Of a DNA stretch of 64,000 nucleotides, positions 1 to 64,000 are shown one piece after another. Numbering within the stretch: the first letter of the stretch is position 1; the number at the start of each line of letters is the position of its first letter. This stretch comes from a virus. The stretch is taken from the IMG/VR virus record IMGVR_UViG_3300044712_002068, positions 1-64,000 of that record; one strand, 5' to 3'. Under the pieces are notes generated by a model that saw nothing but the letters and a program-made list of their open reading frames with translations, searched no databases and was not told the DNA's origin. The translations under genes and the position numbers were made by a program.

Positions 1-216
1 GCCCAGATCCACCACGACGGAGCCAAGATCAGACCCCATAAAATCATCCCAAAAAACAAGAAAGCGCTCTACTGGAAAGGGGCGTCTCACCCCGTGCGCT
101 CGGTCAATCACCCAGGCTCGACCCTGCCAGCAAGAGGGCTTGTAGGATATAGCCCTGCGGATGTAGCCGAGTGGGCTGCAATCATTGGAGAGGAAGCGGC
201 AAAAATCTTTGAATAG
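1..216 (+). CDS. Phage virion morphogenesis protein, Mu gpG-like (5' end missing)
   Basis: An open frame enters from the left edge and stops at TAG 214-216, giving the last 71 residues. The tail reads Lys-Ala-Leu-Tyr-Trp-Lys-Gly-Ala, then Pro-Ala-Arg-Gly-Leu-Val-Gly-Tyr-Ser and a short helix. This matches the C-terminus of Mu gpG-like virion morphogenesis (tail completion) proteins, which usually end in 'pxRxFlGls'. In Mu-like operons this gene follows the portal and minor head gene, and exactly those genes run off the right edge of the window. The call is by motif only. Confidence 0.6.
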   Translation, partial: AQIHHDGAKIRPHKIIPKNKKALYWKGASHPVRSVNHPGSTLPARGLVGYSPADVAEWAAIIGEEAAKIFE

Positions 217-263
217 TTGAGCGATCGCGTTCAGTACACTAATGTTTGGTGGCCTATTTTCCC

Positions 264-302
264 AAACCCCTCAGGGCTTGCCACCGCCACAACTGAGGGT
301 TT
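264..302. terminator. Possible bidirectional terminator hairpin
   Basis: AAACCCCTCAG at 264-274 can pair, with one bulged C, to CTGAGGGTTT at about 293-302. It lies between the end of the rightward gpG-like gene and the end of the leftward HTH gene, a convergent junction where a shared terminator is expected. There is no clean U-run, so the call is tentative. Confidence 0.4.
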
Positions 303-1066
303 CATCCTTGACACAATTTATCTTGCATCCAAGGCATATCATTAAGCGTCTGTTTGTGTTTTCTGAAATCGACAATGCAACGGTTGATAACTTTATTGAT
401 GTACCTAATCTGCTCTTCATTGTTAAGCGCTTGGCCGTCTTTAGCCTTGCAGTAAAAACGCCATACCGAGCGCTCCAAAACCTCTGTTGCCGTGCTACGA
501 ATATCAGAGATTTGTATTTTCTCTAACAACGGGTACAGTCGTTTCATCATTTCCAAGCATTCACCAGGCAACTGTTTGGGCGTCGGTGGGTAGCGTTTGA
601 GTCTTGGGGCAGGTACATTGTTACGCAATCTCCACTTTCTTAGAGCCCTAGCACCCACGCCAAACATTGCAGCGATGGCAGGCTCGTCTAGCCCGTTGCG
701 GATAAAGTTTTGATACTCGGCAACGGTCAGCATGTGCAGTCTCCTAGGTCTGCGCTCAATAAGATTTAGTCGAGCTTTCCATTTCAAAAATGCGTGTTTT
801 GGAATTTTGAGAGCCTGATAAATCTGAAGATCGCCAAACCCTTGCCGCCTAAGCTCTGCATACTTTGAGCCTTCTTGACCATCCCCAAGCAAATCAAAAG
901 CAGGTTGATACTTGGAAGCGACAGGCTTTCTACCTCTAGTTAATCCACGCTGTTTCTTGAATTGCCTTACGGAGTGTTCCGATAGGCAAGTCAAGTCTTG
1001 AATCTGGCGATCGCTGTACCCAGACTTCTTAAATTCAAAATATTTTGCAACCGTCAACGGCTCCAT
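302..1066 (-). CDS. DNA-binding protein with three helix-turn-helix units
   Basis: 254 residues. Three similar segments each look like an HTH: residues about 5-40 (Tyr-Ser-Asp-Arg-Gln-Ile then His-Ser-Val-Arg-Gln-Phe), about 67-100 (Phe-Gly-Asp-Leu-Gln-Ile) and about 113-150 (Asp-Glu-Pro-Ala-Ile-Ala then Leu-Arg-Lys-Trp-Arg). The C-terminal 80 residues are helical and unrecognised. ATG at 1064-1066 has a good AGAGGG ribosome site. It lies on the opposite strand to the late operon, just left of the sigma gene, so a regulatory role is likely. The family is not recognised. Confidence 0.7.
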   Translation of the reverse strand: MEPLTVAKYFEFKKSGYSDRQIQDLTCLSEHSVRQFKKQRGLTRGRKPVASKYQPAFDLLGDGQEGSKYAELRRQGFGDLQIYQALKIPKHAFLKWKARLNLIERRPRRLHMLTVAEYQNFIRNGLDEPAIAAMFGVGARALRKWRLRNNVPAPRLKRYPPTPKQLPGECLEMMKRLYPLLEKIQISDIRSTATEVLERSVWRFYCKAKDGQALNNEEQIRYINKVINRCIVDFRKHKQTLNDMPWMQDKLCQG

Positions 1067-1286
1067 GATCCCTCTTTTTGCAAAAGCGCCACCATCGATC
1101 CTCGTAAGAATTGCAAGCCCATTCGACAGCTATAAAACCTGCGTCAAATGCCTGTTTTCTTGCGTCAGGGATGCCCAGGTACTCCCATGCGATCGCCGCT
1201 TGCACCCATTCAGGGCAGTCGATTGATCTCTCTGCATAGCCAGTAGCGGTAAGCAATCGAAGTTGTGTTCTCTTTTTTGACGCCAT
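1035..1286 (-). CDS. Small hypothetical protein upstream of the HTH gene
   Basis: 83 residues, basic at both ends, with a Trp-rich middle (Trp-Val-Gln-Ala-Ala-Ile-Ala-Trp-Glu-Tyr) and Arg-Trp-Trp-Arg near the C-terminus. Its end overlaps the HTH gene start by 32 bases, suggesting translational coupling in a two-gene leftward operon. It starts at ATG 1284-1286, divergent from the sigma gene across a 70-base control region. Function unknown. Confidence 0.5.
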   Translation of the reverse strand: MASKKRTQLRLLTATGYAERSIDCPEWVQAAIAWEYLGIPDARKQAFDAGFIAVEWACNSYEDRWWRFCKKRDHGAVDGCKIF

Positions 1287-1304
1287 AATCGTTCATTATG
1301 CAAC

Positions 1305-1330
1305 GCGCTACATGTCATGCGTGGTACGAT
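1305..1330. promoter_or_regulatory. Operator-like sites between the leftward pair and the sigma gene
   Basis: GCGCTAC at 1305-1311 and TGTCATGCGTGGTACG at 1313-1328 lie between the divergent starts at 1286 and 1358. Nearly the same two elements occur at 38654-38660 and 38707-38722, in front of the XRE regulator at 38056-38640. This suggests one regulator controls both places. On the minus strand CATAAT (1293-1298) could be a -10 for the leftward pair. Confidence 0.5.
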
Positions 1331-1357
1331 TTTCAGCAAATCGGGCATTTTTAGCGA

Positions 1358-2233
1358 ATGGAAGATGTCAAATCGCAAACCCTAGAACTATTGCAACGAT
1401 ATGCCGCTACCCAGGCACCCGAGCGCAGAAACCAGCTCAGAAACCGCATCATTCAGCTAAACGTACCGCTGGCTAAAAAGGCGGCAAACCGCTACAGCAC
1501 CAAATGCAGCGAGCCGTTTGAGGATCTGTTGCAAGAGGGCGTGTTAGGGCTAAATCGTGCGGTCGAGCGCTTTGACCTGTCACGGGGTGTGGCGTTTAGT
1601 TCCTTTGCAATGCCCTACATTCGAGGCAGCATCCAGCACTATTTAAGAGATAGGGCTGACGCGATCCGCATCCCACGGGCATGGGTGGATAAACGGTCCA
1701 AGGTCGAGCGGCTCAAGTCTGAGGGCGTGACTCCGCAGGCGATCGCCACCGAGCTGCGGTTTAAGGGCGTGGCAGAGCTTGAGCAGTGCGAGCAGGCACT
1801 GAGGCGATCGCCCATCAAATCACTGGATACTGAGAGCAATTCTCAGGCATTGCGCGACCGACTGCCTGCACTGGAATGGCAGGGCAGTGCCATAGAGCTT
1901 TTATCGATAGAGGGAATTCTGATGGACTCGGGTTTTGAGGTTGGTGCGGACGGATATTTTGATGCGGGTTCAATTTGCAAGCAAGAGGGCAAATTACTCA
2001 CTGAGTTCAGACGACTACCCTCAACCCGAAAACGTCTAGCAGAATTGGAAAACATGGGAGAATCCCAGGTTTTTAAGATTTCTCGGGGTCGAAACGGTAA
2101 ATCTTTTTTGCATAAGGCGATCGCTCCTGAGTTCCTGATCTGGGTTAACCCAACCCGATACCGACCCGTCGTGATGAGTGCTCTGGTCGGAAACCTGAAT
2201 TCCCTTTATGGATCGGGCTCACAAACGATCTGA
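1358..2233 (+). CDS. SigB/SigF-class sigma factor fused to a KilA-N domain
   Basis: 291 residues. Residues about 28-110 are sigma region 2: the Phe-Glu-Asp-Leu-Leu-Gln-Glu-Gly core helix, then Tyr-Ile-Arg-Gly-Ser-Ile-Gln-His-Tyr-Leu-Arg-Asp and Ile-Arg-Ile-Pro-Arg, the hallmark of SigF/SigB/SigG-type factors. Residues 112-165 resemble region 3 and end in Ser-Leu-Asp. The HTH region 4 that normally contacts -35 is absent. Instead residues about 185-275 look like KilA-N (Gly-Tyr-Phe-Asp-Ala-Gly-Ser-Ile-Cys, later Phe-Leu-His-Lys-Ala-Ile-Ala-Pro-Glu-Phe and Trp-Val-Asn-Pro). It sits inside the late head operon, just before the first CGGGAAT motif. Inference: a late-gene sigma whose upstream contact is made by KilA-N. 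Confidence 0.85.
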   Translation: MEDVKSQTLELLQRYAATQAPERRNQLRNRIIQLNVPLAKKAANRYSTKCSEPFEDLLQEGVLGLNRAVERFDLSRGVAFSSFAMPYIRGSIQHYLRDRADAIRIPRAWVDKRSKVERLKSEGVTPQAIATELRFKGVAELEQCEQALRRSPIKSLDTESNSQALRDRLPALEWQGSAIELLSIEGILMDSGFEVGADGYFDAGSICKQEGKLLTEFRRLPSTRKRLAELENMGESQVFKISRGRNGKSFLHKAIAPEFLIWVNPTRYRPVVMSALVGNLNSLYGSGSQTI

Positions 2234-2238
2234 AGGGT

Positions 2239-2249
2239 CGGGAATGCTC
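2239..2249 (+). promoter_or_regulatory. Late promoter motif CGGGAATGCTC
   Basis: Member of the nine-copy CGGGAA(T/C)NNT(G/A/C) family, 36 bases before the protease ATG. TAGAGC follows at a spacing shared with the copy at 8424. GGGAAT matches the -10 type of SigB/SigF-class factors. Confidence 0.6.
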
Positions 2250-2274
2250 GATATAGAGCACCTTTCAGGCAATC

Positions 2275-3675
2275 ATGGCCGACCTTGAGCGTGAAATAGA
2301 GATTTTTAGAGCAGGCAAGCACACCGCAGCCAACGGTATGGCTGTGGATATTTCGCCTGCGGATTTGCAGCAAGTTGTAGATACCTATAATCCTGCGAAT
2401 TTCAATGCACCCGTAGTTTTAGGCCATCCCAAGCACAACGACCCGAGCTGGGGTCAGGTTAAACATCTCAAAATGGTGGGCGATCGCCTTAAGGCAACAG
2501 TTCACAAGCTTGCGCCGGAGTTCGTTGAATGGGTTCGAGCTGGGCGATACCACGCGATATCGCCTAGCTTTTATTTGCCCGATTCAGGATCTAATCCCTA
2601 TCCCGGTAAATTGGCGCTGCGCCATATCGGTTTTTTGGGTGCGGTTCCTCCGAGTGTCAAGGGCATGGCTGCGCCTGAGTTTCAGGAGTTTGTAAGCTTC
2701 TCTGACGATGAGGAGGGCGTTGTTTCGTTTATGTGCGATGGGTGCTCGTTTGGTGGGTCGCCCATTATCGCTAACGTGCTGTCAAGGTTACGCGATTTTT
2801 TGATCAGTGAGTACGATATCGCGATCGCTGACTCTGTGATCAACTCGTTTGATCTTGACGCATTGCGATCTCAACCGAGCTACACCGATCAACTCCAAAT
2901 GGGTCTAGACGAACTCAGAAAAGAGGTCTACCTGCTGCAAGAGCGCACGGCCAGCAGCCAACCAATTTTGAACTATCAAGAGGGCAAACCAATGAGCGCA
3001 GCACTCAAAAAGCTGATGAAACAAAAAGGGGTGACGCCTGCTGCTGCCGCAGAGGCGACGGGCATCGATCAAGCCAAGATTGACGCAATTTTGGCAGGGA
3101 CGGAGGACGCAAGCGATAGCGATTTAACGTCAATCGCAGAGGTTCTAGGGGTGCCCAAGTCGATGCTGGGGGGTGCCAAAAAAGAACCAGCAAACATGAG
3201 TGAGGCTGACACTGCGGAACTGGTCAGACTGAAAGCTGAGAATGAGGCTCTAACCGCTGCCGCTGCCGCTGCCAATCTAAAAGCTCGAACGGCTGAAATT
3301 CAGAGCTTCTGTGAGGGGCTCGTGAGAGACGGCAGGATCACCGCTGCACGCCTGCAACCTCGCTCAATCGACTTTGGTGAGGGCGAAACCCATGAGATGG
3401 GGATGGTCGATTTCATGGCCAGTTTAGAACCCTACCAACTGGAGTTTTATAAGGCTGATCTAAGGGCAGGTGGGAGAGTGATCCAGTTTGGCGAGATTGC
3501 CCGAGACGAGGAGCCAGCCCGATCGGCTGGGTCGTTGGCGCTGCCACCGGATCACCAGGCTGATCCGCAGTCGGCAGAACTGGCCGCTCGGATCACCTCC
3601 TACGCAGAGGAGCATGATATCTCGTTCACCGAGGCTTACAACCAGATGAGTCTCACGGGTGCATTGGCTCAGTAA
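2275..3675 (+). CDS. Prohead protease and scaffold, Mu gpI-like, with internal HTH
   Basis: 466 residues. The N-terminus (Glu-Ile-Glu-Ile-Phe-Arg-Ala-Gly-Lys-His, then Pro-Val-Val-Leu-Gly-His-Pro and Tyr-His-Ala-Ile-Ser-Pro-Ser-Phe) matches Mu gpI-like phage proteases. Residues about 240-300 look like an XRE-type HTH (Met-Lys-Gln-Lys-Gly-Val-Thr-Pro, Ile-Ala-Glu-Val-Leu-Gly-Val-Pro). Residues about 310-345 are Ala/Glu-rich coiled coil, as in scaffolds. In the family the N-terminal domain cleaves scaffold and capsid during head maturation and the C-terminal part acts as scaffold. A second start at residue 240 probably gives scaffold alone. Confidence 0.82.
   Translation: MADLEREIEIFRAGKHTAANGMAVDISPADLQQVVDTYNPANFNAPVVLGHPKHNDPSWGQVKHLKMVGDRLKATVHKLAPEFVEWVRAGRYHAISPSFYLPDSGSNPYPGKLALRHIGFLGAVPPSVKGMAAPEFQEFVSFSDDEEGVVSFMCDGCSFGGSPIIANVLSRLRDFLISEYDIAIADSVINSFDLDALRSQPSYTDQLQMGLDELRKEVYLLQERTASSQPILNYQEGKPMSAALKKLMKQKGVTPAAAAEATGIDQAKIDAILAGTEDASDSDLTSIAEVLGVPKSMLGGAKKEPANMSEADTAELVRLKAENEALTAAAAAANLKARTAEIQSFCEGLVRDGRITAARLQPRSIDFGEGETHEMGMVDFMASLEPYQLEFYKADLRAGGRVIQFGEIARDEEPARSAGSLALPPDHQADPQSAELAARITSYAEEHDISFTEAYNQMSLTGALAQ
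2992..3675 (+). CDS. Possible nested scaffold protein (internal start)
   Basis: ATG at 2992, in frame with the protease gene, is preceded by AGAGGG about eight bases upstream. It would give 227 residues holding the HTH-like and coiled-coil parts without the protease. Mu (I/Z) and lambda (C/Nu3) make scaffold from such nested starts. This is inferred from the ribosome site and the domain boundary. Confidence 0.45.
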   Translation: MSAALKKLMKQKGVTPAAAAEATGIDQAKIDAILAGTEDASDSDLTSIAEVLGVPKSMLGGAKKEPANMSEADTAELVRLKAENEALTAAAAAANLKARTAEIQSFCEGLVRDGRITAARLQPRSIDFGEGETHEMGMVDFMASLEPYQLEFYKADLRAGGRVIQFGEIARDEEPARSAGSLALPPDHQADPQSAELAARITSYAEEHDISFTEAYNQMSLTGALAQ

Positions 3676-3733
3676 GGCGATTGACTAAATAGGGCGATTG
3701 GCTTGATTCACAGGACGTTTTGAGGGGTTAATT

Positions 3734-4129
3734 ATGGCGGATTTAGCGTATCCAGATGGTGGTTTACAGGTTGGCATCGTGTCGGCTGGGGTGTTTGATG
3801 CTCAGCTCTTTATCGGCCACGATCGCCAGGTTTCTGGGGCAAATGAACGGATCGCAGGCATCTCAATGATGCCGTCTGAGGCGTCTGGCGATTACGTCAC
3901 TCTCAGAGTAGACGGCATTTTCCCGGTTAAGGCTGGTTCCAACGCCAGCAGCGTCAACCTCACACCAGGCACACCGGTCAAGACCGACTCGGCAGGCAAG
4001 GCGATCGCCGCAACTGCTGACACAGACATCATTGTGGGGGTCGTGTGGTGTGACTCACCCACCGCAGACGCTGCTGATGAATTGGTGCTGGTTCACATCA
4101 CCCCAACCGGACGGGTCGCCTCGTCTTAA
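3734..4129 (+). CDS. Capsid decoration-like protein (DUF2190-type)
   Basis: 131 residues, Gly/Ala/Thr-rich and beta-like, with a Leu-Thr-Pro-Gly-Thr-Pro-Val-Lys turn and Ile-Ile-Val-Gly-Val-Val-Trp strand near the end. Its size and position between protease and major capsid protein match DUF2190-type head decoration or cement proteins that stabilise the shell. GAGGGG lies just before ATG 3734. The role is assigned by gene order and general character. Confidence 0.6.
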   Translation: MADLAYPDGGLQVGIVSAGVFDAQLFIGHDRQVSGANERIAGISMMPSEASGDYVTLRVDGIFPVKAGSNASSVNLTPGTPVKTDSAGKAIAATADTDIIVGVVWCDSPTADAADELVLVHITPTGRVASS

Positions 4130-4187
4130 GCCGTCTGGCTATTCAACCTACTCTGCTACCTAAATTTACCGCTGGAGGATCGCTAAA

Positions 4188-5156
4188 ATGCCGTTGATGT
4201 CGCTCGCGCAAACCCGTGTAGTTGACCCCGTTTTAACGGGGCTATCTCAGGGCTATTCTAATTCTGAGTTTGTTGGAAAATACCTATTCCCCATGGTTCC
4301 GGTGACGGAATACGGGGGCGTCGTAGTGCAGTTTGCAGACACGATTTTTGAACTAGACGATCTGAGTCGTGGCCCTGATGGCGAGTACAAAGTAGTCCAT
4401 ACGGACTACGACGGCTCGCCCTATAAACTCAGCCTAAAAGGGGCTAAATACCGGGTTCCGTTTGAGCACGCCACCGATGCCGAGCGGCTCGGCTTTCAGT
4501 GGGATTCGATCGCCAATATGACCATGATGGCCAAACTCAACCTTGAGCTAGAGGTCGAGCAGGCTACGATCGCCACCAACACAGCCAACTATGACAGCAA
4601 TCATCGGCTTACGCTCTCAGGGACTGACCAGTGGAGTGACCCAGCGAGCACACCCAGCGCAGATATCAGGGCTGCCAAATCGGCCATTCGCAGCAGCGTG
4701 GGCAAGGACGGAAACATTGTGCTGCTGACATCGGCAACGTATGACGCAGTTGTCGAAAACCCTGCCATCATCGACCGATTTAAGCACACGTCAAAAGACT
4801 CGATCACCGCTGACATGCTCGCTACCCTGTGGGAGGTAGATAAGGTCGTGGTGGGCAAGGCTGTGCGCAAGTCTGGCAGCTCAGTCTCAGACATCTGGGG
4901 CAAGGTTGCGATCGTTGCCTATACCAACCCAAGCGCGATCGCCTCTGGTATGTTAAACGGGTTCCAGATGTCTGGTGACGTAAATATGTTCATGCCATCG
5001 TGGGGTTATACCTACACGATGACAGGCCACCCATTTCAGAAGCCTGTAAGACGTGACGAGGACAAAGACAGCTTTATCTATCAAACCAAGTTTGACCGGG
5101 TTCCTGTGCTCACTGGGATGGACTCTGCATTCCTGTTTTCTGCTGCTGTTGCCTAA
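4188..5156 (+). CDS. Major capsid protein
   Basis: 322 residues. The order protease, decoration, capsid and then connectors is the standard head layout. The N-terminal arm with Tyr-Leu-Phe-Pro-Met-Val-Pro-Val, the Arg-Gly-Pro-Asp-Gly-Glu loop and the later Trp-Gly-Lys-Val-Ala-Ile-Val-Ala-Tyr strand fit phage major capsid proteins of the HK97 fold. ATG 4188 has a strong GGAGG site. The family is not Mu gpT by eye, so the head is a mosaic. Confidence 0.8.
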   Translation: MPLMSLAQTRVVDPVLTGLSQGYSNSEFVGKYLFPMVPVTEYGGVVVQFADTIFELDDLSRGPDGEYKVVHTDYDGSPYKLSLKGAKYRVPFEHATDAERLGFQWDSIANMTMMAKLNLELEVEQATIATNTANYDSNHRLTLSGTDQWSDPASTPSADIRAAKSAIRSSVGKDGNIVLLTSATYDAVVENPAIIDRFKHTSKDSITADMLATLWEVDKVVVGKAVRKSGSSVSDIWGKVAIVAYTNPSAIASGMLNGFQMSGDVNMFMPSWGYTYTMTGHPFQKPVRRDEDKDSFIYQTKFDRVPVLTGMDSAFLFSAAVA

Positions 5157-5167
5157 GAGGTTGCCTG

Positions 5168-5584
5168 ATGCCATTTTTCAAAGTTCTTTCTCCTCTTAAG
5201 CACAACCGTAAACGCCATGAACCAGGTGATGTGCTCGACCTGCCCCAGGAGCTGGGCGATCGCCTCACGGCTGCGGGGGTTGTCGAGCCATCAGGCCCAC
5301 CCATGCCATCAACCCCACCCCTAGAACAAACGCCAGATGACGAGCCAACGCTCTCTGAAGAGTCTACGGGGGGCGACCCTTCCACGCCTCCCTTACTTAA
5401 TATCAACACTGCTACAGCGGAGGCGATCGCAGACCAAATCAACGGGATTGGGCTGACGACAGCCAAGGCAGTGGTTAAGCTGCGTGATTCAAAGCCTGAT
5501 AAGGCATTCACCTCGCTAGATGAACTCAAGTCAATCTCACGGGTCGATTGGGATGCCGTTTTTCCGTTGTTGACGCTTGAATAA
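5168..5584 (+). CDS. Head-tail region protein with helix-hairpin-helix domain
   Basis: 138 residues. Residues 1-40 (His-Glu-Pro-Gly-Asp-Val-Leu-Asp-Leu-Pro) resemble short connector-region proteins. A Pro/Thr/Glu-rich linker follows, carrying one dispersed decamer as Pro-Pro-Leu-Glu-Gln. Residues about 80-135 form a ComEA-like helix-hairpin-helix (Leu-Asn-Ile-Asn-Thr-Ala-Thr, Ile-Asn-Gly-Ile-Gly-Leu), a DNA-backbone-binding fold. It is followed directly by the gp36-like gene, whose ATG overlaps its stop. It may contact DNA at the vertex. Confidence 0.6.
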   Translation: MPFFKVLSPLKHNRKRHEPGDVLDLPQELGDRLTAAGVVEPSGPPMPSTPPLEQTPDDEPTLSEESTGGDPSTPPLLNINTATAEAIADQINGIGLTTAKAVVKLRDSKPDKAFTSLDELKSISRVDWDAVFPLLTLE

Positions 5585-6027
5585 TGTATGCCACTGCTGC
5601 GGATTTTATAGCTGCATTCCCCGACGATGAATCGGTCGAGCTGACCAACCTGGACACACCCAGCGCTGTGGCTCCGGTTTTGGCTCGCATTGAAACCGCT
5701 CTGTCTGAGGCCGAGAGCGAGATAAACACCTATGTGGGTATGGTGGCGACCCTACCACTCACCAGTGTGCCTGTAGTGCTCAAGAATGCAGCCATCAGGA
5801 TCGCTCGCTATCGGCTCGACTCTTACAACCCGCGTGAGTTTGTCAGGCTCGACTATGAGGATCAGGTTAAGTTTTTGAAGCTAGTTGCCGAGCGAAAGGT
5901 AACGCTCGGGCTTGACTCCGAGAGCACGCCAGTCGAGAGCGAGCGGAGTAGTTCAGGGATTGCCTACAGGGCACAGCCACGGGTCTTTACTCGTGAGTCG
6001 ATGCGGGGTTATGGGGGTTGGCAATGA
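5584..6027 (+). CDS. Mu gp36-like protein (DUF1320), head-tail connector
   Basis: 147 residues. The opening Met-Tyr-Ala-Thr-Ala-Ala-Asp-Phe, the pattern 'ALSEAESEINTYV' and Ala-Ile-Arg-Ile-Ala-Arg-Tyr-Arg-Leu are typical of the DUF1320/gp36 family of Mu-like phages, whose members act as head-completion adaptors. The start overlaps the preceding stop, and ATGA joins it to the next gene, so the three connector genes are translationally coupled. Confidence 0.78.
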   Translation: MYATAADFIAAFPDDESVELTNLDTPSAVAPVLARIETALSEAESEINTYVGMVATLPLTSVPVVLKNAAIRIARYRLDSYNPREFVRLDYEDQVKFLKLVAERKVTLGLDSESTPVESERSSSGIAYRAQPRVFTRESMRGYGGWQ

Positions 6028-6464
6028 TCGAAGCGATTGACGATAAACTCTCAGCCATTGAGGAGGCGATCGCCACTCGCCTGCTGCCGTTGCAAGACGA
6101 CGGGCTAAAAATCATTGGGGCACCCGAGCGGCAAGGCCCAGCATCTAAAGCCGAGCTGCTGTTTTTCTTCTCAGGACTTGACCCACAGCCTACGGGGGCA
6201 ATGGTCAAGCCTCGCCAGCAGCTAGTGACACTGCAATACACAGCCAACCTGATGGTTAAAGATCTCAGGGCACATCGGGCAGCCTATCCATTTATTCAGG
6301 CGATCGCCGTTCTACTGCGTGGGTTTATCCCTCCGGTGGCAGACTGCACAGCGTTCAGGTTCGGTGGGTGCAGCTATCGCATCGTTGAGCAAAAAGAGGG
6401 TCTGCGCTGGCACTATGAGCTGACCTTTAGTGTCGAGACGGTAATGCCTACGCTCAAAAATTAG
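6024..6464 (+). CDS. Mu gp37-like tail terminator (DUF1834)
   Basis: 146 residues from ATG 6024, which overlaps the gp36 stop as ATGA; a TTG two codons earlier is a less likely start. Ile-Glu-Ala-Ile-Asp-Asp-Lys-Leu at the start, a central strand region and Arg-Trp-His-Tyr-Glu-Leu-Thr-Phe-Ser-Val near the end match gp37-family tail terminator proteins that cap the tail tube. The order gp36-gp37-tail tube is the Mu-like one. Confidence 0.75.
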   Translation: MIEAIDDKLSAIEEAIATRLLPLQDDGLKIIGAPERQGPASKAELLFFFSGLDPQPTGAMVKPRQQLVTLQYTANLMVKDLRAHRAAYPFIQAIAVLLRGFIPPVADCTAFRFGGCSYRIVEQKEGLRWHYELTFSVETVMPTLKN

Positions 6465-6466
6465 CG

Positions 6467-6477
6467 CGGGAATGATG
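6467..6477 (+). promoter_or_regulatory. Late promoter motif CGGGAATGATG
   Basis: Lies 36 bases before the tail tube ATG, the same spacing as the copies at 2239, 58452 and 62259. It begins three bases after the gp37 stop. Confidence 0.55.
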
Positions 6478-6502
6478 GAGACGTAGCGCTACACGAGAAA
6501 TT

Positions 6503-7261
6503 ATGGCTGATCTATTTCACGGCATCGGCGACCCGTTCATCAAAACCAAGTCAGCACCCGCAGGGCCAGGGCAAAATATCATCTTGCCGCTGGAAATATT
6601 CAGCTTTGATTTTTCCACGGATTCAAACTCTCTTGAGGCCAAATCCCAGAAAAAAGGCATTATCCGCACGATCGCCAGTGCGGTGGGTGAATCGACCGGA
6701 ACGCTCAAACTTAGCTCTCAGTATGGCAACTGGGGGCATCTGGGGTTTTTCCTCAATCAGTTGCCAACAGTGGTTGCAGAGGTTTCGATTCCTGTGCTCA
6801 AGACTGGCACTGTGCCAAGTGAATCACCTTATGAGATCACGGATGCAGGCATCACGACAGCCACCGTGGACGGCATTTTTGTTTATTTATTTGACGGCCA
6901 GGATTCGCAGTATCTCAAAAAAGTGGGCACCACTCCCACGGGCTATGAGGTGGAAGTAGACACCACAGCGCATAAGCTGATTTTCCCAGCAGCACTGGAT
7001 GGCAAGCTATTTACCTACACGATTCCCGTCACGGAAACCAACGTACAGCGGTATGGTGGTGCCACAGGCGACAAGTACGGCACGATCGAGTTTTGGGGCA
7101 CCATTTACGGCACTGAGGATCGTATCCATTTCCCCAGCCTTGACTTCAAAACGACCCCATCAATCAGCCTGACTGGGGACGTAGCAACTCTAGAGGTTGA
7201 TTTCAGTGCCAACGTGAGTTCAGGCGATGACGAGCCGTATGTAATCTACAAGGCCGCATGA
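6503..7261 (+). CDS. Major tail tube protein
   Basis: 252 residues, beta-rich with many Gly, Thr and Val. Its position after the tail terminator and before the tail chaperone, its size, and the segment Leu-Glu-Val-Asp-Phe-Ser-Ala-Asn-Val near the end fit a siphovirus tail tube subunit. There is no sheath gene between terminator and tube, and no contractile-tail gene was seen elsewhere, which argues for a non-contractile tail. It ends in an ATGA overlap with the next gene. Confidence 0.65.
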   Translation: MADLFHGIGDPFIKTKSAPAGPGQNIILPLEIFSFDFSTDSNSLEAKSQKKGIIRTIASAVGESTGTLKLSSQYGNWGHLGFFLNQLPTVVAEVSIPVLKTGTVPSESPYEITDAGITTATVDGIFVYLFDGQDSQYLKKVGTTPTGYEVEVDTTAHKLIFPAALDGKLFTYTIPVTETNVQRYGGATGDKYGTIEFWGTIYGTEDRIHFPSLDFKTTPSISLTGDVATLEVDFSANVSSGDDEPYVIYKAA

Positions 7262-7884
7262 AGCTAGAAATAGCCACGTTTGACCTGGATTGCATTGAGT
7301 TTCAGGATCGCTACGGCATTTTTAGGCAGTCTTACGGCTGCTCGCCTCGTGGCGTTGAGCTGATGCGAGCCTATATTGCACGGCTCAACGAGATCATTGA
7401 GGCACTGCCCGAGCCGCAAACCGCATCAGCGCTCTATCAGCTTGACCCTGTGTTTCGCCACTGCTGCGATCGCTGCCTCGAACTCAACGGCATAGACCTA
7501 GATTGGCTCGACAGCCAGGGCAGGGTGCTCACAGGGCTGCTGTTTAGCTATCAAGACGGTGCTGGGCTGCTGGTGCGGTTGAACGCGATCGCACCCGATG
7601 ACGCCATGCAACCGGGTGAGGGTAAGCCTGCGACGGTGCATGATACCGCAGCGGCTCTGCTGGCTGCGACAAACGACCTTAAGGCCACGTTGGAGGCATT
7701 GCAGACCCAGCCAGCCAAGCAGATTAATGGGATGCTCAAAGCCCGAGCAGAGCACATGCAGGCTGCTCTGAGCCCAGAGGAGAAGCAAAAGGCCGATCGC
7801 GAGCGGTGGGCAGCCGAGCGCAGAGCCAAAAACAAGAGCAACCCTAAGCCGTTTAGGCCAGACGATCTGAGGCGAGTGAAGTAA
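7258..7884 (+). CDS. Tail assembly chaperone-like protein
   Basis: 208 residues between tail tube and tape measure, the usual place for tail assembly chaperones that coat the tape measure. The N-terminal 100 residues are compact, with Asp-Arg-Tyr-Gly-Ile-Phe and a Cys-Cys-Asp-Arg-Cys cluster. The last 60 are strongly basic and charged (Lys-Ala-Asp-Arg-Glu-Arg-Trp-Ala-Ala-Glu-Arg-Arg). I found no obvious slippery frameshift site. The assignment is positional. Confidence 0.5.
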   Translation: MKLEIATFDLDCIEFQDRYGIFRQSYGCSPRGVELMRAYIARLNEIIEALPEPQTASALYQLDPVFRHCCDRCLELNGIDLDWLDSQGRVLTGLLFSYQDGAGLLVRLNAIAPDDAMQPGEGKPATVHDTAAALLAATNDLKATLEALQTQPAKQINGMLKARAEHMQAALSPEEKQKADRERWAAERRAKNKSNPKPFRPDDLRRVK

Positions 7885-7902
7885 CGCCATTCTCTCAGCA
7901 CG

Positions 7903-7940
7903 TAAAAACCCCGATGTCATAACTGGCATCGGGGTTTTAG
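7903..7940 (+). terminator. Rho-independent terminator after the tail chaperone
   Basis: AAAACCCCGATG (7905-7916) pairs with CATCGGGGTTTT (7927-7938) around a ten-base loop. This is a strong bidirectional-looking hairpin in the middle of the tail operon. It separates the head/tail-tube transcript from the lipoprotein and tape-measure genes, which have their own promoter motif at 8424. Confidence 0.85.
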
Positions 7941-7972
7941 GTTGGATGTGCAGCATCCGTCTAAGGTTTACT

Positions 7973-8422
7973 ATGACACGTCAAACACTTTCGAGCCTCA
8001 TTGCAATCACGGTTTTATTGGGGGCGTGCAGTCAGTCGCCCCTAGAACAAAGTAAGGCGATCGCTACCCAATATCTAGAAGCGGTCAAGGCAGGCGACAC
8101 AGCCACAGCCATGAGCCTATACTGCAACCCAGGCGCACAAGAGCTATCACCCATCAAAACGGTTAAGTCGTTCACTGTCGAGCCCACTGGGGAATCGACA
8201 GATCAGGGCGTTAGCTTCAACACGGTTGAGGCCACAGTGGTGAGTGTTGGCCTAACCGCAGATCACACCGATAAGTATACGATTTGGGTCATGACCCCAC
8301 AGCAGGCGATCGCCCATGAGCAGGCTGCTGCTGCGAGGTTTGCAGAGCTAGGCATGAGGCCAGAGCCCATCAACCCAGAGGAGTGGTCAAAAGCCGATCT
8401 ATGTGTCGCTGTGCTCGATTAG
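7973..8422 (+). CDS. Phage-encoded lipoprotein
   Basis: 149 residues from ATG 7973. The N-terminus has basic residues, a hydrophobic stretch and the lipobox Leu-Leu-Gly-Ala-Cys at about residues 17-21, so it should be exported and lipid-anchored. The rest (Ala-Ile-Ala-Thr-Gln-Tyr-Leu-Glu-Ala-Val-Lys-Ala-Gly-Asp) resembles the small alpha/beta cone fold of DUF4878/NTF2-like lipoproteins. It is separated from upstream tail genes by a terminator. It may be expressed from the lysogen, for example for superinfection exclusion or envelope change, but that is inference. Confidence 0.7.
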   Translation: MTRQTLSSLIAITVLLGACSQSPLEQSKAIATQYLEAVKAGDTATAMSLYCNPGAQELSPIKTVKSFTVEPTGESTDQGVSFNTVEATVVSVGLTADHTDKYTIWVMTPQQAIAHEQAAAARFAELGMRPEPINPEEWSKADLCVAVLD

Positions 8423-8423
8423 T

Positions 8424-8434
8424 CGGGAATGCTG
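8424..8434 (+). promoter_or_regulatory. Late promoter motif CGGGAATGCTG
   Basis: Begins two bases after the lipoprotein stop and 33 bases before the tape measure ATG. CATAGAGC follows as at 2239. Confidence 0.6.
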
Positions 8435-8456
8435 GCCATAGAGCGCATAGGGCGAT

Positions 8457-11400
8457 ATGGCTGGCAAAAAGATCACGCTGGTAATCGAGACAGAGGGGGC
8501 GACACAAACCCTCAAAAATATCAAAGAGATCCAAAAAGCGGTGGGTGGGATTGGCTCTGGCAGTAGTGCGGGAGCCAAGGAAGCGAGTCGAGGTATTGCA
8601 GATCTAGCCTTTGGCTTTAACAACGTCGTGCAGGCTGCGCAGACCCTAGCTGCAACGCTCGCGCCTGCCTACGATCTGCTGATTGGCTCAAACGAGAAAC
8701 TTAATCAGCAGCTGCTGCAATCGGCTGCCACCATTACCGCAACGTCCGACGTGTTCCAAAATGGCATCAAAATCGAGGACGTTGGCCAGTCGATCGACGC
8801 CCTGCAAACCCCGTTATTAGCCGCTATCAAAGAGGTTGAGAAGGAGACTCAAAAGCTGGTGGGGGTCACGTCTGAGCAAACCTCGTCTGTGTTCAATACC
8901 ATTTTGAGCAACGTCTCTCAGCTCAATAACCAATCCAAGCAGTTTCCTGACTCAATCCAAGCGGCTGCCAAGCTCGCACCCGGTCTAGTGGCCACGCTGG
9001 GCAGTTTGCAGCTACCGATAGAGCAGGCGAGCCAAGAAATTCGCTCGATTCTAACGGGTGACATTGGGCCAGATAGCGCGATCGCCAAGGCTCTAAACCT
9101 TTCCCGTGAGCAAATCAATGCCTATAAAGCACAGGGGATCTTAGTAGACGAACTGATCAAAAAGTTTGCGCCTTTCCTATCTGCCAATGCCAAGGCAGCG
9201 CTTAGCATTGGAGGCATCACCTCGAATATCAAAGATATCTTCGAGATTCTCGGCAGAACGTCAGGCTCCGAGTTGCTAAACGTGGTCGTGGATCAGCTCA
9301 ATACGATCTATCAGTTTCTGGAACAGAATCAGGAGGCGCTACAAAATACAGCAGTCGGCACCGTGGGGCGACTGGTTGAGGCGCTAAAGGTCGTGATTGA
9401 CACCGTTACCAGGATCGGGCAATCCATCACCGCAGCATTCTCAGGTGAGGATTTCTCAGGGCTGTCGGAGGTTGCCAACATTATTGGCGATGAGTTGATC
9501 GCAGCACTTAAGACCGCTGGTGATGTGCTGGTCGAGTTTGCCGATGTGGCGATCGCCAGTGTTAAGGGTCTACTGCCTGCATTCAAAGACATTGGCTTTG
9601 CTGCATTAGAACTAGGCAGGTTTATCGTGCAGGGGCTTAGGGCAGGGCTTGAGGCTGCATCAGCGCTCAATCAGGTCATGACTCCATTGCTCAATGTTGT
9701 GATCAAGCCCATTCTTGAGCAGGTCGGGGCGATCGCCATCAAAGTGGTGCAACTGGTCGAAAATGCCCAGTATGCAGTAGGGCTACTCACGGGTGCAGTA
9801 GGCGACAGTGGAGCCGCACTTGAAACCTACGGCAAATCGGTCGATCAAACGATTCGAGACGCGACCAGGGGACAGGGGGCTCTAACGGCTGCCATCTTGG
9901 CGCGACAGGCCGCTGAGGCAGGCGGCACCAAACTGACGGCAGAGCAGGCCGCTGCTGAGGCCGCTGCCGTGAAGGCATTGGAGGGCGACACCGCAGCGCT
10001 ACGGGCAAGACGTGACGAAATCGAGCAAACCGTTGCACTAGGCCCAGCACAGAAAAAGCAAAAAGAGCAGCTACTTGCCCAGATTGATAAAGAGATCGGG
10101 AAAAACGATCTACTGCTGGCCACGCTGGAAAAAACCGCACCGGCAACCGCAAACTCGGTCAAGGTCGCTGGAAGGGAACTTGAAAAGCTCGGAACCATTA
10201 CCGATCAGCTTAAGAAAAAAGTTGACGATGCCCGACGCTCTCTATCAACGGCCACAACGAGCGAGGAGGCAGCAAAAGCCGCTAAAGACCTGCTCGACCT
10301 GACCCAACAACAGCTTGATTTAGGCGACATCACCCGAGATCAGGCGATCGCCAACGCTCAAGAGATTGCCAATAACGAGAGAATCCCAATCGAGCAACGG
10401 CTCGCAGCCCAGCAGGCATTGAGCAAATTTCAAGAGCAGGCATCAAACGATCGGGTGCAGCAGGTGCAGGCCGAACAACAAAAGGTGCAGCAGCTTGTTG
10501 CCAGTGGTCAGATCAGCGATGCAGAGGGTGAGGCGCAGTTAACCGCACTTAAGGCCAAGGAACTGGAAACTCGACTCGAAAACATTCGCGCTGCGCTCAA
10601 AGCCGAGCAGGATCTAGGGCGTGGCAACGGGCAACGAGCCAAGGATCTAAAACAGCAGGAAGCCGACCTAGTAACTCAGGTTGCAGAGGCCAGGGCAACG
10701 GCTCAAAAAGCGCAACTGAGCAAACGGTTAGACGATATCGAGCGAGAGGGTAGACGGGTCGCAGCAGCGACAGAGCAGGCCGAATCAGAGCGCTTGCTCG
10801 CCACCCAACGACTGGTGAATGAGGGCGTTTTAACTGAACGGCAGGCGAGCCAGGAAAAGCTACAAATCACACGCGATCGCATTCAGTCGGAGTTGGCAGC
10901 CGAACAAGATAAACTCGCACAACTGCGATCGCTGCCCTCACCCACCGACCCAGACGAGCGAGAGCGGCTAGAGCAGCAAATTAGGGACTCAGTGACCCAG
11001 ACGGCACGGCTACAGCTCAGCCTGCTCGAAAACGAGCGACAGGCCCAGCAAGCGCTCGCAGACGCTGCGATACAGGCAATCCGTGATCAGAGCGCTGAGG
11101 AACAGCGAGCAGCGCAGCGAAAGCAACAGTTTCAGCAGCAATTTATCTCTAATTTGGAGCGAGAAAAGGCCGCAAATCAGGCCGCATCCGCTGCACTGCA
11201 AACTCAATCTGACCTATTGCAGTCTCAAGTCGGGTTACAGCAGGCATTGCAAAACCTCAGATCGACCACGGGACAGATTGAGATTGACCGATTAGAGCAG
11301 GCGCTGCAAATCAGGCAGCAGCTTGCCCAAACGACCGACGCAGCCACTCGGCAAGAGCTAGAACGGCAGCTATCGCTATTGCAAGGGCAAGTACAGGGCG

Positions 11401-12368
11401 TAAATTTGCGAGGCAGCGAGGCGCAACTCATTCGCCAGATTGGAGAGGAGCAAAAACGGAAAGCAGAGCAGGAACTAAAAGACCTGGAACTGCGCCAAAT
11501 CGCAGCAAGGCGAGCCAACGAGCTAGAGATACAGCGCAATCAACTGGCCGCAGAGCGAGCAGTGATTGAGGCGCGGATTGCAGAAATTCAAGCACGACAG
11601 CAGGCGATCGCAGCCAATGCAGCGGTGAGAGAGGCTGACCGCAATGTACAGGCCGCTCAGCAAATCGTAGACCCAGAGGAACGGGCTCGGGCGGTTGCCG
11701 ACGCCACATTTCAGAGGGATTCTGCGGTCAAAAATGTGGGCTTGGTCGAGCAACAGGTTGAGTTAGCTGGCCAGGTCACAGATCAGGCATTGCAGCAGGT
11801 CGATGCACAAGCTCAGCTTGCCGAGAACTCACGGCTCACCCTCAATGCCCAGCAGGCCACCGAACGCGCTACAGCCAGGGCCGCAGCCCAATCAACCGAG
11901 TTTTCTGCCAACCTCAGAACCGCAGCAGCATCTGCTCAGACCATTGCTCGCAGCTTGGGCGTCACCTCCGACGTGCAAGGGTTTAAGGATGGGGGTAATC
12001 CATCTGCTGGTCAGGTTGCCTGGGTGGGGGAAGCAGGGCCAGAGCTGGTCAAATTCGGAGCCAATGCACGGGTCTGGAGTAACTCCGACTCAATGCGGAT
12101 TGCTCAGCGTGCTCTATCGGGTGTGCCGTCAGTGGGGGCGATCGCCAGTGGGAACATGGGCGACCCACTGCTCAAAGCGGTGAACCGGCTCAATGATAAC
12201 TTGAGTAACCTTGAGCCAGGGGTGCAGATTGGCACCCTACAGCAGAGCGTGACCAATCAAGTACCGCAGAACGAAAGGGCGATCGCGCAGCAAGTCGAGC
12301 AGGCAAATCTTGATTTATTGTGGGAATTAAAAGCAGGGCTGAGAGGTGGCAGGTTTGGCCGATTTTAA
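8457..12368 (+). CDS. Tail tape measure protein
   Basis: 1303 residues, the longest gene in the window. The N-terminal third is hydrophobic and Ala/Ser-rich with several membrane-like stretches (Ile-Gly-Asp-Glu-Leu-Ile-Ala-Ala-Leu). Residues about 470-1170 are almost pure Ala/Gln/Glu coiled coil. The C-terminus has Gly-Glu-Ala-Gly-Pro-Glu-Leu-Val, the conserved C-terminal motif of tape measure proteins. At roughly 1.5 angstrom per residue it predicts a tail near 200 nm. It sits between chaperone and tail-tip genes as expected. Confidence 0.9.
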   Translation: MAGKKITLVIETEGATQTLKNIKEIQKAVGGIGSGSSAGAKEASRGIADLAFGFNNVVQAAQTLAATLAPAYDLLIGSNEKLNQQLLQSAATITATSDVFQNGIKIEDVGQSIDALQTPLLAAIKEVEKETQKLVGVTSEQTSSVFNTILSNVSQLNNQSKQFPDSIQAAAKLAPGLVATLGSLQLPIEQASQEIRSILTGDIGPDSAIAKALNLSREQINAYKAQGILVDELIKKFAPFLSANAKAALSIGGITSNIKDIFEILGRTSGSELLNVVVDQLNTIYQFLEQNQEALQNTAVGTVGRLVEALKVVIDTVTRIGQSITAAFSGEDFSGLSEVANIIGDELIAALKTAGDVLVEFADVAIASVKGLLPAFKDIGFAALELGRFIVQGLRAGLEAASALNQVMTPLLNVVIKPILEQVGAIAIKVVQLVENAQYAVGLLTGAVGDSGAALETYGKSVDQTIRDATRGQGALTAAILARQAAEAGGTKLTAEQAAAEAAAVKALEGDTAALRARRDEIEQTVALGPAQKKQKEQLLAQIDKEIGKNDLLLATLEKTAPATANSVKVAGRELEKLGTITDQLKKKVDDARRSLSTATTSEEAAKAAKDLLDLTQQQLDLGDITRDQAIANAQEIANNERIPIEQRLAAQQALSKFQEQASNDRVQQVQAEQQKVQQLVASGQISDAEGEAQLTALKAKELETRLENIRAALKAEQDLGRGNGQRAKDLKQQEADLVTQVAEARATAQKAQLSKRLDDIEREGRRVAAATEQAESERLLATQRLVNEGVLTERQASQEKLQITRDRIQSELAAEQDKLAQLRSLPSPTDPDERERLEQQIRDSVTQTARLQLSLLENERQAQQALADAAIQAIRDQSAEEQRAAQRKQQFQQQFISNLEREKAANQAASAALQTQSDLLQSQVGLQQALQNLRSTTGQIEIDRLEQALQIRQQLAQTTDAATRQELERQLSLLQGQVQGVNLRGSEAQLIRQIGEEQKRKAEQELKDLELRQIAARRANELEIQRNQLAAERAVIEARIAEIQARQQAIAANAAVREADRNVQAAQQIVDPEERARAVADATFQRDSAVKNVGLVEQQVELAGQVTDQALQQVDAQAQLAENSRLTLNAQQATERATARAAAQSTEFSANLRTAAASAQTIARSLGVTSDVQGFKDGGNPSAGQVAWVGEAGPELVKFGANARVWSNSDSMRIAQRALSGVPSVGAIASGNMGDPLLKAVNRLNDNLSNLEPGVQIGTLQQSVTNQVPQNERAIAQQVEQANLDLLWELKAGLRGGRFGRF

Positions 12369-12369
12369 T

Positions 12370-12861
12370 ATGCTGCGGTTCCCCATACCAGAACCGCTGC
12401 TGACAACCTACAACACAGCCGAAAATGCAGACCTGTTTGATGCGGAAAACTCCCATCTAATCTTGTATGTGCAGCCTGGGGGCTATCGCCCAGTGTGGAC
12501 AGCGACGGGTGAAACCTCGCTGGTCGATGGCTATGGCTCGACCGTCGTGCAAACTGCCAAATGGCGCTATGGGTTTGATGTGGCCACCATTGAGGGACGA
12601 ACAGCACCCTATGAGATAATCCGCACGCTGGCTCAGACCGCTGCTGCGGTGAAGGGACAATATAGCGCGATCGCAGTGTGGGATTATGTCAATCCCGAGC
12701 CAGGGGACGCAGCAGCAACAGGCTACACGGTGCGCAATACTCGGCTAGAAAACATCCAGCCCAGTGGCACAATCCGCGCAGACTCGGCATTTAATAGCGC
12801 TCGATACTCGCAAGGGTTTCAGTTTCGCTTGGTCGAGATTGAGGCGCGATCGCAGTATTGA
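12370..12861 (+). CDS. Tail tip-region protein (distal tail-like), unrecognised
   Basis: 163 residues from ATG 12370, two bases after the tape measure stop; an in-frame GTG at 12346 is an alternative. It is beta-like, with Trp-Arg-Tyr-Gly-Phe-Asp-Val and Ile-Ile-Arg-Thr-Leu motifs. Position after the tape measure suggests a distal tail or tail-tip component. The AAACGTTT array begins directly after its stop. Confidence 0.55.
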   Translation: MLRFPIPEPLLTTYNTAENADLFDAENSHLILYVQPGGYRPVWTATGETSLVDGYGSTVVQTAKWRYGFDVATIEGRTAPYEIIRTLAQTAAAVKGQYSAIAVWDYVNPEPGDAAATGYTVRNTRLENIQPSGTIRADSAFNSARYSQGFQFRLVEIEARSQY

Positions 12862-12864
12862 AAT

Positions 12865-12891
12865 CGTTTTGAAACGTTTCAAAACGTTTTG
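12865..12891. repeat. AAACGTTT palindrome array 1
   Basis: AAACGTTT at 12872 and 12882, plus a degenerate unit upstream, gives an exact 10-bp period. GGACGGGT follows, as in array 3 at 20521. It is intergenic, between the tail gene and the leftward small genes. Confidence 0.85.
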
Positions 12892-12916
12892 GACGGGTTG
12901 AGGTCAATTTGTTAAT

Positions 12917-13081
12917 TTAAGCTTGCTGCCATTGGTCGAACAGCTGCTGTAATACGTCTGCTGGCGATTCCTTGCTAACGCCATGAGAGGCGATGAACTC
13001 CTCAAAAGATTCCTCTTGCTCAATGTCCAGAGAGTTATCGTTTACGATGGCATCCCATGCGCTCTCGCCTGAAAATTGCAT
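12917..13081 (-). CDS. Small acidic protein (54 residues)
   Basis: Starts at ATG 13079-13081 and ends at 12917. The sequence is acidic, with Gln-Glu-Glu-Ser-Phe-Glu-Glu-Phe and Val-Leu-Gln-Gln-Leu-Phe-Asp-Gln-Trp. Codon usage looks normal. It is the promoter-distal member of a leftward group that includes the cupin. Function unknown. Confidence 0.5.
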   Translation of the reverse strand: MQFSGESAWDAIVNDNSLDIEQEESFEEFIASHGVSKESPADVLQQLFDQWQQA

Positions 13082-13171
13082 TTAGTTACCTGATAGAAGG
13101 ATGATGGCGATCGCCGCTCTCAATGCCCCCAGAGCGAGGGCGATCGCTACTCTTATTCTATCGAGAGGAAA

Positions 13172-13351
13172 TCATCGGAGGTTGCAGGCTAGACCATAGA
13201 GTTTATCTGTCTGCCATTTGCGCATTATCAGGTCAAAGTTTTCGCTGCTGAAAATACGGCAGTCCACACCACCAGACTCGAAATGCCAGAAAAGGGAATA
13301 TCGTGCAGGTGCGCCACCGCTGCAAATCCAAAAAACGGTTTCGTCATCCAT
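13172..13351 (-). CDS. Small protein (59 residues)
   Basis: Starts at ATG 13349-13351 and ends at 13172. It reads Asp-Asp-Glu-Thr-Val-Phe-Trp-Ile-Cys and ends Lys-Leu-Tyr-Gly-Leu. Its composition looks more protein-like than the competing leftward frame at 13228-13440, so I prefer it. Function unknown. Confidence 0.4.
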   Translation of the reverse strand: MDDETVFWICSGGAPARYSLFWHFESGGVDCRIFSSENFDLIMRKWQTDKLYGLACNLR

Positions 13352-13414
13352 GATTTTGATGGTGGGCGATCGCTCCCAGTCTGCACGTTAGCAAAGCGAT
13401 CGCCTGCCCTAATA

Positions 13415-13885
13415 CTAGCCGCATCCCTTACCCACTTCACCAGGGCTGTCGGGCTTTACAAAATCTTTTGCACTGACCCAACCCTGTGGGCACCAAAACC
13501 CCCACTGTCGAATTTTAGGTCCAGTGATAAACAGGCTCACGACCGGGGCATCGTTGATCAGTTCAAGGCGATGCAGGGCTGTGGCATGGCGAAAAATGAT
13601 GTCACCCTCACTCCGCTCTACTATGCCGTCTGGCGTCACCTCCCGATAGGCATTGATTAGCAAGATAGACAGGTTTGCCCACGGGTGATCATGCAGTTCC
13701 TTGTCTTTATCGCTGCGCTGGATCAGGTGCAGGTAGAGGTTAAGCACAGGATTGCGGGGTATCAGATGCCATCGCAGCAAGAGGGGGGAATCCTCTGAAC
13801 CGATCATGAAATCGGGCGGTCGCCCTGCCTGAGTGCGGTCTGATAGCCTTAAGAGCGATCGCCTGAGAAACCGAGGAATTTTCAC
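13415..13885 (-). CDS. Cupin-fold phage protein
   Basis: 156 residues starting at GTG 13885. Leu-Leu-Arg-Trp-His-Leu-Ile-Pro-Arg-Asn-Pro, Leu-His-Asp-His-Pro-Trp-Ala-Asn, Arg-His-Ala-Thr-Ala-Leu-His-Arg-Leu and Gly-Phe-Trp-Cys-Pro-Gln-Gly-Trp match a cysteine-dioxygenase-like cupin family seen in many phages. The paired His residues (His-Asp-His, His-Arg) would bind a metal. It lies opposite the surrounding tail genes. The substrate is unknown. Confidence 0.7.
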   Translation of the reverse strand: MKIPRFLRRSLLRLSDRTQAGRPPDFMIGSEDSPLLLRWHLIPRNPVLNLYLHLIQRSDKDKELHDHPWANLSILLINAYREVTPDGIVERSEGDIIFRHATALHRLELINDAPVVSLFITGPKIRQWGFWCPQGWVSAKDFVKPDSPGEVGKGCG

Positions 13886-13887
13886 AC

Positions 13888-13897
13888 GGGAATCCTA
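13888..13897 (+). promoter_or_regulatory. Late promoter motif CGGGAATCCT
   Basis: Only 15 bases before ATG 13903, against 31-36 in the other eight cases. A transcript started here would be almost leaderless, or the true start codon is further downstream. Confidence 0.45.
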
Positions 13898-13902
13898 GAA
13901 AC

Positions 13903-16380
13903 ATGCTGACCCTAGTTTCTCCCAATCTGCCGACCGTTACCACGGAGCCCCAATATGGTGGCGTCGTTGGCTCGCTGCCCACTGCGGATGTAGGGGCGAT
14001 CGCCACCATATACGACCGGCGTGAAAATTCGCCCCTAGAACAAAGTGCAGTTTTAGAAATTCCGTCCTACGCGGATGGCGAAATTTTCATCACCGCACCG
14101 ACCGGGGTGGGGGCTGTGCTATCGGTGCGGTTGGATGGGTTGCTCTACTCGCCTGCTGACAAGTTGCCACGCAAGCCTGGAACCTACACGTTCAACCCCG
14201 AGACACTAGAGCTGGCGATCGCACTGCTGCCAGGGCAGAGCCCTACGGTGGGCACGTCGATCCAGTACCGATATAAGTTGGCTCGTCATTCGGGCTTAAC
14301 TGCGCTTAGCAATGCGCTCAATGAGCAACAGCCCGACCTATTTAGAAACTGGAATGTTTCGGGTACGGTTTCGGTTTCTAGGTCGCTAGAGGGGCAACCA
14401 TCAGGGAGTCTAGAGTTCTACATTCAGAGCGGCTATGAGGCGAGCGTGAGATCGACGTTCACACCGGGTGAGAAATTCATCTTTCACGGGTTTGGATACA
14501 GCGTTAACAGCCTCAAAATCGAGCGGCTGCGCAATGGGCTGATCAAGGCCAGCATTTCGCTGGGTGGCTATTGGGAGAATGAATTAGACGAGCCCGTTGC
14601 GCTGAATGATGCCGCTCCAGTGACTGGTGACGATGCCGCAGACGGTGCGACCAAGGGCAGCGAGAAAGCTGATAACTGCAACAGGGGTGTAGTCGGACTC
14701 GGCAATTTTGCCCGTAGGGTCGGGGTACCGCTGCGAGGTGTAAACGTATCGCGCACCGTGCCAGCCGACACCCCAGCCGACGCGACCACGACGCTCGGAC
14801 AAGAGGTACAGAGTCGAGCACTGGGGGCTGGGGCCGTCGTGCGCTACAGCGACCCTAATGCTGTCGTAATTGAGCGGTGGGCCGCAACGAAACACCATAT
14901 TTTGAGCGCTGCGGATATCGTGTCTGAGTCGATATCCATCAACCTGCAAGGCGATGGAGCCACCGATAACAGCAGCACCGACGGCACAGCCAGCAAGCTG
15001 GCTCAAGAGTTCAAAAACACGCGCCTTGACCTGGATCAGGGCGATGGGGCCAGCGCTGACGACTCTCAGGGCGATGTCAAGCAGGTTTTTTATAGTGGCG
15101 ATCGCTCTTATTTCCTGTCTGTGCAGGTGGACTCCTTTCGTGATACCGGCCATGCGTTTGACAATGGTGGGCCGACCAAAACCCTCAAAAAAGTGGTCAA
15201 GCTGAACGGGCAAACCCTCACTGAGAATGAGCAGGTGTGGGGCTATTGCTACGCAGCCACCGACGTTTACACCCTGATCAGCGCAGCGGGAGGCAGTCAG
15301 ACCCGCTACGGGTGGCGATACTCTGGGCCGTTTGTCAATGGTCAGGCTTTTTGGCGAAAGGTGAGCGATGTCTCGACCGAATATATCTATGGTGAGTATG
15401 GCTATTTGGTGGGGGTGAAAACCACGGGCTATAAGCTGGCTCGGTTCAACAGCGATCGCGACCAGAAAAGTTTAGAGATTAAGCTGGCCATGGTCACGGG
15501 TGTGGCTGCAAATAGCGATCCAGGGGCTATCACGGTAGGGATTGAGAGTCTAGTAAAGCAGCTCGCACTGCGAACCGACTTCCAGAAACTTGCTGTCAAC
15601 GACACCACGACCTATAACCTTGCTCCATTCCGGGGGCTTTACCCCGACATAGAAAAGGGGCAAAGTGAAGATTGGGTAGAGCCGCTCTATGCCGAGCGGA
15701 TGCAGCGAATTGACCGGACGGAGGCCATCACACCCGACCCAGAATCGACCAACGAGAAACCTAAGCCCGATCTAGTGGTCGGCAAAAACTATCGAGAGGA
15801 AAAGTCGGTTGAGATTGTCTATCCAACTGCCACAATTCCAAAGAAGAATTACCAGCAGAACAAGGACTTTTATAGAGCCGTGAGCCTCACCCAGAATGCA
15901 GAGGGGCCAGGGCTCAAAGATGGCCTAACTACCGAGCAATTCGACGACAATTCGGGCAGGCCCAGCGTGCAGACCCGACTCACCAAAACAGGCGATCGCT
16001 GCCGACCGATTGCGCTCAATGCCGCCAAGACGGGCATGAAATACTTGCTCAAAACCGCAGGGGTAAACACCACATCCGACAAGGTTGAAGACGGCAGCGT
16101 AAATTATCCAGGCGCGACCACGCCAGAGGAGGGGCTAAAGGCTGCCGAGACTCAGGCCAGTATCGACAACACCACGACGGTGGAAACCTGGGAGCTGACC
16201 GTGCTGCCCACTAGACGCTACACCGAGGGCGATCGCGTCACTGTTCTAGGGGTGACGTTTATTGTGCTCAGCGTGACGGAGGCGAGGAAAATTCAGGGCA
16301 ATTTAGTGACCAGTGATGGATGGCAACTGACGCTGGGTAAATACCTAGCACCAAGGATAGAACTAAGGGAGGTGGGTTAG
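13903..16380 (+). CDS. Large tail hub/baseplate-type virion protein
   Basis: 825 residues, beta-rich. Residues about 140-230 (Asn-Trp-Asn-Val-Ser-Gly-Thr-Val-Ser-Val, Phe-Ile-Phe-His-Gly-Phe-Gly-Tyr) and the C-terminal segment Gly-Asp-Arg-Val-Thr-Val-Leu-Gly-Val-Thr-Phe look like tail hub/baseplate domains that bind a tube end. It is the first large gene after the tape measure region. No catalytic motif was seen. It ends overlapping the next gene by one base. Confidence 0.55.
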   Translation: MLTLVSPNLPTVTTEPQYGGVVGSLPTADVGAIATIYDRRENSPLEQSAVLEIPSYADGEIFITAPTGVGAVLSVRLDGLLYSPADKLPRKPGTYTFNPETLELAIALLPGQSPTVGTSIQYRYKLARHSGLTALSNALNEQQPDLFRNWNVSGTVSVSRSLEGQPSGSLEFYIQSGYEASVRSTFTPGEKFIFHGFGYSVNSLKIERLRNGLIKASISLGGYWENELDEPVALNDAAPVTGDDAADGATKGSEKADNCNRGVVGLGNFARRVGVPLRGVNVSRTVPADTPADATTTLGQEVQSRALGAGAVVRYSDPNAVVIERWAATKHHILSAADIVSESISINLQGDGATDNSSTDGTASKLAQEFKNTRLDLDQGDGASADDSQGDVKQVFYSGDRSYFLSVQVDSFRDTGHAFDNGGPTKTLKKVVKLNGQTLTENEQVWGYCYAATDVYTLISAAGGSQTRYGWRYSGPFVNGQAFWRKVSDVSTEYIYGEYGYLVGVKTTGYKLARFNSDRDQKSLEIKLAMVTGVAANSDPGAITVGIESLVKQLALRTDFQKLAVNDTTTYNLAPFRGLYPDIEKGQSEDWVEPLYAERMQRIDRTEAITPDPESTNEKPKPDLVVGKNYREEKSVEIVYPTATIPKKNYQQNKDFYRAVSLTQNAEGPGLKDGLTTEQFDDNSGRPSVQTRLTKTGDRCRPIALNAAKTGMKYLLKTAGVNTTSDKVEDGSVNYPGATTPEEGLKAAETQASIDNTTTVETWELTVLPTRRYTEGDRVTVLGVTFIVLSVTEARKIQGNLVTSDGWQLTLGKYLAPRIELREVG

Positions 16381-16604
16381 TGTCTGCGTTTATTGAGCGG
16401 TTGATTTTGCGGGTTAAGGCAGCGTTGCCAGGGGTGAGCGAGCAGGCGATCTTAAATGCCCTGCGGATGCATAACTGCACACTTGAGCAGTTGGCCGATC
16501 GGGCTGAGCAACGCGAGTTACTGCTGTTAAATGGGGCGATCGCCAGAGCACCTAGGCCAGAGGTCACGCCGAGCGATGTAGCAAAAGCATTGGAGGAAAT
16601 TTAA
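16380..16604 (+). CDS. Small hypothetical protein
   Basis: 74 residues, GTG start sharing one base with the preceding stop. Helical, with Ala-Leu-Pro-Gly-Val-Ser-Glu-Gln-Ala-Ile and a leucine-rich middle. The end overlaps the next ATG, so it belongs to a tight five-gene set. Function unknown. Confidence 0.55.
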   Translation: MSAFIERLILRVKAALPGVSEQAILNALRMHNCTLEQLADRAEQRELLLLNGAIARAPRPEVTPSDVAKALEEI

Positions 16605-16840
16605 TGGAAATTAGAGAGCAATTGTCAGACGTGCAGCATGATATCTGGGCGCATTGGATGCGTTATCAGTTTTCCGTTTGCACCCAAAACCCAGATGGGT
16701 CGTTGACCATTCCTGCTGCATCGGTCAAGCACTGGCAACGACAAATAGACACCCCATACAGTGATTTGACCGAAAAAGAGAAGGACAGCGATCGCGAGCA
16801 GGCTGACAAAATTCTTGCGGTATTAGAAGAGGTTGGTTAA
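16604..16840 (+). CDS. Conserved small protein ('HDIWAHWMRY' family)
   Basis: 78 residues. His-Asp-Ile-Trp-Ala-His-Trp-Met-Arg-Tyr, Val-Lys-His-Trp-Gln-Arg-Gln and Asp-Arg-Glu-Gln-Ala-Asp-Lys-Ile match a small protein I recognise from many phage and bacterial genomes, of unknown role. Three conserved Trp/His positions suggest a small-ligand or RNA-binding fold, but that is a guess. Confidence 0.65.
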   Translation: MEIREQLSDVQHDIWAHWMRYQFSVCTQNPDGSLTIPAASVKHWQRQIDTPYSDLTEKEKDSDREQADKILAVLEEVG

Positions 16841-16856
16841 TGAAAAGGAGGGGTAT

Positions 16857-17045
16857 TTGCAATTAACTTTTGATAAAAGCACTTCAACCGTATGGCTGTT
16901 TGCTACTCCTAATGAGTTACTGCAAATAGCTGCAATTGCCCAGGAAAGGGCGACAGAGGCGCGATTGGGGGATTCTTTAACGATTGTCGAGCAGAACATC
17001 GGTCGATCAAACCTTGTTTTTAGAATTAGTGCCAATAAACCGTAA
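16857..17045 (+). CDS. Small hypothetical protein
   Basis: 62 residues from TTG 16857, chosen because AAGGAGGGG lies five bases upstream. A TTG at 16833 would add eight residues. Leu-Gln-Leu-Thr-Phe-Asp-Lys and Val-Trp-Leu-Phe-Ala-Thr suggest an alpha/beta fold. Function unknown. Confidence 0.5.
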   Translation: MQLTFDKSTSTVWLFATPNELLQIAAIAQERATEARLGDSLTIVEQNIGRSNLVFRISANKP

Positions 17046-17048
17046 GGA

Positions 17049-17099
17049 ATGGCCGAATTCATTGTTGATCTTTATCTCGCCATGAGAAAGGAGGGCTAA
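17049..17099 (+). CDS. Possible 16-residue leader peptide
   Basis: ATG 17049, preceded by TAAGGA, opens a 17-codon frame whose TAA overlaps the ATG of the next gene. AAGGAGG near its end is the ribosome site of that gene. The arrangement is typical of translational coupling, but peptides this short arise by chance. Confidence 0.25.
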   Translation: MAEFIVDLYLAMRKEG

Positions 17100-17302
17100 T
17101 GGCACGTTTGAGCGCACGCATTTTGAACGAAATTCAAGCACTGCAACAGCTCATCCTCAACAACCGGGTGAGTGTGCAGACCTTCCGCAGCACTGCGGAG
17201 GGGGGCAGCTATCAGCAGGTCAAGCGAGGCGGTGGGGCGATCGCCAAGATCCCTCTGGCCGACTCGCAGAATAGTGTTTCACGCACGGGGAGATTTAGAT
17301 GA
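17099..17302 (+). CDS. Small basic hypothetical protein
   Basis: 67 residues behind a strong AAGGAGG site. The N-terminal half is helical, the C-terminal half Gly/Arg/Ser-rich. The ATGA junction with the next gene suggests coupled expression. Function unknown. Confidence 0.55.
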   Translation: MARLSARILNEIQALQQLILNNRVSVQTFRSTAEGGSYQQVKRGGGAIAKIPLADSQNSVSRTGRFR

Positions 17303-17592
17303 TAGAGGAACGAACGATCAGCCTATCTCTGGACGGTGATCAGTGGCTCGCGTTGCTGGGCGAGAACATTCAAGAGGGTATCTGCGGGTTTGGCGACTCA
17401 CCCAAGGCCGCACTGCTTAAGCTTGCAGAGCAACTGCCGATAAAGGTATTTCAGGCCGACTACAATGCCCCACGCAAAGGCGATCTCTCTGTGGATGAAA
17501 TCTATGCTTTCAACCGAGAGGAAGCCGACCAGATTGCAGCCCTACGCAATCTGAAAATTGTGGACGAGAGAATAGAGGGTATCAGCCTGTGA
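17299..17592 (+). CDS. Small hypothetical protein
   Basis: 97 residues. Leu-Asp-Gly-Asp-Gln-Trp-Leu-Ala-Leu and Gly-Phe-Gly-Asp-Ser-Pro-Lys-Ala-Ala-Leu resemble small HicB-like or dsRNA-type folds, though I would not name it. Its last four bases overlap the next GTG start. Function unknown. Confidence 0.55.
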   Translation: MIEERTISLSLDGDQWLALLGENIQEGICGFGDSPKAALLKLAEQLPIKVFQADYNAPRKGDLSVDEIYAFNREEADQIAALRNLKIVDERIEGISL

Positions 17593-19679
17593 CCAGCACC
17601 TATGCATCCATCCGACAGACAACCCCAGACGTTAGTTTTGCCGCTGCCGCTGGCGGTTCTCTCACGGGCTCAGGCTCGATCTGGCTGTGCATCCAAGCGC
17701 GTAACCGTGCAGGGCGAAACCTGCTGAGCACTCCCGTGCAGGTGAGCTATAGCGCAGGCCAGAAAATCGCCTGCACCATTGGCACCGGAGCCAGGGCCAC
17801 GGGTGAGGAGATTATCGAATACGTGATCTCAGGCTTCAGTTCAAACACGCCTTCATCCATGAAACGGCTCGCGTCATGGCGTGCAAAAGATGCATTTGTG
17901 CTAGGGGCAACTAATTACCCAGGGCAAGGCAACGATCGCCCATTACCCCATACAATCGACCTCACCCACGATGCCCATTTATTAGGTGGAGCAACTGTGA
18001 TCAACTCAGATGCTCTACCCACAAACCGGATCAACGGGATGATCCGGTTTGTGACCAGTGAAGCCGAGTATTGGCGCTATGACGATGAGGCCGAGAGCGG
18101 AGAGCTGGCAGCAGGGTCGGGCTATTGGGTGGTGTCGAGCGCTGGTGAGCTCAGCTCATATCAGGCCAGCACAACTGACGCAGGGGGCTGCGATCGCCCT
18201 CTCCTAAACCTCTCGCCTGCTGATGTGCTCTCGCCTCCTGCCTATGCGGGGGATGGGTCTGACTCTTACCCTGTGCAGCTCTGGTATAGCAACGGGCTGA
18301 CTGACGACGGAGGGGCTGTAAACGAGCAGGGCTATCAGCTCGCCTTGCAGATTCGGCTTGATGGGGCCAACAAATCGACCCTGTTTAGTGGTCGAGTAGT
18401 CGCTCGCCTGCTCGGCTATGTAGACAGGTCAACAGGCATCCTTGATGAGGCGATCGCCTCCGTGGGAGACGACATCGTTCTCAGCGCTGCCGACTCACCC
18501 GACGACACACCCCGACTGGGAAACCTCACCCTGCCCCTAGAACTTTTGCGAGGTAATGCAGCAGTCTACGCGCTATTTTTCCGCTTCAACGTAGAAGAGT
18601 TGACCGGGCAATGGGGCGATCGCGTGCTCGATGGTTCGCAGTTCACCACAATTCTGTATCCAGAGGGGCTACTGGGGAACCCAGACAAAAGCTGGAACAT
18701 TACCGGCGACGTGATTTTTAACGTCACCGATCGCATGAGAGTTTTGCCAACCCAGTCGGCAGCGGTGCGCTCGGCAGGGCAGTGCATGATCCAAGGGTTT
18801 AGCTCGCCCTCTGTTGCCGCGCAACTGCTCATCGGCATTGCAGCGGATACCGCAGATCAGCAGGTCGTGATATCGGCAGCGCTCGCAGGGGATGCGCTGG
18901 TGAGGGCACCCGGTGAGCCACTCGGGGGCACCGATGGACTCAGGGCACTGATCAGCACGCTGCCCGGTGAATGGGTGGCGAGTGACTACACCAGCACCGT
19001 GAGCGTGAGTGGGGCACAGGTGATTCAGCTATCAATTACCTATCCTGACGCGATCCGTGACGATTACCCCGACGTTATTAAGGGGGCGATCGCAGCGTTC
19101 AACGTGCCCAGTCTGCGGATCTATATTCAGCAGGTAAGCACGGGTGATATTTATCGGCTCACTGCTGAGCCAATCCCTACCGCACCCTCGCAAACCCTCA
19201 CCCTACAAAGTCTTGCGGGGTCTGTGGTTGGGGCGTTGCCATCGTCACCGGCGAGCGAGTTCTGTTTATTCGACTACGGCACAATCGGGGCAACGGTGGC
19301 CAGTGGATCGGGATCATTTCCTGCGGATGATTACCGGGTCGCGATCGCCTACTGGTTCCCATCACCAAGCACGGCAGTAACGGCCATCAGCCACGACACG
19401 GTAGATGGGTGCATACCTGAGATCGAACCACTCACGACCCTGATCGAATCGGGTAAATATTGGGGTGCTGCGGTGGCAACCGTGGCCCAGCTCACAGCAT
19501 TAGAGGGCGTAACCGACAATCAATATCGGTTCTGTGAGGAGGTTGGTTACAGGTGTAGGTATGACGCTACATCATTGGAGTTGGCTGATGATGTGACGAT
19601 TTTCGAGCCTGATGACGGGATAGGCCGATGGTTTGCAGAGGTGCCCATCAGTCTAGTGGATTTTTATAGCTTCGCTTAA
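17589..19679 (+). CDS. Large tail or baseplate protein
   Basis: 696 residues from GTG 17589. The first 100 residues resemble fibronectin-type beta repeats (Ile-Trp-Leu-Cys-Ile-Gln-Ala-Arg-Asn). The middle is Ser/Gly/Asp-rich with many strands. It lies between the hub and fibre genes and is followed by a terminator. Probably a baseplate or tail-spike component. No enzymatic motif was seen. Confidence 0.55.
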   Translation: MTSTYASIRQTTPDVSFAAAAGGSLTGSGSIWLCIQARNRAGRNLLSTPVQVSYSAGQKIACTIGTGARATGEEIIEYVISGFSSNTPSSMKRLASWRAKDAFVLGATNYPGQGNDRPLPHTIDLTHDAHLLGGATVINSDALPTNRINGMIRFVTSEAEYWRYDDEAESGELAAGSGYWVVSSAGELSSYQASTTDAGGCDRPLLNLSPADVLSPPAYAGDGSDSYPVQLWYSNGLTDDGGAVNEQGYQLALQIRLDGANKSTLFSGRVVARLLGYVDRSTGILDEAIASVGDDIVLSAADSPDDTPRLGNLTLPLELLRGNAAVYALFFRFNVEELTGQWGDRVLDGSQFTTILYPEGLLGNPDKSWNITGDVIFNVTDRMRVLPTQSAAVRSAGQCMIQGFSSPSVAAQLLIGIAADTADQQVVISAALAGDALVRAPGEPLGGTDGLRALISTLPGEWVASDYTSTVSVSGAQVIQLSITYPDAIRDDYPDVIKGAIAAFNVPSLRIYIQQVSTGDIYRLTAEPIPTAPSQTLTLQSLAGSVVGALPSSPASEFCLFDYGTIGATVASGSGSFPADDYRVAIAYWFPSPSTAVTAISHDTVDGCIPEIEPLTTLIESGKYWGAAVATVAQLTALEGVTDNQYRFCEEVGYRCRYDATSLELADDVTIFEPDDGIGRWFAEVPISLVDFYSFA

Positions 19680-19712
19680 AATGGCATCAATCAGGTGATA
19701 TCACAACACACT

Positions 19713-19739
19713 ACCCTTGTACTGCTACAGGGGTTTTTT
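19713..19739 (+). terminator. Rho-independent terminator
   Basis: ACCCTTGTA pairs with TACAGGGGT around CTGC and is followed by six T. It closes the tail transcript just after the 696-residue gene. Confidence 0.8.
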
Positions 19740-19743
19740 AATG

Positions 19744-19769
19744 CGTTTTGAAACGTTTCAAAACGTTTG
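19744..19769. repeat. AAACGTTT palindrome array 2
   Basis: Two exact AAACGTTT units ten bases apart with a half unit upstream, directly after the terminator and before the small membrane protein of the lysis region. Confidence 0.85.
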
Positions 19770-19802
19770 TGGAACCCTAGCCTTAGTGTATTGGGTGCAG
19801 CT

Positions 19803-19931
19803 ATGTCCTACTTGTCCAACAATCCGCAGATCAGGCTACTGCTGGCGATGCTGTGGGTTGTGTCGTGGCCGTTTCGTTTTTTGTGGCGTAGGCTTCAGAC
19901 GCACAAGGCTAAGCCTCGAAAGGTTCGCTAA
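19803..19931 (+). CDS. Small membrane protein next to the endolysin
   Basis: 42 residues from ATG 19803. Residues about 10-28 are one hydrophobic segment (Leu-Leu-Leu-Ala-Met-Leu-Trp-Val-Val) and the C-terminus is very basic. It runs convergent to the endolysin and overlaps its stop by four bases. A membrane peptide beside an endolysin could be a holin or antiholin, but it is short and on the opposite strand, so this is a guess. Confidence 0.4.
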   Translation: MSYLSNNPQIRLLLAMLWVVSWPFRFLWRRLQTHKAKPRKVR

Positions 19932-20452
19932 ACCATTTTTAGAGCATCGCTTTTCACTCGCTCAAGACGGTTTGTCCAGCCCTTCCCAAAATAAAGCCAG
20001 GTTTTCAGCGATCGCAAAAATGATTTGCGTCGATCGCAGTAGCTCTTGATCAACGTCTCGACTCCATGGATGGCGACGTAGGCAGCGATCGCCTTGAGCG
20101 TGAACGCGCCGATAATACAGTCTGGATTAGCTCCGACAAGCGATTGCAACTCTTTAGCCGCTTTAGCGGGGCTGCTGTTGACCGCATAGTCAAATACGAT
20201 GTAATCGACTCCACTGGGCAAATCGTCACCTCGCACGTTTGCCCAGTATTTTGCTCGGTAGATGTCCGACGCCTCTTGAGCGCTTAGGTTTTTTACATCG
20301 TCTTTCGTGCAGGGCTCCTCTCGCCACTCTGTGAGGGTATCCAGGGTGATGCCTCGATTTGTGGCACCACCCGAATCGTGTGGGTTATCGACCCAACCGC
20401 CCTCGCTCTGCAAGACTAAGATCAGCGATCGCCCAAAATTGTCTTTCAACAT
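19928..20452 (-). CDS. Endolysin, GH108 N-acetylmuramidase
   Basis: 174 residues from ATG 20452, with GGGTAGG just upstream. Gln-Ser-Glu-Gly-Gly-Trp-Val, Asp-Ser-Gly-Gly-Ala-Thr-Asn-Arg-Gly-Ile-Thr is the GH108 signature; the Glu in Ser-Glu-Gly-Gly is the catalytic acid. Tyr-Trp and Asp-Tyr-Ala-Val-Asn motifs follow. It cleaves the glycan strands of peptidoglycan at lysis. No signal peptide is seen, so a holin would be needed. It is transcribed against the tail genes. Confidence 0.88.
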   Translation of the reverse strand: MLKDNFGRSLILVLQSEGGWVDNPHDSGGATNRGITLDTLTEWREEPCTKDDVKNLSAQEASDIYRAKYWANVRGDDLPSGVDYIVFDYAVNSSPAKAAKELQSLVGANPDCIIGAFTLKAIAAYVAIHGVETLIKSYCDRRKSFLRSLKTWLYFGKGWTNRLERVKSDALKMV

Positions 20453-20487
20453 CCTACCCAAACCCTACAGAGGCAGTATGCCCAGTA

Positions 20488-20961
20488 CTAGCGAACCGCA
20501 ACGGGTGCAGGTTTTTGACTCGTTTTGAAACGTTTGGAAACGTTTCGGACGGGTAGCTTGATATCGGGCGATCGCCTGCGTGGTGTCGCTGGCTTGGCAG
20601 GCTGCGGAGTCGAGATCTCGAATAGGTTGAGTTGCCCTCTGCGCTCTCGCTTTTTGTAACTGTTGTGGGCTCGAAATGGGCGATCGTGCGCTAGGTGACA
20701 GGTCGTGCAGAGCGCTCGCAGGTTGCTGCGATAGTTATGGCTCCGATCCTGATCCAGGTGGGCCACCCCTAGAACAAAGCGTGCTCGCTTTTCACGTCGC
20801 GAAACTGAGGCACGAGTACAAAACGCCTCCCACGGTTCACCCGGTTTACGGCATGGGCGATCGCAGTCCTCACACGTCCAGTTAGCCTCGCTCTTAATCT
20901 GGTGAGAGAGGTCTTCCCAGTCGGGTGGGTAGTAGGGGCGATCGAACCGAGTGATCGACAT
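20488..20961 (-). CDS. HNH endonuclease
   Basis: 157 residues from ATG 20961. This start is preferred because the dispersed decamer CCCCTAGAAC ends two bases before it, as at several other genes. Cys-Glu-Asp-Cys and Cys-Thr-Thr-Cys pairs hold a zinc. The HNH core is Val-Ala-His-Leu-Asp-Gln-Asp-Arg, Asn-Leu-Arg-Ala-Leu-Cys, His-Leu-Ala-His-Asp. The C-terminal tail encodes Asn-Val-Ser-Lys-Arg-Phe from an AAACGTTT array. Role: homing nuclease or packaging-associated nuclease. Confidence 0.8.
   Translation of the reverse strand: MSITRFDRPYYPPDWEDLSHQIKSEANWTCEDCDRPCRKPGEPWEAFCTRASVSRREKRARFVLGVAHLDQDRSHNYRSNLRALCTTCHLAHDRPFRAHNSYKKRERRGQLNLFEISTPQPAKPATPRRRSPDIKLPVRNVSKRFKTSQKPAPVAVR
20521..20547. 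repeat. AAACGTTT palindrome array 3 (in the HNH gene tail)
   Basis: Two AAACGTTT units at a 10-bp period plus a half unit, inside the 3' end of the HNH gene. GGACGGGT follows, as after array 1. Confidence 0.85.
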
Positions 20962-21003
20962 TTGTTCTAGGGGCGAAATGCTAATTGCTACCATTCTGCA
21001 TTG

Positions 21004-21014
21004 CGGGAATCCTG
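21004..21014 (+). promoter_or_regulatory. Late promoter motif CGGGAATCCTG
   Basis: Lies 34 bases before ATG 21038, the first gene of the fibre operon, and 43 bases to the right of the divergent HNH start. Confidence 0.6.
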
Positions 21015-21037
21015 AACGTAGTCACGAGAAAACCTAA

Positions 21038-21418
21038 ATGGCAGCAACCCCGCAATTTATTAAAACTCCGGTGATTGGCTCGGCAGCGATCGCCACAGCT
21101 AACACCAACTTAGACGGCACGGGCACAATGGCAGTGCTCGCCACTGGCAGTTCAAAGGGCACGGTGATCAGGCGAGTGGTGGCGATCGCCGCTGGCACGG
21201 TCACAGATGGATTTATCAGGCTATTCATCCACGATGGCAGCAGCAGCCGATTTTATGCCCAGTTGCCCGTGGCGGCCGCAACACCATCGGCAACGGTGGC
21301 CGCATGGCAGGGAGAGATAGAGTTGTTTGACTGCGTTTTGCCTAGCGGTTACAGCCTACGGGCTGCAACCTACAAGAGTGAATCATTTGCCGTTCATGCG
21401 TTTGGGGGTGATTTATGA
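21038..21418 (+). CDS. Small virion (fibre-region) protein
   Basis: 126 residues, Ala/Thr/Gly-rich and beta-like (Arg-Leu-Phe-Ile-His-Asp-Gly-Ser, Phe-Tyr-Ala-Gln-Leu-Pro). This family is common among tail-fibre genes of cyanobacterial and other phages. The ATGA overlap ties it to the next gene. The role is assigned by context. Confidence 0.6.
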   Translation: MAATPQFIKTPVIGSAAIATANTNLDGTGTMAVLATGSSKGTVIRRVVAIAAGTVTDGFIRLFIHDGSSSRFYAQLPVAAATPSATVAAWQGEIELFDCVLPSGYSLRAATYKSESFAVHAFGGDL

Positions 21419-22275
21419 GCCAGTTAGGAGGCAGTATTTTGGGGTTCCCCGGCAGCGAGCTGCCGCCATTAGCCGACTCAATCCGAATTGAGTTTCTATT
21501 TGGGCAGGGCGCACCGGGGGCGATGCTCGGCAAAAAAGGCGACCTGTATTTAGACGGAAATACGCGCTATCTGTACAAAAAAATCAGCGCTCACGGCTGG
21601 AAACTGTCGGGCGTGCTGTCCTCGCAAATTTTGACCGGCTCCGCAGCGCCGGACGACGGAGACGGCAACCCAGGCGATCTGTACTTTCGCGCCAATGGGG
21701 AAGCGTACAGCAAGGGGGCAACGACCTGGGATCTAATTGCCGACCTGACTGGGCCAGTTGGGGCAACGGGGGCCACAGGGGCAGCGGGAACCGTTAGCGC
21801 AGCGTCTGCGCTGGTGTTAGAGGAGGTGTTTAGCACGCCCAGTACCAGTATGGGTGAAGTGCAGGTCTATAACCTGTTTGACGAGCTGCGCTGGCGACTG
21901 GAGAGCGACGGAACTGAATATATTGCCGCCGCCCTCAACCAACCGCAGACGTTCACCGCTGCTCAGAATGTTGCAACCCACGTTCTAGCCGATGGGGCAA
22001 CGATTAACACTGATTGCAGTCTGAGCAACGTGTTTAGAGTCGTGCTCGGAGGCGATCGCACACTGGCCGACCCGACCAATTTGGTTGATGGGGGCACTTA
22101 CGTGTGGATGGTTCGCCAAGACTCGACCGGGGGGCGATCGCTTACCTATGGCTCGGCATTTATCTGGATGGGTGGTAACGTGACCCCATCGCTATCGGTT
22201 GACCCAGGAGCCACCGACCTAATTACCTGCATTAGCGACGGCACGAGCCTGTTTTGCAATTTCGTAGGGGCATAG
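21415..22275 (+). CDS. Tail fibre protein with short collagen-like segment
   Basis: 286 residues. The N-terminus carries a Gly-Lys-Lys-Gly-Asp-Leu-Tyr-Leu-Asp repeat later echoed by Gly-Asp-Leu-Tyr-Phe, typical of fibre shaft domains. A short Gly-X-Y run (Gly-Pro-Val-Gly-Ala-Thr-Gly-Ala-Thr-Gly) precedes a beta-rich C-terminus, a common trimeric fibre layout. Likely a receptor-binding or linker fibre. Confidence 0.72.
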   Translation: MSQLGGSILGFPGSELPPLADSIRIEFLFGQGAPGAMLGKKGDLYLDGNTRYLYKKISAHGWKLSGVLSSQILTGSAAPDDGDGNPGDLYFRANGEAYSKGATTWDLIADLTGPVGATGATGAAGTVSAASALVLEEVFSTPSTSMGEVQVYNLFDELRWRLESDGTEYIAAALNQPQTFTAAQNVATHVLADGATINTDCSLSNVFRVVLGGDRTLADPTNLVDGGTYVWMVRQDSTGGRSLTYGSAFIWMGGNVTPSLSVDPGATDLITCISDGTSLFCNFVGA

Positions 22276-22277
22276 CT

Positions 22278-22985
22278 ATGGGCTTTACCTTGCCCGTTGG
22301 GCTATTTGCGGGGCAGTCGAGCAGCGTTCCGGGTGATGTGCTCACGGGTCTGGTTGCTGCATGGAATTTCGAGAGCGACTTTACTGATCAGGTGGGCAGC
22401 AACGATCTGACCAATACTGGCAGCGTGGCGATCGCCGCTGGGGTCGTGGGGAATGCAGCGGAGTTTGACGGAGCCAGCAGCCTAAGCTCTGCCACGACTG
22501 CCGATCTTGAGATGGGTGCGGTTGACTTCACTATCAGCATGATCGTGGTTCTAGGGGCAGGTGGGTCGAGCGCTGAGCTGCTGGGCAAATGGACAAACAT
22601 TGCAGACCCTGAATACCGGATCACCCTCGACTCAGACGATACCGTTTATTTTCAGGTGCAGAACCCTGGCACGGTTTCAAACTCGTTTGTCGTGCTCTCG
22701 GTCGGCTCGCCTTATCTGGTGATTGCCAAGCATCGGGCGTCTGACGGCACCATATCTCTGAGGGTGCTGGCGTTGGGTGGGGTCGATGACTATCGAGCCG
22801 AGATTCCAGGGATATCAATTAACGCAGCCTCGACCGGTACGTTTCGCATTGGCAAGGGCAGTGTGCCCTATATCCCTAACGGTACGCTGATCGACGCTGT
22901 ACACATCTGGAAACGCTACCTCTCGCCTGCTGATGAGGAGCTGCTAATCAATGGGGGTCTAGGTGCCGAGTATCCGTTTACGTGA
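22278..22985 (+). CDS. LamG/concanavalin-like tail protein
   Basis: 235 residues from ATG 22278, two bases after the previous stop. Leu-Val-Ala-Ala-Trp-Asn-Phe-Glu, Ala-Ala-Glu-Phe-Asp-Gly and Ile-Asp-Ala-Val-His-Ile-Trp-Lys-Arg are the standard strands of LamG-type lectin domains. It probably binds a surface glycan on the host. It overlaps the next gene by 23 bases. Confidence 0.75.
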   Translation: MGFTLPVGLFAGQSSSVPGDVLTGLVAAWNFESDFTDQVGSNDLTNTGSVAIAAGVVGNAAEFDGASSLSSATTADLEMGAVDFTISMIVVLGAGGSSAELLGKWTNIADPEYRITLDSDDTVYFQVQNPGTVSNSFVVLSVGSPYLVIAKHRASDGTISLRVLALGGVDDYRAEIPGISINAASTGTFRIGKGSVPYIPNGTLIDAVHIWKRYLSPADEELLINGGLGAEYPFT

Positions 22986-24585
22986 GGGGCTCTATCCGGA
23001 CGCGAGAGCGCTGAGTCTGGGCAATCTCGGCCAAACCATTTGGGTGCAAATCCCTGGTTATACGGCCACATTGCAGGCGATCGCAGCCACCGAGATCAAC
23101 CGCACCACGGGGCTGATGGTTTCGGTCGATTCCGCAGGCGCTGCACGAGTCTTTAACGAGATTCCACAGCGCACGGTGGTGAGCAGGACTGGGCGGTTTT
23201 TTCAGACTCGACCGCTGCCCATTGCAGAGCAGGAAACGCTCTATGGTGTGGTCTATGCCGTGGTTACAGCTAGGGGCATCCTGGTCGGAGGCGATCGCCT
23301 GACCCCAGCGCTGATTGAGGTGCCCAGCCCGGTCGAGCGAATTCAAGTCCAAAACCCAAACCTTGTGACAATTGTGTCGTGGGGTTCAGACACCACAAGT
23401 CTTACAGACGGACATCTCTATCAGTGGATAGAGGGGATTCAATCCGACGAGCCGCGATCGCTGGATGCCCTGCTGGGGGGCGGGTGGATTCAAAGCCGAG
23501 AGATGACGGTCACCGGCTCAACCGTGAGCGTATTTTCTGGGCTGTACTATCTGTCCTCGCCTGATGGCAGCGAAACAACGGGCGAGCTGTCGGGCACAGA
23601 TGCATCGCTGGCAGGTGGCTCGACTGACCTGCTTGCTCAAGTGCCGATCATTGCAGGCATCACTCGATCGTGTAGCGTGAGCCAGTTTGACACATTCACT
23701 ACGATCACGGGCACCTACGATGCTCAGCAGCCGCTGATGATGCGGGGCGATGGTCAGCAGTCGCTGGTCGTGCATCGCTACGGGTCAATATCCGAATCAG
23801 AGAGATTGCAGACCAGTCGCCTGTTTCTGGCCGACCCATCGGGCGGTGAGATATCGGTGAACAGTGCTCCAGGCATCGCAATCGAACTAGACCCCGTGAC
23901 CGTGACTCCAGGCGCGATCGCCCTAGAACCCGGTTTTGATTTTGACAATTATTTAGACAGCAGCCCTAGACCTGTTATCGCAGCGCTCAGCGGCATGACC
24001 ATCGTGCTGGTGAGTCGGGTTGATGGAGTTATCACTAAGGGGTTTGGGGTTATCACGGGTTACATCACAAGTTCTATTCCTGGCTCATTTGGCGGCAAAA
24101 CACGACTTGAAGTTGTCAACGTGATGATTGACCGGGTGTTAGAGGTGCCGTTTGATGGCGCTCTGAGTACGGCGGGTTTAGGCAATGTCGCCATGCTCTA
24201 CAGCAACATCGGCAGCGCGATCGATTTCCTACTGCAATCCCAGGTTTATCGCTATGTGTCGATCGGTGGCAATGCGACCGGGTTATCGACCACGGGCGAC
24301 CTTAGCGAAAAGGTTCCCCTGGGAAACTTCAATCTGATCGGCAACAGTCTGATCGACGGCAGCGCATTTGTGCAGTGGATCGCAGACAAAATCTATGTGT
24401 CTGAGAACCTGACCCAAAACCTATCGGACGCTGCCGACTCCTATGCCGATGAATGGCGACTGATACCGTCAGACGATGGACTGCTGTTTGTTAAACAGGA
24501 TGAACCGCTCACCGCTAGCCGCTCGGCCATCACAGAGCCAGATGAAATCTACAGCCTGCTATCCAGTGCGTTCTATGAGCGCTAG
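22963..24585 (+). CDS. Large fibre-operon virion protein
   Basis: 540 residues from GTG 22963. Beta-rich, with Gly/Ser/Thr and few charged clusters, no Cys-rich or catalytic motif. It is the last gene of the 21.0-24.6 kb fibre operon. It might be a spike, fibre or baseplate protein; I do not recognise the family. Confidence 0.5.
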   Translation: MPSIRLREGLYPDARALSLGNLGQTIWVQIPGYTATLQAIAATEINRTTGLMVSVDSAGAARVFNEIPQRTVVSRTGRFFQTRPLPIAEQETLYGVVYAVVTARGILVGGDRLTPALIEVPSPVERIQVQNPNLVTIVSWGSDTTSLTDGHLYQWIEGIQSDEPRSLDALLGGGWIQSREMTVTGSTVSVFSGLYYLSSPDGSETTGELSGTDASLAGGSTDLLAQVPIIAGITRSCSVSQFDTFTTITGTYDAQQPLMMRGDGQQSLVVHRYGSISESERLQTSRLFLADPSGGEISVNSAPGIAIELDPVTVTPGAIALEPGFDFDNYLDSSPRPVIAALSGMTIVLVSRVDGVITKGFGVITGYITSSIPGSFGGKTRLEVVNVMIDRVLEVPFDGALSTAGLGNVAMLYSNIGSAIDFLLQSQVYRYVSIGGNATGLSTTGDLSEKVPLGNFNLIGNSLIDGSAFVQWIADKIYVSENLTQNLSDAADSYADEWRLIPSDDGLLFVKQDEPLTASRSAITEPDEIYSLLSSAFYER

Positions 24586-24640
24586 AACGGGGGTATCTGT
24601 GCCCATTTAGGGATCTGGGCATACAATCTAGACACGTCTT

Positions 24641-24664
24641 AAAACGTTTTGAAACGTTTCAAAC
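24641..24664. promoter_or_regulatory. AAACGTTT array 4, directly upstream of gene 24666
   Basis: AAACGTTT units ten bases apart end two bases before the start codon of the 181-residue gene. Bound protein here would block translation initiation or transcription, so this looks like an autoregulatory operator. Confidence 0.65.
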
Positions 24665-24665
24665 C

Positions 24666-25211
24666 ATGGAAACACTTGAGGCAACGCTTGACCGGGTGCC
24701 GATCAAAGACCTGATTGGCGATCGCTACAACAAATCAATGCTCTACAGGATGTTTAGCGAAATGAATATCGTGCCCACAAAGGTGGGACGAGAGGGATTC
24801 ATCACGCCAGAGCAAGAGCGAATGCTTGAGCAATACGCACTAGCCAAGGCCAGCGGCAAGGAGGCACTTGAGGCCTTCCTATCAAACCCGTCTGGAAACG
24901 TTTCAAAACGTTTTGAAACGTTTGAAGCGGATTACGAATCAGCCGACCTTGCACCCCTAGAACAAAATCAGCCCAGTGGGGTGTGGCTACTGGTCGAGGC
25001 GATCGCCACCCGGTTGCAGCAGGCCAAACCCGAACCGCTGGCCCTACAGCGGCAGCTAGAGGAGGTTGCCGAGCACGGTTGGCATCTCTCCACTGCGCAG
25101 CTGAGGGAAATTCTAGGGACTGGCCCTGTAGAGGGCGATCGCTACGGGTTTCGGTTTAGCAAGTCGGGCAAGATGGGCCGCCAGATGGGCTGGAAAGTTG
25201 AGAAAAACTAG
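24666..25211 (+). CDS. Putative DNA-binding protein linked to AAACGTTT arrays
   Basis: 181 residues. Residues about 12-65 (Leu-Ile-Gly-Asp-Arg-Tyr-Asn-Lys-Ser-Met-Leu-Tyr-Arg-Met, Arg-Glu-Gly-Phe-Ile-Thr-Pro-Glu-Gln) look like a MerR-like winged HTH. The centre encodes Asn-Val-Ser-Lys-Arg-Phe-Glu-Thr-Phe from array 5. A second helical domain ends in Arg-Tyr-Gly-Phe-Arg-Phe-Ser-Lys-Ser-Gly. It is flanked by array 4 and a terminator, so it is a single-gene unit. It is the best candidate for the protein that binds the arrays, but this is inferred from context only. Confidence 0.55.
   Translation: METLEATLDRVPIKDLIGDRYNKSMLYRMFSEMNIVPTKVGREGFITPEQERMLEQYALAKASGKEALEAFLSNPSGNVSKRFETFEADYESADLAPLEQNQPSGVWLLVEAIATRLQQAKPEPLALQRQLEEVAEHGWHLSTAQLREILGTGPVEGDRYGFRFSKSGKMGRQMGWKVEKN
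24894..24924. repeat. AAACGTTT palindrome array 5 (in gene 24666)
   Basis: Three exact AAACGTTT units at 24896, 24906 and 24916, exactly ten bases apart, in frame inside the gene. Confidence 0.9.
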
Positions 25212-25252
25212 CCCAATAAAAAACCCCGTCAATGCGGGGTTTTTTGTTGGGC
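25211..25252. terminator. Bidirectional rho-independent terminator
   Basis: GCCCAA plus AAAAAACCCCG pairs with CGGGGTTTTTT plus TTGGGC around a six-base loop. It has A- and T-runs on both sides, so it can serve the rightward gene and the leftward gene ending at 25252. Confidence 0.9.
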
Positions 25253-25488
25253 TAAGCTGCGTCGTCCATCTGCTTTCCTCGGCGCATCGTCAGGCGATCG
25301 CGCATCGGTTGATCGACCCACCAAACCCCACGAGTAGAGCGGGTGAGGCACTGAGAACATCGGCATAGTGACGCATCAAGACCGGGAATCAAATCATCTC
25401 CCGTTTTTATGCCCGTGCAGGGGTCAACCATGAGTCTGCCACCAATGCCAATCAGAACTAATTCAAGCTGCTCAGTCCTCGGTTTCAT
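25252..25488 (-). CDS. Small Cys-containing hypothetical protein
   Basis: 78 residues from ATG 25488, overlapping the upstream acidic gene by 17 bases. Cys-Arg-Cys-Ser-Gln-Cys in the middle and Gly-Val-Trp-Trp-Val-Asp suggest a small zinc site. A longer frame from 25536 exists but its extra residues look like read-through of the acidic gene. Function unknown. Confidence 0.5.
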   Translation of the reverse strand: MKPRTEQLELVLIGIGGRLMVDPCTGIKTGDDLIPGLDASLCRCSQCLTRSTRGVWWVDQPMRDRLTMRRGKQMDDAA

Positions 25489-25597
25489 CGTCGCTATCGT
25501 CATCGTCGCTGCTCTCTGGTTCGGGGTAGTCGTCATATTCTTCGATCAAATCAGGGTCAACGTCAACATCATGGGGATGGTCTGAGCTGTAGGTCAT
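25472..25597 (-). CDS. Very acidic 41-residue protein
   Basis: From ATG 25597. More than a third of the residues are Asp or Glu (Asp-Val-Asp-Val-Asp-Pro-Asp, Ser-Asp-Asp-Asp-Asp-Ser-Asp-Asp-Glu). Small acidic phage proteins often mimic DNA or bind host factors, but nothing here proves that. It lies in a leftward operon with the GIY-YIG gene. Confidence 0.4.
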   Translation of the reverse strand: MTYSSDHPHDVDVDPDLIEEYDDYPEPESSDDDDSDDETED

Positions 25598-25612
25598 AGA
25601 TTCTCCTGCGGG

Positions 25613-26122
25613 TTAGTTGTGGGAAAACCGATTTTGGATGTTGAGTCTCGGCTGAAGGCGTTGAATCAAAACGGACTCTAACTCTCTGACTTCGGATGCC
25701 TCAACAGATAAAAAACTTACTTTTATAGACCTGCCAAAAATCTTAACCAGCGTACCCAAGACGTTGTGTTTTTTCAGTCTGCGCAGCAAGCTTTTTTTAG
25801 ACATTCCAATATATTGAGCAGTTGAACTACTAAATATGCAGTAAAGACCCGGCTCGTCAGGCATTAAACCAATTTCATCAATGCCTAACGTAGGCCAGAG
25901 GCGAGGGTTCATCATCTCGCCTCCAAACTTCTGCATGTTTTCCTCACCAGCACGAATAGCTCGCTCCAAACGTTTTTGTTCTTTTGCCTGTTTGAGCAAA
26001 GACACTTTTACCGCCTCACCGCAGACAAACACGCGATTACTGGGCTGACTCCCCTGCTTAGCTACCCCAAGCTTTATTTTTGCGGTCACAAAGCGATCGC
26101 GCAATTCTTCAATAGTCATCAT
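25613..26122 (-). CDS. GIY-YIG nuclease-domain protein
   Basis: 169 residues. Gly-Leu-Tyr-Cys-Ile-Phe and Gln-Tyr-Ile-Gly-Met-Ser-Lys-Lys form the GIY-YIG core at residues about 93-115. Val-Arg-Glu-Leu-Glu supplies the metal-binding Glu, followed by Leu-Gln-Pro-Arg-Leu-Asn. The N-terminal 80 residues are a basic helical domain. Overlaps the RHH gene by ATGA. Probably a selfish or accessory nuclease. Confidence 0.8.
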   Translation of the reverse strand: MMTIEELRDRFVTAKIKLGVAKQGSQPSNRVFVCGEAVKVSLLKQAKEQKRLERAIRAGEENMQKFGGEMMNPRLWPTLGIDEIGLMPDEPGLYCIFSSSTAQYIGMSKKSLLRRLKKHNVLGTLVKIFGRSIKVSFLSVEASEVRELESVLIQRLQPRLNIQNRFSHN

Positions 26123-26358
26123 TCATCCTCGCTACTAAGCCATTCCTCCTCTAGTTCCTCCAGCGTTATGCCGCGATACTTTGCGATCGCAGTCATTTCC
26201 TGCTGAATTTCAGCCCAGTTAGCCTCAATCCTGTTTTGGATGATGTTCGCGCCTAGCGTGGCTCGATTGGTGCCTTTGAGCTTTGCCCAAAGAAGCAATT
26301 TTCGGTGATACCAATCCGGTAACGAAACCCCAAAACGCACCATTGCCATCAAGTCCAT
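26119..26358 (-). CDS. Ribbon-helix-helix-like regulator
   Basis: 79 residues from ATG 26358, chosen for GGAGG seven bases upstream. Val-Arg-Phe-Gly-Val-Ser-Leu-Pro-Asp-Trp-Tyr is a ribbon strand, followed by Leu-Leu-Trp-Ala-Lys-Leu-Lys-Gly-Thr-Asn-Arg and a helix, an arrangement like Arc/CopG-type regulators. It is divergent from gene 26600 across a region rich in TGGAACG sites that it may bind. Confidence 0.6.
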   Translation of the reverse strand: MDLMAMVRFGVSLPDWYHRKLLLWAKLKGTNRATLGANIIQNRIEANWAEIQQEMTAIAKYRGITLEELEEEWLSSEDE

Positions 26359-26457
26359 AAACATCCTCCAGTTATACAGCTTGAGCGCTGTTTGGGCTTT
26401 ATTGATGCACCAGTGTATCTCTAGTGTCTCACAGTTGTATCAGTTGTGCTATAAGTA

Positions 26458-26554
26458 TGGAACGAGATGGAACGACTGATGAAACTAGCGCTTTGAGGTT
26501 TTTTCTGAAAAATGGAACGGTCTAGCAAGTTCCATTAGGCGTTTCAGCGTTCCA
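26458..26554. promoter_or_regulatory. TGGAACG operator cluster
   Basis: TGGAACG occurs at 26458, 26468 (ten bases apart) and 26513. Inverted copies lie at 26529 (GTTCCA) and 26548 (CGTTCCA). 26513-26534 forms an inverted repeat. The divergent gap also has TATAAG at about 26450. It probably controls the RHH gene, gene 26600, or both. Confidence 0.55.
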
Positions 26555-26599
26555 ACCCCGTCCAAAGCATTGTTCCTCCGTTGTTAAGGAGTCGATTTG

Positions 26600-27157
26600 A
26601 TGAATGTGTCTCTATCTAAGTTCTGCAAAGACCGAAACCTAGCCAAAACCAGTGTTTATCGTCGCTGTGAAGAGTTGAGAATCAGCACCTCTGACGGGCT
26701 TACACCTGAGGCTGTAAAGCAGCTAGAGCATGAATTTGGAGCAGTTGCGCCCTCTGCGGGAAACTCAACCGTGTCTGTAGAGGTTGGCAATCACAGTATT
26801 GAATTGTCAGCGCCTCAACTGCCTCAAACCTACAGCTTGGAAGGGTTGCGCACTGGCGCGGCTGTGTCTTTTGAAGATCCTTTAGCTATTGCTGCTCAGT
26901 TTCTCAATGCGGCTGATGGACTAAAAGACGCAATGCAGCAAGACATCGAGATTCGGCAAAGCAAGGTAAATCAAACGGTTGCCGCCAAAGAAGCGATCGC
27001 AGCCAAAAGACAGGAATTAGAGCTTGAAGCAAGACTGTACAAGCTCCAAACCCAGAAGCTTGACAGCACACTGAGCAATGAAACTGCTGCTCTGCAACAG
27101 CAGTTAAAAGCCTTGCAATCTTTGGGAAAGCCCGACGCCTCAACCCCACAGCCCTAA
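26600..27157 (+). CDS. HTH plus coiled-coil protein heading the membrane module
   Basis: 185 residues from ATG 26600 with AAGGAG upstream. Residues 1-45 form an HTH (Ser-Lys-Phe-Cys-Lys-Asp-Arg-Asn-Leu-Ala-Lys-Thr-Ser-Val-Tyr-Arg-Arg). Residues about 115-175 are a Lys/Gln/Glu coiled coil. It opens an eight- or nine-gene rightward module with membrane proteins and an ATPase. It could tether DNA to that machinery or act as its regulator. The family is unnamed. Confidence 0.6.
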   Translation: MNVSLSKFCKDRNLAKTSVYRRCEELRISTSDGLTPEAVKQLEHEFGAVAPSAGNSTVSVEVGNHSIELSAPQLPQTYSLEGLRTGAAVSFEDPLAIAAQFLNAADGLKDAMQQDIEIRQSKVNQTVAAKEAIAAKRQELELEARLYKLQTQKLDSTLSNETAALQQQLKALQSLGKPDASTPQP

Positions 27158-27165
27158 TCATTGCC

Positions 27166-27258
27166 GTGCTGGTGGCGATCGCCGCTGGCATGGCAATCAC
27201 CTCGCAGCCCTGCAAACCCACGCTGATCAACGCCAACACACCGCCCCTAGAACAATGA
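27166..27258 (+). CDS. Possible 30-residue membrane peptide
   Basis: GTG 27166 opens a short frame, Leu-Val-Ala-Ile-Ala-Ala-Gly-Met-Ala, ending in Pro-Pro-Leu-Glu-Gln and overlapping the next ATG as ATGA. It has one hydrophobic stretch and a Cys. It may be a small membrane or lipoprotein-like peptide, or only the coding shadow of the decamer. Confidence 0.3.
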   Translation: MLVAIAAGMAITSQPCKPTLINANTPPLEQ

Positions 27259-27431
27259 GCAAAATCACAGTTTACGTTCGCCATGCACCCATCGGAGAAG
27301 AGATTTTTTGGTGTATTGCCATGATTCTGGCGATCGCCCTATCACTGGCCGTAATGATTGCGCTGTGGCGGTTTGGCTCGATCGGTGGGTTTGTGATTGG
27401 GTTTCTGTGCTGCTACCTGATGAGGAAATAG
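27255..27431 (+). CDS. Small membrane protein (58 residues)
   Basis: ATG 27255 lies one base after a CCCCTAGAAC copy. Two hydrophobic segments, residues about 16-38 and 42-54 (Phe-Val-Ile-Gly-Phe-Leu-Cys-Cys-Tyr), predict a two-pass membrane protein. It sits in the membrane module. Function unknown. Confidence 0.55.
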   Translation: MSKITVYVRHAPIGEEIFWCIAMILAIALSLAVMIALWRFGSIGGFVIGFLCCYLMRK

Positions 27432-27435
27432 AAGC

Positions 27436-27669
27436 ATGAAAATGCGAGCGATTTACGAGTTTTTGGCTAACCAGGCCATTGAGATGGCCACCGTAAACTG
27501 GCTCTATTTCTGGGCTCGCGAAACTGAGGCCAGACAAGAGGCAGACCCAGAACTAGTCCGTCTGCTCGGTCGAATTTCAGCCCGAGCCTATAGGCGAGCG
27601 CATCAACATGCCAGACGGGCTCTGATGTGGAGCCGAAAGGCATCTAGCACCCCTAGAACGGAGGTATAA
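27436..27669 (+). CDS. Small basic hypothetical protein
   Basis: 77 residues, helical and basic (Arg-Ala-Tyr-Arg-Arg-Ala-His-Gln-His-Ala-Arg-Arg). The end carries a decamer copy read as Thr-Pro-Arg-Thr. It lies between two membrane-protein genes with short spacing. Function unknown. Confidence 0.55.
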   Translation: MKMRAIYEFLANQAIEMATVNWLYFWARETEARQEADPELVRLLGRISARAYRRAHQHARRALMWSRKASSTPRTEV

Positions 27670-27674
27670 GCCCG

Positions 27675-28133
27675 GTGAGAATTTTCTATCAGATTCAACG
27701 CAGACCGGCGTTTTACGCAGGGATTGCACTGGTAGGCATCCAGTTGATCCTATCTGCACCCAGCCTCGAATCGCAGATGAAAGAACAGGAAATGAGGCGA
27801 GGCGAGCGCATGAGCGAGCGCAAAGCTCAGACCGAGCTAAAGCTACAGGATCAAGCCCGTGCCGAGCGTGCCGAGATTGCCCTAAAACGCTATCAGACCG
27901 GGTGTCTGAGGGTGATTAACCGAGACAACCAAAACAAGCCGATCTCCCTAAACGAGGGTGAACCCGTGCTTGATTATTGGAACTCGAAACCCCTAGCACC
28001 GGGCGTCGTGGTCTGCGACAACTTTGGCGTAACGGGTGTTATCGACCAAAACCAAAAAGTCTCGGAACTAGCTGTATTGCTGGATTTGAGCCTGATACCT
28101 GATGCCATTAACAAAGTAGACGGAGGACATTGA
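27675..28133 (+). CDS. Membrane-anchored coiled-coil protein
   Basis: 152 residues from GTG 27675 with GGAGG upstream. Residues about 12-30 are one hydrophobic anchor, residues 35-75 a charged coiled coil, and the C-terminal 75 residues a compact domain with two Cys, probably outside the membrane. It is followed after one base by a multi-pass membrane protein. Function unknown; possibly a structural part of the membrane complex. Confidence 0.55.
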   Translation: MRIFYQIQRRPAFYAGIALVGIQLILSAPSLESQMKEQEMRRGERMSERKAQTELKLQDQARAERAEIALKRYQTGCLRVINRDNQNKPISLNEGEPVLDYWNSKPLAPGVVVCDNFGVTGVIDQNQKVSELAVLLDLSLIPDAINKVDGGH

Positions 28134-28134
28134 T

Positions 28135-28872
28135 TTGAAAGCATTACGTTGGATTGTTGTTATTTTGACGCTGGTTTTGCTGTCAGCCTTGACCATGCTG
28201 AACGTGCAGCCCTACATCAGCATGGCTCGTCAATTGGTGGCCATGATCACCGATGTGCCATTCCTTGATTTCCTCATGCTCATTCCACTGGTCAGCAGCG
28301 TGATCAGCCTCGTTGGGCGAATTGCCGCTGATGCGTTTGGTGTGGCGCTGTGGGGCGTTTTGCAACTGCTGCAAGTGCTACCAGGCATCATGCGGGGTGA
28401 TTTGAAGATCCTCGATACCTTGATCCGGGGTGTGAACAGCATCGTTCCCCATGTGATTAAAGAGAGCGATTCTGAGGTTTTGCAAGAGCTGAAAGAGGAC
28501 TACAACGCTGCGCCTAAGAAATGGCTCAAGCGTGCTGGCACGCTGGCGATCGTGGCCTATTTGGTGGATACCGTGCTCTGCTTTTTGCGGTTTCCTCCCT
28601 ATCAGGGGGGCGTGCTGGGGTTCTGGAATGACGTGCAAATGGGTGTGCAGACCCTTGATTCTGTGGACTGGGCAAACCTCACCAGTGCGATCGCCACTCT
28701 ATTCGGCTTTGAGTTGATTTTGACCTTTGCGATCTGGATTGCTCAAGGCATGGCCCTATTTAACCGACGACGCACGCCTGTGCAGCAGACGCAGCAACAG
28801 CAGCAGACGCAGCAGCCACCGCAAGGGGGCACCTACTACAACGGACGGAGACGGGGCCGAGCTTACCCCTAA
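28135..28872 (+). CDS. Multi-pass membrane protein
   Basis: 245 residues from TTG 28135, with GGAGG nine bases upstream. About five hydrophobic segments are visible: 5-22, 40-62, 70-88, 137-155 and 185-210. The tail is Gln-rich and then basic (Arg-Arg-Arg, Gly-Arg-Arg-Arg-Gly-Arg). It sits between an anchored coiled-coil protein and the ATPase, so it is the likely membrane core of the module. Family not recognised. Confidence 0.6.
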   Translation: MKALRWIVVILTLVLLSALTMLNVQPYISMARQLVAMITDVPFLDFLMLIPLVSSVISLVGRIAADAFGVALWGVLQLLQVLPGIMRGDLKILDTLIRGVNSIVPHVIKESDSEVLQELKEDYNAAPKKWLKRAGTLAIVAYLVDTVLCFLRFPPYQGGVLGFWNDVQMGVQTLDSVDWANLTSAIATLFGFELILTFAIWIAQGMALFNRRRTPVQQTQQQQQTQQPPQGGTYYNGRRRGRAYP

Positions 28873-28928
28873 GCATCTAAACGCAACGGGGTGGGCAGTG
28901 CTCACCCCTTATTTTTGAGGTTGGAATC

Positions 28929-30464
28929 ATGCAGCAAGATTTTGAAAATCCAGGGTTTGAGACAGGTAAGATTTGGGCGATCGGTTGGGGTGTGGCGGCA
29001 TTCTTGAGCCTAGCCAGTGGGGGCATATTGGGGGCGATCGCCTTTGGGCTGCTGGCCTTTGATTCGATTGCAGAGGGCGAACGCGATGACGATGACGACA
29101 GGCCACCGCACTTGATGACTGGCAGCAATAGCAAGGCACTGCCTGCGGCCTATGGCAACCCATTCGAGCCCCTACCCAACACACCCCCACCATTCACGGG
29201 CTATATCGACCCGTTTGCACCCTTTGATCAGGCATCTGAGCAGGCTGCTGAGGCGTTCACCATCCCTGACGGGGTAGACGTGTTTGCAGAGCCTCAAGAG
29301 GTGCCCAGAATGCCCGTGCAGCCACCCGTAAGCGTGCAGGTATCGCCTGCAATAGACATCCATAACCATATCGAGCCTGCTGCTGCCCAGAGAGCGGTTA
29401 GAACCGCTTCCCCAGCCCAGTCAGACCGTAGAACCCTAGCACCTGACCTGTCGATGTATCCCGACCCTAAGCAGAGGATGCAGGTTTTGCTTAAGGCTAT
29501 GGCTCAGAGCGGTTTTCCCGTTGGGTCGCTGATCAACCACCCCTTTGTTTGGTGCTGGGGGCGATCGCAATCTGGAAAGACCACGATCGCCATCATGTTG
29601 GCAATGGCTCGCCTCGCTATGGGCCACAAAATCAGCTATTTCACCACTGATGATGATTACCCCAGCGATCTGAAGTGGTCACGGGTTGAGGACTCTGCGG
29701 AAGGGTACGCATTCGCCCTAGACGACGTAACAGCAACGATCGTCGCTGCATCTAAGGGCAAGCTCGCCGGTAATGGTTGGGTGTTCGATGAGATGTTTGC
29801 GGCCTACACTCAGCATGGTGTCGCGATTCAGCCCCTACTCACTGCCGTGCTAATGAAAGGAGCTAAGACCCGATCGGGGTCGATTGGCATCTCGCAGGCA
29901 GACACCAGCAGCGCTCATGGCCTAAAGGGGATTGATGCAGCATGGCGAGATGAACGGGTGAGCATTCAGGCGCTGCATGTTGAGGATGCGCTCGGCAACC
30001 GTCAGCCGACAGGGCGCTATCTGGTAGCGAGGGGCGAGACAGATGAAGAATGGATTTTACCCGAGTGGATGCTCACCGAATTGAATCAGTGGGGCTCGCC
30101 TGATCCAGTGGTTTGGATGCAGCGACACTTCCCTGAATTGGGGCAAACTGCGTTTTCAGGCGAGCCGAAAAACACCGAAAAACCGTTTTCGGAGCCGAAA
30201 AATTTTCGGGTTGCCGAAAAAGCCGAAAACCCTATCGAAAACAGGGGTTTGAGCCCGGTCGAGGTCATTTTCGAAAATGACCGAAAAACTCTTTTCACCC
30301 GGTTTTCGGTGCCATTTGAGCAGGCGAAAGAGCTAGTTGAAAAACAGGTCGAGACATTGGGCAAGACGGAAGCGATCAAGCTGCTCTGGGGGGTTAGCCC
30401 TGGCAGCAGCAAGGCATATCAGAGCGCACTGGAAGAGTACAAAATTCTCACAGGAGAAGAGTAA
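28929..30464 (+). CDS. Membrane-anchored P-loop ATPase (HerA/FtsK/Zot-like)
   Basis: 511 residues. Residues about 13-42 hold two hydrophobic segments, then an acidic stretch (Asp-Asp-Asp-Asp-Arg) and a Pro-rich linker. Walker A is Gly-Arg-Ser-Gln-Ser-Gly-Lys-Thr-Thr at about 210. Walker B is Gly-Trp-Val-Phe-Asp-Glu-Met at about 285, followed by a Ser-Gln-Ala-Asp sensor-like motif. The C-terminal 100 residues are coded by CCGAAAA repeats and then a helical domain. It resembles DNA- or protein-translocating ATPases of conjugation or filamentous-phage secretion, but the exact family is open. Confidence 0.7.
   Translation: MQQDFENPGFETGKIWAIGWGVAAFLSLASGGILGAIAFGLLAFDSIAEGERDDDDDRPPHLMTGSNSKALPAAYGNPFEPLPNTPPPFTGYIDPFAPFDQASEQAAEAFTIPDGVDVFAEPQEVPRMPVQPPVSVQVSPAIDIHNHIEPAAAQRAVRTASPAQSDRRTLAPDLSMYPDPKQRMQVLLKAMAQSGFPVGSLINHPFVWCWGRSQSGKTTIAIMLAMARLAMGHKISYFTTDDDYPSDLKWSRVEDSAEGYAFALDDVTATIVAASKGKLAGNGWVFDEMFAAYTQHGVAIQPLLTAVLMKGAKTRSGSIGISQADTSSAHGLKGIDAAWRDERVSIQALHVEDALGNRQPTGRYLVARGETDEEWILPEWMLTELNQWGSPDPVVWMQRHFPELGQTAFSGEPKNTEKPFSEPKNFRVAEKAENPIENRGLSPVEVIFENDRKTLFTRFSVPFEQAKELVEKQVETLGKTEAIKLLWGVSPGSSKAYQSALEEYKILTGEE
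30165..30309. repeat. CCGAAAA repeat cluster in the ATPase gene
   Basis: About nine exact CCGAAAA or TTTTCGG heptamers lie within 145 bases, at 30165, 30175, 30187, 30195, 30203, 30213, 30222, 30281 and 30303. The partial palindrome TTTTCGAAAA is at about 30269. It looks like a protein-binding array placed inside coding DNA. Confidence 0.75.
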
Positions 30465-30670
30465 TGTTGAGTTTTTTTGAGTGGTTATTTAGCCCATTGG
30501 AACCCACTACGCAGCCCGAACCCGAGCCCATGATCGACACCGATATCGACCTTGATGAGGAAATCTTTGGACGGTTGCAGGCACTAGAGCAAGACAACGA
30601 TAATTTACGGCTGCGACTGGCCAGCCTAGAGCAGCAGTTGAGTGATCTGCGCCGGACATTAGCGCGATGA
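30464..30670 (+). CDS. Small acidic coiled-coil protein
   Basis: 68 residues. A hydrophobic start (Leu-Ser-Phe-Phe-Glu-Trp-Leu-Phe), an acidic middle and a C-terminal leucine-zipper-like coil (Leu-Glu-Gln-Asp-Asn-Asp-Asn-Leu-Arg-Leu). It overlaps the ATPase stop by one base and the next gene by ATGA. It may be an accessory subunit. Confidence 0.55.
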   Translation: MLSFFEWLFSPLEPTTQPEPEPMIDTDIDLDEEIFGRLQALEQDNDNLRLRLASLEQQLSDLRRTLAR

Positions 30671-31155
30671 GGGTTGACTGTGATTTTCTCGGCAGAGTTG
30701 CCGACCTCGACTCACCCGGCATCTACCTGATTTATTGCACGGCGACCAGGCTGAGTTATGTGGGGTCGGCAACCAGCACAATGCACCAGCGCAGGCTTAG
30801 GCACATGAATGATTTGCGCAAGGGCACCCACCACTGTCGAGCGCTACAGCGTGACTGGAACCGATACGGCTCTGATGCGTTTGAGTTTAGAGTTCTAGAG
30901 CGCACGTCTCGAAACCTTCTGAAGCGGGAGACGGCATGGATTATCAAACTGAATGCGGAATATAACCGGAGCTGGCCCGGTGTGCAGACTGCGATCGCAC
31001 GAGATGAGAACGGCAGGATCGTGCTGCTGGCCAGCTACAGGTATTTAGACCGCATGTCCTCGCACAGGGCACCCAAAGAGGAGTTTGACTGGCTGCGGTT
31101 CCTGCTGGTCTGCGCGTTTATGTATCTGGTGTTTGATCTGTGTTTTGGCCGATAA
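30667..31155 (+). CDS. GIY-YIG nuclease with C-terminal membrane segment
   Basis: 162 residues. Gly-Ile-Tyr-Leu-Ile-Tyr and Leu-Ser-Tyr-Val-Gly-Ser-Ala form GIY-YIG at residues 18-35. His-Met-Asn-Asp-Leu-Arg-Lys-Gly-Thr-His-His and Lys-Arg-Glu-Thr-Ala-Trp follow as expected. Residues about 140-158 are hydrophobic (Phe-Leu-Leu-Val-Cys-Ala-Phe), so the nuclease may be tethered to the membrane beside the ATPase complex. That is unusual for homing enzymes. Confidence 0.75.
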   Translation: MRVDCDFLGRVADLDSPGIYLIYCTATRLSYVGSATSTMHQRRLRHMNDLRKGTHHCRALQRDWNRYGSDAFEFRVLERTSRNLLKRETAWIIKLNAEYNRSWPGVQTAIARDENGRIVLLASYRYLDRMSSHRAPKEEFDWLRFLLVCAFMYLVFDLCFGR

Positions 31156-31190
31156 AAAAGCCCTGCGCCTGTGAGAGCAGGGCAGGGCTA
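31153..31190 (-). terminator. Terminator for the leftward cluster
   Basis: On the minus strand GCCCTGC pairs with GCAGGGC and is followed by a run of six T. It lies just beyond the end of the leftward genes 31246-32572 and touches the GIY-YIG stop. Confidence 0.75.
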
Positions 31191-31245
31191 GGGATGCATT
31201 GATGCGGCTATCGTAGCCTATTTAGGATGGGCGATCGCTCATAGC

Positions 31246-31515
31246 TTAGCCGATCTCCCAAAAACCAGTAGCGTGAATAATTTCACCTCTGTAAACCCAT
31301 TTCAAGCCACCATGAAACTCGACCAAATCAAAGCAAATTTGAACGTCCTCTACTCTATCCGTCGGACTGCTTGAGTAGCCAGGTTTTTTGGTGATTCGTG
31401 GAACTTGGACAACGGTTTGCATTCGGTTTTCTGATTTCAGAAAATTGTTTGGGTCGGGCAATCTTCTGATTGCCTCTAAATATTCACTCGTGGTAACTGA
31501 TTGTTGCTCAGCCAT
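31246..31515 (-). CDS. Hypothetical protein
   Basis: 89 residues from ATG 31515 (Ala-Glu-Gln-Gln-Ser-Val-Thr-Thr). Longer frames to 31683 read through the neighbour. Beta-like C-terminus (Leu-Lys-Trp-Val-Tyr-Arg-Gly-Glu-Ile-Ile). It overlaps the upstream gene by eight bases and is last in the leftward operon. Function unknown. Confidence 0.55.
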   Translation of the reverse strand: MAEQQSVTTSEYLEAIRRLPDPNNFLKSENRMQTVVQVPRITKKPGYSSSPTDRVEDVQICFDLVEFHGGLKWVYRGEIIHATGFWEIG

Positions 31516-31864
31516 CGCGATCGCCCTCCATGGGTAATGTGTCCTCAAGCCTTTTGTGCTGCTCTCCAACGACCTGCAATTTGTCGATATTCGAGCAGTT
31601 GCGAGCCCATACCCGAACCCAGACATTGTGACCCCATGCAAGCTGATGATAGAGCCACCCAACGCAGGGCACCTCTCTGCCAACCCTCGAATGATGGCAG
31701 GCCATGATGTGAGGGTGAAACGGATCGTCTGATGTCAGATTTTCGACCATCTGCCGATGTTGCTCGACCGAGTACCCATTAGGGATGTCGTGGGGGTCAG
31801 TGGCGACTTTCCACGGGCATTTTGAGCATTGCTTTGTTCGGGTTAACTGCCAGGTTTCGACCAT
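31508..31864 (-). CDS. Cys-rich conserved phage protein (DUF6283-like)
   Basis: 118 residues from ATG 31864, one base after a CCCCTAGAAC copy. Cys-Ser-Lys-Cys-Pro-Trp, Asp-Pro-His-Asp-Ile-Pro-Asn-Gly-Tyr and Ala-Cys-His-His-Ser match a small Cys/His phage family I associate with DUF6283, probably metal-binding. It is part of the five-gene leftward operon. Function unknown. Confidence 0.6.
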   Translation of the reverse strand: MVETWQLTRTKQCSKCPWKVATDPHDIPNGYSVEQHRQMVENLTSDDPFHPHIMACHHSRVGREVPCVGWLYHQLAWGHNVWVRVWARNCSNIDKLQVVGEQHKRLEDTLPMEGDRDG

Positions 31865-31868
31865 AGTT

Positions 31869-32171
31869 CTAGGGGCGATCGCCTCCCTCATTCTCTACTG
31901 GGCCAGCAAACACAGCGCACAGCGCATCACTTAGCGATGTGTCTTCATCTTCGTCGGGGTCATCGTCATAGCTCGGAGAGTCACCCGTCAGCAGTTCAAA
32001 GATTGCCTCAGCAGCAACTAATACTGCTCGCTCTGTCGGGTGCTGCGACTCATACAGATACATCAAGTCGGCTGGTAGCCGTGCGTCATGGGTGGCGTAG
32101 ATGATTTTAGCTATGTCAAAAACCACCTCTCTTTGACTGCAGTCAAACTGTGCGCTAATCGTTACTGACAT
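31869..32171 (-). CDS. Small hypothetical protein
   Basis: 100 residues from ATG 32171. Helical N-terminus, acidic loop (Asp-Asp-Asp-Pro-Asp-Glu-Asp-Glu-Asp) and C-terminal Gly-Gly-Asp-Arg-Pro encoded by a HIP1 site. The start overlaps the end of the gene upstream. Function unknown. Confidence 0.5.
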   Translation of the reverse strand: MSVTISAQFDCSQREVVFDIAKIIYATHDARLPADLMYLYESQHPTERAVLVAAEAIFELLTGDSPSYDDDPDEDEDTSLSDALCAVFAGPVENEGGDRP

Positions 32172-32355
32172 GGCGATCGCCCTCATAATCACTAGCCTCA
32201 AACCCAGCACAATCAGATGCATCAGTTGCAGCACCGGACTGATCGGCGTTGTTAAAGTACTCCTCAAATTCGGCTGTCTGCGGGTGTGAGCAGTAGCCGA
32301 GCCAAGGCGCGTCTGGCTCGTGATAGTTGCAATCCCAGCAGGTGAGATCAGGCAT
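32155..32355 (-). CDS. Small zinc-ribbon-like protein
   Basis: 66 residues from ATG 32355. Cys-Trp-Asp-Cys near the N-terminus, then Gly-Tyr-Cys-Ser-His and a last Cys at about 50 form a possible zinc site. It overlaps both neighbours (8 and 17 bases), showing operon coupling. Function unknown. Confidence 0.5.
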   Translation of the reverse strand: MPDLTCWDCNYHEPDAPWLGYCSHPQTAEFEEYFNNADQSGAATDASDCAGFEASDYEGDRHVSND

Positions 32356-32572
32356 CGCTACTGTCCTCCACATAGAGAGTGCCATTCAGCCAAGCCTCGA
32401 TAATTGCCCGAGCCAGTTCAGTCGAGCTTAGGCTGCTCGCTTCGACGCTATCCACCCACTTTTGATAATGAGATTTGCGGAGCCTGAGTCCAATAGTCTT
32501 AGGGTGCAAGGAATCAGGCGACTGCACAAATTTACCAGATTCATTCCGAGCGATCATTTCTGTTTCATGCAT
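32348..32572 (-). CDS. RHH-like small DNA-binding protein
   Basis: 74 residues, first gene of the leftward operon. Thr-Ile-Gly-Leu-Arg-Leu-Arg-Lys-Ser is a basic ribbon, followed by Trp-Val-Asp-Ser and Thr-Glu-Leu-Ala-Arg-Ala-Ile-Ile helices, as in ribbon-helix-helix repressors. It sits beside the divergent promoter pair at 32586-32663 and may regulate it. Confidence 0.55.
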   Translation of the reverse strand: MHETEMIARNESGKFVQSPDSLHPKTIGLRLRKSHYQKWVDSVEASSLSSTELARAIIEAWLNGTLYVEDSSDA

Positions 32573-32585
32573 ACTAACCTCTCAA

Positions 32586-32614
32586 ATACTATCTTGCTAG
32601 CCATCGTAACCCAA
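32586..32614 (-). promoter_or_regulatory. Leftward sigma-70-type promoter
   Basis: On the minus strand TTGGGT (32609-32614) and TAGTAT (32586-32591) are separated by 17 bases. The spacer contains GCTAGCAAG, an operator-like element also found in the opposing promoter. It would drive the leftward operon starting at 32572. Confidence 0.55.
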
Positions 32615-32634
32615 AGATTAGCCACGGGCAACAA

Positions 32635-32663
32635 TTGACACCCATTGCTAGCAACGGTAATAT
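32635..32663 (+). promoter_or_regulatory. Strong rightward sigma-70-type promoter
   Basis: TTGACA at 32635-32640 and TAATAT at 32658-32663 with an exact 17-base spacer, one of the two best consensus promoters in the window. The palindrome TTGCTAGCAA (32645-32654) lies in the spacer, an ideal repressor site. Transcription would start at about 32670 and run through the structured leader into the early genes. Confidence 0.75.
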
Positions 32664-32670
32664 AGTACGC

Positions 32671-32761
32671 ATGGGGCAACACCCCATCGGGAGCCGACCG
32701 AGAGAACCGGCAGGGGGTTGAGGATTCTCTCAGCGGCTGCTACCCCTACGAAAAAGCAGCC
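32671..32761 (+). ncRNA. Structured leader RNA (candidate)
   Basis: Just after the promoter start point, three stem-loops follow one another: ATGGGG/CCCCAT (32671-32687), GAGAGAA/TTCTCTC (32700-32731) and GGCTGCT/AGCAGCC (32735-32761). A 16-codon frame with its own ATG (32671) spans the first two. About 110 more untranslated bases precede the first gene. It could be an attenuator, a regulatory RNA or a leader-peptide region. It matches no riboswitch I know. Confidence 0.4.
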
Positions 32762-32871
32762 ATTCACTAAGCCCGTTCTCCAGAAGTGCCCATTCAACGC
32801 AAAAGCGATCGCCCTCAGTCTCGCAAACCGAGCGATCGCCAATGCAGCACCCAACACAAGGCACTAAAACC

Positions 32872-33066
32872 ATGTTCAACGTTTCGAGCTTAATTGTCAG
32901 CACTTTTCTGATTGGTTTGATTTGGTCGCTGCTCGATCCTTTATTCCACCGTGGCAGCGGTCGGCTTGATTTTCTGGTTTCCGCTGCGACGGTTTCAGCT
33001 TTTGATCCAGGGCCAGGGCATGACTATGGTGGCCCCACTGGATCGGTAGGCAGCAGCACCCGCTAG
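32872..33066 (+). CDS. Small membrane protein
   Basis: 64 residues from ATG 32872. Residues about 5-22 are a hydrophobic segment (Ile-Val-Ser-Thr-Phe-Leu-Ile-Gly-Leu-Ile-Trp), followed by a Gly/Pro/Ser-rich tail. It is the first gene after the strong promoter and structured leader. Function unknown. Confidence 0.5.
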   Translation: MFNVSSLIVSTFLIGLIWSLLDPLFHRGSGRLDFLVSAATVSAFDPGPGHDYGGPTGSVGSSTR

Positions 33067-33132
33067 GATTGAGCGCACCGCTGGGAGTAGCGCCCCAGCA
33101 TCACTTGATAGGGCGATCGCCCAAGGATAAAA

Positions 33133-33456
33133 ATGAACACAAACCCCGATGAGCTATCGCAAAACTTTCATCTCATCCGTGACGAAATCGAGCAAATCAA
33201 GCGCCTTGAAAGCGAATTGATTTGCCGAAAGAAAATCTTAAACACTTCGATCGAAGCCTTTGTGAGGGAAGCCTTGCATGTGCTGCCCTGTGAAGCTTGG
33301 TTAGACTGCGGCAATGGCCTATTTGTCTATATTGAGCACCCTGACAACTGGAACGATGAAAACGCGCTGAAAAATATCCAATTTATCCAACCCACCACGA
33401 TCAAGAGAGAAGTTGATCTTTGGGTTGCAGACCAAGAAGCGCTAGAAGCCGAGTAA
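33133..33456 (+). CDS. Hypothetical protein
   Basis: 107 residues behind an AAGGA site. Helical N-terminus (Ile-Glu-Gln-Ile-Lys-Arg-Leu-Glu-Ser-Glu-Leu) and a beta-like centre. It resembles siphovirus early proteins of the Gam/host-nuclease-inhibitor length class only loosely. Function unknown. Confidence 0.5.
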   Translation: MNTNPDELSQNFHLIRDEIEQIKRLESELICRKKILNTSIEAFVREALHVLPCEAWLDCGNGLFVYIEHPDNWNDENALKNIQFIQPTTIKREVDLWVADQEALEAE

Positions 33457-33502
33457 ATCACAGCCAGTCTGACAAAGACCCCATAACGTATCAACCAAAA
33501 CT

Positions 33503-34504
33503 ATGGACTATATTCTCTACCATCACGTTAAACCGGGGCACCCGTGCCCTGATGGCGTTGCGGCTGCCTGGGTCGCCCATCTTAACTATCCAAGTGCAAC
33601 AGTTCTAGGGGCAGCCTACGGCTATCCCGTGCCCATTGAGCCACTAGGGGGCGATCGCCTGATTATTGTCGATTTCAGCTTTCCCTCTGCGCAGTTGCAA
33701 GACTGGGCAAGGCGAGGGGTCGATATCATCCTCATCGACCATCACAAAACCGCACTGAACGACCTGGCAGGGTTTAGCGCCTCGCTCTCAGGCTGCACGT
33801 CCTACGGCACGACAGGCGAGGGGCGAATCAGCGAGCATATTAAGCTGGGAAACACGAGCATCAGACTGCTGTTTGATATGCAGGAATGCGGAGCCACACT
33901 GGCATGGAAAGAACTGTTTCCACAGACGCGGATTCCAGGGTTTCTGCGCTTTGTGCGCAGTCGTGACCTGTGGCTAGACTGCGACCTATTTGCCGACCCT
34001 ATCCCACCGACGCTGATTGTTCATGAGGCGATATCAAGCCTCAAGAATGAGATCTGTAAAGAGTTTGGCCGAGAGCATGGCGCGTTTATCCTGTTCGATT
34101 CACTGGCGTGGATGGGTGAGGCCGAGCTGCTTGCCTTTGCCTCGCCGCTGGGCATCCCGTTGGTTGAGGAAAAACGGCAGCAGGTGAGGGCGATCGCGAG
34201 CCGTTGGGAGTTGGGGCAGTTGCCTGGTCTGGCAGAAAAGGGGCAGTTTTTTGACATCCCCATCGTGGAGCTGGCCAGTGATGGCAGCGAGGATCGGTTT
34301 AAGTCTGATGTGGGGAATTACATTTGCAAGAGTGTGCCCACTGCGCCATTCTGCGCCATCGTCAACAGCGACGGCAGCTATGACCTGCGCAGCAGTCGCG
34401 ATGGGTCAAACTTCGACGTGAGTGCGATCGCCAAGCTGCTGGGGGGTGGTGGGCATCACAACGCGAGCGCATTTCGAGCAAAACCCGATTTCACGCAAGG
34501 TTAG
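33503..34504 (+). CDS. DHH-family phosphoesterase
   Basis: 333 residues. Pro-Cys-Pro-Asp-Gly-Val-Ala-Ala-Ala-Trp (motif I-like), Ile-Val-Asp-Phe-Ser-Phe, Ile-Asp-His-His-Lys-Thr-Ala (motif III, DHH) and the DHHA1-type Gly-Gly-Gly-Gly-His-His-Asn-Ala-Ser-Ala are all in order. DHH enzymes hydrolyse phosphodiester bonds in nanoRNA, cyclic dinucleotides or ssDNA. A phage copy could recycle oligonucleotides or degrade cyclic-nucleotide defence signals; neither can be decided here. Confidence 0.8.
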   Translation: MDYILYHHVKPGHPCPDGVAAAWVAHLNYPSATVLGAAYGYPVPIEPLGGDRLIIVDFSFPSAQLQDWARRGVDIILIDHHKTALNDLAGFSASLSGCTSYGTTGEGRISEHIKLGNTSIRLLFDMQECGATLAWKELFPQTRIPGFLRFVRSRDLWLDCDLFADPIPPTLIVHEAISSLKNEICKEFGREHGAFILFDSLAWMGEAELLAFASPLGIPLVEEKRQQVRAIASRWELGQLPGLAEKGQFFDIPIVELASDGSEDRFKSDVGNYICKSVPTAPFCAIVNSDGSYDLRSSRDGSNFDVSAIAKLLGGGGHHNASAFRAKPDFTQG

Positions 34505-34538
34505 CAATGCACAGCGCTTTCAACATCCCCGTAAAATC

Positions 34539-34742
34539 ATGATTCTCTATCTTTGTACGGCTCAGAACTTGACCTGGCAACCCATCAAATACGTTGAGCC
34601 TATGCATCGTGATCGCATTCGCGATGGATACACAGCAGCAGGATACGGCGTCATGATTCTGCGATTTGACGAGGCTCGCGATCGCGGACTTCCTCTGCCC
34701 TCGGAGCCAACAAAAAACCCGGTCGAACCGGGTAAGCAGTGA
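34539..34742 (+). CDS. Small hypothetical protein
   Basis: 67 residues from ATG 34539; the longer frame to 34422 overlaps the DHH gene and is unlikely. Ala-Ala-Gly-Tyr-Gly-Val-Met-Ile-Leu-Arg-Phe lies in the middle. The DNA near its end holds the hairpin ACCCGGT/AACCGGGT. Function unknown. Confidence 0.45.
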   Translation: MILYLCTAQNLTWQPIKYVEPMHRDRIRDGYTAAGYGVMILRFDEARDRGLPLPSEPTKNPVEPGKQ

Positions 34743-34802
34743 CACATTGACAGTAAAACCCATTAACCCTATCAGTATTCCCTCACAGCCACCACTAGAA
34801 CA

Positions 34803-35177
34803 ATGAATACTCAAGAAACTACCAACGGTGTAAAGGCCGACTTAATGCCTGAAATCCTGCTGATGTTAAAGGCGATCGCCAGCCAAAATCCACCCGCATG
34901 GCAGCGTCCACTGAGAACCTATAGCAAGTTTGAATGGTCTAAAATTGGCGCGTCAGTCGTGACCAAAGATGAGCATGGGGCAACGAGCGTTAGCTGGTGT
35001 GGCCACATCTATGTCAGAAGGTCTGGCGATAACCGCAGGTACGGCGCATCGATTTGGTTCAGTCGCTCTGCGGGTAAGGGCGATGACGACGAGCCGCAGT
35101 ATTTGAGGCTGATCACTTTTAAGGATGGAGCTAAGGCCGAGCCCTTGCCCGAGTACGTTGCCAACGCTCTGCGATAG
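34803..35177 (+). CDS. Hypothetical early protein
   Basis: 124 residues, ATG just after a degenerate decamer (CCACTAGAACA). Trp-Gln-Arg-Pro-Leu-Arg-Thr-Tyr, Trp-Cys-Gly-His-Ile-Tyr-Val-Arg-Arg and Gly-Ala-Ser-Ile-Trp-Phe suggest a beta-rich nucleic-acid-binding fold. Related small proteins occur in cyanobacterial plasmids and phages, as far as I recall. Function unknown. Confidence 0.55.
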   Translation: MNTQETTNGVKADLMPEILLMLKAIASQNPPAWQRPLRTYSKFEWSKIGASVVTKDEHGATSVSWCGHIYVRRSGDNRRYGASIWFSRSAGKGDDDEPQYLRLITFKDGAKAEPLPEYVANALR

Positions 35178-35197
35178 TCACCCCTAGAACTTTTGTC

Positions 35198-35773
35198 ATG
35201 GTTGCCTACAATTTCAAGGCTCAATTTGCGCCACTGGTCGAGGCTGGCATCAAACGCCAGACCATCAGAGCCAGGGGTAAGCGACGGCACGCAGCTAAAG
35301 GCGATCGCCTGCAACTCTACACAGGGCAGCGATCGCCCACATGCCGTAAGCTGTTGCCAGACCCAGAATGCACCGAATCAGAGGCGATCGCCATTACGGC
35401 CACGGGGCAAGTGTTTGTGGGTGTGGGTTCCAAAATTCGGCAGCTCGACCCTGAGAGCGTTCGAGAACTGGCAGTTACATCAGGCAAAGATATGGATTCA
35501 CCCTCAACCTCACTATCGCGATTTATCAAACACTGGAGGGAGACGCAAGAACCGCCAGTCTCCCTACTGGAGTTCTGGCTCCGATTGCAGCAAGTAAGCA
35601 GCATGAGCCAAGAACGGTTTCAGGCGATCGTTGACGGGCAGGTACAGCCGGATCAAATAACCAACGTTGATCTACTGTTTATCAGCGGCGTTGTGCGTGA
35701 CAAACAGGGCGAGGCTTTCACCCTGGAGTATCTACAAGCCGTGAATATGGGGCTGCTTGATAGATTCAACTAA
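35198..35773 (+). CDS. ASCH-domain-like protein
   Basis: 191 residues, eight bases after a decamer copy. The N-terminus (Tyr-Asn-Phe-Lys-Ala-Gln-Phe-Ala-Pro, Lys-Arg-Gln-Thr-Ile-Arg-Ala, Gly-Asp-Arg-Leu-Gln-Leu-Tyr-Thr-Gly) matches phage ASCH-type domains that bind RNA or modified nucleosides. The C-terminal half is helical. Its 3' end overlaps the convergent homing-endonuclease gene by 42 bases. Confidence 0.65.
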   Translation: MVAYNFKAQFAPLVEAGIKRQTIRARGKRRHAAKGDRLQLYTGQRSPTCRKLLPDPECTESEAIAITATGQVFVGVGSKIRQLDPESVRELAVTSGKDMDSPSTSLSRFIKHWRETQEPPVSLLEFWLRLQQVSSMSQERFQAIVDGQVQPDQITNVDLLFISGVVRDKQGEAFTLEYLQAVNMGLLDRFN

Positions 35774-36694
35774 GCTCACTGGGGTCAATGAGACCGAATG
35801 CTCTGCTGATTTTTGCCTAGCTTTTGATCTTTTGCTATTTTGAGAAACTTCCGCCCATTCAGGATGTTGCCATCTGTTTTGAATTGGGGTTGTAAACGCT
35901 TTTTCCACAGACCAACCACTTCTGAGTCGTTGCCCTAAAATCCTATGATTCATGCCTAGCTCATCTCCCCAGTCGGCTAGGCACTGAGTCTTTCCATTCC
36001 ACTCGACCTTCTTATTCCTTCTGGTGTTTCTAGCTTGTTGAGCCGTCGTTGCCCATTCGCAATTTTCAATGCAATAGCTTCCATTCACGTCTCTTCTTTC
36101 AATCGTCAAACCCTTTTCTGGCACGCCCATATCATCAACAAAGTTCTGAAACACTCGCCAGCGATCGCAAACCGTAATTCCTCTACCGCCATAATCCTTC
36201 CATGCTGAATTGTTTGGATTGGTGCAGCGTTGGATCATGTTGTTCCAGATCTGCCGTACCGGATGGTCGTACAAACCATGCTTAATCCTGATGCAGCCAC
36301 AAGAGCGGGTTCCCCCATTCCTAAGATTTGTTGTTGTAACAATTGCGATTTCCCCGCAATCGCACAAGCATTCCCACATCCGTCTAGGTTTCTTGTACTG
36401 GGGGTCTCTAGGTGCTTCTTTAATCACAGTCAAGCGCTCAAACCTCTGTCCCACAAGGTTCATCTGAGCGGCACGCGCTTTAAATCTTTCTGCGACCTGC
36501 TCCCTGTGCAAACATCCACAGGATCGAGTATTAGTGTTTGTAAGTCGCGATCGTGGAACCTCAATCGCATTACCACAATCACAAATGCACTTCCAAAGCA
36601 ATTCTCTTTTTTCGTTGCGACGAAACGCACCCGTTGTCGTCAATCGACCAAACCGAGTGCCTGTTTCGATCGGAAGGCATTTAGAATTATTCAT
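35732..36694 (-). CDS. Homing endonuclease with zinc ribbons and HNH/AP2-like core
   Basis: 320 residues. Two zinc-ribbon repeats, each with Cys-X-Cys-Asp-Cys-Gly and Arg-Ser-Cys-Gly-Cys, occupy residues 1-135. Residues about 140-230 (Gln-Ile-Trp-Asn-Asn-Met-Ile-Gln-Arg-Cys, Asp-Tyr-Gly-Gly-Arg-Gly-Ile, Ile-Glu-Arg-Arg-Asp, Glu-Asn-Cys-Glu-Trp-Ala-Thr) match phage homing nucleases. A NUMOD-like HTH (Trp-Gly-Asp-Glu-Leu-Gly-Met) follows. It overlaps the ASCH gene tail and runs opposite to its neighbours, as selfish insertions do. Confidence 0.8.
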   Translation of the reverse strand: MNNSKCLPIETGTRFGRLTTTGAFRRNEKRELLWKCICDCGNAIEVPRSRLTNTNTRSCGCLHREQVAERFKARAAQMNLVGQRFERLTVIKEAPRDPQYKKPRRMWECLCDCGEIAIVTTTNLRNGGTRSCGCIRIKHGLYDHPVRQIWNNMIQRCTNPNNSAWKDYGGRGITVCDRWRVFQNFVDDMGVPEKGLTIERRDVNGSYCIENCEWATTAQQARNTRRNKKVEWNGKTQCLADWGDELGMNHRILGQRLRSGWSVEKAFTTPIQNRWQHPEWAEVSQNSKRSKARQKSAEHSVSLTPVSLVESIKQPHIHGL

Positions 36695-36806
36695 GTTGAC
36701 CTGTTTAGTAGGTTGACCGCGCCCTTGGGTATGTCCAGTACCGCAGGGGCATCCTACTATTTTACCCTCAAAAACCGCTGAAAGCTAGTGATATCAATAG
36801 GTTTGG

Positions 36807-37034
36807 TCAAACCTCGTCCGGATCAACTCGGTCAAAACATTCGATTAAATCATCCAAACTGCATTGATACGCCCTCATAAACAGCTTAACCTTTGCAAAA
36901 GACAATCTAGGGGATTTGTCGAACCGCTCCCACTTGCTGACCGCATTGCTAGTTGTTTTAAGCACTTTGGCCACATCCTCTTGCGTTAATCCAGCTCTTA
37001 ACCGCAGATCGGCAGGGGTGAGTCTATTTCTCAT
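36807..37034 (-). CDS. XRE-family HTH regulator
   Basis: 75 residues, essentially one HTH domain: Leu-Thr-Gln-Glu-Asp-Val-Ala-Lys-Val-Leu, Asn-Ala-Val-Ser-Lys-Trp-Glu. Cro/CI-like size. Immediately upstream lies the inverted repeat 37049-37082, a probable operator, and then a terminator. Confidence 0.85.
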   Translation of the reverse strand: MRNRLTPADLRLRAGLTQEDVAKVLKTTSNAVSKWERFDKSPRLSFAKVKLFMRAYQCSLDDLIECFDRVDPDEV

Positions 37035-37048
37035 ACAATTATTACGGA

Positions 37049-37082
37049 CTGGTCTAGCCAGCCCATTGGCTAGCTAGACCAG
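37049..37082. promoter_or_regulatory. Inverted-repeat operator of the XRE gene
   Basis: CTGGTCTAGC (37049-37058) is perfectly inverted as GCTAGACCAG (37073-37082) with a 14-base centre that includes TTGGCTAGC. GCTAGC elements also sit in the two promoters at 32586-32663, hinting that this XRE protein acts there too. Confidence 0.6.
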
Positions 37083-37098
37083 AAGCCCAAAAACGACA

Positions 37099-37145
37099 AC
37101 GGGCAACCCCCGCCCTGAGAAAGTTGGGGTTGCCCGTCCTAATTT
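37099..37145. terminator. Strong hairpin, probable terminator
   Basis: ACGGGCAACCCC pairs perfectly with GGGGTTGCCCGT around 15 bases and is followed by CCTAATTTT. It would insulate the XRE gene from gene 37399. Confidence 0.65.
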
Positions 37146-37398
37146 TGCACTGAAATCAGCTCAGTGCCGTGAATTCAAAAAAGTCGTCCAGTATTTCATT
37201 AATCCGCAACATTCCCAGCGCCTTGTTGCTGTCAGCAATGTGATTCGTCTAAAGACCAAACACAAGCACCAGCAGCAGCTAGAGCCATTTAATGTCAACA
37301 TTAATTAATCCTAAAAACGTACTTGCAAGATTTACGGAATTAGCAATATTGTTGTAAATAGCATTTTTCGTGGCTGTCTAATATCAGGTTTTCTCCTA

Positions 37399-38070
37399 AT
37401 GGATCTACAAAATTCAAGCCATTCAGCACTGACTGAATGGCTGTTTGGCGCTGTTCAGGGTTGCGAAGAGTTGAAAGCAAAATGCACAAGCTTGCAAGAT
37501 AGAAAAACGCAAAACCTTGTCATCGTCTGCGCTGACTCGGAGGTGGTCAATCGACTGCCGCTGCCACTGCTTGAGAGGGTTGCAATTAAAGCCATTCAGT
37601 TTGATGCGCCCTTTGTTGAAGTGTGGACCTTGGCGGAATGGACATCTGAAAGCCCCGATCGCCGCCCAGAATACGTTTACTCTGCTCAAGCTGCATTGCT
37701 GCTGGTGCGCCAAGTGGGTCTATTGCGGGTGCCGTCAGCGGCTGTGTCAATTCCTGGAATTGGGCAAAACGGCTCTATTGCGATCGCCCGAATGCATGAC
37801 CACGTTGGCTTGTATTGCGCAAATATTGAGCAGCATTGCGCTGCCAAGGCCAATGATTGGCTGGGCAAGGATATGAGCCGATATCACATCCCCAGCGAAC
37901 TAGAGCGGCTCGTCCGGTCATTAGAGCAGCATGGGCGTATCGCGAGCTTTACCTATCGAGCCCTCGACTTTGAGCTGCGTGAAAAGGAGTTGACCGTTAA
38001 TGCGTGGCTGGCAGAATACCAGGGCGATCTCTGCCGTGTGGTAGAGGTGCTACATTCAGCCCTTGTGTGA
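37399..38070 (+). CDS. Hypothetical protein
   Basis: 223 residues. N-terminal helices, then Val-Ile-Val-Cys-Ala-Asp-Ser-Glu and Val-Glu-Val-Trp-Thr-Leu strands. Its end overlaps the convergent regulator by 15 bases. No motif was recognised. Being opposite the regulator, it may belong to the lysogeny region. Confidence 0.5.
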   Translation: MDLQNSSHSALTEWLFGAVQGCEELKAKCTSLQDRKTQNLVIVCADSEVVNRLPLPLLERVAIKAIQFDAPFVEVWTLAEWTSESPDRRPEYVYSAQAALLLVRQVGLLRVPSAAVSIPGIGQNGSIAIARMHDHVGLYCANIEQHCAAKANDWLGKDMSRYHIPSELERLVRSLEQHGRIASFTYRALDFELREKELTVNAWLAEYQGDLCRVVEVLHSALV

Positions 38071-38640
38071 GCCGTTAAGCGCTTTTATAGGCGCGTTAAC
38101 GTCAATCCCGATCAGTCGGAAAAAAGGGGTGCTATCTCCATCGTCTCGGAGCTTGCGCCCCATTTCTAGGATCTCGATTAGATTTGGCGTTGCACCTGCA
38201 AAAATCTCACGGAGCCGTGACTCGGGCATCCTCAACAGTTCCGCCAACTGGGCAGGGCTCACGCCGAGTCTGACCATCTCTTTCCGAAGGAATTCGGCCA
38301 GGTCGCCCTCAACCTTGGCTCCTTCAGTAAACGGAATTTCGCCGGTTGCCATTCTAAACAAGTCTCTAGGCTGAGAAAACGGCAGCCCGGTTCTAGGGTC
38401 TGGAATCAATTCACCCAATGCGATTAGGGTTTCAGCGCTGGGCTCGTTGGCGATCACGCCCTCTGTATTGTGGCGATTTTTCCGCAGTCGCCCAATGGTA
38501 GACGACCCGACGCCAGCATCACCGCTTAGAGCCTTAGACGCTCGACTCATATCGTTTTGACTAACAAAAAGCCTGCCCTCTCCGATCAAGCTGTCGAGGT
38601 AGAGGGCGATTTGTTTTAGGGCTAAAGGTGAATAAAGCAC
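38056..38640 (-). CDS. XRE-like regulator, candidate prophage repressor
   Basis: 194 residues. Residues about 115-150 (Glu-Met-Val-Arg-Leu-Gly-Val-Ser-Pro-Ala-Gln-Leu-Ala-Glu-Leu-Leu, Glu-Ser-Arg-Leu-Arg-Glu) form an XRE-type HTH. Residues 25-60 (Gln-Asn-Asp-Met-Ser-Arg-Ala-Ser, Ser-Thr-Ile-Gly-Arg-Leu-Arg) may form a second. It is divergent from the early operon across palindromes that recur at 1305-1328 by the sigma gene. It is the best repressor candidate in the window. Confidence 0.65.
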   Translation of the reverse strand: MLYSPLALKQIALYLDSLIGEGRLFVSQNDMSRASKALSGDAGVGSSTIGRLRKNRHNTEGVIANEPSAETLIALGELIPDPRTGLPFSQPRDLFRMATGEIPFTEGAKVEGDLAEFLRKEMVRLGVSPAQLAELLRMPESRLREIFAGATPNLIEILEMGRKLRDDGDSTPFFRLIGIDVNAPIKALNGSHKG

Positions 38641-38653
38641 GGGGGTACCTGCT

Positions 38654-38731
38654 GCGCTACGTACAGCGTACTACACGCGAAATGAATATCAATTTTCTAT
38701 CTTGCGTGTCACGCATGATACGGGCTATAGT
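38654..38731. promoter_or_regulatory. Repressor-early operon control region
   Basis: GCGCTAC (38654), the palindrome TGCGTGTCACGCA (38703-38715) and TGTCACGCATGATACG (38707-38722) overlap a rightward promoter, TTGCGT-N18-TATAGT (38702-38731). A bound repressor would cover the -35 and spacer. Two of the elements recur near 1310. Confidence 0.65.
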
Positions 38732-38765
38732 ATTTGAAGTCCACAAACACCCCAAAAATTGCAAA

Positions 38766-38960
38766 ATGAGCGAGCGTCACGAAGTCTACAAACCTATTGC
38801 TATTAGGGCGTTAGAGCGTGGTGATGGTATCGATAAAACTTTTCACTTAATGAAGGGTTTTGTAAACCGTAGATTGATTGCCAAATGGAGCCAGGAAATT
38901 GGGGCTCGGGCTGTCAGGGTTCGAGGTAAATCAGCTCAGCGCTCTCGTAAGGCTGCATAG
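38766..38960 (+). CDS. Small basic protein, first early gene
   Basis: 64 residues from ATG 38766, 35 bases after the -10 of the early promoter. Ile-Ala-Ile-Arg-Ala-Leu-Glu-Arg-Gly-Asp, Ile-Ala-Lys-Trp-Ser-Gln-Glu and a very basic tail suggest a small HTH DNA-binding protein, perhaps Cro- or CII-like in role. Family not recognised. Confidence 0.5.
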   Translation: MSERHEVYKPIAIRALERGDGIDKTFHLMKGFVNRRLIAKWSQEIGARAVRVRGKSAQRSRKAA

Positions 38961-39039
38961 CCAAAAAATTAGCCGCTGCACCCCAGCCAGGTAGTGCAAC
39001 GGCCAATTAAGTTTTCCTTCAGATCAAAGACAGCTAACT

Positions 39040-39270
39040 ATGATTTTACATTCCGCAATAGAGAGATCTACAAGATCTCTCCGACACATTCCGGCAAAAC
39101 GCCCAAAGTTGCGTCATCAGGCGATCGCCAAAACCCTCAGAGCGCTCACTGGGCTGACAGGGTTTGAGCGTGACCACGCTGCATTGATGATCGTCAGCAT
39201 TCACCCCACCGCAGGCGATCGCAGGGTTCTAGAGGCCATTGCAGAGCGGCATCTAGGGGGTGCGCTGTGA
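39040..39270 (+). CDS. Small hypothetical protein
   Basis: 76 residues, basic N-terminus and a helical C-terminal half (Glu-Arg-Asp-His-Ala-Ala-Leu-Met-Ile). The end overlaps the next GTG by four bases. Function unknown. Confidence 0.5.
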   Translation: MILHSAIERSTRSLRHIPAKRPKLRHQAIAKTLRALTGLTGFERDHAALMIVSIHPTAGDRRVLEAIAERHLGGAL

Positions 39271-40139
39271 GTACCGAGCGAAAGCCTGCCAGCGAATTGA
39301 AGCTGCATGATGAGTTTGATGCCTACAGTGGCACCCATTTAAGACGAGTCTCAATCAATCGAGTGCCAGAAATTCAGGGCGATCGCGTGCTGCTATCCGT
39401 TCGCCCTGCCTCGTTCTTTGGCAAGGCCACAAAAGTTTGGTTTAGGTCAGATGCGTTAGTCGAGGTTTACCTCACCCGTGAAGCGAGGCTTAGCAAAGCA
39501 GAGCAGGATCGTAAGCGGGTTTTAGATGTGTTTGGTGGGGTGCCCTACAGCCAGAGCCCCTACGAAATTCAAGGGCAGGTATGCGGCGAGATGTCGCTCT
39601 CACGGGTTCGGATTGTTTTGTGCGACCTAGCACGGCACGGTGAACTGATTCGCAAGCGTCGGGGTAGGGGTAACTGCACGTTTTACCGACCACCGTTGGC
39701 GATCGGCACATCTGTGATTGACACCTCTGGCACCCGTGCAGGCGTTGTAATTGAGCGCAAGCTACTCAGGACAGAGAATAAGCCCTATCCGGTCGTGCAG
39801 TGGATGGATGGATCGAAATCATTTGGCAGTGAGCAAGGGCTTGAGCCAATGGAGCCAGGGAAGGGGCTACGGCTCAAGAGTTTAATCAAAAAGACTCCTC
39901 CGTTACTGGTCAGGCAGTTCGGTCAGCAAGATATTCCACTCGATCTGATCTATCGAGCGAATGAATGCAAGGGCAGGGCCAGGGCTCGCGCCTTTGTTGA
40001 AATTGCCGAGTGGATTGGGGCTTATTCCAATTGCCGTGGTGGGGTTCTGATGGACTGCGATCATGCAGCGCTGCTGGATTACCTGGATTACTGCCTGCCC
40101 GGTTGGCGAAATATGCACCAAAGGCAGGTGGCCGCATGA
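39267..40139 (+). CDS. Hypothetical protein with winged-helix-like centre
   Basis: 290 residues from GTG 39267. Residues about 78-130 (Arg-Lys-Arg-Val-Leu-Asp-Val-Phe, Ser-Leu-Ser-Arg-Val-Arg-Ile-Val-Leu-Cys, Gly-Glu-Leu-Ile-Arg-Lys-Arg-Arg-Gly-Arg-Gly) look like a winged helix. Residues 140-190 form a small beta-barrel-like segment. ATGA joins it to the next gene. Probably part of early replication or regulation. Confidence 0.5.
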   Translation: MSTERKPASELKLHDEFDAYSGTHLRRVSINRVPEIQGDRVLLSVRPASFFGKATKVWFRSDALVEVYLTREARLSKAEQDRKRVLDVFGGVPYSQSPYEIQGQVCGEMSLSRVRIVLCDLARHGELIRKRRGRGNCTFYRPPLAIGTSVIDTSGTRAGVVIERKLLRTENKPYPVVQWMDGSKSFGSEQGLEPMEPGKGLRLKSLIKKTPPLLVRQFGQQDIPLDLIYRANECKGRARARAFVEIAEWIGAYSNCRGGVLMDCDHAALLDYLDYCLPGWRNMHQRQVAA

Positions 40140-40912
40140 TTGCCCTTAAACAGCAAACGACCCCACGGGTCGTTATTGCCCTGCCTCCGGTCTATCAGCC
40201 GAGAGTGGGTGAGCAGGTGAAATTCTCGCTCTTTTTGTTTGGTGAGGAACGGCAGCTTGTTGGATTGGTGCAAGAGAATGCCATCCCTAACACGGCACTG
40301 CTGATCTACGAATACAAGTTGCCGCCCAAACATACGCTGGCACCGATTTACAAAAAGAGTTTCCCCTATCCCAAGGACGGCATTTTTAGGGGTGAGGTGC
40401 AGGTGCCCCTAGAACAAGTGTCGCCCTACGACGGTGATCAGCTTGAGCTGCCCACCAAAAAACCGACCCAGGCCCAGCAGCGAGCACAGCGCAAAGCAGA
40501 GCGAGCCAGGAAGGAAGCTGATAAGGTCGCGCAGGCTGAGGCGATCGCCAAGGCCACTCGCAGCGCAGAGCTGCGCACCGATCAGATGCTGGCTGAGGCT
40601 GCGCAAGCTGAGGATCTGCACACTCGGCTATCGCTGCTAGAGCAAGAACGCGATTGCATTAAATCTGAGGGTGCGATGGGCTTAAAAGGTGCATGGATTG
40701 AATGCAATAAAGTCCACGAAAAAGACTTTATTCAGGCTGTCTGGAATGCTCGCAAGCCAATCTTTAGATCGACCAAAGGAGGGCTAACAAAGAGCCAATA
40801 TATCGGCAAAGAGGGCAGCTTAAAACATCAGCAAGCGGGTGCGCAGTGGAGCCGTAGACAGCGTTATGAGACTGTCTGCGCACAGATTGAAGTTCTATCA
40901 GAGGGCATTTAA
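40136..40912 (+). CDS. Hypothetical protein with charged coiled coil
   Basis: 258 residues from ATG 40136, overlapping the previous stop. The N-terminal 100 residues are beta-rich. Residues about 105-175 are a Gln/Arg/Glu/Ala coiled coil. The C-terminal 60 residues are a compact domain with Trp-Asn-Ala-Arg-Lys-Pro-Ile-Phe. One decamer copy encodes Val-Pro-Leu-Glu-Gln. Function unknown. Confidence 0.5.
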   Translation: MIALKQQTTPRVVIALPPVYQPRVGEQVKFSLFLFGEERQLVGLVQENAIPNTALLIYEYKLPPKHTLAPIYKKSFPYPKDGIFRGEVQVPLEQVSPYDGDQLELPTKKPTQAQQRAQRKAERARKEADKVAQAEAIAKATRSAELRTDQMLAEAAQAEDLHTRLSLLEQERDCIKSEGAMGLKGAWIECNKVHEKDFIQAVWNARKPIFRSTKGGLTKSQYIGKEGSLKHQQAGAQWSRRQRYETVCAQIEVLSEGI

Positions 40913-41245
40913 GTGATACCAGACGATCCAGGATTGAGCCTTGAAAACATCGCAGACGGTGCGGTCGTTGAACAGTTTGCGATCGAGCTGCAAAACGTTT
41001 TGAGAAACATTGCAGACCCAAACACCCGAGCGCTATTTAAGCGTGAAATAACCATGAAAGTCGTGTTTATTCCTAACGAGGATCGCGACTTAATTTCGAT
41101 GGGTGTGCAGTGTACGTCAAAACTGGCTCCGCCCAAGGCGATCGCTGCCACGGTGGCGATGTCGATTCGAGGCAGTTTGGTCAGTGCCTCAGAAATCAAG
41201 CCTCCGAAACAACTCACGTTTATCGAATCCCTTAAAGAGAACTAG
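40913..41245 (+). CDS. Replication-terminator-like phage protein
   Basis: 110 residues from GTG 40913, immediately after the previous stop. Ala-Asp-Gly-Ala-Val-Val-Glu-Gln-Phe, Asn-Ile-Ala-Asp-Pro-Asn-Thr, Val-Gln-Cys-Thr-Ser-Lys-Leu-Ala-Pro-Pro-Lys match the small phage family often annotated 'replication terminator protein'. The name is historical and the role unproven. It is paired with the DUF2303 gene, a combination I recall from other phages. Confidence 0.68.
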   Translation: MIPDDPGLSLENIADGAVVEQFAIELQNVLRNIADPNTRALFKREITMKVVFIPNEDRDLISMGVQCTSKLAPPKAIAATVAMSIRGSLVSASEIKPPKQLTFIESLKEN

Positions 41246-41248
41246 AAC

Positions 41249-41983
41249 ATGGCAGAGTTAATTCCTTCAGATGCGGTCAAGGCCATTCAAGCAAGTGTAG
41301 ACGTTCAGCGGGTTGAGGTAGACGGGCTGATTTACACCTCTAAGCCCGTTTATTTGCCGCCAGACGAGCCAAGCGTTACCCCGATAACTGTTCATACCCT
41401 CACAGGTCTTGTGGACTATTTACGGGCTGATCTGGATGAGGTTCAGCACGCAGTTCAGATCCATGTGGTTGGGCCGACTCTGGTGAGGCTGGTCACTTCA
41501 CCAGAAGGGCGTGGTCGCGATCGCAGCAGCTATCTAGTGGCCGACTGCAAGCCCATCATTGGTGGGGGCTACTCCTTTGGTCAGTTCAGGCCCAGCGAGA
41601 ATTTCATCATTGACCTGATGAGCTTATTTGAGCGGACGGAGGCGATCGCCAACATCCTGGCAGTGGTCGGAAACGTCAGAGAGGAGAGCGTTAGGAGTTC
41701 CAGTGATGACGGCATCACGCAGACGGTAACGGCTCGCCAAGGCATTGCACGGGTCACTAATGTCGAGGTTCCCAACCCGGTTATCTTGCGACCCTACCGC
41801 ACGTTTCCAGAGGTCGGGCAGCCTGAGTCTGCTTTTGTGCTGCGGCTCAAATCGGGGAAGGATGGAGAGCTGCCGAGCTGCGCTCTGTTTGAGGCCGATG
41901 GGGGCAGGTGGAAATTAGACGCAATTTACAACATCAGACAGTATCTGGCCGAGGCGCTGCCAGAGGCCACGATTCTGGCGTAG
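41249..41983 (+). CDS. DUF2303 (YfdQ-like) phage protein
   Basis: 244 residues. Thr-Val-His-Thr-Leu-Thr-Gly-Leu-Val-Asp-Tyr, Ile-His-Val-Val-Gly-Pro-Thr, Ser-Asp-Asp-Gly-Ile-Thr-Gln-Thr-Val and Pro-Tyr-Arg-Thr-Phe-Pro-Glu-Val are the standard landmarks of DUF2303. Phages carry it in the early recombination/replication region. Its biochemical function is unknown to me. Confidence 0.75.
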   Translation: MAELIPSDAVKAIQASVDVQRVEVDGLIYTSKPVYLPPDEPSVTPITVHTLTGLVDYLRADLDEVQHAVQIHVVGPTLVRLVTSPEGRGRDRSSYLVADCKPIIGGGYSFGQFRPSENFIIDLMSLFERTEAIANILAVVGNVREESVRSSSDDGITQTVTARQGIARVTNVEVPNPVILRPYRTFPEVGQPESAFVLRLKSGKDGELPSCALFEADGGRWKLDAIYNIRQYLAEALPEATILA

Positions 41984-41993
41984 GGGTGGCGTG

Positions 41994-42134
41994 ATGACTC
42001 ACGGGAAAAACAAGGGTCGTGGTTGGCGTATTGAGCGCTGGCATCGTCAGCTCTGCCTGCGGTTATTCGAGCAGGGCTGGCGATGGGACTGGGAATCAGG
42101 ATCGTGGATACGGGGCAAGGAGGCTGAGCGGTGA
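41994..42134 (+). CDS. Small basic Trp-rich protein (46 residues)
   Basis: From ATG 41994. Gly-Arg-Gly-Trp-Arg-Ile-Glu-Arg-Trp-His-Arg and Trp-Arg-Trp-Asp-Trp-Glu give seven Trp in 46 residues. It overlaps the GTG of the next gene by four bases, supporting translation. Possibly nucleic-acid-binding. Function unknown. Confidence 0.45.
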   Translation: MTHGKNKGRGWRIERWHRQLCLRLFEQGWRWDWESGSWIRGKEAER

Positions 42135-42676
42135 ATCAAATTAGTGGCGATCGCACTGCGGTCGATTTATCGGTAATCAATCACGGCTCACTAAGCGCTA
42201 AAGCCATAGGGCTGTATGGGGTCATCTGCTACCTGCAGCAACATGAAGGGATTGAATACCCTTGCATTGACGATATTGAGCCGTTATGCGCTGAGGGTAG
42301 AACGGCTGTCATCAGCGGGTTAAAAGAGTTGCGGAGATTTGGCATTATCCCAGCTCGACCACCCCACCCAGACACCAGAAAACCTGGCTATCTCTATGTG
42401 TTCAAAAAGGTCGAGCGCAGTGAGTTCAAGATTGGTTGCTCTACCCAGGCTGTTGTAAGGCGCGAGCAGTTGCGCAAAAAGCACGGGGATCTGGAAACCG
42501 TTATGTGTTTTCCGGTGAGTGATATGGGCGGAACTGAGACGCAATTACATCAACTTTTTGTGTTTAAGCACATTGAGGGGGAATGGTTTGACCTGAACTC
42601 AGAGGATTTGAAGCAAATTCGCGATCGCGTGACCAACCACTGCACTCAGGAGGTGACTGAATGTGGTGATGTCTGA
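42131..42676 (+). CDS. Winged-helix protein fused to GIY-YIG (T5orf172/Mug113-type)
   Basis: 181 residues from GTG 42131. Residues 10-75 look like the N-terminal wHTH of phage replication initiators (Lys-Ala-Ile-Gly-Leu-Tyr-Gly-Val-Ile-Cys, Gly-Leu-Lys-Glu-Leu-Arg-Arg-Phe-Gly). Residues 85-165 are a GIY-YIG domain of the T5orf172 class: Gly-Tyr-Leu-Tyr-Val-Phe, Phe-Lys-Ile-Gly-Cys-Ser, Glu-Thr-Gln-Leu-His, Gly-Glu-Trp-Phe-Asp. It lies just before the initiator and may nick or process the origin. That is inference. Confidence 0.72.
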   Translation: MNQISGDRTAVDLSVINHGSLSAKAIGLYGVICYLQQHEGIEYPCIDDIEPLCAEGRTAVISGLKELRRFGIIPARPPHPDTRKPGYLYVFKKVERSEFKIGCSTQAVVRREQLRKKHGDLETVMCFPVSDMGGTETQLHQLFVFKHIEGEWFDLNSEDLKQIRDRVTNHCTQEVTECGDV

Positions 42677-44234
42677 AAACCTAGAGCCGCAGGAATCATT
42701 TGCCGTTGGTGACGAGAGAGACTTAGGAGCCGTCATCCCATCATCATTAGACGATTTCGGGCTAGACCCTTACGAGTTTCGCATTTATGCCCGTCTGGCT
42801 CGCAGGGCAAACAACGGGGGCGCTGCCTACGAAAGTGTTTCACGTATGGCGAAAGCATGTCGAATAGGCGATCAAAAAGTGAAAGAGGTTCTCAGGTTTC
42901 TGCTTGCGGCTGGGATGGTTTCCAAGCATTCCAGGCAAGGCCAAACAACCGTTTACCGACTCAAGGCAAATCAACACTGGACACATCCTGAGATGCTTGA
43001 CGAACTTAGGCGGAAAACCTCATACCACCCAGGTGCTAGAAACACCCAGGTGTCAGCAACACCCAGGTGTCAGCAACACCCAGGTAAACAAAAAAGAAGG
43101 GAGGTAGGTGTTGAGGACACCCAAGGGGTAGGTGTTGAGGACACCCAAGGGGTAGGTGTTGAGGACACCCAAGGGGTAGGTGTTGAGGACACCCACAAAG
43201 GAATCCCTATTAAGGAATCCAATGAAGGAATCCCTTTAAGGAATCCCGATCAAGAGTGTGGTGCGATCGCTATCGCTAACGCACCACGCCCACATATTTC
43301 AACAGCGGAAATTGATCAAAGCCAATCAGGGCAAGCTGTCACAGACCCATTGTCAGAGTCAGGCGCCAGGCAGAACACAACTGTTAAAGCAAGGCAGGCT
43401 GCACAGGGCAAGGGTTCCGAGCCGAAAAACTCCAAGGAAAGAAAAAAGCGGTTAGAGGATATGACCGCAGCGCAGGTCTACGGGCTGTTGCCGGATCGCG
43501 ATCGCTATGAGCGGCATTGGGTCTGGTATTGCAATCAGTGCGCAAAGGCCACCGATTCTAAGGGCAAGACGCCTAACCCCGGAGATAAAAAACTCGCTGC
43601 GATCGCATGGATTGAGATGGAAATTGACAGCATTTACGACGAATACCGGGAGGGATGCAGGGTTTTTAACTGGAAGGGGGTAGGGATTCCCCATTTCTCG
43701 GTATTCCTGCGAGGCAACAAGACAGACGGGAAAGAGCCGTATTGGAGGGCTGCGCTTGAGCAGCACAAGGCACGGCAACAGCAGACAGACCCTGATTTAG
43801 TCGAGGCTATCGAGCAAACCTCTGAACCATGGGGCAGCTATCAAAACCCCGATCCTGGGTTTTTAGACTACCTACTGCGGATCTGCCTGCCCAAACTGCC
43901 CTGTAACAAGGGCGTGACCCTAAACAAAGGCGATGCCCACAAATGGCTGAACAGGGCCAGGGTCGAGCCGTTGCGCCTTGATGCTGCGCTGATTGAGTGG
44001 AGCAGCTATCAAGACTGGCTTAAGCGACGGGAGGGAGCCAGCAGCGCTGCTGCCATCGAAAATCAGCCTAAACCTCTATCAGAGGCAGACACTGACACCC
44101 GACTATCGACCCTCAATGAGTGGTTGAGAAATGGACGCAGGGAGAGCGTCAAGCAGGCGATCGCCACCAATCCCCAATGGGGTCTAGTGCTGAGCAATGG
44201 GGGCACGGAGGTGACATGCAAAATGACCGCTTAA
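42669..44234 (+). CDS. Replication initiator-like protein with iterons in its gene
   Basis: 521 residues from ATG 42669. Residues 25-110 are a wHTH of the phage initiator type (Leu-Asp-Pro-Tyr-Glu-Phe-Arg-Ile-Tyr-Ala-Arg, then Val-Leu-Arg-Phe-Leu-Leu). Residues about 118-200 are a low-complexity linker with Val-Gly-Val-Glu-Asp-Thr-Gln-Gly repeated four times. Its DNA is a set of iterons, as in lambda O. Residues 255-345 form a conserved helical domain and the rest is helical. It should bind the internal iterons and load a host helicase. Confidence 0.72.
   Translation: MSENLEPQESFAVGDERDLGAVIPSSLDDFGLDPYEFRIYARLARRANNGGAAYESVSRMAKACRIGDQKVKEVLRFLLAAGMVSKHSRQGQTTVYRLKANQHWTHPEMLDELRRKTSYHPGARNTQVSATPRCQQHPGKQKRREVGVEDTQGVGVEDTQGVGVEDTQGVGVEDTHKGIPIKESNEGIPLRNPDQECGAIAIANAPRPHISTAEIDQSQSGQAVTDPLSESGARQNTTVKARQAAQGKGSEPKNSKERKKRLEDMTAAQVYGLLPDRDRYERHWVWYCNQCAKATDSKGKTPNPGDKKLAAIAWIEMEIDSIYDEYREGCRVFNWKGVGIPHFSVFLRGNKTDGKEPYWRAALEQHKARQQQTDPDLVEAIEQTSEPWGSYQNPDPGFLDYLLRICLPKLPCNKGVTLNKGDAHKWLNRARVEPLRLDAALIEWSSYQDWLKRREGASSAAAIENQPKPLSEADTDTRLSTLNEWLRNGRRESVKQAIATNPQWGLVLSNGGTEVTCKMTA
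43026..43247. repeat. Iteron arrays, candidate replication origin
   Basis: Three adjoining arrays. Four CACCCAGGT units start at 43026, 43043, 43060 and 43077 (17-bp period). Four 24-bp units beginning GGTAGGTG start at 43103, 43127, 43151 and 43175, each with an internal GGTGT/ACACC inverted repeat. Four AAGGAATCC units start at 43198, 43212, 43225 and 43238 (13-14 bp). All lie inside the initiator gene. Confidence 0.8.
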
Positions 44235-44461
44235 AAACGCTCATTCAGTCCATCTCGCAGCTCTCGCATAAATTCACCATGCCGAGCGCTGGCGTGATTG
44301 TGCCACCCGCTAACCGATTCGACCAGATGCGCTGCTGGTTGAGTGACCCGATTTTGAGAGACGAGGCAGCCCAGTGGGCAAAACGGCACGACGTTGAGAT
44401 TGTCTACAGCGAGTACGGGGTTCCAATTGACCTGATCAAAAACACGGAGTCGGATGATTGA
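44216..44461 (+). CDS. Hypothetical protein
   Basis: 81 residues from ATG 44216. Asp-Gln-Met-Arg-Cys-Trp-Leu and Val-Glu-Ile-Val-Tyr-Ser-Glu-Tyr-Gly-Val-Pro-Ile-Asp. Overlaps the initiator end and the next gene. Function unknown. Confidence 0.5.
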   Translation: MQNDRLKTLIQSISQLSHKFTMPSAGVIVPPANRFDQMRCWLSDPILRDEAAQWAKRHDVEIVYSEYGVPIDLIKNTESDD

Positions 44462-44729
44462 CATGCAATCTGAACTTTATTGCTCGCCCCTAGAACAATG
44501 GTCAGAACCGTGCTCTCCCGACCTAGCAGGCGAACTGGCCGCCATCAAAATCTACTGGCGATCGCAGAGTCTGTCTTGGGATGATGAGCGGCTGATTCAG
44601 TGGTTTGAGCGATCGGGCATCAAATACCCCGATACGGCTGCGCTGCATGGCTTGTCTGATTTAGCGGTCAAAAAGTTGGCTCATGACCTACAGCAAACAT
44701 TTGGCAGGGGTGGGCAATGCAGCAGCTAG
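44454..44729 (+). CDS. Hypothetical protein
   Basis: 91 residues; ATG 44463 is an alternative start. A decamer copy encodes Ser-Pro-Leu-Glu-Gln near the N-terminus. The rest is helical and Trp-containing (Ile-Lys-Ile-Tyr-Trp-Arg-Ser, Leu-Ile-Gln-Trp-Phe-Glu). It overlaps the next gene by 13 bases. Function unknown. Confidence 0.5.
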   Translation: MIDMQSELYCSPLEQWSEPCSPDLAGELAAIKIYWRSQSLSWDDERLIQWFERSGIKYPDTAALHGLSDLAVKKLAHDLQQTFGRGGQCSS

Positions 44730-44974
44730 ACCTACTCAATTACGTGCCAAGCGCTCAAGAAATGGCGATCGCCTACGATCTTGAGCCACCAAAAAACATC
44801 AATCACCACGTTGTTGCGCACTGGCAGCGCTGCGCTGATGTCTACCTGAGTCTGATGGGTCGCATTGCAAGGGGCGATCGCCTGCCTCAGAACGTTAAAC
44901 GCCACGAAATTGGCCGATTGATGGCCATGCGAGAAACCGCACTGCAACGAGCCAGGGAGGGGAAATGCAACTAG
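44717..44974 (+). CDS. Hypothetical helical protein
   Basis: 85 residues. Val-Ala-His-Trp-Gln-Arg-Cys-Ala-Asp-Val-Tyr and a basic C-terminal helix. Overlaps AlkB by ten bases. Function unknown. Confidence 0.5.
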   Translation: MQQLDLLNYVPSAQEMAIAYDLEPPKNINHHVVAHWQRCADVYLSLMGRIARGDRLPQNVKRHEIGRLMAMRETALQRAREGKCN

Positions 44975-45615
44975 AACTACTCAACCGATCGCCCAAACAA
45001 CTGCTGTCAGGCTGTCACCATGTTCCTAGCTGGTTGACGATTAACGAGCAGCAGGAACTGATCAACGACCTGCGGGAATGGTGCGCCGGTGGGTTCTGGA
45101 CACCCAAAATGCCCAACGGCACCCCGATGAATCATCCACTGTGTGGGCTCGGGCTTAACTGGCAGCCCTATGAATATCTGCCGACCGATCGCCCATTCCC
45201 AGGCAGGTTGATGTTTTTGGCTAAGAGGGCGATCGCGGCTACGCTGCCACACTGGCAAACCGAATTTTGGCCAGACGTCGGAATAGTCAACTATTTTCCG
45301 CCTAGTAGCTCGCTGGGGCTGCATCAAGACAGGTCTGAGGCAGAGAACCTTAGAGATGCAGGCAGTCCAGTGGTAACGATTTCGTTGGGCGATGCTGCGC
45401 TGTTTCGATTGGGGCAGCGTGCCCACCGTGACCCACCGTACAGCGATGTCGAGCTGCGCAGCGGCGATCTAATCGTGATGGGTGATTACTCTCGCCTGTG
45501 CTTTCATGGCATCCCCAAGATTTTCGGAGGCACCGCACCGGCTGCGCTGGAAATGAAGCCAGGGCGACTCAGCGTGACCATCAGACAGGCAAACGTTTTA
45601 GAGGTGAAAGCATGA
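44965..45615 (+). CDS. alkB: AlkB-type 2-oxoglutarate/Fe(II) dioxygenase
   Basis: 216 residues. Asn-Tyr-Phe-Pro-Pro-Ser-Ser-Ser-Leu-Gly-Leu-His-Gln-Asp supplies the HxD iron ligands. Arg-Leu-Cys-Phe-His-Gly-Ile gives the distal His, and Arg-Leu-Ser-Val-Thr-Ile-Arg the 2-oxoglutarate-binding arginines. The family removes alkyl groups from DNA or RNA bases. A phage copy would repair methylated phage DNA or RNA during infection. Confidence 0.88.
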   Translation: MQLELLNRSPKQLLSGCHHVPSWLTINEQQELINDLREWCAGGFWTPKMPNGTPMNHPLCGLGLNWQPYEYLPTDRPFPGRLMFLAKRAIAATLPHWQTEFWPDVGIVNYFPPSSSLGLHQDRSEAENLRDAGSPVVTISLGDAALFRLGQRAHRDPPYSDVELRSGDLIVMGDYSRLCFHGIPKIFGGTAPAALEMKPGRLSVTIRQANVLEVKA

Positions 45616-45643
45616 CACTTCGAGGCTGGATCGGTTATCTACA

Positions 45644-45838
45644 GTGTTTTTTTCACGACACAAGATCGTGGTGTATCGCTATGGGTCGGCATACCGCACC
45701 CACTGCTCACGCTGCCCAAATCCAAACCACTGGACGGCAAGAGAACTGCTGCACAGCCTTAAGACCTGGCTCGGGCTAAAGGCACGCTCGATCAGGGATT
45801 GGGTGAAGGGCGATCGCAGCGATGATATGCCGTTCTAG
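45644..45838 (+). CDS. Small basic Cys-containing protein
   Basis: 64 residues from GTG 45644. Thr-His-Cys-Ser-Arg-Cys-Pro-Asn-Pro-Asn-His forms a possible metal site, followed by a basic Trp-rich tail. An ATG at 45612 opens a different frame that looks less protein-like. A decamer copy spans its stop codon. Function unknown. Confidence 0.45.
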   Translation: MFFSRHKIVVYRYGSAYRTHCSRCPNPNHWTARELLHSLKTWLGLKARSIRDWVKGDRSDDMPF

Positions 45839-45871
45839 GGGTGAAATTTACCAAATTAAGGAGCTAAAACC

Positions 45872-46537
45872 ATGACCGAAACGACTGCAACGTACAGAGC
45901 TGGAATGCCCACAATCCCCGACAGACTGCGATCGCGACCCATCCAAAACGGCTACCCTGTGCCGTGGTTCGCAATTCAGATTGATGGAGTCTACGACTTT
46001 CGCATCGTAGACAAACCCAGGATAGGCACAGCACTGAAAGAAAAACTGTGCTGGTGCTGTGGCCAAAAAATGGGAGCCTACAAAGCATTTCTGATAGGCC
46101 CGATGTGCGCTGTCAACCGGGTTATCAGTGAGCCTCCATCACATCGCGACTGCGCAGAATGGACGGCAAAAGTGTGCCCATTCCTCGCTCAGCGGCAAGA
46201 ATTTAGGCGAGATATTAACCTCGATCCTAAATATTCCGTTCACCTAGAACAGCCACCAGGAAACGCGATCATGCGGCAACCGGGTGCTACATGCCTGTGG
46301 ATTACTAAGAGCTTCAGGCTGCTCAGTGTGAGCAACGGTCTGCTATTCGACTTAGGTGAGCCGACAGAGGTGCTCTGGTTCAAAGAGGGCCGACCAGCGA
46401 CCCGAGCTGAGGTTTTGGAGTCGATAGAGAGCGGATACCCAATCTTGCTTGATATGGCGAGGCAGGAGGGGGCCGCATCAGTGCGAGAGCTTGAGCGGAT
46501 GAAAACCAAGGCGATGGAGTTAATACCCAATGAGTGA
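45872..46537 (+). CDS. Conserved phage protein with zinc-finger-like core
   Basis: 221 residues behind AAGGAG. Pro-Trp-Phe-Ala-Ile-Gln-Ile-Asp-Gly-Val, Leu-Cys-Trp-Cys-Cys-Gly, Phe-Leu-Ile-Gly-Pro-Met-Cys-Ala-Val-Asn-Arg and Pro-Ser-His-Arg-Asp-Cys-Ala-Glu-Trp match a widespread phage family of unknown function. The CxxC and His-Cys pairs suggest one zinc. ATGA-type overlap with the next gene. Confidence 0.65.
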   Translation: MTETTATYRAGMPTIPDRLRSRPIQNGYPVPWFAIQIDGVYDFRIVDKPRIGTALKEKLCWCCGQKMGAYKAFLIGPMCAVNRVISEPPSHRDCAEWTAKVCPFLAQRQEFRRDINLDPKYSVHLEQPPGNAIMRQPGATCLWITKSFRLLSVSNGLLFDLGEPTEVLWFKEGRPATRAEVLESIESGYPILLDMARQEGAASVRELERMKTKAMELIPNE

Positions 46538-47054
46538 TTTTTTAGACGTTAGAACGAGTGCAATGGTCGATCTTGAGAGCGGTGATCCTGGGGTTGCGAT
46601 TGTTTTTGGGAATCAATACGCTTACCTCGCAACGCCAGACGCAATGGATCACGGGCTTGACCTGATCACATCTGCGATCGCGTCTAAGTTTGACGCCCTG
46701 ATTGTTGGATGGGCAGTCGAGCGACTAAAGATGTCTGCCAACGAAATTGATTCAATGATGAAGTTTGCCAGAACTGCACAAGCCCCAGACATTGGGATTG
46801 AGGCCGCACTAAAACGCGATCGCGAGCGAGAGCAGGGGCGTAAATACATTGAGATGGGAATCGAACATATTTCGTTGGCTTACAGGTCAGATGTTGAAGC
46901 GCTCATATCTCAATATTTGCTCAGCGAGTTGAACTATTCAGAGGGCACAGCACAGCAGGTTGTTCAGGAGCTGCGCGAAAAGAGCAAAGCAGCAGCATCT
47001 ACGGTTGTTGATGATCGGGCTGATGACGATAGCTATGAGGGCGATCGCCCATGA
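46530..47054 (+). CDS. Hypothetical protein
   Basis: 174 residues. N-terminal Val-Ala-Ile-Val-Phe-Gly-Asn-Gln-Tyr-Ala-Tyr strand, a helical middle, and Gly-Asp-Arg-Pro at the end from a HIP1 site that also forms the ATGA junction with the next gene. Function unknown. Confidence 0.5.
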   Translation: MSDFLDVRTSAMVDLESGDPGVAIVFGNQYAYLATPDAMDHGLDLITSAIASKFDALIVGWAVERLKMSANEIDSMMKFARTAQAPDIGIEAALKRDREREQGRKYIEMGIEHISLAYRSDVEALISQYLLSELNYSEGTAQQVVQELREKSKAAASTVVDDRADDDSYEGDRP

Positions 47055-47305
47055 GCCTCAGAGTCGATCAATTCACAGCACACCTGGAATCTTTACCAGC
47101 AAGGGACACAGCGACAGCGCTGATCCTGCTGGCGTGTCGAAAGCAGGATGAGAACATGCTCGCAGGGACGATGGTTTATTTTTCTCGCCAGTTTGGAACC
47201 CAGTATTGGGCTGATCTACTTGTTGATGAAATTGAGCCACTTTTGAACGCAGAGGAATGCGCATGGATGTGGCAAACGGTCAACACGGGAGGCGATCGCC
47301 CATGA
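47051..47305 (+). CDS. Small hypothetical protein
   Basis: 84 residues, helical, ending Gly-Gly-Asp-Arg-Pro. Again a HIP1 site, GGCGATCGCCC, forms the stop/start junction with the next gene. Function unknown. Confidence 0.5.
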   Translation: MSLRVDQFTAHLESLPARDTATALILLACRKQDENMLAGTMVYFSRQFGTQYWADLLVDEIEPLLNAEECAWMWQTVNTGGDRP

Positions 47306-47511
47306 ACGCATACATCAGACAAAAGGGGCTGTACAACGCCCTAGTCAAAAGCGGAGGCAGGCTCTACCGCTGGAACGTGACGCTTGGCCTATTGCCTCAC
47401 TCAACTGTGATTGGAATTGGGGCTTTTCCCGTGCTCGACCTAAGCCAACGACCCGACCTACAGCGAGAGATTGACCAAGCTGCAAAGCATTTGAGGGTTG
47501 ACCATGACTGA
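47302..47511 (+). CDS. Small hypothetical protein
   Basis: 69 residues from ATG 47302. Tyr-Ile-Arg-Gln-Lys-Gly-Leu-Tyr, Leu-Tyr-Arg-Trp-Asn-Val-Thr-Leu. It overlaps both neighbours. Function unknown. Confidence 0.45.
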   Translation: MNAYIRQKGLYNALVKSGGRLYRWNVTLGLLPHSTVIGIGAFPVLDLSQRPDLQREIDQAAKHLRVDHD

Positions 47512-47770
47512 CATGTTTACCATCCCCGAAAAGGGCTCGCCTATGGATATCGCGAGAGATCTGGCCTACAGCCCATCTGTGCAGGCCGCGATCGCGGATC
47601 TGATGTGTACCTTGCGCAGCGAGGCCAAGCGGCTCGGCATCCCAGATTCAGCCATCACGCAGGCGATCGCCCTCGTCAACCGACAGGATATTCCGCTTGA
47701 CGACCTGATCAGCATGAAAGTCGAGGAGCGTTTCACCGATATTTTGACGCTGCTCAAGTCGAGCGGTTAG
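47504..47770 (+). CDS. Small helical hypothetical protein
   Basis: 88 residues from ATG 47504 (a TTG at 47498 would add two). Ala-Ile-Ala-Asp-Leu-Met-Cys-Thr-Leu and Asp-Asp-Leu-Ile-Ser-Met-Lys. It overlaps the previous gene by eight bases and is the last of the small-gene run before the integrase. Function unknown. Confidence 0.45.
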   Translation: MTDMFTIPEKGSPMDIARDLAYSPSVQAAIADLMCTLRSEAKRLGIPDSAITQAIALVNRQDIPLDDLISMKVEERFTDILTLLKSSG

Positions 47771-47832
47771 CCGCTCGCCCCTAGTCAACTCACTTCAAAT
47801 CAGGCAAACTAACTTAAGAGAGACTTGAAACG

Positions 47833-48192
47833 ATGGCAAGCACTTCAGATCTACAGCAGCAGGTTGAATTTCTGACTCAGGAGCACAAGCTTTTGAGAGA
47901 GGAGCTTGAGTGGATGCGAATGATTGTCGGCACGGTCGGCATTGATGGCCCATGGGTAAGCCCAGCGATCGCGGGTACGGTGTTTGGTCGCAGTCGTGAA
48001 AGGGTTATGGCTGATATCAACCTGGCCGAGCAATTGCGAAACGGCAAGAAACAGCAGGTCAACTTTATTTATGGTGTTCACTACCGCAACGACCAGACCC
48101 ATGATTCTGGACAGCCGACCTGGAAAGTTAACCTCCTTAAGTACTCTGAATACACCAGAATCCCGCCAGACCAGATCAGGGTCGCGTGCTAG
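47833..48192 (+). CDS. Candidate excisionase or directionality factor
   Basis: 119 residues. N-terminal coiled coil (Leu-Gln-Gln-Gln-Val-Glu-Phe-Leu), then Ala-Gly-Thr-Val-Phe-Gly-Arg-Ser-Arg-Glu-Arg-Val-Met-Ala-Asp-Ile, which reads like a winged-helix/MerR-type DNA-binding helix, and Phe-Ile-Tyr-Gly-Val-His-Tyr. It converges on the integrase and overlaps its end by 17 bases. Position and DNA-binding look suggest recombination control; no direct Xis homology was seen. Confidence 0.45.
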   Translation: MASTSDLQQQVEFLTQEHKLLREELEWMRMIVGTVGIDGPWVSPAIAGTVFGRSRERVMADINLAEQLRNGKKQQVNFIYGVHYRNDQTHDSGQPTWKVNLLKYSEYTRIPPDQIRVAC

Positions 48193-49336
48193 TGCTCAGA
48201 ATCTCTCGCAGCTTCATTTCTTCAAAAATGGATTGCTGTTGCTTCTCACTGATAGCTTGATGGTAGGTTTTCGCATGGATCGATACGCTATGCCCTGCCC
48301 ACCGTGCAGCCAGCGAATCAGGAACGCCCTTTACAGCCGTTCGGATACACCACGCATGTCTAAGAGCCTTGGGGCTGTGCCAGATGCCAAGTTGACGAAA
48401 GGCCGTTGTCACCTTTTCACCTAAGACGTTGTTGCTGTGACCATCGGGATCGATGCCAGGAAAGCGCACATCCCATAATTCAAACTGCGATCGCCAGCTA
48501 GGCAGGCAGGGATACGTTAACCGTTGCCCGGTCTTAGTGTTGTTAAAAACTCGTAGCGCTTCAGTCTGTTCGGTGAACCGAGCCAAATCGAGGTTAAACA
48601 ACTCTGATGGGCGAATGCCATAGACCGCATAGATACCGTAGGCCCATCGCCACTCTGGATTTTTGATCGATTGCCAGGTTTCTAAAATTTGCTCGTCAGT
48701 GGGCAAATCATCAGGGTTTATAGGCTCGGCTTTATACCCTTGCTTCAATAGCTTTACCTCTACCTCAAACTGCTTGAGGTCGGCTGCATCTAATGCGCCA
48801 AGTCGCTGCATGAATTGAGCCAGTCTGCGGTAAGACATGCAATAAAACTCACGGTTTCGGCTCGCAGGCTCCGATCGATTTTCAATCGTTTCCTTCATGA
48901 GCGTGAGTGTGAGCGGTGCAGACTGAGGCAGTTTCTGAAAGTAGAGCCAGTAATTTTTATGATAGGAATTTTCTTTGTTTGGGTCTTTCTTTGTGTGACT
49001 CCAATGATCGGCAGTGTAGCGCTCAATCCACTCTGCAACTGTCTCAGGTGGCTTGTGTTTTCCCTTTAGCCATGGCGACCATTCAAATTTTCCATCCAAT
49101 ATCTGAGCATCAATCAGTTTGACCCGTTTGGCGATCGCGCTGAGTCCTGATGCCGACGCACTGACGCCGAGTGCAAGCTCATGCCGTTTAACAGCACTAT
49201 CACCCGGTCTAATCGGCAGATGACTGGAACGCAGGTACAGACGCCCATCTTTGGCGCGAATGTCGCACTTTTCAAGGGATTGATTGATCTGGGCTATCCG
49301 CTCGGCTAGATCCACGTCTCCCCAATTTCTCCCCAA
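48176..49336 (-). CDS. int: Tyrosine recombinase integrase
   Basis: 386 residues from TTG 49336. Residues 45-110 are an Arm-binding/SAM-like region and residues 115-190 the core-binding domain. The catalytic domain has Gly-Ile-Arg-Pro-Ser-Glu-Leu (first Arg), Leu-Arg-His-Ala-Trp-Cys-Ile-Arg, Trp-Ala-Gly-His-Ser and the nucleophile Tyr in Ala-Lys-Thr-Tyr-His-Gln. The HxxR box has Lys in place of the first His (Lys-Ala-Leu-Arg). It lies next to a tRNA-Ser fragment, so it should integrate the phage at tRNA-Ser(GCU). Confidence 0.88.
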   Translation of the reverse strand: MGRNWGDVDLAERIAQINQSLEKCDIRAKDGRLYLRSSHLPIRPGDSAVKRHELALGVSASASGLSAIAKRVKLIDAQILDGKFEWSPWLKGKHKPPETVAEWIERYTADHWSHTKKDPNKENSYHKNYWLYFQKLPQSAPLTLTLMKETIENRSEPASRNREFYCMSYRRLAQFMQRLGALDAADLKQFEVEVKLLKQGYKAEPINPDDLPTDEQILETWQSIKNPEWRWAYGIYAVYGIRPSELFNLDLARFTEQTEALRVFNNTKTGQRLTYPCLPSWRSQFELWDVRFPGIDPDGHSNNVLGEKVTTAFRQLGIWHSPKALRHAWCIRTAVKGVPDSLAARWAGHSVSIHAKTYHQAISEKQQQSIFEEMKLREILSTSTRP

Positions 49337-49346
49337 TATCTCCCCA
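49317..49346. repeat. Integrase arm-type repeats (left)
   Basis: TCTCCCCA occurs at 49317, 49328 and 49339, an exact 11-bp period, over the integrase start codon. A fourth copy in the same orientation lies at 49578 on the other side of the tRNA fragment. These look like arm sites, and binding could also repress int. Confidence 0.65.
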
Positions 49347-49446
49347 GAATTATCGCATCTCAGCCCAGAAAATCTAACTTGAGTGAGTCAAAAAAGAAAT
49401 CTAGGCGAGGGGCGACAATCGGCTAAAAGCCTTTTAGGGGCTGGAA

Positions 49447-49530
49447 CGGAGAGGGAGGGATTCGAACCCTCGGTACGGTCTTACGATTCGTACAACAGAT
49501 TAGCAATCTGCCGTGTTAACTGCGAGAGCC
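49447..49530 (-). pseudogene. tRNA-Ser(GCU) 3' fragment, probable attP core
   Basis: On the minus strand: anticodon stem-loop CAGATTGCTAATCTG (anticodon GCT), a long variable arm (TACG...CGTA), the T arm CGAGGGTTCGAATCCCTC and the acceptor 3' strand CCTCTCCG. The matching 5' acceptor strand and a proper D arm are missing, so it cannot be a functional tRNA. A 3' tRNA segment next to int is the standard attP of tRNA-targeting phages, because integration must restore the host tRNA. Confidence 0.75.
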
Positions 49531-49577
49531 TTTATTTGCAAGAGTTTTCAGGATCAATTATTTTCAGTTCCCCTATT

Positions 49578-49585
49578 TCTCCCCA
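49578..49585. repeat. Integrase arm-type repeat (right)
   Basis: A further TCTCCCCA, preceded by CTATT, in direct orientation relative to the three copies at 49317-49346. It defines the right arm of the proposed attP. Confidence 0.5.
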
Positions 49586-49664
49586 GTTGGGTGACCGCAG
49601 TTTTTACAGGCTTTGCTGCGCTGAGATAGGGTGAGTAAATATCAAACCACAAAAAAGCGACCGC

Positions 49665-49706
49665 TTGACATCCTCCCCTGCCTGAAGGCGAGGGGATTCC
49701 TAAGAC
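49665..49706 (-). ncRNA. TnpB omega-RNA 3' end (scaffold terminus)
   Basis: The sequence just downstream of tnpB has the right-end hairpin and terminal GTCAA at which TnpB guide RNAs switch from scaffold to guide. The rest of the RNA overlaps the tnpB 3' end. The guide would read leftward from 49664, beginning GCGGTCGCTTTTTTGTGG. Confidence 0.55.
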
Positions 49707-50882
49707 TCACGACTTAGGTTTCTGTTTCATAGCACTTGCCTTCCGAGATTTGCTCTCTTCGGGTCTTATAGTCGCTCCACAGACTAACACTGCCTGTCCA
49801 GCAGCTAAATGGTTTTTAGCAGCATTCACATCTCGGTCATGGTGAGCATTGCATTTAGGACAATCCCATTCACGAATATTGAGCGGAAGCTTTTCAACAA
49901 CATGCCCACAACACGAACACGTTTTAGAACCAGGGAACCAGCGGTCAAGCTGGATAAAAGTGCGTCCATGCCAACTAGCCTTGTAGGCCAGTTGGCGGGT
50001 CAGCTCACCCCATCCAGCATCGGATATGGAACGCGCCAACTTCCGGTTTTTGACCATGTTTTTCACTGCCAACGACTCAGCGACGATGGTTTGGTTTTCT
50101 CTCACCAATCGCGTTGTCAGTTTGTGCAGGAAATCTTGACGAGAATCTTTAATCTGCGCATGGATACGCGCCACTTTGAGCCGTGCTTTATCTCGGTTCC
50201 GAGAGCCCTTAGTCTTGCGGCTAAGCGCTTTCTGGGCACGTCTGAGCTTTTTGTAAAGTCGGTTAAAGTGCTTGGGGTTAGCAACCTTCTCACCATCACT
50301 GGTTGTAACCAGACTGGTGATACCGGCATCAATCCCGATCGCTCTGTCAACCCTTGGCAATGGCTCAATAGTGGGGTCATCCACCAACAGAGAAACAGTC
50401 CACCTTCCCGATGGCTCAAGCCTCACTGTGATAGTGGAAGGCTCAACATCCCTAGGCAGTGTACGGCTCCATCGAATCGGCAAAGCCTCGGAGCACTTAG
50501 CCAAAAACACCTGTCCATCTTTCCAGCGGAAAGCAGAGCGGGTAAACTCTGCACTGCCACCATTGCGCTTCTTTTTAAAGTTGGGATGCTTCGCTCTACC
50601 TGCCCAGAAATTGGTAAATGCAGTTTGCAGATGCCTCAATCCCTGTTGCAGCGGAACGCAGCTAACCTCATTCAAAAAGCTCAAGCTCTCGTCTTTTTTC
50701 CAGCCAGTCAACATCGAAGACGATTGGTTATATCCAATCCGCTCTTGATGCTGATACCACGCCTCCGTCCTCGCTGCCAACGCCCGGTTATACACTAAAC
50801 GCACACAGCCAAGAGTCCGTCTCAGCAAGGTTTCTTGCTCAGTGGTTGGATAAAAACGAAACTTGTAAGCGCGTTCTGTCAT
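49707..50882 (-). CDS. tnpB: TnpB RNA-guided nuclease
   Basis: 391 residues. N-terminal HTH_OrfB-type segment (Tyr-Lys-Phe-Arg-Phe-Tyr-Pro-Thr). The RuvC-like catalytic residues are Gly-Ile-Asp-Ala-Gly (Asp), Val-Ala-Glu-Ser-Leu (Glu) and Asp-Arg-Asp-Val-Asn-Ala-Ala-Lys-Asn (Asp). A Cys4 zinc finger (Cys-Ser-Cys-Cys-Gly, Cys-Pro-Lys-Cys) lies between the last two. All motifs are intact, so it may be active. Confidence 0.9.
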   Translation of the reverse strand: MTERAYKFRFYPTTEQETLLRRTLGCVRLVYNRALAARTEAWYQHQERIGYNQSSSMLTGWKKDESLSFLNEVSCVPLQQGLRHLQTAFTNFWAGRAKHPNFKKKRNGGSAEFTRSAFRWKDGQVFLAKCSEALPIRWSRTLPRDVEPSTITVRLEPSGRWTVSLLVDDPTIEPLPRVDRAIGIDAGITSLVTTSDGEKVANPKHFNRLYKKLRRAQKALSRKTKGSRNRDKARLKVARIHAQIKDSRQDFLHKLTTRLVRENQTIVAESLAVKNMVKNRKLARSISDAGWGELTRQLAYKASWHGRTFIQLDRWFPGSKTCSCCGHVVEKLPLNIREWDCPKCNAHHDRDVNAAKNHLAAGQAVLVCGATIRPEESKSRKASAMKQKPKS

Positions 50883-51254
50883 GCTTCACAGTCTAACATT
50901 TGCTTTGTGAAGTTAGTACAAATGTTTGGTGATTTCACGGTATTGAACCACTCAATCACCGCCCCTATCCCTCACTGCCATTCATGACAGGGTCTCCCGG
51001 AGATAACGATGAAGCAGTGAAAAGGGGCGATCGCGAGCCAGGTTTTAAGTCTGTTTTGATGGATAAAATATGAATGGCGATCGCCACCGCTGTTCTAAAA
51101 TCACCCAACTGCTAACGCTAGGCTCATGGCAGCCATCCCTATGGCTCAACCGGGAGGAGGTACGGGGTATGACAATAACCCAAGTTGAGAAAATCGGTCA
51201 CAGCAGGCGATCGCCGCCCCTAGAATAAAAGTCAACCATTGTTCTAGGGGCGGG
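50883..51254. other. Intergenic stretch
   Basis: 372 bases with no convincing gene. It includes the left flank of tnpB, several HIP1 sites and a strong GGGAGGAGG ribosome site before ATG 51170. That frame is only 19 codons long and ends in a decamer-like sequence, so it may be the remnant of a gene. An inverted repeat follows at 51214-51253. Confidence 0.5.
51214..51253. repeat. Inverted repeat built from two dispersed decamers
   Basis: CCGCCCCTAGAA (51214-51225) is perfectly inverted as TTCTAGGGGCGG (51242-51253). It lies two bases beyond the stop of the leftward gene 51255-51617, so the RNA would form a 12-bp stem there. It lacks a U-run. Confidence 0.7.
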
Positions 51255-51617
51255 TTAAGTATCATCCGTGGGTGGCTGAAAGGGTGGGGGGATTGCCTCA
51301 ACAAAGTGCAGTGAGGTCAGCAGGCCAAACGCATACCCATAGGCTAGGGGGTCACTGAGGGTCGCCGCTGGAATCAGTAACTTGCCTCCGATCGTCTGAG
51401 GCACGATCTTAAACGCTCGGTCTAGATTGAGGTCTGCTAGTTCCGGCAGTTGCTCAAGCGGCAGCTCTAGCCACCAATTTTCAATCAAACTGCGCTGCTC
51501 TGAGTCGAATTCTCGATTGAGTTGAAAAAAGTCTCGCAGAAACTGCTGCGCGTCTGGCTCCAAGTCGTTGAAGCTCAGCGGAGTCGAGCGCATTGTAGAC
51601 AAGATGGTTTCGATCAT
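51255..51617 (-). CDS. Hypothetical protein of the leftward virion group
   Basis: 120 residues. Phe-Leu-Arg-Asp-Phe-Phe-Gln-Leu-Asn and Asn-Trp-Trp-Leu-Glu-Leu, mostly helical. One-base overlap with the fibre-like gene upstream. It could be a fibre assembly chaperone by position. Function unknown. Confidence 0.5.
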   Translation of the reverse strand: MIETILSTMRSTPLSFNDLEPDAQQFLRDFFQLNREFDSEQRSLIENWWLELPLEQLPELADLNLDRAFKIVPQTIGGKLLIPAATLSDPLAYGYAFGLLTSLHFVEAIPPPFQPPTDDT

Positions 51618-52468
51618 TAGGGGGCTCCTACTCTGGCGATCGCTAGGTTGAAATTTCGCACGGCATTGTAAAGCAGTGCTATTTCGGCGTTGCCCACTCC
51701 TGCTAGTCCGTCAGTCAGTGCGCACGCAAACACTCGGGCTGTGTTCAGCATGTTTCCGTCAGGCGCTCCGTTGTTGTTTCTCGCTAGATAGTATGGCGCA
51801 AGGGTAATGGGCGTTTGGGTACGACTTACGGTGCTTGATATAATCTCTGTTGCGTTTCTGTAGATACCTATGGCATTTGAAGACGGAGATTGCAGCGATA
51901 ATGCACCATCGCCGCTCACCCCAGGATAGGAAAGCAGCACTCCATCGGAAACATTATCGCAGCGTCCTTGAAGTGTTCCGTTTGCGTTTGTGAGTCGATA
52001 AGTGTAGGTTGATCCTGCGTCGATACTTCCGCCTAGCATCCAGTATTGAGCTGGGTCAATTAACCCAGTGCCATACAGAAAGATCCCACAATTGCTTGTG
52101 TTAACGCCTGTCATGCCGATGTTTGAGGCGATCGCCCTGCCTGAACCAGGGGCTAGGCCGTTCGATTCGCTGTAGTCGCCTGCCACGATATTGATCAGCG
52201 TTGCATCAGGGCCGTAGGCTGCGGTTCGAGCTGCGCTGAGATTCCCACCGCAAAGCAGTAGCAACTGTCTGATTTTGCTTGCAATCGGTTCTAGGGGCAA
52301 GAAAACGAACTCGTCCGCAGCGGCTAGGGTTGGGTCGCTGATGCTGCCGCCATTGGCCAAAATCGCAGCTTTCCAGGCAATAGCGCGATCGCTCAAATTA
52401 CTGGCTGATCCAGACTGTAAAACAGCGCTGTTACCTATTTGGCTCAGCGGCACGGCTCCAATCATCAT
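51617..52468 (-). CDS. Fibre- or spike-like virion protein
   Basis: 283 residues, Gly/Ser/Asn/Ala-rich. The C-terminal half (Ala-Pro-Tyr-Tyr-Leu-Ala-Arg-Asn-Asn-Asn, Ala-Arg-Val-Phe-Ala-Cys-Ala-Leu, Ala-Leu-Leu-Tyr-Asn-Ala-Val) resembles LamG-type virion domains. It overlaps both neighbours in the leftward operon. Probably a second adhesin. Confidence 0.55.
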   Translation of the reverse strand: MMIGAVPLSQIGNSAVLQSGSASNLSDRAIAWKAAILANGGSISDPTLAAADEFVFLPLEPIASKIRQLLLLCGGNLSAARTAAYGPDATLINIVAGDYSESNGLAPGSGRAIASNIGMTGVNTSNCGIFLYGTGLIDPAQYWMLGGSIDAGSTYTYRLTNANGTLQGRCDNVSDGVLLSYPGVSGDGALSLQSPSSNAIGIYRNATEIISSTVSRTQTPITLAPYYLARNNNGAPDGNMLNTARVFACALTDGLAGVGNAEIALLYNAVRNFNLAIARVGAP

Positions 52469-52908
52469 GCTGCTTTCCTCTTGGCGACATTGAACCGACC
52501 GGAGAGCACATCCCCCGCACCGTCAACATTGTTGAGGTCAATCACCCGCATTCGATGGTCATCAGGGATGATTACCGGCGAAATGGGCACGGTGATCAGG
52601 TCGCCTTTTGCCTCGCTCGCCTCTGGCAGGCCAATGCCGAACGAATAGTAACGGGTCTGGCTGGCAGTCTGCAGAACCCCACTCGGGCACCTGAGAAAAC
52701 TAGAGCCTGCATTCACGTTATCCGCTGTAAATGCCAGCCTGCGATCGCCATTTGTGGCACTGGTGATGTATTTTACGAATCCGCCTAAGATTTGATAGTA
52801 GTAGTCATCTGGCACGTCGATCGTGAGGACGTGAGAGGAAAAGATCCCATCAATGATCGTTGACTGCCAGTTTCCAGACTGATAAATCAGACCCTCAAAA
52901 CTTCCCAT
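52465..52908 (-). CDS. Small virion protein
   Basis: 147 residues, beta-rich: Gly-Leu-Ile-Tyr-Gln-Ser-Gly-Asn-Trp-Gln, Tyr-Tyr-Tyr-Gln-Ile-Leu-Gly-Gly-Phe, Ile-Asp-Leu-Asn-Asn-Val-Asp. ATGA overlap with the fibre-like gene. A CGGGAA promoter motif precedes it at 52940. Role by context. Confidence 0.5.
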   Translation of the reverse strand: MGSFEGLIYQSGNWQSTIIDGIFSSHVLTIDVPDDYYYQILGGFVKYITSATNGDRRLAFTADNVNAGSSFLRCPSGVLQTASQTRYYSFGIGLPEASEAKGDLITVPISPVIIPDDHRMRVIDLNNVDGAGDVLSGRFNVAKRKAA

Positions 52909-52929
52909 AAACCCTCTGCCTATTTTCTA

Positions 52930-52940
52930 CAGGGTTCCCG
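52930..52940 (-). promoter_or_regulatory. Late promoter motif CGGGAACCCTG (leftward)
   Basis: Reads leftward, 32 bases before ATG 52908. One base (C for T) departs from the CGGGAAT core. Confidence 0.5.
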
Positions 52941-52946
52941 CAGGGC

Positions 52947-53321
52947 TCAGGCGTCGGTTTGCGGCTCCCCAAAATAAACAACGATATCGCCCCTAACCGG
53001 AAACTTTACCGACCCGTCTGGATAGACCCGTTTGAGGGTGTGGGTATAGCGCACGCTGGGCACCAGCCGGATCGAGTCGGCTTTTGGCAGCGACACAATC
53101 AGGTCGCCGGTCTGGTCGGCCAGCTCGCACGTAAAGGAGGCGATCGCAGTCCCCAAAAAATTGAGTATTTCCGATGTGAATGTGCTGCCGGTTAGATCCT
53201 CCGGCTGTCCATCTGGGGTTTTGAAACTCAGGGTCGTGCTGTAGTCCTCACCTGAGATGATCGTGTGTCGATAGTTGCCCATGGTTTGCTCTAGCGCATG
53301 ATAGTAGTATTCCCGTGCCAT
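52947..53321 (-). CDS. Virion-type protein upstream of the leftward fibre genes
   Basis: 124 residues from ATG 53321, one base after a CCCCTAGAAC copy; longer frames to 53459 overlap the terminase start. Tyr-Ser-Thr-Thr-Leu-Ser-Phe-Lys-Thr and Gly-Asp-Leu-Ile-Val-Ser-Leu are beta strands typical of baseplate-upper-protein-like N-termini. Function by context. Confidence 0.5.
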   Translation of the reverse strand: MAREYYYHALEQTMGNYRHTIISGEDYSTTLSFKTPDGQPEDLTGSTFTSEILNFLGTAIASFTCELADQTGDLIVSLPKADSIRLVPSVRYTHTLKRVYPDGSVKFPVRGDIVVYFGEPQTDA

Positions 53322-53436
53322 TGTTCTAGGGGCGAAATCCGACATTTCCGACAGTAGGGCAAGAATTTGTGTCGGATCACTTGGGAACTCTGAGCACAGC
53401 AGCGTTTTTACTGCAAGATATTGGGCGATCGCCACT

Positions 53437-54096
53437 ATGGTCAGACGAACAAAATACACGCCTGAGAACGTGCAAAAAATACTCGATACGATGGCTCAAA
53501 CCGGCTCAGACGGCAGCAGCGCCAAGGCTGGAACAATCAGCCGAGATACGCTCTATGCGTGGATCAATAGATATCCTGAGTTTGCTGAGCAAGTCAGTCA
53601 AGCTAAGGCAGAGTATCGAGAGACTTGCCCTGAAGTGCTGGTGAGGCAGGCTAACAAGGCGTTTTCTGACTACCTGTATGGCCGAATGGAAAAGGTTGTG
53701 AGAATCACCAAAAAAGGAACGACAAGCCGAGGGGATGGCGAGATCGGCTATGAGGAGGAAGTGATCCAGCGCGTTCCGGTGGGGGTGCCTCGCTGGGCTA
53801 TTGAGCGAGTGTTGGGCAAGCCAATGGATGTTTTGGAGGCTGCTAAAACATTCGCTGAGGCTGGAATCCTTCCCCATTGGATTGTGCAGCGAATCGCTGA
53901 AGAAATCGAAGGGGCTAAGAAGGGCATCAGGAACGCTTTTGAAGGTGTTTTGCCTGATGCTGACTTTAGAGCGGAAAAGCCCGGTCTATCGCCGCAGACC
54001 GCCGCAGCAATCAGGGCTCATGTTTTGGGCATTGACTTGGCTCAGCAAAACAATTTAGACGACTCAAAGCCTTTGACAGAGGAGGTTTCACGGTAA
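53437..54096 (+). CDS. Terminase small subunit
   Basis: 219 residues. Residues 5-60 are an HTH (Glu-Asn-Val-Gln-Lys-Ile-Leu-Asp, Ser-Arg-Asp-Thr-Leu-Tyr-Ala-Trp-Ile, Phe-Ala-Glu-Gln-Val), the DNA-recognition domain of small terminases. The middle resembles the oligomerisation core. It precedes the large terminase, interrupted only by an HNH gene. It recognises the packaging site. Confidence 0.75.
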   Translation: MVRRTKYTPENVQKILDTMAQTGSDGSSAKAGTISRDTLYAWINRYPEFAEQVSQAKAEYRETCPEVLVRQANKAFSDYLYGRMEKVVRITKKGTTSRGDGEIGYEEEVIQRVPVGVPRWAIERVLGKPMDVLEAAKTFAEAGILPHWIVQRIAEEIEGAKKGIRNAFEGVLPDADFRAEKPGLSPQTAAAIRAHVLGIDLAQQNNLDDSKPLTEEVSR

Positions 54097-54174
54097 AATT
54101 AAAGATAGCAATGCCTCTCGCGAGCTGGTAACTCCAGAGGCTCTAACCCTTGGCAAGAAGGATCAGCAAAATTG

Positions 54175-54906
54175 ATGATAGAGCACTTTGATGCTGCAAA
54201 GTATTTCCTTGGAAAGCTTTGCAAATACGGTCACGAATGGAATGAATCGGGTCAATCACTTCGCACCCTAGCAAATCGTTCATGCTATCAGTGCTGCTTA
54301 CTTGCATCACAGCGATGGAAACAACGCAATCCTGAGAAAACTCAGGAATATAGCCGCGAACAGTGGGGAAAGAATCCACGCAAGCGATCGCCTGAATACT
54401 ATCGTGATTACTACAGGCGAAATGCAGAGGGCTATAAACGCCGGAATGCAAAGTACAGAGCCAAGCGTTCAACGGGCTTTGTTGAGGGTGTGAGGCGATA
54501 CTCTCAACTGCACTGGAAAGAGCAGTATTTGAAGCATAGAGATGAGGTTCACGCTTACCGGAGGCAACGACGGGCCAAATCAAGAGGGGTGAGAGTGGAG
54601 CCCTACACAGCGCAGGATCTTGGCGATCGCCTTAAGTTGTTTGGGGGCAAGTGTGCATACTGTCAGCAGTTGCTTGATTCGGCAGGCGAGCCACACTGGG
54701 ATCATGTTGTGCCCATTTTAAGGAATGGGGTAGATGGGCTTTCCAACCTTGTGCCATCGTGTAAGCATTGCAATTGCCGTAAATGGGCGCATGACGCCTA
54801 TGCATGGTACTCAAGACAGCCGTTTTTCTCTCGTGAGCAATGGCAGCTAATCAATGAAGCTTGCAGCTATCCATCGGAGCATCAGCAAAAGCCTATTAGC
54901 GAGTGA
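54175..54906 (+). CDS. HNH homing-type endonuclease between terminase genes
   Basis: 243 residues from ATG 54175. Two N-terminal Cys pairs (Cys-Tyr-Gln-Cys), a very basic Arg/Lys/Tyr-rich middle, then the HNH core at 175-220: Cys-Ala-Tyr-Cys, Trp-Asp-His-Val-Val-Pro, Asn-Leu-Val-Pro-Ser-Cys, His-Cys-Asn. A GCCTCT/AGAGGC hairpin lies in the 80-base leader. Freestanding HNH genes beside terminases are common as homing elements or packaging helpers. Confidence 0.82.
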   Translation: MIEHFDAAKYFLGKLCKYGHEWNESGQSLRTLANRSCYQCCLLASQRWKQRNPEKTQEYSREQWGKNPRKRSPEYYRDYYRRNAEGYKRRNAKYRAKRSTGFVEGVRRYSQLHWKEQYLKHRDEVHAYRRQRRAKSRGVRVEPYTAQDLGDRLKLFGGKCAYCQQLLDSAGEPHWDHVVPILRNGVDGLSNLVPSCKHCNCRKWAHDAYAWYSRQPFFSREQWQLINEACSYPSEHQQKPISE

Positions 54907-54940
54907 TGACGGTCGAGGCACAGGAGGCGATCGCCTGCTC

Positions 54941-56281
54941 ATGCCCGATGGGGTTGACTGGCGAGCGATGCCACCGGCGTTGATGCCCTATCAGCAGCGG
55001 TGGGTATCGGATGACTCGCCTATCAAAATCTGTGAGAAGTCCAGACGGGTCGGTCTGACATGGGCCGAGGCTTGTGATTGCGTGTTAGATGCTGCCAGCG
55101 CTGGGGGCAGGAGCGTGATCTATGTCTCGTATAACTTCGACATGACTGAGAACTTTATTCGAGATTGCGAGTTTTGGGCGAAAGCCTTTAAGCTCGCAGC
55201 GTCTGAGGTTGAGGAGGTCATGCTCGAAGATGAGCAAATTCTCGCCTATCAGATCCGGTTTTCATCGGGCAACACCATAAAGGCTCTGTCAGGCAAACCG
55301 AACAACATTCGAGGCAAGCAGGCGCGTGTCGTGATTGATGAGGCCGCATTCTGTGACAATCTAGCGGGTCTGGTCAAGGCTGCGATCGCCCTGCTGATGT
55401 GGGGTGGCAGGATTTCGATCATCTCGTCTCACAATGGCGTTGATAACCCGTTTAACCTGCTGATTGAAGCGGTTAAGGCTGGCGAGCTGACCTACTCACG
55501 GCATCGAATCACGCTAGATGATGCGCTGATTGATGGGCTCTATGAGCGTATCTGTCTAACCCAAGGCCAAAAGTGGAGCCCAGACGCAGAGGACGAATGG
55601 CGATCGCAGCTATACCGAGACTATGGCATTGATGCAGAGGAAGAACTCGACTGCATACCGTTCAAAGCTCGGCCCGGTGGCGTGTTTAATCGCGACTGGT
55701 TTGAGGTGGTTGATTCTATCCCCAATGGGGGCACCGAGTGCCGATTCTGGGATATGGCCGCCACAGCTCAAGAGCAGAACAGTGAGGCGTGTCTAACCTC
55801 TGGCGTGCGGATGAAGCGGATCGGCAATATCTACTATATTGGCCACGTTGATGCTGAGCGACTAGGGCCAGCAGAGGGTGACGATCGCATCGTTAGCTGC
55901 GCCCAGCAGGATGGGCGGTTTTGCATGGTCAGGTGGGAAAAGGAGGGGGGTAGCGCTGGCCCCAAGGTCGATGCATACCTTAAGGCTCGTCTGGCAGGGT
56001 TTAACGCCACGGGCATCAAGCCGCTGGGGGATAAGCTGCTGAGAGCCAAACCATTCGCCTCAGAATGCAAGCGAGGCAACGTGAAAGTATTAAGAGCCGA
56101 CTGGACAGACCAGTATTTAGACTGGCTCCATGCGTTTGACGGGCTATCAGGCAAGGGCAAGATTAACGACCCGATCGACGCCAGCAGCGGAGCCTACAGC
56201 GTATTGAAGGAGACGATCGATCGGGTTGAGTTTGCCACGACCGGACGCAAGCGGATCGCCTCACAAATGAAGGGGTATTGA
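54941..56281 (+). CDS. Terminase large subunit, Mu gp28-like
   Basis: 446 residues from ATG 54941; an upstream in-frame ATG at 54854 would overlap the HNH gene. Glu-Lys-Ser-Arg-Arg-Val-Gly-Leu-Thr-Trp is the Walker A-like motif, Val-Val-Ile-Asp-Glu-Ala-Ala-Phe the Walker B. Phe-Trp-Asp-Met-Ala starts the RuvC-like nuclease domain. It translocates DNA into the prohead and cuts it. AGGAGG lies 15 bases upstream. Confidence 0.88.
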   Translation: MPDGVDWRAMPPALMPYQQRWVSDDSPIKICEKSRRVGLTWAEACDCVLDAASAGGRSVIYVSYNFDMTENFIRDCEFWAKAFKLAASEVEEVMLEDEQILAYQIRFSSGNTIKALSGKPNNIRGKQARVVIDEAAFCDNLAGLVKAAIALLMWGGRISIISSHNGVDNPFNLLIEAVKAGELTYSRHRITLDDALIDGLYERICLTQGQKWSPDAEDEWRSQLYRDYGIDAEEELDCIPFKARPGGVFNRDWFEVVDSIPNGGTECRFWDMAATAQEQNSEACLTSGVRMKRIGNIYYIGHVDAERLGPAEGDDRIVSCAQQDGRFCMVRWEKEGGSAGPKVDAYLKARLAGFNATGIKPLGDKLLRAKPFASECKRGNVKVLRADWTDQYLDWLHAFDGLSGKGKINDPIDASSGAYSVLKETIDRVEFATTGRKRIASQMKGY

Positions 56282-56286
56282 CCCAG

Positions 56287-56324
56287 TTCTTACTCTTGAC
56301 AAGAGTAAGAATGTCTCTTATATT
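56287..56324 (+). promoter_or_regulatory. Consensus promoter overlapped by a 25-base perfect palindrome
   Basis: TTCTTACTCTT (56287-56297) is inverted exactly as AAGAGTAAGAA (56301-56311). TTGACA (56296-56301) and TATATT (56319-56324) are 17 bases apart, a consensus sigma-70 promoter. The palindrome overlaps the -35, an obvious repressor site. It makes the three small genes downstream independent of the late operon. Confidence 0.75.
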
Positions 56325-56352
56325 GGGTGAATACCACTCGGGGGACAAGGGC

Positions 56353-56757
56353 ATGGCAATTATCTCTTACGACGATTTTGAAGGGCACCACATCGGTCAT
56401 GAGATTGACGCTGAATTCACCCGTTTGGGCGTCGGCGATCTTGGTGACGGGGGCCTGGAGTCGTCAGGCCCGTTTTGGGATCTTGGAGGTAGCCCAATTC
56501 TTGAAAAGAAGCCGGAAAGTCTTGACCCAATCAAAGCCGTGGTTTTCATTCGCAGTAGTGATGCGATGTGGCGTTGTTGGGCTGCTCCCCTGCTGGCTCA
56601 CCTCAAAACGATTGAGAGCGGAACGTATTACAGGTCTATTTGGAAGGAAATAGCGCTGTTTGAGGTTGCGTATAAAGATGCTGACGATCGGCTCTCTCGT
56701 CAGGTAGGTGCAGAGAATCAACCCAATGCAGCTCAGATGTCTGCTCTAATCGCCTAA
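56353..56757 (+). CDS. Hypothetical protein of a separately promoted cassette
   Basis: 134 residues from ATG 56353, about 22 bases after the predicted transcription start, with GGGGGACAAGGG upstream. Acidic N-terminal half; Val-Val-Phe-Ile-Arg-Ser-Ser-Asp-Ala-Met-Trp-Arg-Cys-Trp-Ala and a helical C-terminus. Not recognised. Its own operator-controlled promoter suggests a lysogenic-expression or defence-type gene. Confidence 0.55.
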   Translation: MAIISYDDFEGHHIGHEIDAEFTRLGVGDLGDGGLESSGPFWDLGGSPILEKKPESLDPIKAVVFIRSSDAMWRCWAAPLLAHLKTIESGTYYRSIWKEIALFEVAYKDADDRLSRQVGAENQPNAAQMSALIA

Positions 56758-56818
56758 ACCTCGCGATCGCCCCTCTCGCCAATCAGGGGCAATTGATACC
56801 ACTCAGAGGGCACCTCAA

Positions 56819-57058
56819 ATGCTTTTTACTCAAGTAACCGAAATCAACGAACCCTGGGCAAACTTGCAAGCTAAAACTGAAGGATTTAAGCCATGCAAGG
56901 CACGCTATGAAGACGGCGTGCTAACCATGCGCCTTCCCGGTGGTGACGACTACGCAGAAGAGACTCTAGAAGTTGCAACCTTGAAGCAAGCTAAAGAAGT
57001 TTTCCTTAGAACAGCACTTGATTTTGCTAAAGGCTCCGACGCTTACAACAGTCTTTAA
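56819..57058 (+). CDS. Small hypothetical protein of the same cassette
   Basis: 79 residues. Beta strands followed by a helix (Ala-Thr-Leu-Lys-Gln-Ala-Lys-Glu-Val-Phe). Its leader contains GATACCACTCAGAGGGC, repeated before the next gene. Function unknown. Confidence 0.5.
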   Translation: MLFTQVTEINEPWANLQAKTEGFKPCKARYEDGVLTMRLPGGDDYAEETLEVATLKQAKEVFLRTALDFAKGSDAYNSL

Positions 57059-57066
57059 CGCAACAA

Positions 57067-57115
57067 AACCCGCGATCGCTTTTCAGATACCACTCAGAGG
57101 GCGATCACGGGTTTC
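57067..57115. promoter_or_regulatory. Large hairpin presenting the repeated leader
   Basis: AAACCCGCGATCGC pairs with GCGATCACGGGTTT (one mismatch). Its loop displays ATACCACTCAGAGG, a sequence also found at about 56797 and, degenerate, at 56329. It could be a terminator or an RNA-level control element between two small genes. Confidence 0.5.
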
Positions 57116-57133
57116 ATTTTGGAGAATACCACA

Positions 57134-57397
57134 ATGCCCAGACGACACGGATCACAGAACAAAGGCGGGAAGCTGCCCACCGGCGAGCCCGCTAGAGCCA
57201 GTACGCCCAAAAGCAATGCAGGTCATGCCCTGCCCGAAGACGTCAAGCAGGCGATCGCCTCACTACCTCAGATTGAGTCTGGCGAGTGGAGTAAGAGCTA
57301 TCTGGCTGAGCAGCTCTGGAAAAATTACCTTGGGATGCCAGCAGACTACGACTGGGCGGATCTTGAAATCATAGCCAAGGGTGAAATACTCGTCTAA
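57134..57397 (+). CDS. Small basic hypothetical protein
   Basis: 87 residues from ATG 57134. Disordered basic N-terminus (Arg-Arg-His-Gly-Ser-Gln-Asn-Lys-Gly-Gly-Lys), then a helical domain with Leu-Trp-Lys-Asn-Tyr-Leu-Gly-Met. It is convergent with the next gene, with a decamer copy in the 21-base gap. Function unknown. Confidence 0.5.
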   Translation: MPRRHGSQNKGGKLPTGEPARASTPKSNAGHALPEDVKQAIASLPQIESGEWSKSYLAEQLWKNYLGMPADYDWADLEIIAKGEILV

Positions 57398-57418
57398 AGG
57401 TTGCCCCTAGAACTTTGG

Positions 57419-58021
57419 TTATTTCTCGTCCGGCCAGATCGGGGTTTCATCCAGCAAAATGCCCTGCACGCTATCGATTCGACTGCCCTCACTCTGAACG
57501 TTCCAATGCCCACCCATTACCTCTTTACCTACCAACACGAACTCTAGGGGCCATGCGATCGCCTGTGGTTTGCGGGTGAGCAGGGTGAGGGCGAGCTTAT
57601 CGGTTATGGGCACCGCATACAGGCTGGGATAGGGTTGATTGCCCTGTAAATCTGCATCCCACTGAAACAGCAGCTCTGAATCATAGGAGCCCTCTGAATC
57701 AAGAAATCGGCTCGCCTTGAAAATAGAGATTCGGTGGGTGGTGTTGCCTCGTCGCCTGCGGGTCTGCCCTGGCAGCGGCTCAAGCGAGTCGCAGCAAATG
57801 TGAATTTTGTAAGGCTCGCCTTCAGTCGCTTTTTTGAACGGAATATATGTCCAGGTTCGCACCGCTCGGGGTGTGTCGCGTGACACCCGTTTGACCCTGC
57901 CGTGTCTGCCTATTTTTGTTTCTATCACCTCATAGGGTTTGTGCAGCTCTGGTCTGCGCTGTGCCCAGAGCGATCGCCTCACCCAGTCGAGAATATCAAT
58001 AACAATTCGGTCGAGCCGCAT
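57419..58021 (-). CDS. Hypothetical protein
   Basis: 200 residues from ATG 58021. N-terminal helix, then a beta-rich body (Val-Arg-Thr-Trp-Thr-Tyr-Ile-Pro-Phe, Tyr-Lys-Ile-His-Ile-Cys-Cys-Asp, Glu-Leu-Leu-Phe-Gln-Trp). It is transcribed with the membrane protein next to it. Function unknown. Confidence 0.55.
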   Translation of the reverse strand: MRLDRIVIDILDWVRRSLWAQRRPELHKPYEVIETKIGRHGRVKRVSRDTPRAVRTWTYIPFKKATEGEPYKIHICCDSLEPLPGQTRRRRGNTTHRISIFKASRFLDSEGSYDSELLFQWDADLQGNQPYPSLYAVPITDKLALTLLTRKPQAIAWPLEFVLVGKEVMGGHWNVQSEGSRIDSVQGILLDETPIWPDEK

Positions 58022-58022
58022 T

Positions 58023-58406
58023 TCAAGATTTCCAAACCTTGAGCAGGTCAATTAAGCGCTGTATCTGCTTTTGGTCGAAAATCACCAGAAATACACCGCA
58101 GATATAGAGGGCGATCGCCCACCACGGCACCGCAGCCAGCCCTACGTTTAACTCCATTTGCCCATTCGTGCTTTTGAGACTGGGGCTGCTGCTGATGGCT
58201 GCCACAACGGCCAGCATGACCGTGAGCGTGACCAACCGCAGCAGCTGATCCAGTCTGCTGGCTGTATCCTCCGCTCGGGTTTTTGCTCTGCGCAGCTGGG
58301 CGATCGCGCTGCTCTGCTCTAAATCCTGCTTGGCCTTGGCCTGCATGACCTTTTCGAGGCTAGCAACTCGGGTTTCTAGGGCATCGATCCGGGTTGGGTC
58401 ATCCAT
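58023..58406 (-). CDS. Coiled-coil membrane protein, holin-like candidate
   Basis: 127 residues from ATG 58406. An N-terminal coiled coil (Leu-Glu-Thr-Arg-Val-Ala-Ser-Leu-Glu-Lys-Val) is followed by two hydrophobic segments at about 58-75 and 93-110 (Trp-Trp-Ala-Ile-Ala-Leu-Tyr-Ile-Cys-Gly-Val-Phe). XhlA-type haemolysin/holin accessory proteins have a related coiled coil plus membrane layout. A late promoter motif lies 31 bases upstream. It may be the missing holin. Confidence 0.5.
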   Translation of the reverse strand: MDDPTRIDALETRVASLEKVMQAKAKQDLEQSSAIAQLRRAKTRAEDTASRLDQLLRLVTLTVMLAVVAAISSSPSLKSTNGQMELNVGLAAVPWWAIALYICGVFLVIFDQKQIQRLIDLLKVWKS

Positions 58407-58425
58407 GGGCTCACCTCGCTTTTCC

Positions 58426-58462
58426 ACAGCATTCCCGCGCCATTTTTCGAGCGGGAATGCTG
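58426..58462. promoter_or_regulatory. Divergent late promoter pair in perfect inverted repeat
   Basis: ACAGCATTCCCGC (58426-58438) and GCGGGAATGCTGT (58451-58463) are exact inverses around 12 bases. Each arm is one CGGGAATGCTG motif, pointing left to the membrane protein (31 bases to ATG) and right to the portal (36 bases to ATG). Confidence 0.7.
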
Positions 58463-58487
58463 TAGATGCCGCCCAATAGAGTCGCCC

Positions 58488-61400
58488 ATGGTCGCCGTAC
58501 CCAGACAGCTTAGAGCCGAGATTGCAACCGCTAAACGGGATGTGGTTTACCCCGTGTATGGGGGCGATCGCCTGCAACCCGTCGATGAGCTGCTGCTCTA
58601 CCACGGGCAGATGAGACAGTGGGATACCTACGAGGATCTACTGCTTGACCCGCATATCTGGGCTGTAATGCAGAAACGGTGGAATGCGGTGGTCTGCCGT
58701 GAGTGGGAGGTCAAACCGGCGAGCAATAGCGCACCTGATAAAAAGGCTGCGGATATCGTCAGGGCCAATCTAGAGGCGCTTGCAACCCGCACGCCAACGG
58801 AGGAAAAGGGAGAGGCGATCGTCACCACGGCTGGCGGGTTTGACCAAACCTCGCTTGGCCTATTGGATGCGATTCTGAAGGGGTTTGCCGTTGGTGAGAT
58901 TATCTGGGGTGCGGACGGTAAGGAAAATTTCATTGATGAGATTCGCATTAAAAATCAGCGGCGGTTTACCTATGTGGCAGGCGATCGCGGCTATAAGCTC
59001 AAGCTGCTGACGACGGAACAGCCATTTAATGGCATCACACTGCCTGCACGAAAGTTTATTGTCCACACGTTCCAGGGCTATAAGTCGCCCTATGGGTTTG
59101 GGCTGGGTGCCAAACTGTTCTGGCCAAAATTCTTTAAATCCAATGACATCAAGTTTTGGCTAGCGTTTTGCGACAAATACGGCTCACCCACTGCGGTGGC
59201 CACCTATCCCGATGGTCGAGATGACTTGAGGGATGAGTTATTGAAAATGATCGATCGCATTGCCCAAGAAACGGGCATCGCGATCCCTGATGGCACTGCG
59301 CTGAGCTTTTTGGAGGCAACCCGTAGCAGTACGATCAACTGCTACAAAGACCTGGCCGACTACATGGATCGGGAGGTTTCTAAGGCCGTTTTGGGTGAGA
59401 CGGGCTCGACTGACCAGACTGGTGGTGATGGCGGCAGCCGTGCCCGTGATCAGGTGGGCAATGATGTGCGGATCGAGATTGCCAAGGGCGATGCTGACCT
59501 GCTCAGCGATACCCTAAACCGCACGCTGGCTAAATGGTTGACGGAGTACAACGTACCCGACGCCACACCGCCCAAAATTTGGCGCAAATTTCCTGAGTTG
59601 GAGGCGAGCGAGGATCTAGGGGCTCGTGCGACGAGAGACGAGACGATTGTTCGGTTTATGGAGCTTAAGCCGAGCACCAAATACATCAAAGACACCTACG
59701 GGATTGAGTTGATTGAGCCCGAGCCAGAGCCCCAGCAGCCCTCGACCCTCGACAAGCTTGGCAGTATTTTCGGAGGGGGTGCCCAGCCTGCTGCGATTCC
59801 TGACGGAGGCGCTGCCAATGCACCCGCAGCAGATGCGTCGCCGGAGGCAGACACCCCGACACCTAACACCGCAGATCTGAGCGAGCCGATCGACTTTAGG
59901 GGTGATCCTGGCAAGGCCGCAAAACGACGCACCTGCACCAAAGGGTTTGGGTGTGGTGACACCTGCATCAGCCGTGCAAAGCAGTGCCGTAAAGACTTAG
60001 AAGCTGAGGCACTCGAAGCGCAGCGCTATCTAGCTCGACAAAGCATTAAGCTACAGCTCGATAAAGAGGAGCTGCAACGGCAACTAGCAGAGATGCAAGC
60101 CAAGCTGGCAGAAGTCGAGGCACAGGCGCTCGCAACCCCTGAACCCGGCAGCGTTCTAGATGTGCCTATCGAGTCTCTAAACTTTGACCCTGAAAGGTTT
60201 CAATACAAGTTGGTGCATGGGGCAACGGGTTCTAGTGGCTCGTTGTCTGGGGTCAAGACTTGGGATGCCAACCTCGCTGGATTAGTGCAGGTGTGGCGTG
60301 ACCCTGCTGATGGCAAGACCTACGTGGTAAATGGTCACAACCGAGCCAATCTGGCCAAACAGCTAGGGGTTGATAACGTCACCGTGCGCTATTTAGATGT
60401 CAAGGATGCCCGTGAGGCGCGTGTGACAGGCGCGATCACAAACGTAGCTGAAGGCCGTGGGACAGCCATCGACGCTGCGAAATTCTTCAAGGATTCAGGG
60501 CTCACCCGTGAGGATTTGCAGCGTAAAGGCATCCCCATGAGGGAGGCGATCGCCACCCATGGCCTAGCGTTGAGCGAATTGGATGATGCCCTATTCAGGC
60601 GCGTAATCGATGGCGATATGCCTCAAGAGCGAGCCGTAATCATTGGGGGCAGTGGGCTCAAAAAGGATGAGCAGCGATCGCTCGTTGACCTGATTGAGCA
60701 GCAGGAGAAAAAAGGCCGACGCATCACCAACGAGGTGATCAGCGAACTCACCGACGTGGTTAAATCGTCTGGCAGTCAGAGCGAGCAGCAATTTGACCTA
60801 TTCGGCATGACCGAAACGACCCGAAACCTGGCACTAGAAAAGGCCACACTACAAGCCAACATCCGCAAGAAGCTGAGCCGTGAGAAGAAACTATTTAGCA
60901 CGGTGGCTAAGTCGCGAGCCGCTAAAGACCTGGCTAAGGCAGGCAACCAGATCGATATCGAGCGTTCTAAGGGCGTGTCGGATCAGGCCGCTCAGACCCT
61001 GGCAGTGTTTGACCAGCTTAAAAACCTATCGGGACCAGTCAGCAGCCTGATCAACCAGGCAGCCGAGCGGGTTGCCAATGGCGAGAAAGCCGACCGGGTG
61101 ACAGATGACCTGTACCAAAAAATGGTGAGCAGCCTGCCAGATATCCTGTCGGGCAAGACGGTCGAGTTTGCCGAGTTTATGCAGGGTGCGATCGACTTTG
61201 CTCGGCTCAAAAATGCTGGCAACACCCAGCAGGCAAAAAACTGTAAAAAGGGCTGGCCCTGCGGGTTTACATGCCTGTCTCGGGCTAAGAAGAATTGCAA
61301 AAAACCGATTGAAGGACAGGCGAAAGCTTACGTCGATTGGTTAGAGCGAAAGATTCAGCTCACACCGGGCAACAGTTTGAGTCAGCTAGATAAAGGAGAG

Positions 61401-62042
61401 GCGATCGCCAATCGGCTGCTACCATCAGACAAGCCATCAGACAAGCCTAAAACCCGTGCAGACGGAACTCTGATGGCAGTTCTAGAGATAGAAGATAGGC
61501 TTAGACCTAATCGCTTTGAAACCCTCGTTGCATTCGATGCAGATGGCAATCAGGTATTTTCCAGGGAAGGGGACAAAGACTCTGTTGATCTGGAAAATGC
61601 AGAAACGGTGTTGTCGCTTAAGGGTATGGTCGTGACCCATAACCACCCATTAGGATGGAATTACCAGGAGGGCGAGCCAGGGCACAAAGGAAACTCGTTC
61701 TCTAAAGACGACTGGAACCTGTTCGCTTATGGCGAGATGGCTGAAATGAGAGCGGTTTCGATCGGGTATCGCCACTCGATTAAGGCTCCCGAGAATGGAT
61801 GGGGCAGCGGTGAGCCGATGGATCGCGTCGATCGGCTTGACAATGCATGGAGGCAGGCAAAGAGAGAGGTTGACGTGATTTCGCACATGTCGATTGATCT
61901 GGGCTATGCACTCGGACAGGCTCAAGGAGAGAGAGCGGTTGCCGCTGCCAACGCAGAATTTCATCATGAGATGGCTGTCAGAGTGGCCAAAAAGTTAGGC
62001 TTGACCTACATCAGAGAACCGTATGAGCCAGTTTCAACTTGA
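58488..62042 (+). CDS. Portal protein (DUF935, Mu gp29-like) fused to polyvalent domains
   Basis: 1184 residues. Residues 1 to about 420 are a full DUF935 portal (Val-Met-Gln-Lys-Arg, Val-Gly-Glu-Ile-Ile-Trp, Ala-Val-Leu-Gly-Glu-Thr). Next is a Cys motif (about 480-500), a long coil and a ParB-like domain (about 560-680: Tyr-Val-Val-Asn-Gly-His-Asn-Arg, [11 protein letters not shown]). A second Cys motif lies at about 920-945. The end, about 980-1110, has a JAMM-like motif His-Asn-His-Pro...Ser-Lys-Asp-Asp. Ordinary DUF935 portals are near 400-550 residues. No frameshift is visible. Confidence 0.85.
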
Positions 62043-62226
62043 TAAATCCCTCTCAATCCCTGCCTACAGCACCGTTTGCAGCAGGTGCAGACACCTCAAC
62101 CGTGAGGGCGATCGCCAGTGTGCTGCATTCCCCAGCGAGATCCCGTTACCCATTTGGTTGGGTGAGAATGACCACACCCAACCCTATGAGGGTGATCAGG
62201 GTATTCAGTTTGAGGCGATCGCCTGA
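62023..62226 (+). CDS. Small conserved CxxC protein
   Basis: 67 residues from ATG 62023, overlapping the portal end by 20 bases. Val-Cys-Ser-Arg-Cys-Arg-His-Leu-Asn, Arg-Gln-Cys-Ala-Ala-Phe-Pro and Pro-Ile-Trp-Leu-Gly-Glu-Asn-Asp-His match a small family common in bacteria and phages. Three Cys and a His suggest zinc. Function unknown. Confidence 0.65.
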
Positions 62227-62258
62227 CCCGCCCCTAGAACAAATGCCAAAATAGACCA

Positions 62259-62269
62259 CGGGAATGATG
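62259..62269 (+). promoter_or_regulatory. Late promoter motif CGGGAATGATG
   Basis: Identical to the 6467 copy and 36 bases before ATG 62295. A decamer copy lies 19 bases upstream. Confidence 0.6.
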
Positions 62270-62294
62270 GGAGCAGTGCTACGGATGCCCACCC

Positions 62295-64000
62295 ATGCCC
62301 GAAACTCTGCCCAGCGACTCAAAAGACCGCATCTTAAACGAGTTACTCTACCTGCAACTCACAGACAATCTAAAGCCCGTCAGTGAGTTGCCAGAAGAAT
62401 GGCAGGCTGCGGACTATGCCGAGCGAGATGACCTAGATAAGGTGTGGAGCCAGTACCACGATACGGTCAACATGACGGCATCGCAGCTTAAGCAGTGGTC
62501 TGAGGGTGAGTATTCTAAAGCTGCCAGTCAGGGGCGATCGCCCATCACCCGCAATCTTGAGCTACTGAGCACGCCTAAAGACAAGTGGACAGCAAAACAT
62601 ATCCGATGGGCAAAAAAGACCATCGGGTTTGTGGCACGGATGAAGGAGGCAGGCCAGGGCGAGCCAGTCAGCAAAGATATACCCTACTCAAAGCGTGATA
62701 TCAGCCTGAAAAATTGGGCGTATGACCCTAAGAGCAGTTCAGACCACTCTGAATCGCTCGGTTTCAGCGAAGGAGTCAACCGGGTTGTGATGAGGTCTGG
62801 GGCGATTGACTTTAGAGCCGTAATCGACCGGGTTGTTAAGTCGAACGGGCTAGAGATTGGGCTTGAATATTTGCCCGGTGGGGTGCGGTTCCCTGGCACC
62901 AAACACAGCAAAAAGCTGCGCTGCGGCTATGGCCACATCAGGGGCTATCAGGGCAACGATAAGGAGGCACTCGACTGCTACGTTCACCCCGATGTGCTCG
63001 ATGGGGTTGAGGGTGCAGGCGATCGCCCCATGTTCGCTGTATCTCAACTCTCGCCAGAGGATGGCGATTTTAATGAGTACAAAATCATGATCGGGTGGGA
63101 ATCGGCTGACGCTGCTGAGCAGGCTTACCTCAGAGAAATGCCAGAGGAGTATTTTGGGGGGATTGAGGAGGGCGATCGCGAGTGGTTGCAACAGTTCCAC
63201 AAATCAGCCAGTTTTGAGGAATCGATCGACTTTGCACGCCTCAAACTGGCAGGCAATACCCAGCAGATTAAGAACTGCACCAAAGGCTGGCCTTGCGGGT
63301 TCACCTGCTTGAGCCGAGCTAAGAAAAATTGCAAACGGCAGTTAGAGGGGCAATCTGCTGACCTGCAACAGTGGCTAGAGAAAAGCGCAGCAGCGACACC
63401 CAAGGATCAGCCACAAGTCACCACCAAAACAAAACGTCTTACCTTAGACGATGCACTGAAAATCCCCAAAGCCGAGCGTCCATCTATCGTCAAGATTGGC
63501 GATAGCTTCAAAGAAAAGGATGCACCGTACATCGTTGAAGAGGGGCCATACGGCGATCGCAAGCGCTACGCAGAGGATGCCTACACCGATTCATTCATGA
63601 TCCGCAGCCAAAACAGTGGGCAACTGGCTCGATACTATGCGGTGATGTCTGACGGCACGACGCAGGGGCTAGATTCTGCGTTTATGCTGTCGAAGCCAGA
63701 GCATTACTCAAAGCTCAAGCGCAAGCTGACCGGCAGCGGTGGGGGCATTGATAGCGCTGCTCGGGAGTATTGGAAGCTCGCAGGCGAGGAGGAACGCACT
63801 GCACTGGCCAACGATGCCACGCTGCTGGGGCGTGTTAAAGAGCTATTGCCACAATCGACCATCGGCAGCCCTAAATCAGTTGTGCTCGCCTATGATGAGC
63901 ATCCTGAGTGGGGTAGACGTGAATACCTCGTGATTGAGGGTGAGCGAGGGTTTCGCACGATCCAAAACATCGACTTTGAGCCCAAAACAAAGGGCAGGTT
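62295..64000 (+). CDS. Polyvalent minor head-region protein with InPase-like domain (3' end missing)
   Basis: The frame runs open from ATG 62295 to the right edge (568 residues, no stop). Residues 40-130 have Val-Asn-Met-Thr-Ala-Ser-Gln-Leu-Lys-Gln-Trp and Trp-Ala-Lys-Lys-Thr-Ile-Gly-Phe-Val, a small DUF3140-like helical unit. Residues 195-295 match the phage 'InPase' domain (Tyr-Gly-His-Ile-Arg-Gly-Tyr-Gln-Gly-Asn-Asp, Asp-Cys-Tyr-Val). Then follows the Cys motif shared with the portal fusion. In Mu-like order this is the MuF/gp30 position; a MuF domain may lie beyond the edge. Confidence 0.75.
   Translation, partial: MPETLPSDSKDRILNELLYLQLTDNLKPVSELPEEWQAADYAERDDLDKVWSQYHDTVNMTASQLKQWSEGEYSKAASQGRSPITRNLELLSTPKDKWTAKHIRWAKKTIGFVARMKEAGQGEPVSKDIPYSKRDISLKNWAYDPKSSSDHSESLGFSEGVNRVVMRSGAIDFRAVIDRVVKSNGLEIGLEYLPGGVRFPGTKHSKKLRCGYGHIRGYQGNDKEALDCYVHPDVLDGVEGAGDRPMFAVSQLSPEDGDFNEYKIMIGWESADAAEQAYLREMPEEYFGGIEEGDREWLQQFHKSASFEESIDFARLKLAGNTQQIKNCTKGWPCGFTCLSRAKKNCKRQLEGQSADLQQWLEKSAAATPKDQPQVTTKTKRLTLDDALKIPKAERPSIVKIGDSFKEKDAPYIVEEGPYGDRKRYAEDAYTDSFMIRSQNSGQLARYYAVMSDGTTQGLDSAFMLSKPEHYSKLKRKLTGSGGGIDSAAREYWKLAGEEERTALANDATLLGRVKELLPQSTIGSPKSVVLAYDEHPEWGRREYLVIEGERGFRTIQNIDFEPKTKGR

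Follow-up and report, generated by a model that had tools for sequence, protein, structure and literature searches.

Near the start of the window, by which we mean the entire stretch of 64,000 nucleotides that was analysed, lies a gene whose single reading frame joins a SigF-type sigma part to a KilA-N domain (Table 1). The record from which the window comes has 70,815 bases and ends in a 127-base direct terminal repeat, and therefore represents a complete genome of about 70.7 kb. The word HIP1, GCGATCGC, is very frequent in it (167 copies), which points to a cyanobacterial host; the earlier attribution to a cyanobacterial phage is supported.

At the end of the record the genes run in the order terminase, Mu-type portal, Mu-F-like protein and a gene across the origin (70380 onwards), and continue with two minus-strand genes, the sigma-KilA-N gene, a Mu-type protease, a decoration protein and the major head protein. 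The capsid is of the Mu/RcapMu/B3 type. Its closest matches, whether from the phage collection or from IMG/VR, share only 39-44% identity with it, and no sigma-KilA-N gene was found in these Mu-like capsid relatives (best 44% identity). Several neighbours have features of their own. The last codons of the gene across the origin look Mu-G-type by eye, and the head protease carries a Cro/C1-like HTH match in mid-protein (residues about 236-310; PHROG transcriptional regulators, to 2e-8). The Mu-F-like minor head protein (L003:4789-8187, record 66788-70186) is split by a segment that resembles an intein (Hint/splicing; Pfam Hint_2 3e-7, Intein_splicing 1.3e-7), and a 438-aa product of the same region (L003:2934-4250, record 64933-66249) resembles, on reading its sequence, TnpB of IS200/IS605 elements.

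Table 1. Features of the locus and promoter-like boxes, in window coordinates
Feature	Position	Strand	Remarks
HTH_23-type DNA-binding protein	302-1066	-	HTH-like units in several repeats; oriented divergently to the sigma gene
83-aa protein	1035-1286	-	Neighbour; no family match
Sigma-KilA-N fusion gene	1358-2233	+	291 codons, ATG to TGA, single frame without internal stop; domains by Pfam, NCBIfam, PHROGs
SigF-type sigma part	1361-1852	+	Residues 2-165; Pfam 8.6e-17, NCBIfam SigF 8e-45
Region 2 (core-binding, -10-reading)	1451-1657	+	Pfam Sigma70_r2, residues 32-100
KilA-N domain	1874-2221	+	Residues 173-288, in place of region 4; Pfam, tblastn, alignment, fold search
Pfam KilA-N match	1949-2161	+	Residues 198-268; 6.9e-6
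Box TCGGGAATGCT	2238-2248	+	GGGAAT 35 nt ahead of the head protease start at 2275
Mu-type head maturation protease	2275-3675	+	Next gene downstream of sigma-KilA-N; PHROG 976, 5e-76
Major head protein	4188-5156	+	Marker of the structural module; PHROG 1005, 1.5e-74
Box GCGGGAATGAT	6466-6476	+	Ahead of gene 6503
Box TCGGGAATGCT	8423-8433	+	Ahead of 1303-aa gene 8457, probable tape measure
Box ACGGGAATCCT	13886-13896	+	17 nt ahead of the called start of 825-aa gene 13903; off-spacing, lower confidence
Box GCGGGAATCCT	21003-21013	+	Ahead of gene 21038
Box ACGGGAATACT	53306-53316	-	Ahead of an internal ATG in minus-strand gene 52947-53459
Box GCGGGAATGCT	58428-58438	-	Head-to-head with the putative portal promoter; no minus-strand start called at the right distance
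Box GCGGGAATGCT	58451-58461	+	Ahead of portal gene 58488
Box ACGGGAATGAT	62258-62268	+	Ahead of gene 62295

The two halves of the fusion protein

Exactly two Pfam domains are found in the fusion protein, Sigma70_r2 (61.1 bits against a cut-off of 24) and KilA-N (PF04383; 26.3 bits, gathering cut-off 23.8), with no others at E<=1, and its gene is the only one with Sigma70_r2 in the 70.8-kb record. The NCBIfam model of SigF, PRK07408, covers residues 2-159 with 153.5 bits, which is under the full-length cut-off of 261 bits, as expected since the C-terminal part is missing. In PHROGs the first half belongs to a sigma family (6e-31) and the second half to two families lying over the KilA-N part. 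Host genomes contain one or more SigF paralogues each, and the identity of host SigF to the fusion protein reaches 56% over residues 3-113 (111 residues). The core-binding regions 2.1-2.2 are conserved and the -10-reading segment YIRGSIQHYLRDRADAIRIPR is retained, whereas region 3 is weakly kept: the SigF model runs to residue 159, Pfam Sigma70_r3 has no match, and the similarity to SigF fades beyond about residue 159-167. The MZA anti-phage sigma MzaA scores 70.8 bits against a full-length cut-off of 800, through region 2 only.

Region 4 defines most sigma-70 factors and touches the -35 element, the beta flap and many activators. No Pfam model of region 4 matches the fusion protein even at E<=1, and inspection by eye of the alternative frames over 1829-2300 disclosed no recognisable region 4 buried there. 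The halves differ in GC content (KilA-N part 0.49 versus 0.56), the lower value of the KilA-N part being consistent with a recent join. In a tree the fusion sigma has a long branch, pulled towards the outgroup, and is nearest by path to host SigF; it falls outside the clade of phage SigF-like sigmas, a placement that the long branch leaves weakly defined, and its -10 preference therefore need not match that of the clade.

KilA-N is a DNA-binding domain. When the C-terminal part alone was used in tblastn it retrieved phage proteins annotated as KilA-N (best E 2e-6), and its alignment with stand-alone KilA-N proteins extends across the full domain. The KilA-N of the fusion is complete; invariant columns such as L220, T223, G234, G244, H252, A256 and W262 are kept. 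The stretch ahead of the first conserved GY is common to the fusion and a cyanobacterial subfamily (L294, L384 and L095, from a Halotia plasmid), reading SAIELLSIEGILMDSGFEVGADGYFDAGSICKQEGKLL in the fusion and SEINQMPQDGEIGKYVVPKGYVNASQMCKANGKFL in L294. AlphaFold2 modelling of residues 166-291, on an alignment with 11 KilA-N rows, gave pLDDT 72 and pTM 0.64. Most of the top 25 Foldseek hits among viral models were proteins named as KilA-N or N1R/p28, at probability 1.00, while the search of the PDB with the same model gave nothing significant. As the alignment was built from KilA-N rows the fold is not fully independent evidence, and the predicted KilA-N identity stands on the sequence by itself, with the fold in support. 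A joint alignment, which misplaced the KilA-N rows, was left out, and AlphaFold run on the full-length sequence alone gave a poor model (pLDDT 39).

The preliminary description had read the N-terminus as SigF/SigB/SigG-type with motifs of regions 2 and 3, followed by a KilA-N-like domain where region 4 should be. The sigma type, the missing region 4 and the KilA-N in its place are all upheld, the predicted fold of the C-terminal part (from KilA-N rows) being that of KilA-N and not of sigma region 4; of the two sigma regions, region 2 stands and region 3 does so only weakly. We regard the sigma-KilA-N architecture as confirmed with near certainty, and the protein is, to judge from its sequence, a SigF-type sigma that is encoded by a phage and carries a new domain at its C-terminus.

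A promoter-like box in the structural arm and in other phages

The preliminary description had expected the factor to be dedicated to phage promoters and had named the DNA at 2239, 8424 and 58452 for transcription tests. Each of the three stretches contains CGGGAATGCT, and they are three of the best examples of a genuine promoter-like box, further boxes being copies with up to two mismatches to TCGGGAATGCT. The core CGGGAAT, the extended form of which is CGGGAATnnT, occurs 12 times in the genome, and half of these copies (6 of 12) lie 28-40 nt before called start codons, where 0.10 would be expected (p=3.9e-10); allowing in-frame alternative ATGs raises the number placed at starts to 8 of 12. 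GGGAAT begins 33-35 nt upstream of the start codon in five of the six and 32 nt in the other; taken as a -10 element, the box would leave a leader of about 23 nt. TATAAT has only two occurrences, and a sigma-70 promoter scan near the sigma-KilA-N gene stayed at chance level. All nine listed boxes are inside the structural arm, which runs from 53.3 kb across the origin as far as 21 kb and holds terminase, portal, protease, capsid and decoration genes; the genes with boxes are presumed late from their function. The facing boxes at 58428-58461 form an inverted repeat, ACAGCATTCCCGC...GCGGGAATGCTGT, ahead of the portal gene.

Promoters of cyanobacterial SigF combine TAGGC at -32 with GGTAA at -12, and the SigB box of B. 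subtilis is GGGTAT (PMC2758279). Since the SigF and SigB boxes are similar to it, GGGAAT appears to be of the class read by a SigF-type region 2.

The whole genomes of eight further phages from IMG/VR, each with a SigF-like sigma, were compared. An unguided count of 6- and 7-mers 22-46 nt ahead of gene starts, in which the window motif was not consulted, gave as top words GGGAAC in three genomes (G391, G392 and G390) and TAGGAA[CT] or GTAGGAA in three others (G393, 2e-9; G394, 1e-8; G395, 2e-13 for the 6-mer). The common pattern [AG]GGAA[CT]nnT is enriched at promoter position in all eight SigF-like phages, with p values of 8e-4 to 2e-11, and in the window genome (p 2e-9), and has zero copies at this position in the cyanophage controls PaV-LD, Cr-LKS4 and Lsp-JY19. 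As the pattern was partly drawn from the eight genomes a held-out test was run, and in 12 more SigF-like phage loci the box stood at promoter position in 16 of 93 cases versus 1.2 expected (p=9e-14). The count was close to expectation in Mu-like capsid relatives (3 of 209, 2.3 expected), host SigF loci (2 of 121, 1.1 expected) and phages with another sigma type (2 of 100, 1.2 expected). Mixed phages with unrelated sigmas showed a milder excess (11 of 200 versus 2.4 expected, p=4e-5), perhaps arising from ribosome-binding-like AGGAA at mis-called starts. Phage-borne SigF-like sigmas and the box [AG]GGAA[CT]nnT therefore go together, and we have not seen this group of phage sigmas, with its common promoter class, described before.

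A further set of loci (L109, L111 and L321-L330) encodes complete sigmas of about 373-390 aa with a zinc-ribbon/HTH-like C-terminal extension, seen by eye in L109 and L111; these loci are without a GGGAAT-type box.

The reader of the box and the place of KilA-N

The promoters of those SigF-like phage sigmas that keep region 4 have no conserved -35 element at a fixed distance. Several sister sigmas have little or nothing of region 4 themselves: those of L308, L317 and L314 give no Pfam match to it and that of L306 one at 0.01 only, the sigma at L316:7899-8411 has 171 residues with Pfam region 2 only and ends before any region 4, and that at L315:8001-8651 comprises regions 2 and 3 only. The genomes of L316 and L315 bear the [AG]GGAA[CT]nnT box. 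Promoters without a conserved -35 and sister sigmas without region 4 together indicate that the region 4 contact is seemingly dispensable, and such promoters probably tolerate replacement of region 4. The joining of KilA-N looks like an event apart from the loss of region 4 in the sister sigmas.

We propose that the N-terminal part, a derivative of cyanobacterial SigF, would bind the host's core RNA polymerase and read the -10 box CGGGAATnnT ahead of head, tail and portal genes. Region 4 would have been lost, a loss that such promoters seem able to bear since they have no conserved -35, and KilA-N in its former place would anchor the holoenzyme to phage DNA and not serve as a -35 reader at a fixed distance, akin to the way in which T4 tethers its region-4-less late sigma gp55 via the sliding clamp. 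The fusion protein probably turns on the phage structural genes, and we consider it likely that it is the late sigma for the GGGAAT promoters. The explanation as a whole, with a late-gene sigma, a SigF-type -10 box and KilA-N as anchor, we also favour, with reasonable confidence; for its part in which KilA-N is a DNA tether rather than a -35 reader, our analysis suggests about even chances. More tentatively, the protein may be a late switch in one piece, having traded its -35-reading domain for one by which phage DNA is marked as self; host polymerase would then be directed to phage templates in general and not to a -35 sequence. Such a switch would belong to a broader class of sigmas of cyanobacterial phages with -10-only promoters and an optional region 4.

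The preliminary description had supposed that KilA-N takes over the -35 contact as a sequence reader, in which case the holoenzyme would need both the -10 box and an upstream KilA-N site. We think this unlikely, although the position of the domain and its DNA-binding nature would suit it. In a Gibbs search the nine boxes had no common upstream motif clearly above random upstream sets; three of six settings came out at or just above the top of 25 null sets, with weak and unaligned words. A word in favour of such a site is the phage-repeated 10-mer CCCCTAGAAC, which has 26 copies genome-wide on both strands (e.g. 8039, 14032, 27244, 44487, 51241 on the minus strand and 62231), often in the form [AG]CCCCTAGAACAA, and is within 60 nt upstream of three of the nine boxes. 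Its distance from these boxes and its orientation vary, however, and most copies are intragenic, mainly in one frame (Pro-Leu-Glu-Gln in sense). The 13-mer GCCCCTAGAACAA is enriched in none of 386 cyanobacterial genomes, which makes the motif look specific to the phage, and we treat CCCCTAGAAC as a candidate KilA-N target and nothing beyond that. Both the region-4-bearing phage sigmas, which likewise go without a fixed -35, and the sister sigmas without region 4, which share genomes with the same box, also speak against a replaced -35 contact.

It is improbable that the protein serves instead to lower host transcription, its sigma part occupying the host core and KilA-N holding it on phage DNA or blocking. 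The conserved core-binding regions fit such a takeover, and promoter read-out by the fusion is a prediction; yet the -10-reading segment is kept too, and the phage-wide promoter class of SigF type needs a reader. That reader could be host SigF, as the link between the fusion protein and the box is one of co-occurrence, and the fusion would then act in regulation, for instance as an anti- or co-factor. We hold this to be equally improbable. Host SigF does read GGTAA at -12, but its core promoters require TAGGC at -32 (PMC2758279), which the phage boxes are without. The hosts do have SigF genes to supply such a reader, yet the box is displayed neither by the host SigF loci nor by the three control phages that have no SigF-like sigma of their own.

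Known systems and the search for a second fusion

The proposed late sigma shares with cyanobacterial SigF (group 3 sigma-70, PRK07408) a conserved region 2 and a predicted GG-rich -10 of the SigF/SigB class, and differs from it in being phage-encoded, in the absence of region 4, the weak region 3 and the KilA-N instead, and in promoters that do without the -32 element of SigF. The phage SigF-like sigmas of IMG/VR (L098-L103, L305-L331) have the same sigma type, box and box position; unlike the fusion, most of them keep region 4, often degenerate (L316 and L315 have none), and none has a KilA-N, the fusion sigma lying outside their clade.

Late promoters of T4 consist of a -10 box with no -35, and are served by gp55, a homologue of sigma region 2 that works with a tether; gp33 covers the beta flap but does not read DNA, and the enzyme is tethered by the gp45 clamp (PMC2988020). 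The likeness lies in a region-2 homologue that lacks region 4 and would have an extra means of holding DNA (PMC2988020), and it may extend to -10-only promoters, the boxes having no fixed upstream element and lateness and promoter activity being presumptive in our phage. T4, however, uses a separate gp33 and the gp45 clamp where the phage here would use a fused DNA-binding domain, and the C-terminus of the fusion is KilA-N plus a few residues; we claim no sequence relation to gp55 and no membership of its group. The T4 literature asks why no fused late-transcription sigma exists (PMC2988020), and sigma-KilA-N is a candidate for one, built from parts other than those of T4.

Stand-alone phage KilA-N proteins (PF04383; L294, L384 and the Halotia L095) have the full domain and the subfamily stretch ahead of the GY in common with the fusion. 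In the hits examined they have no sigma domain and their KilA-N is mostly N-terminal, whereas that of the fusion is C-terminal to the sigma. BstA, a phage-defence protein with a KilA-N(-like) domain, co-localises with phage DNA (PMC8585504); it resembles the fusion in being a phage protein with such a domain, and is unlike it in that the domain is N-terminal, the second half is unrelated and the function is defence.

A natural swap of region 4 for an unrelated DNA-binding domain would show what a sigma can do without region 4. With the pattern [AG]GGAA[CT]nnT, promoters can be mapped, in a form open to testing, for a group of cyanobacterial phages about whose gene regulation little is known. 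A compact and orthogonal pair of sigma and promoter could also serve in cyanobacteria.

The preliminary description knew of no characterised example and proposed looking for the same architecture in other phages. No characterised sigma-KilA-N protein came to light: in the open library the terms KilA-N and sigma factor occur together in one paper, and in a survey of 361 cyanobacterial genomes the extra domains of sigmas were DUF6596, NB-ARC and TPR and KilA-N was not reported (PMC11119718). Exact-peptide scans of IMG/VR and GTDB with the whole protein gave no relative. No second fusion came from sigma-guided or KilA-N-guided scans of IMG/VR, from the sigma-guided scan of GTDB among the matches listed, from 386 cyanobacterial genomes queried with the protein and PF04383, from 391 + 65 more genomes at E<=1e-36 in a search that had no positive control, from phage and plasmid collections, or from about 380 loci whose ORFs were screened for the two domains within a single frame. 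As the scans were pattern-limited, rarity is likely rather than absence elsewhere. A chimeric assembly, or read-through by accident from a sigma gene into a KilA-N gene, would account for a fusion found once and for halves of different GC, and is nevertheless very improbable, given one clean frame within a complete, end-repeated genome, the promoter-like box of the next gene within 10 bases of the stop codon, and a complete KilA-N with its invariant residues.

Three matches were rejected on inspection: L304, which matched the KilA-N pattern and is an ordinary sigma; the match at 8856 in L004, which is a repressor and due to chance; and L296, where KilA-N seemingly lies in mid-frame and the part upstream of it is not a sigma. 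In L333, L336 and L342 (sigma 7935-9110, KilA-N 11236-11916) a sigma gene and a stand-alone KilA-N gene are about 2 kb apart, and these gene pairs are a possible unfused counterpart of the sigma-KilA-N gene.
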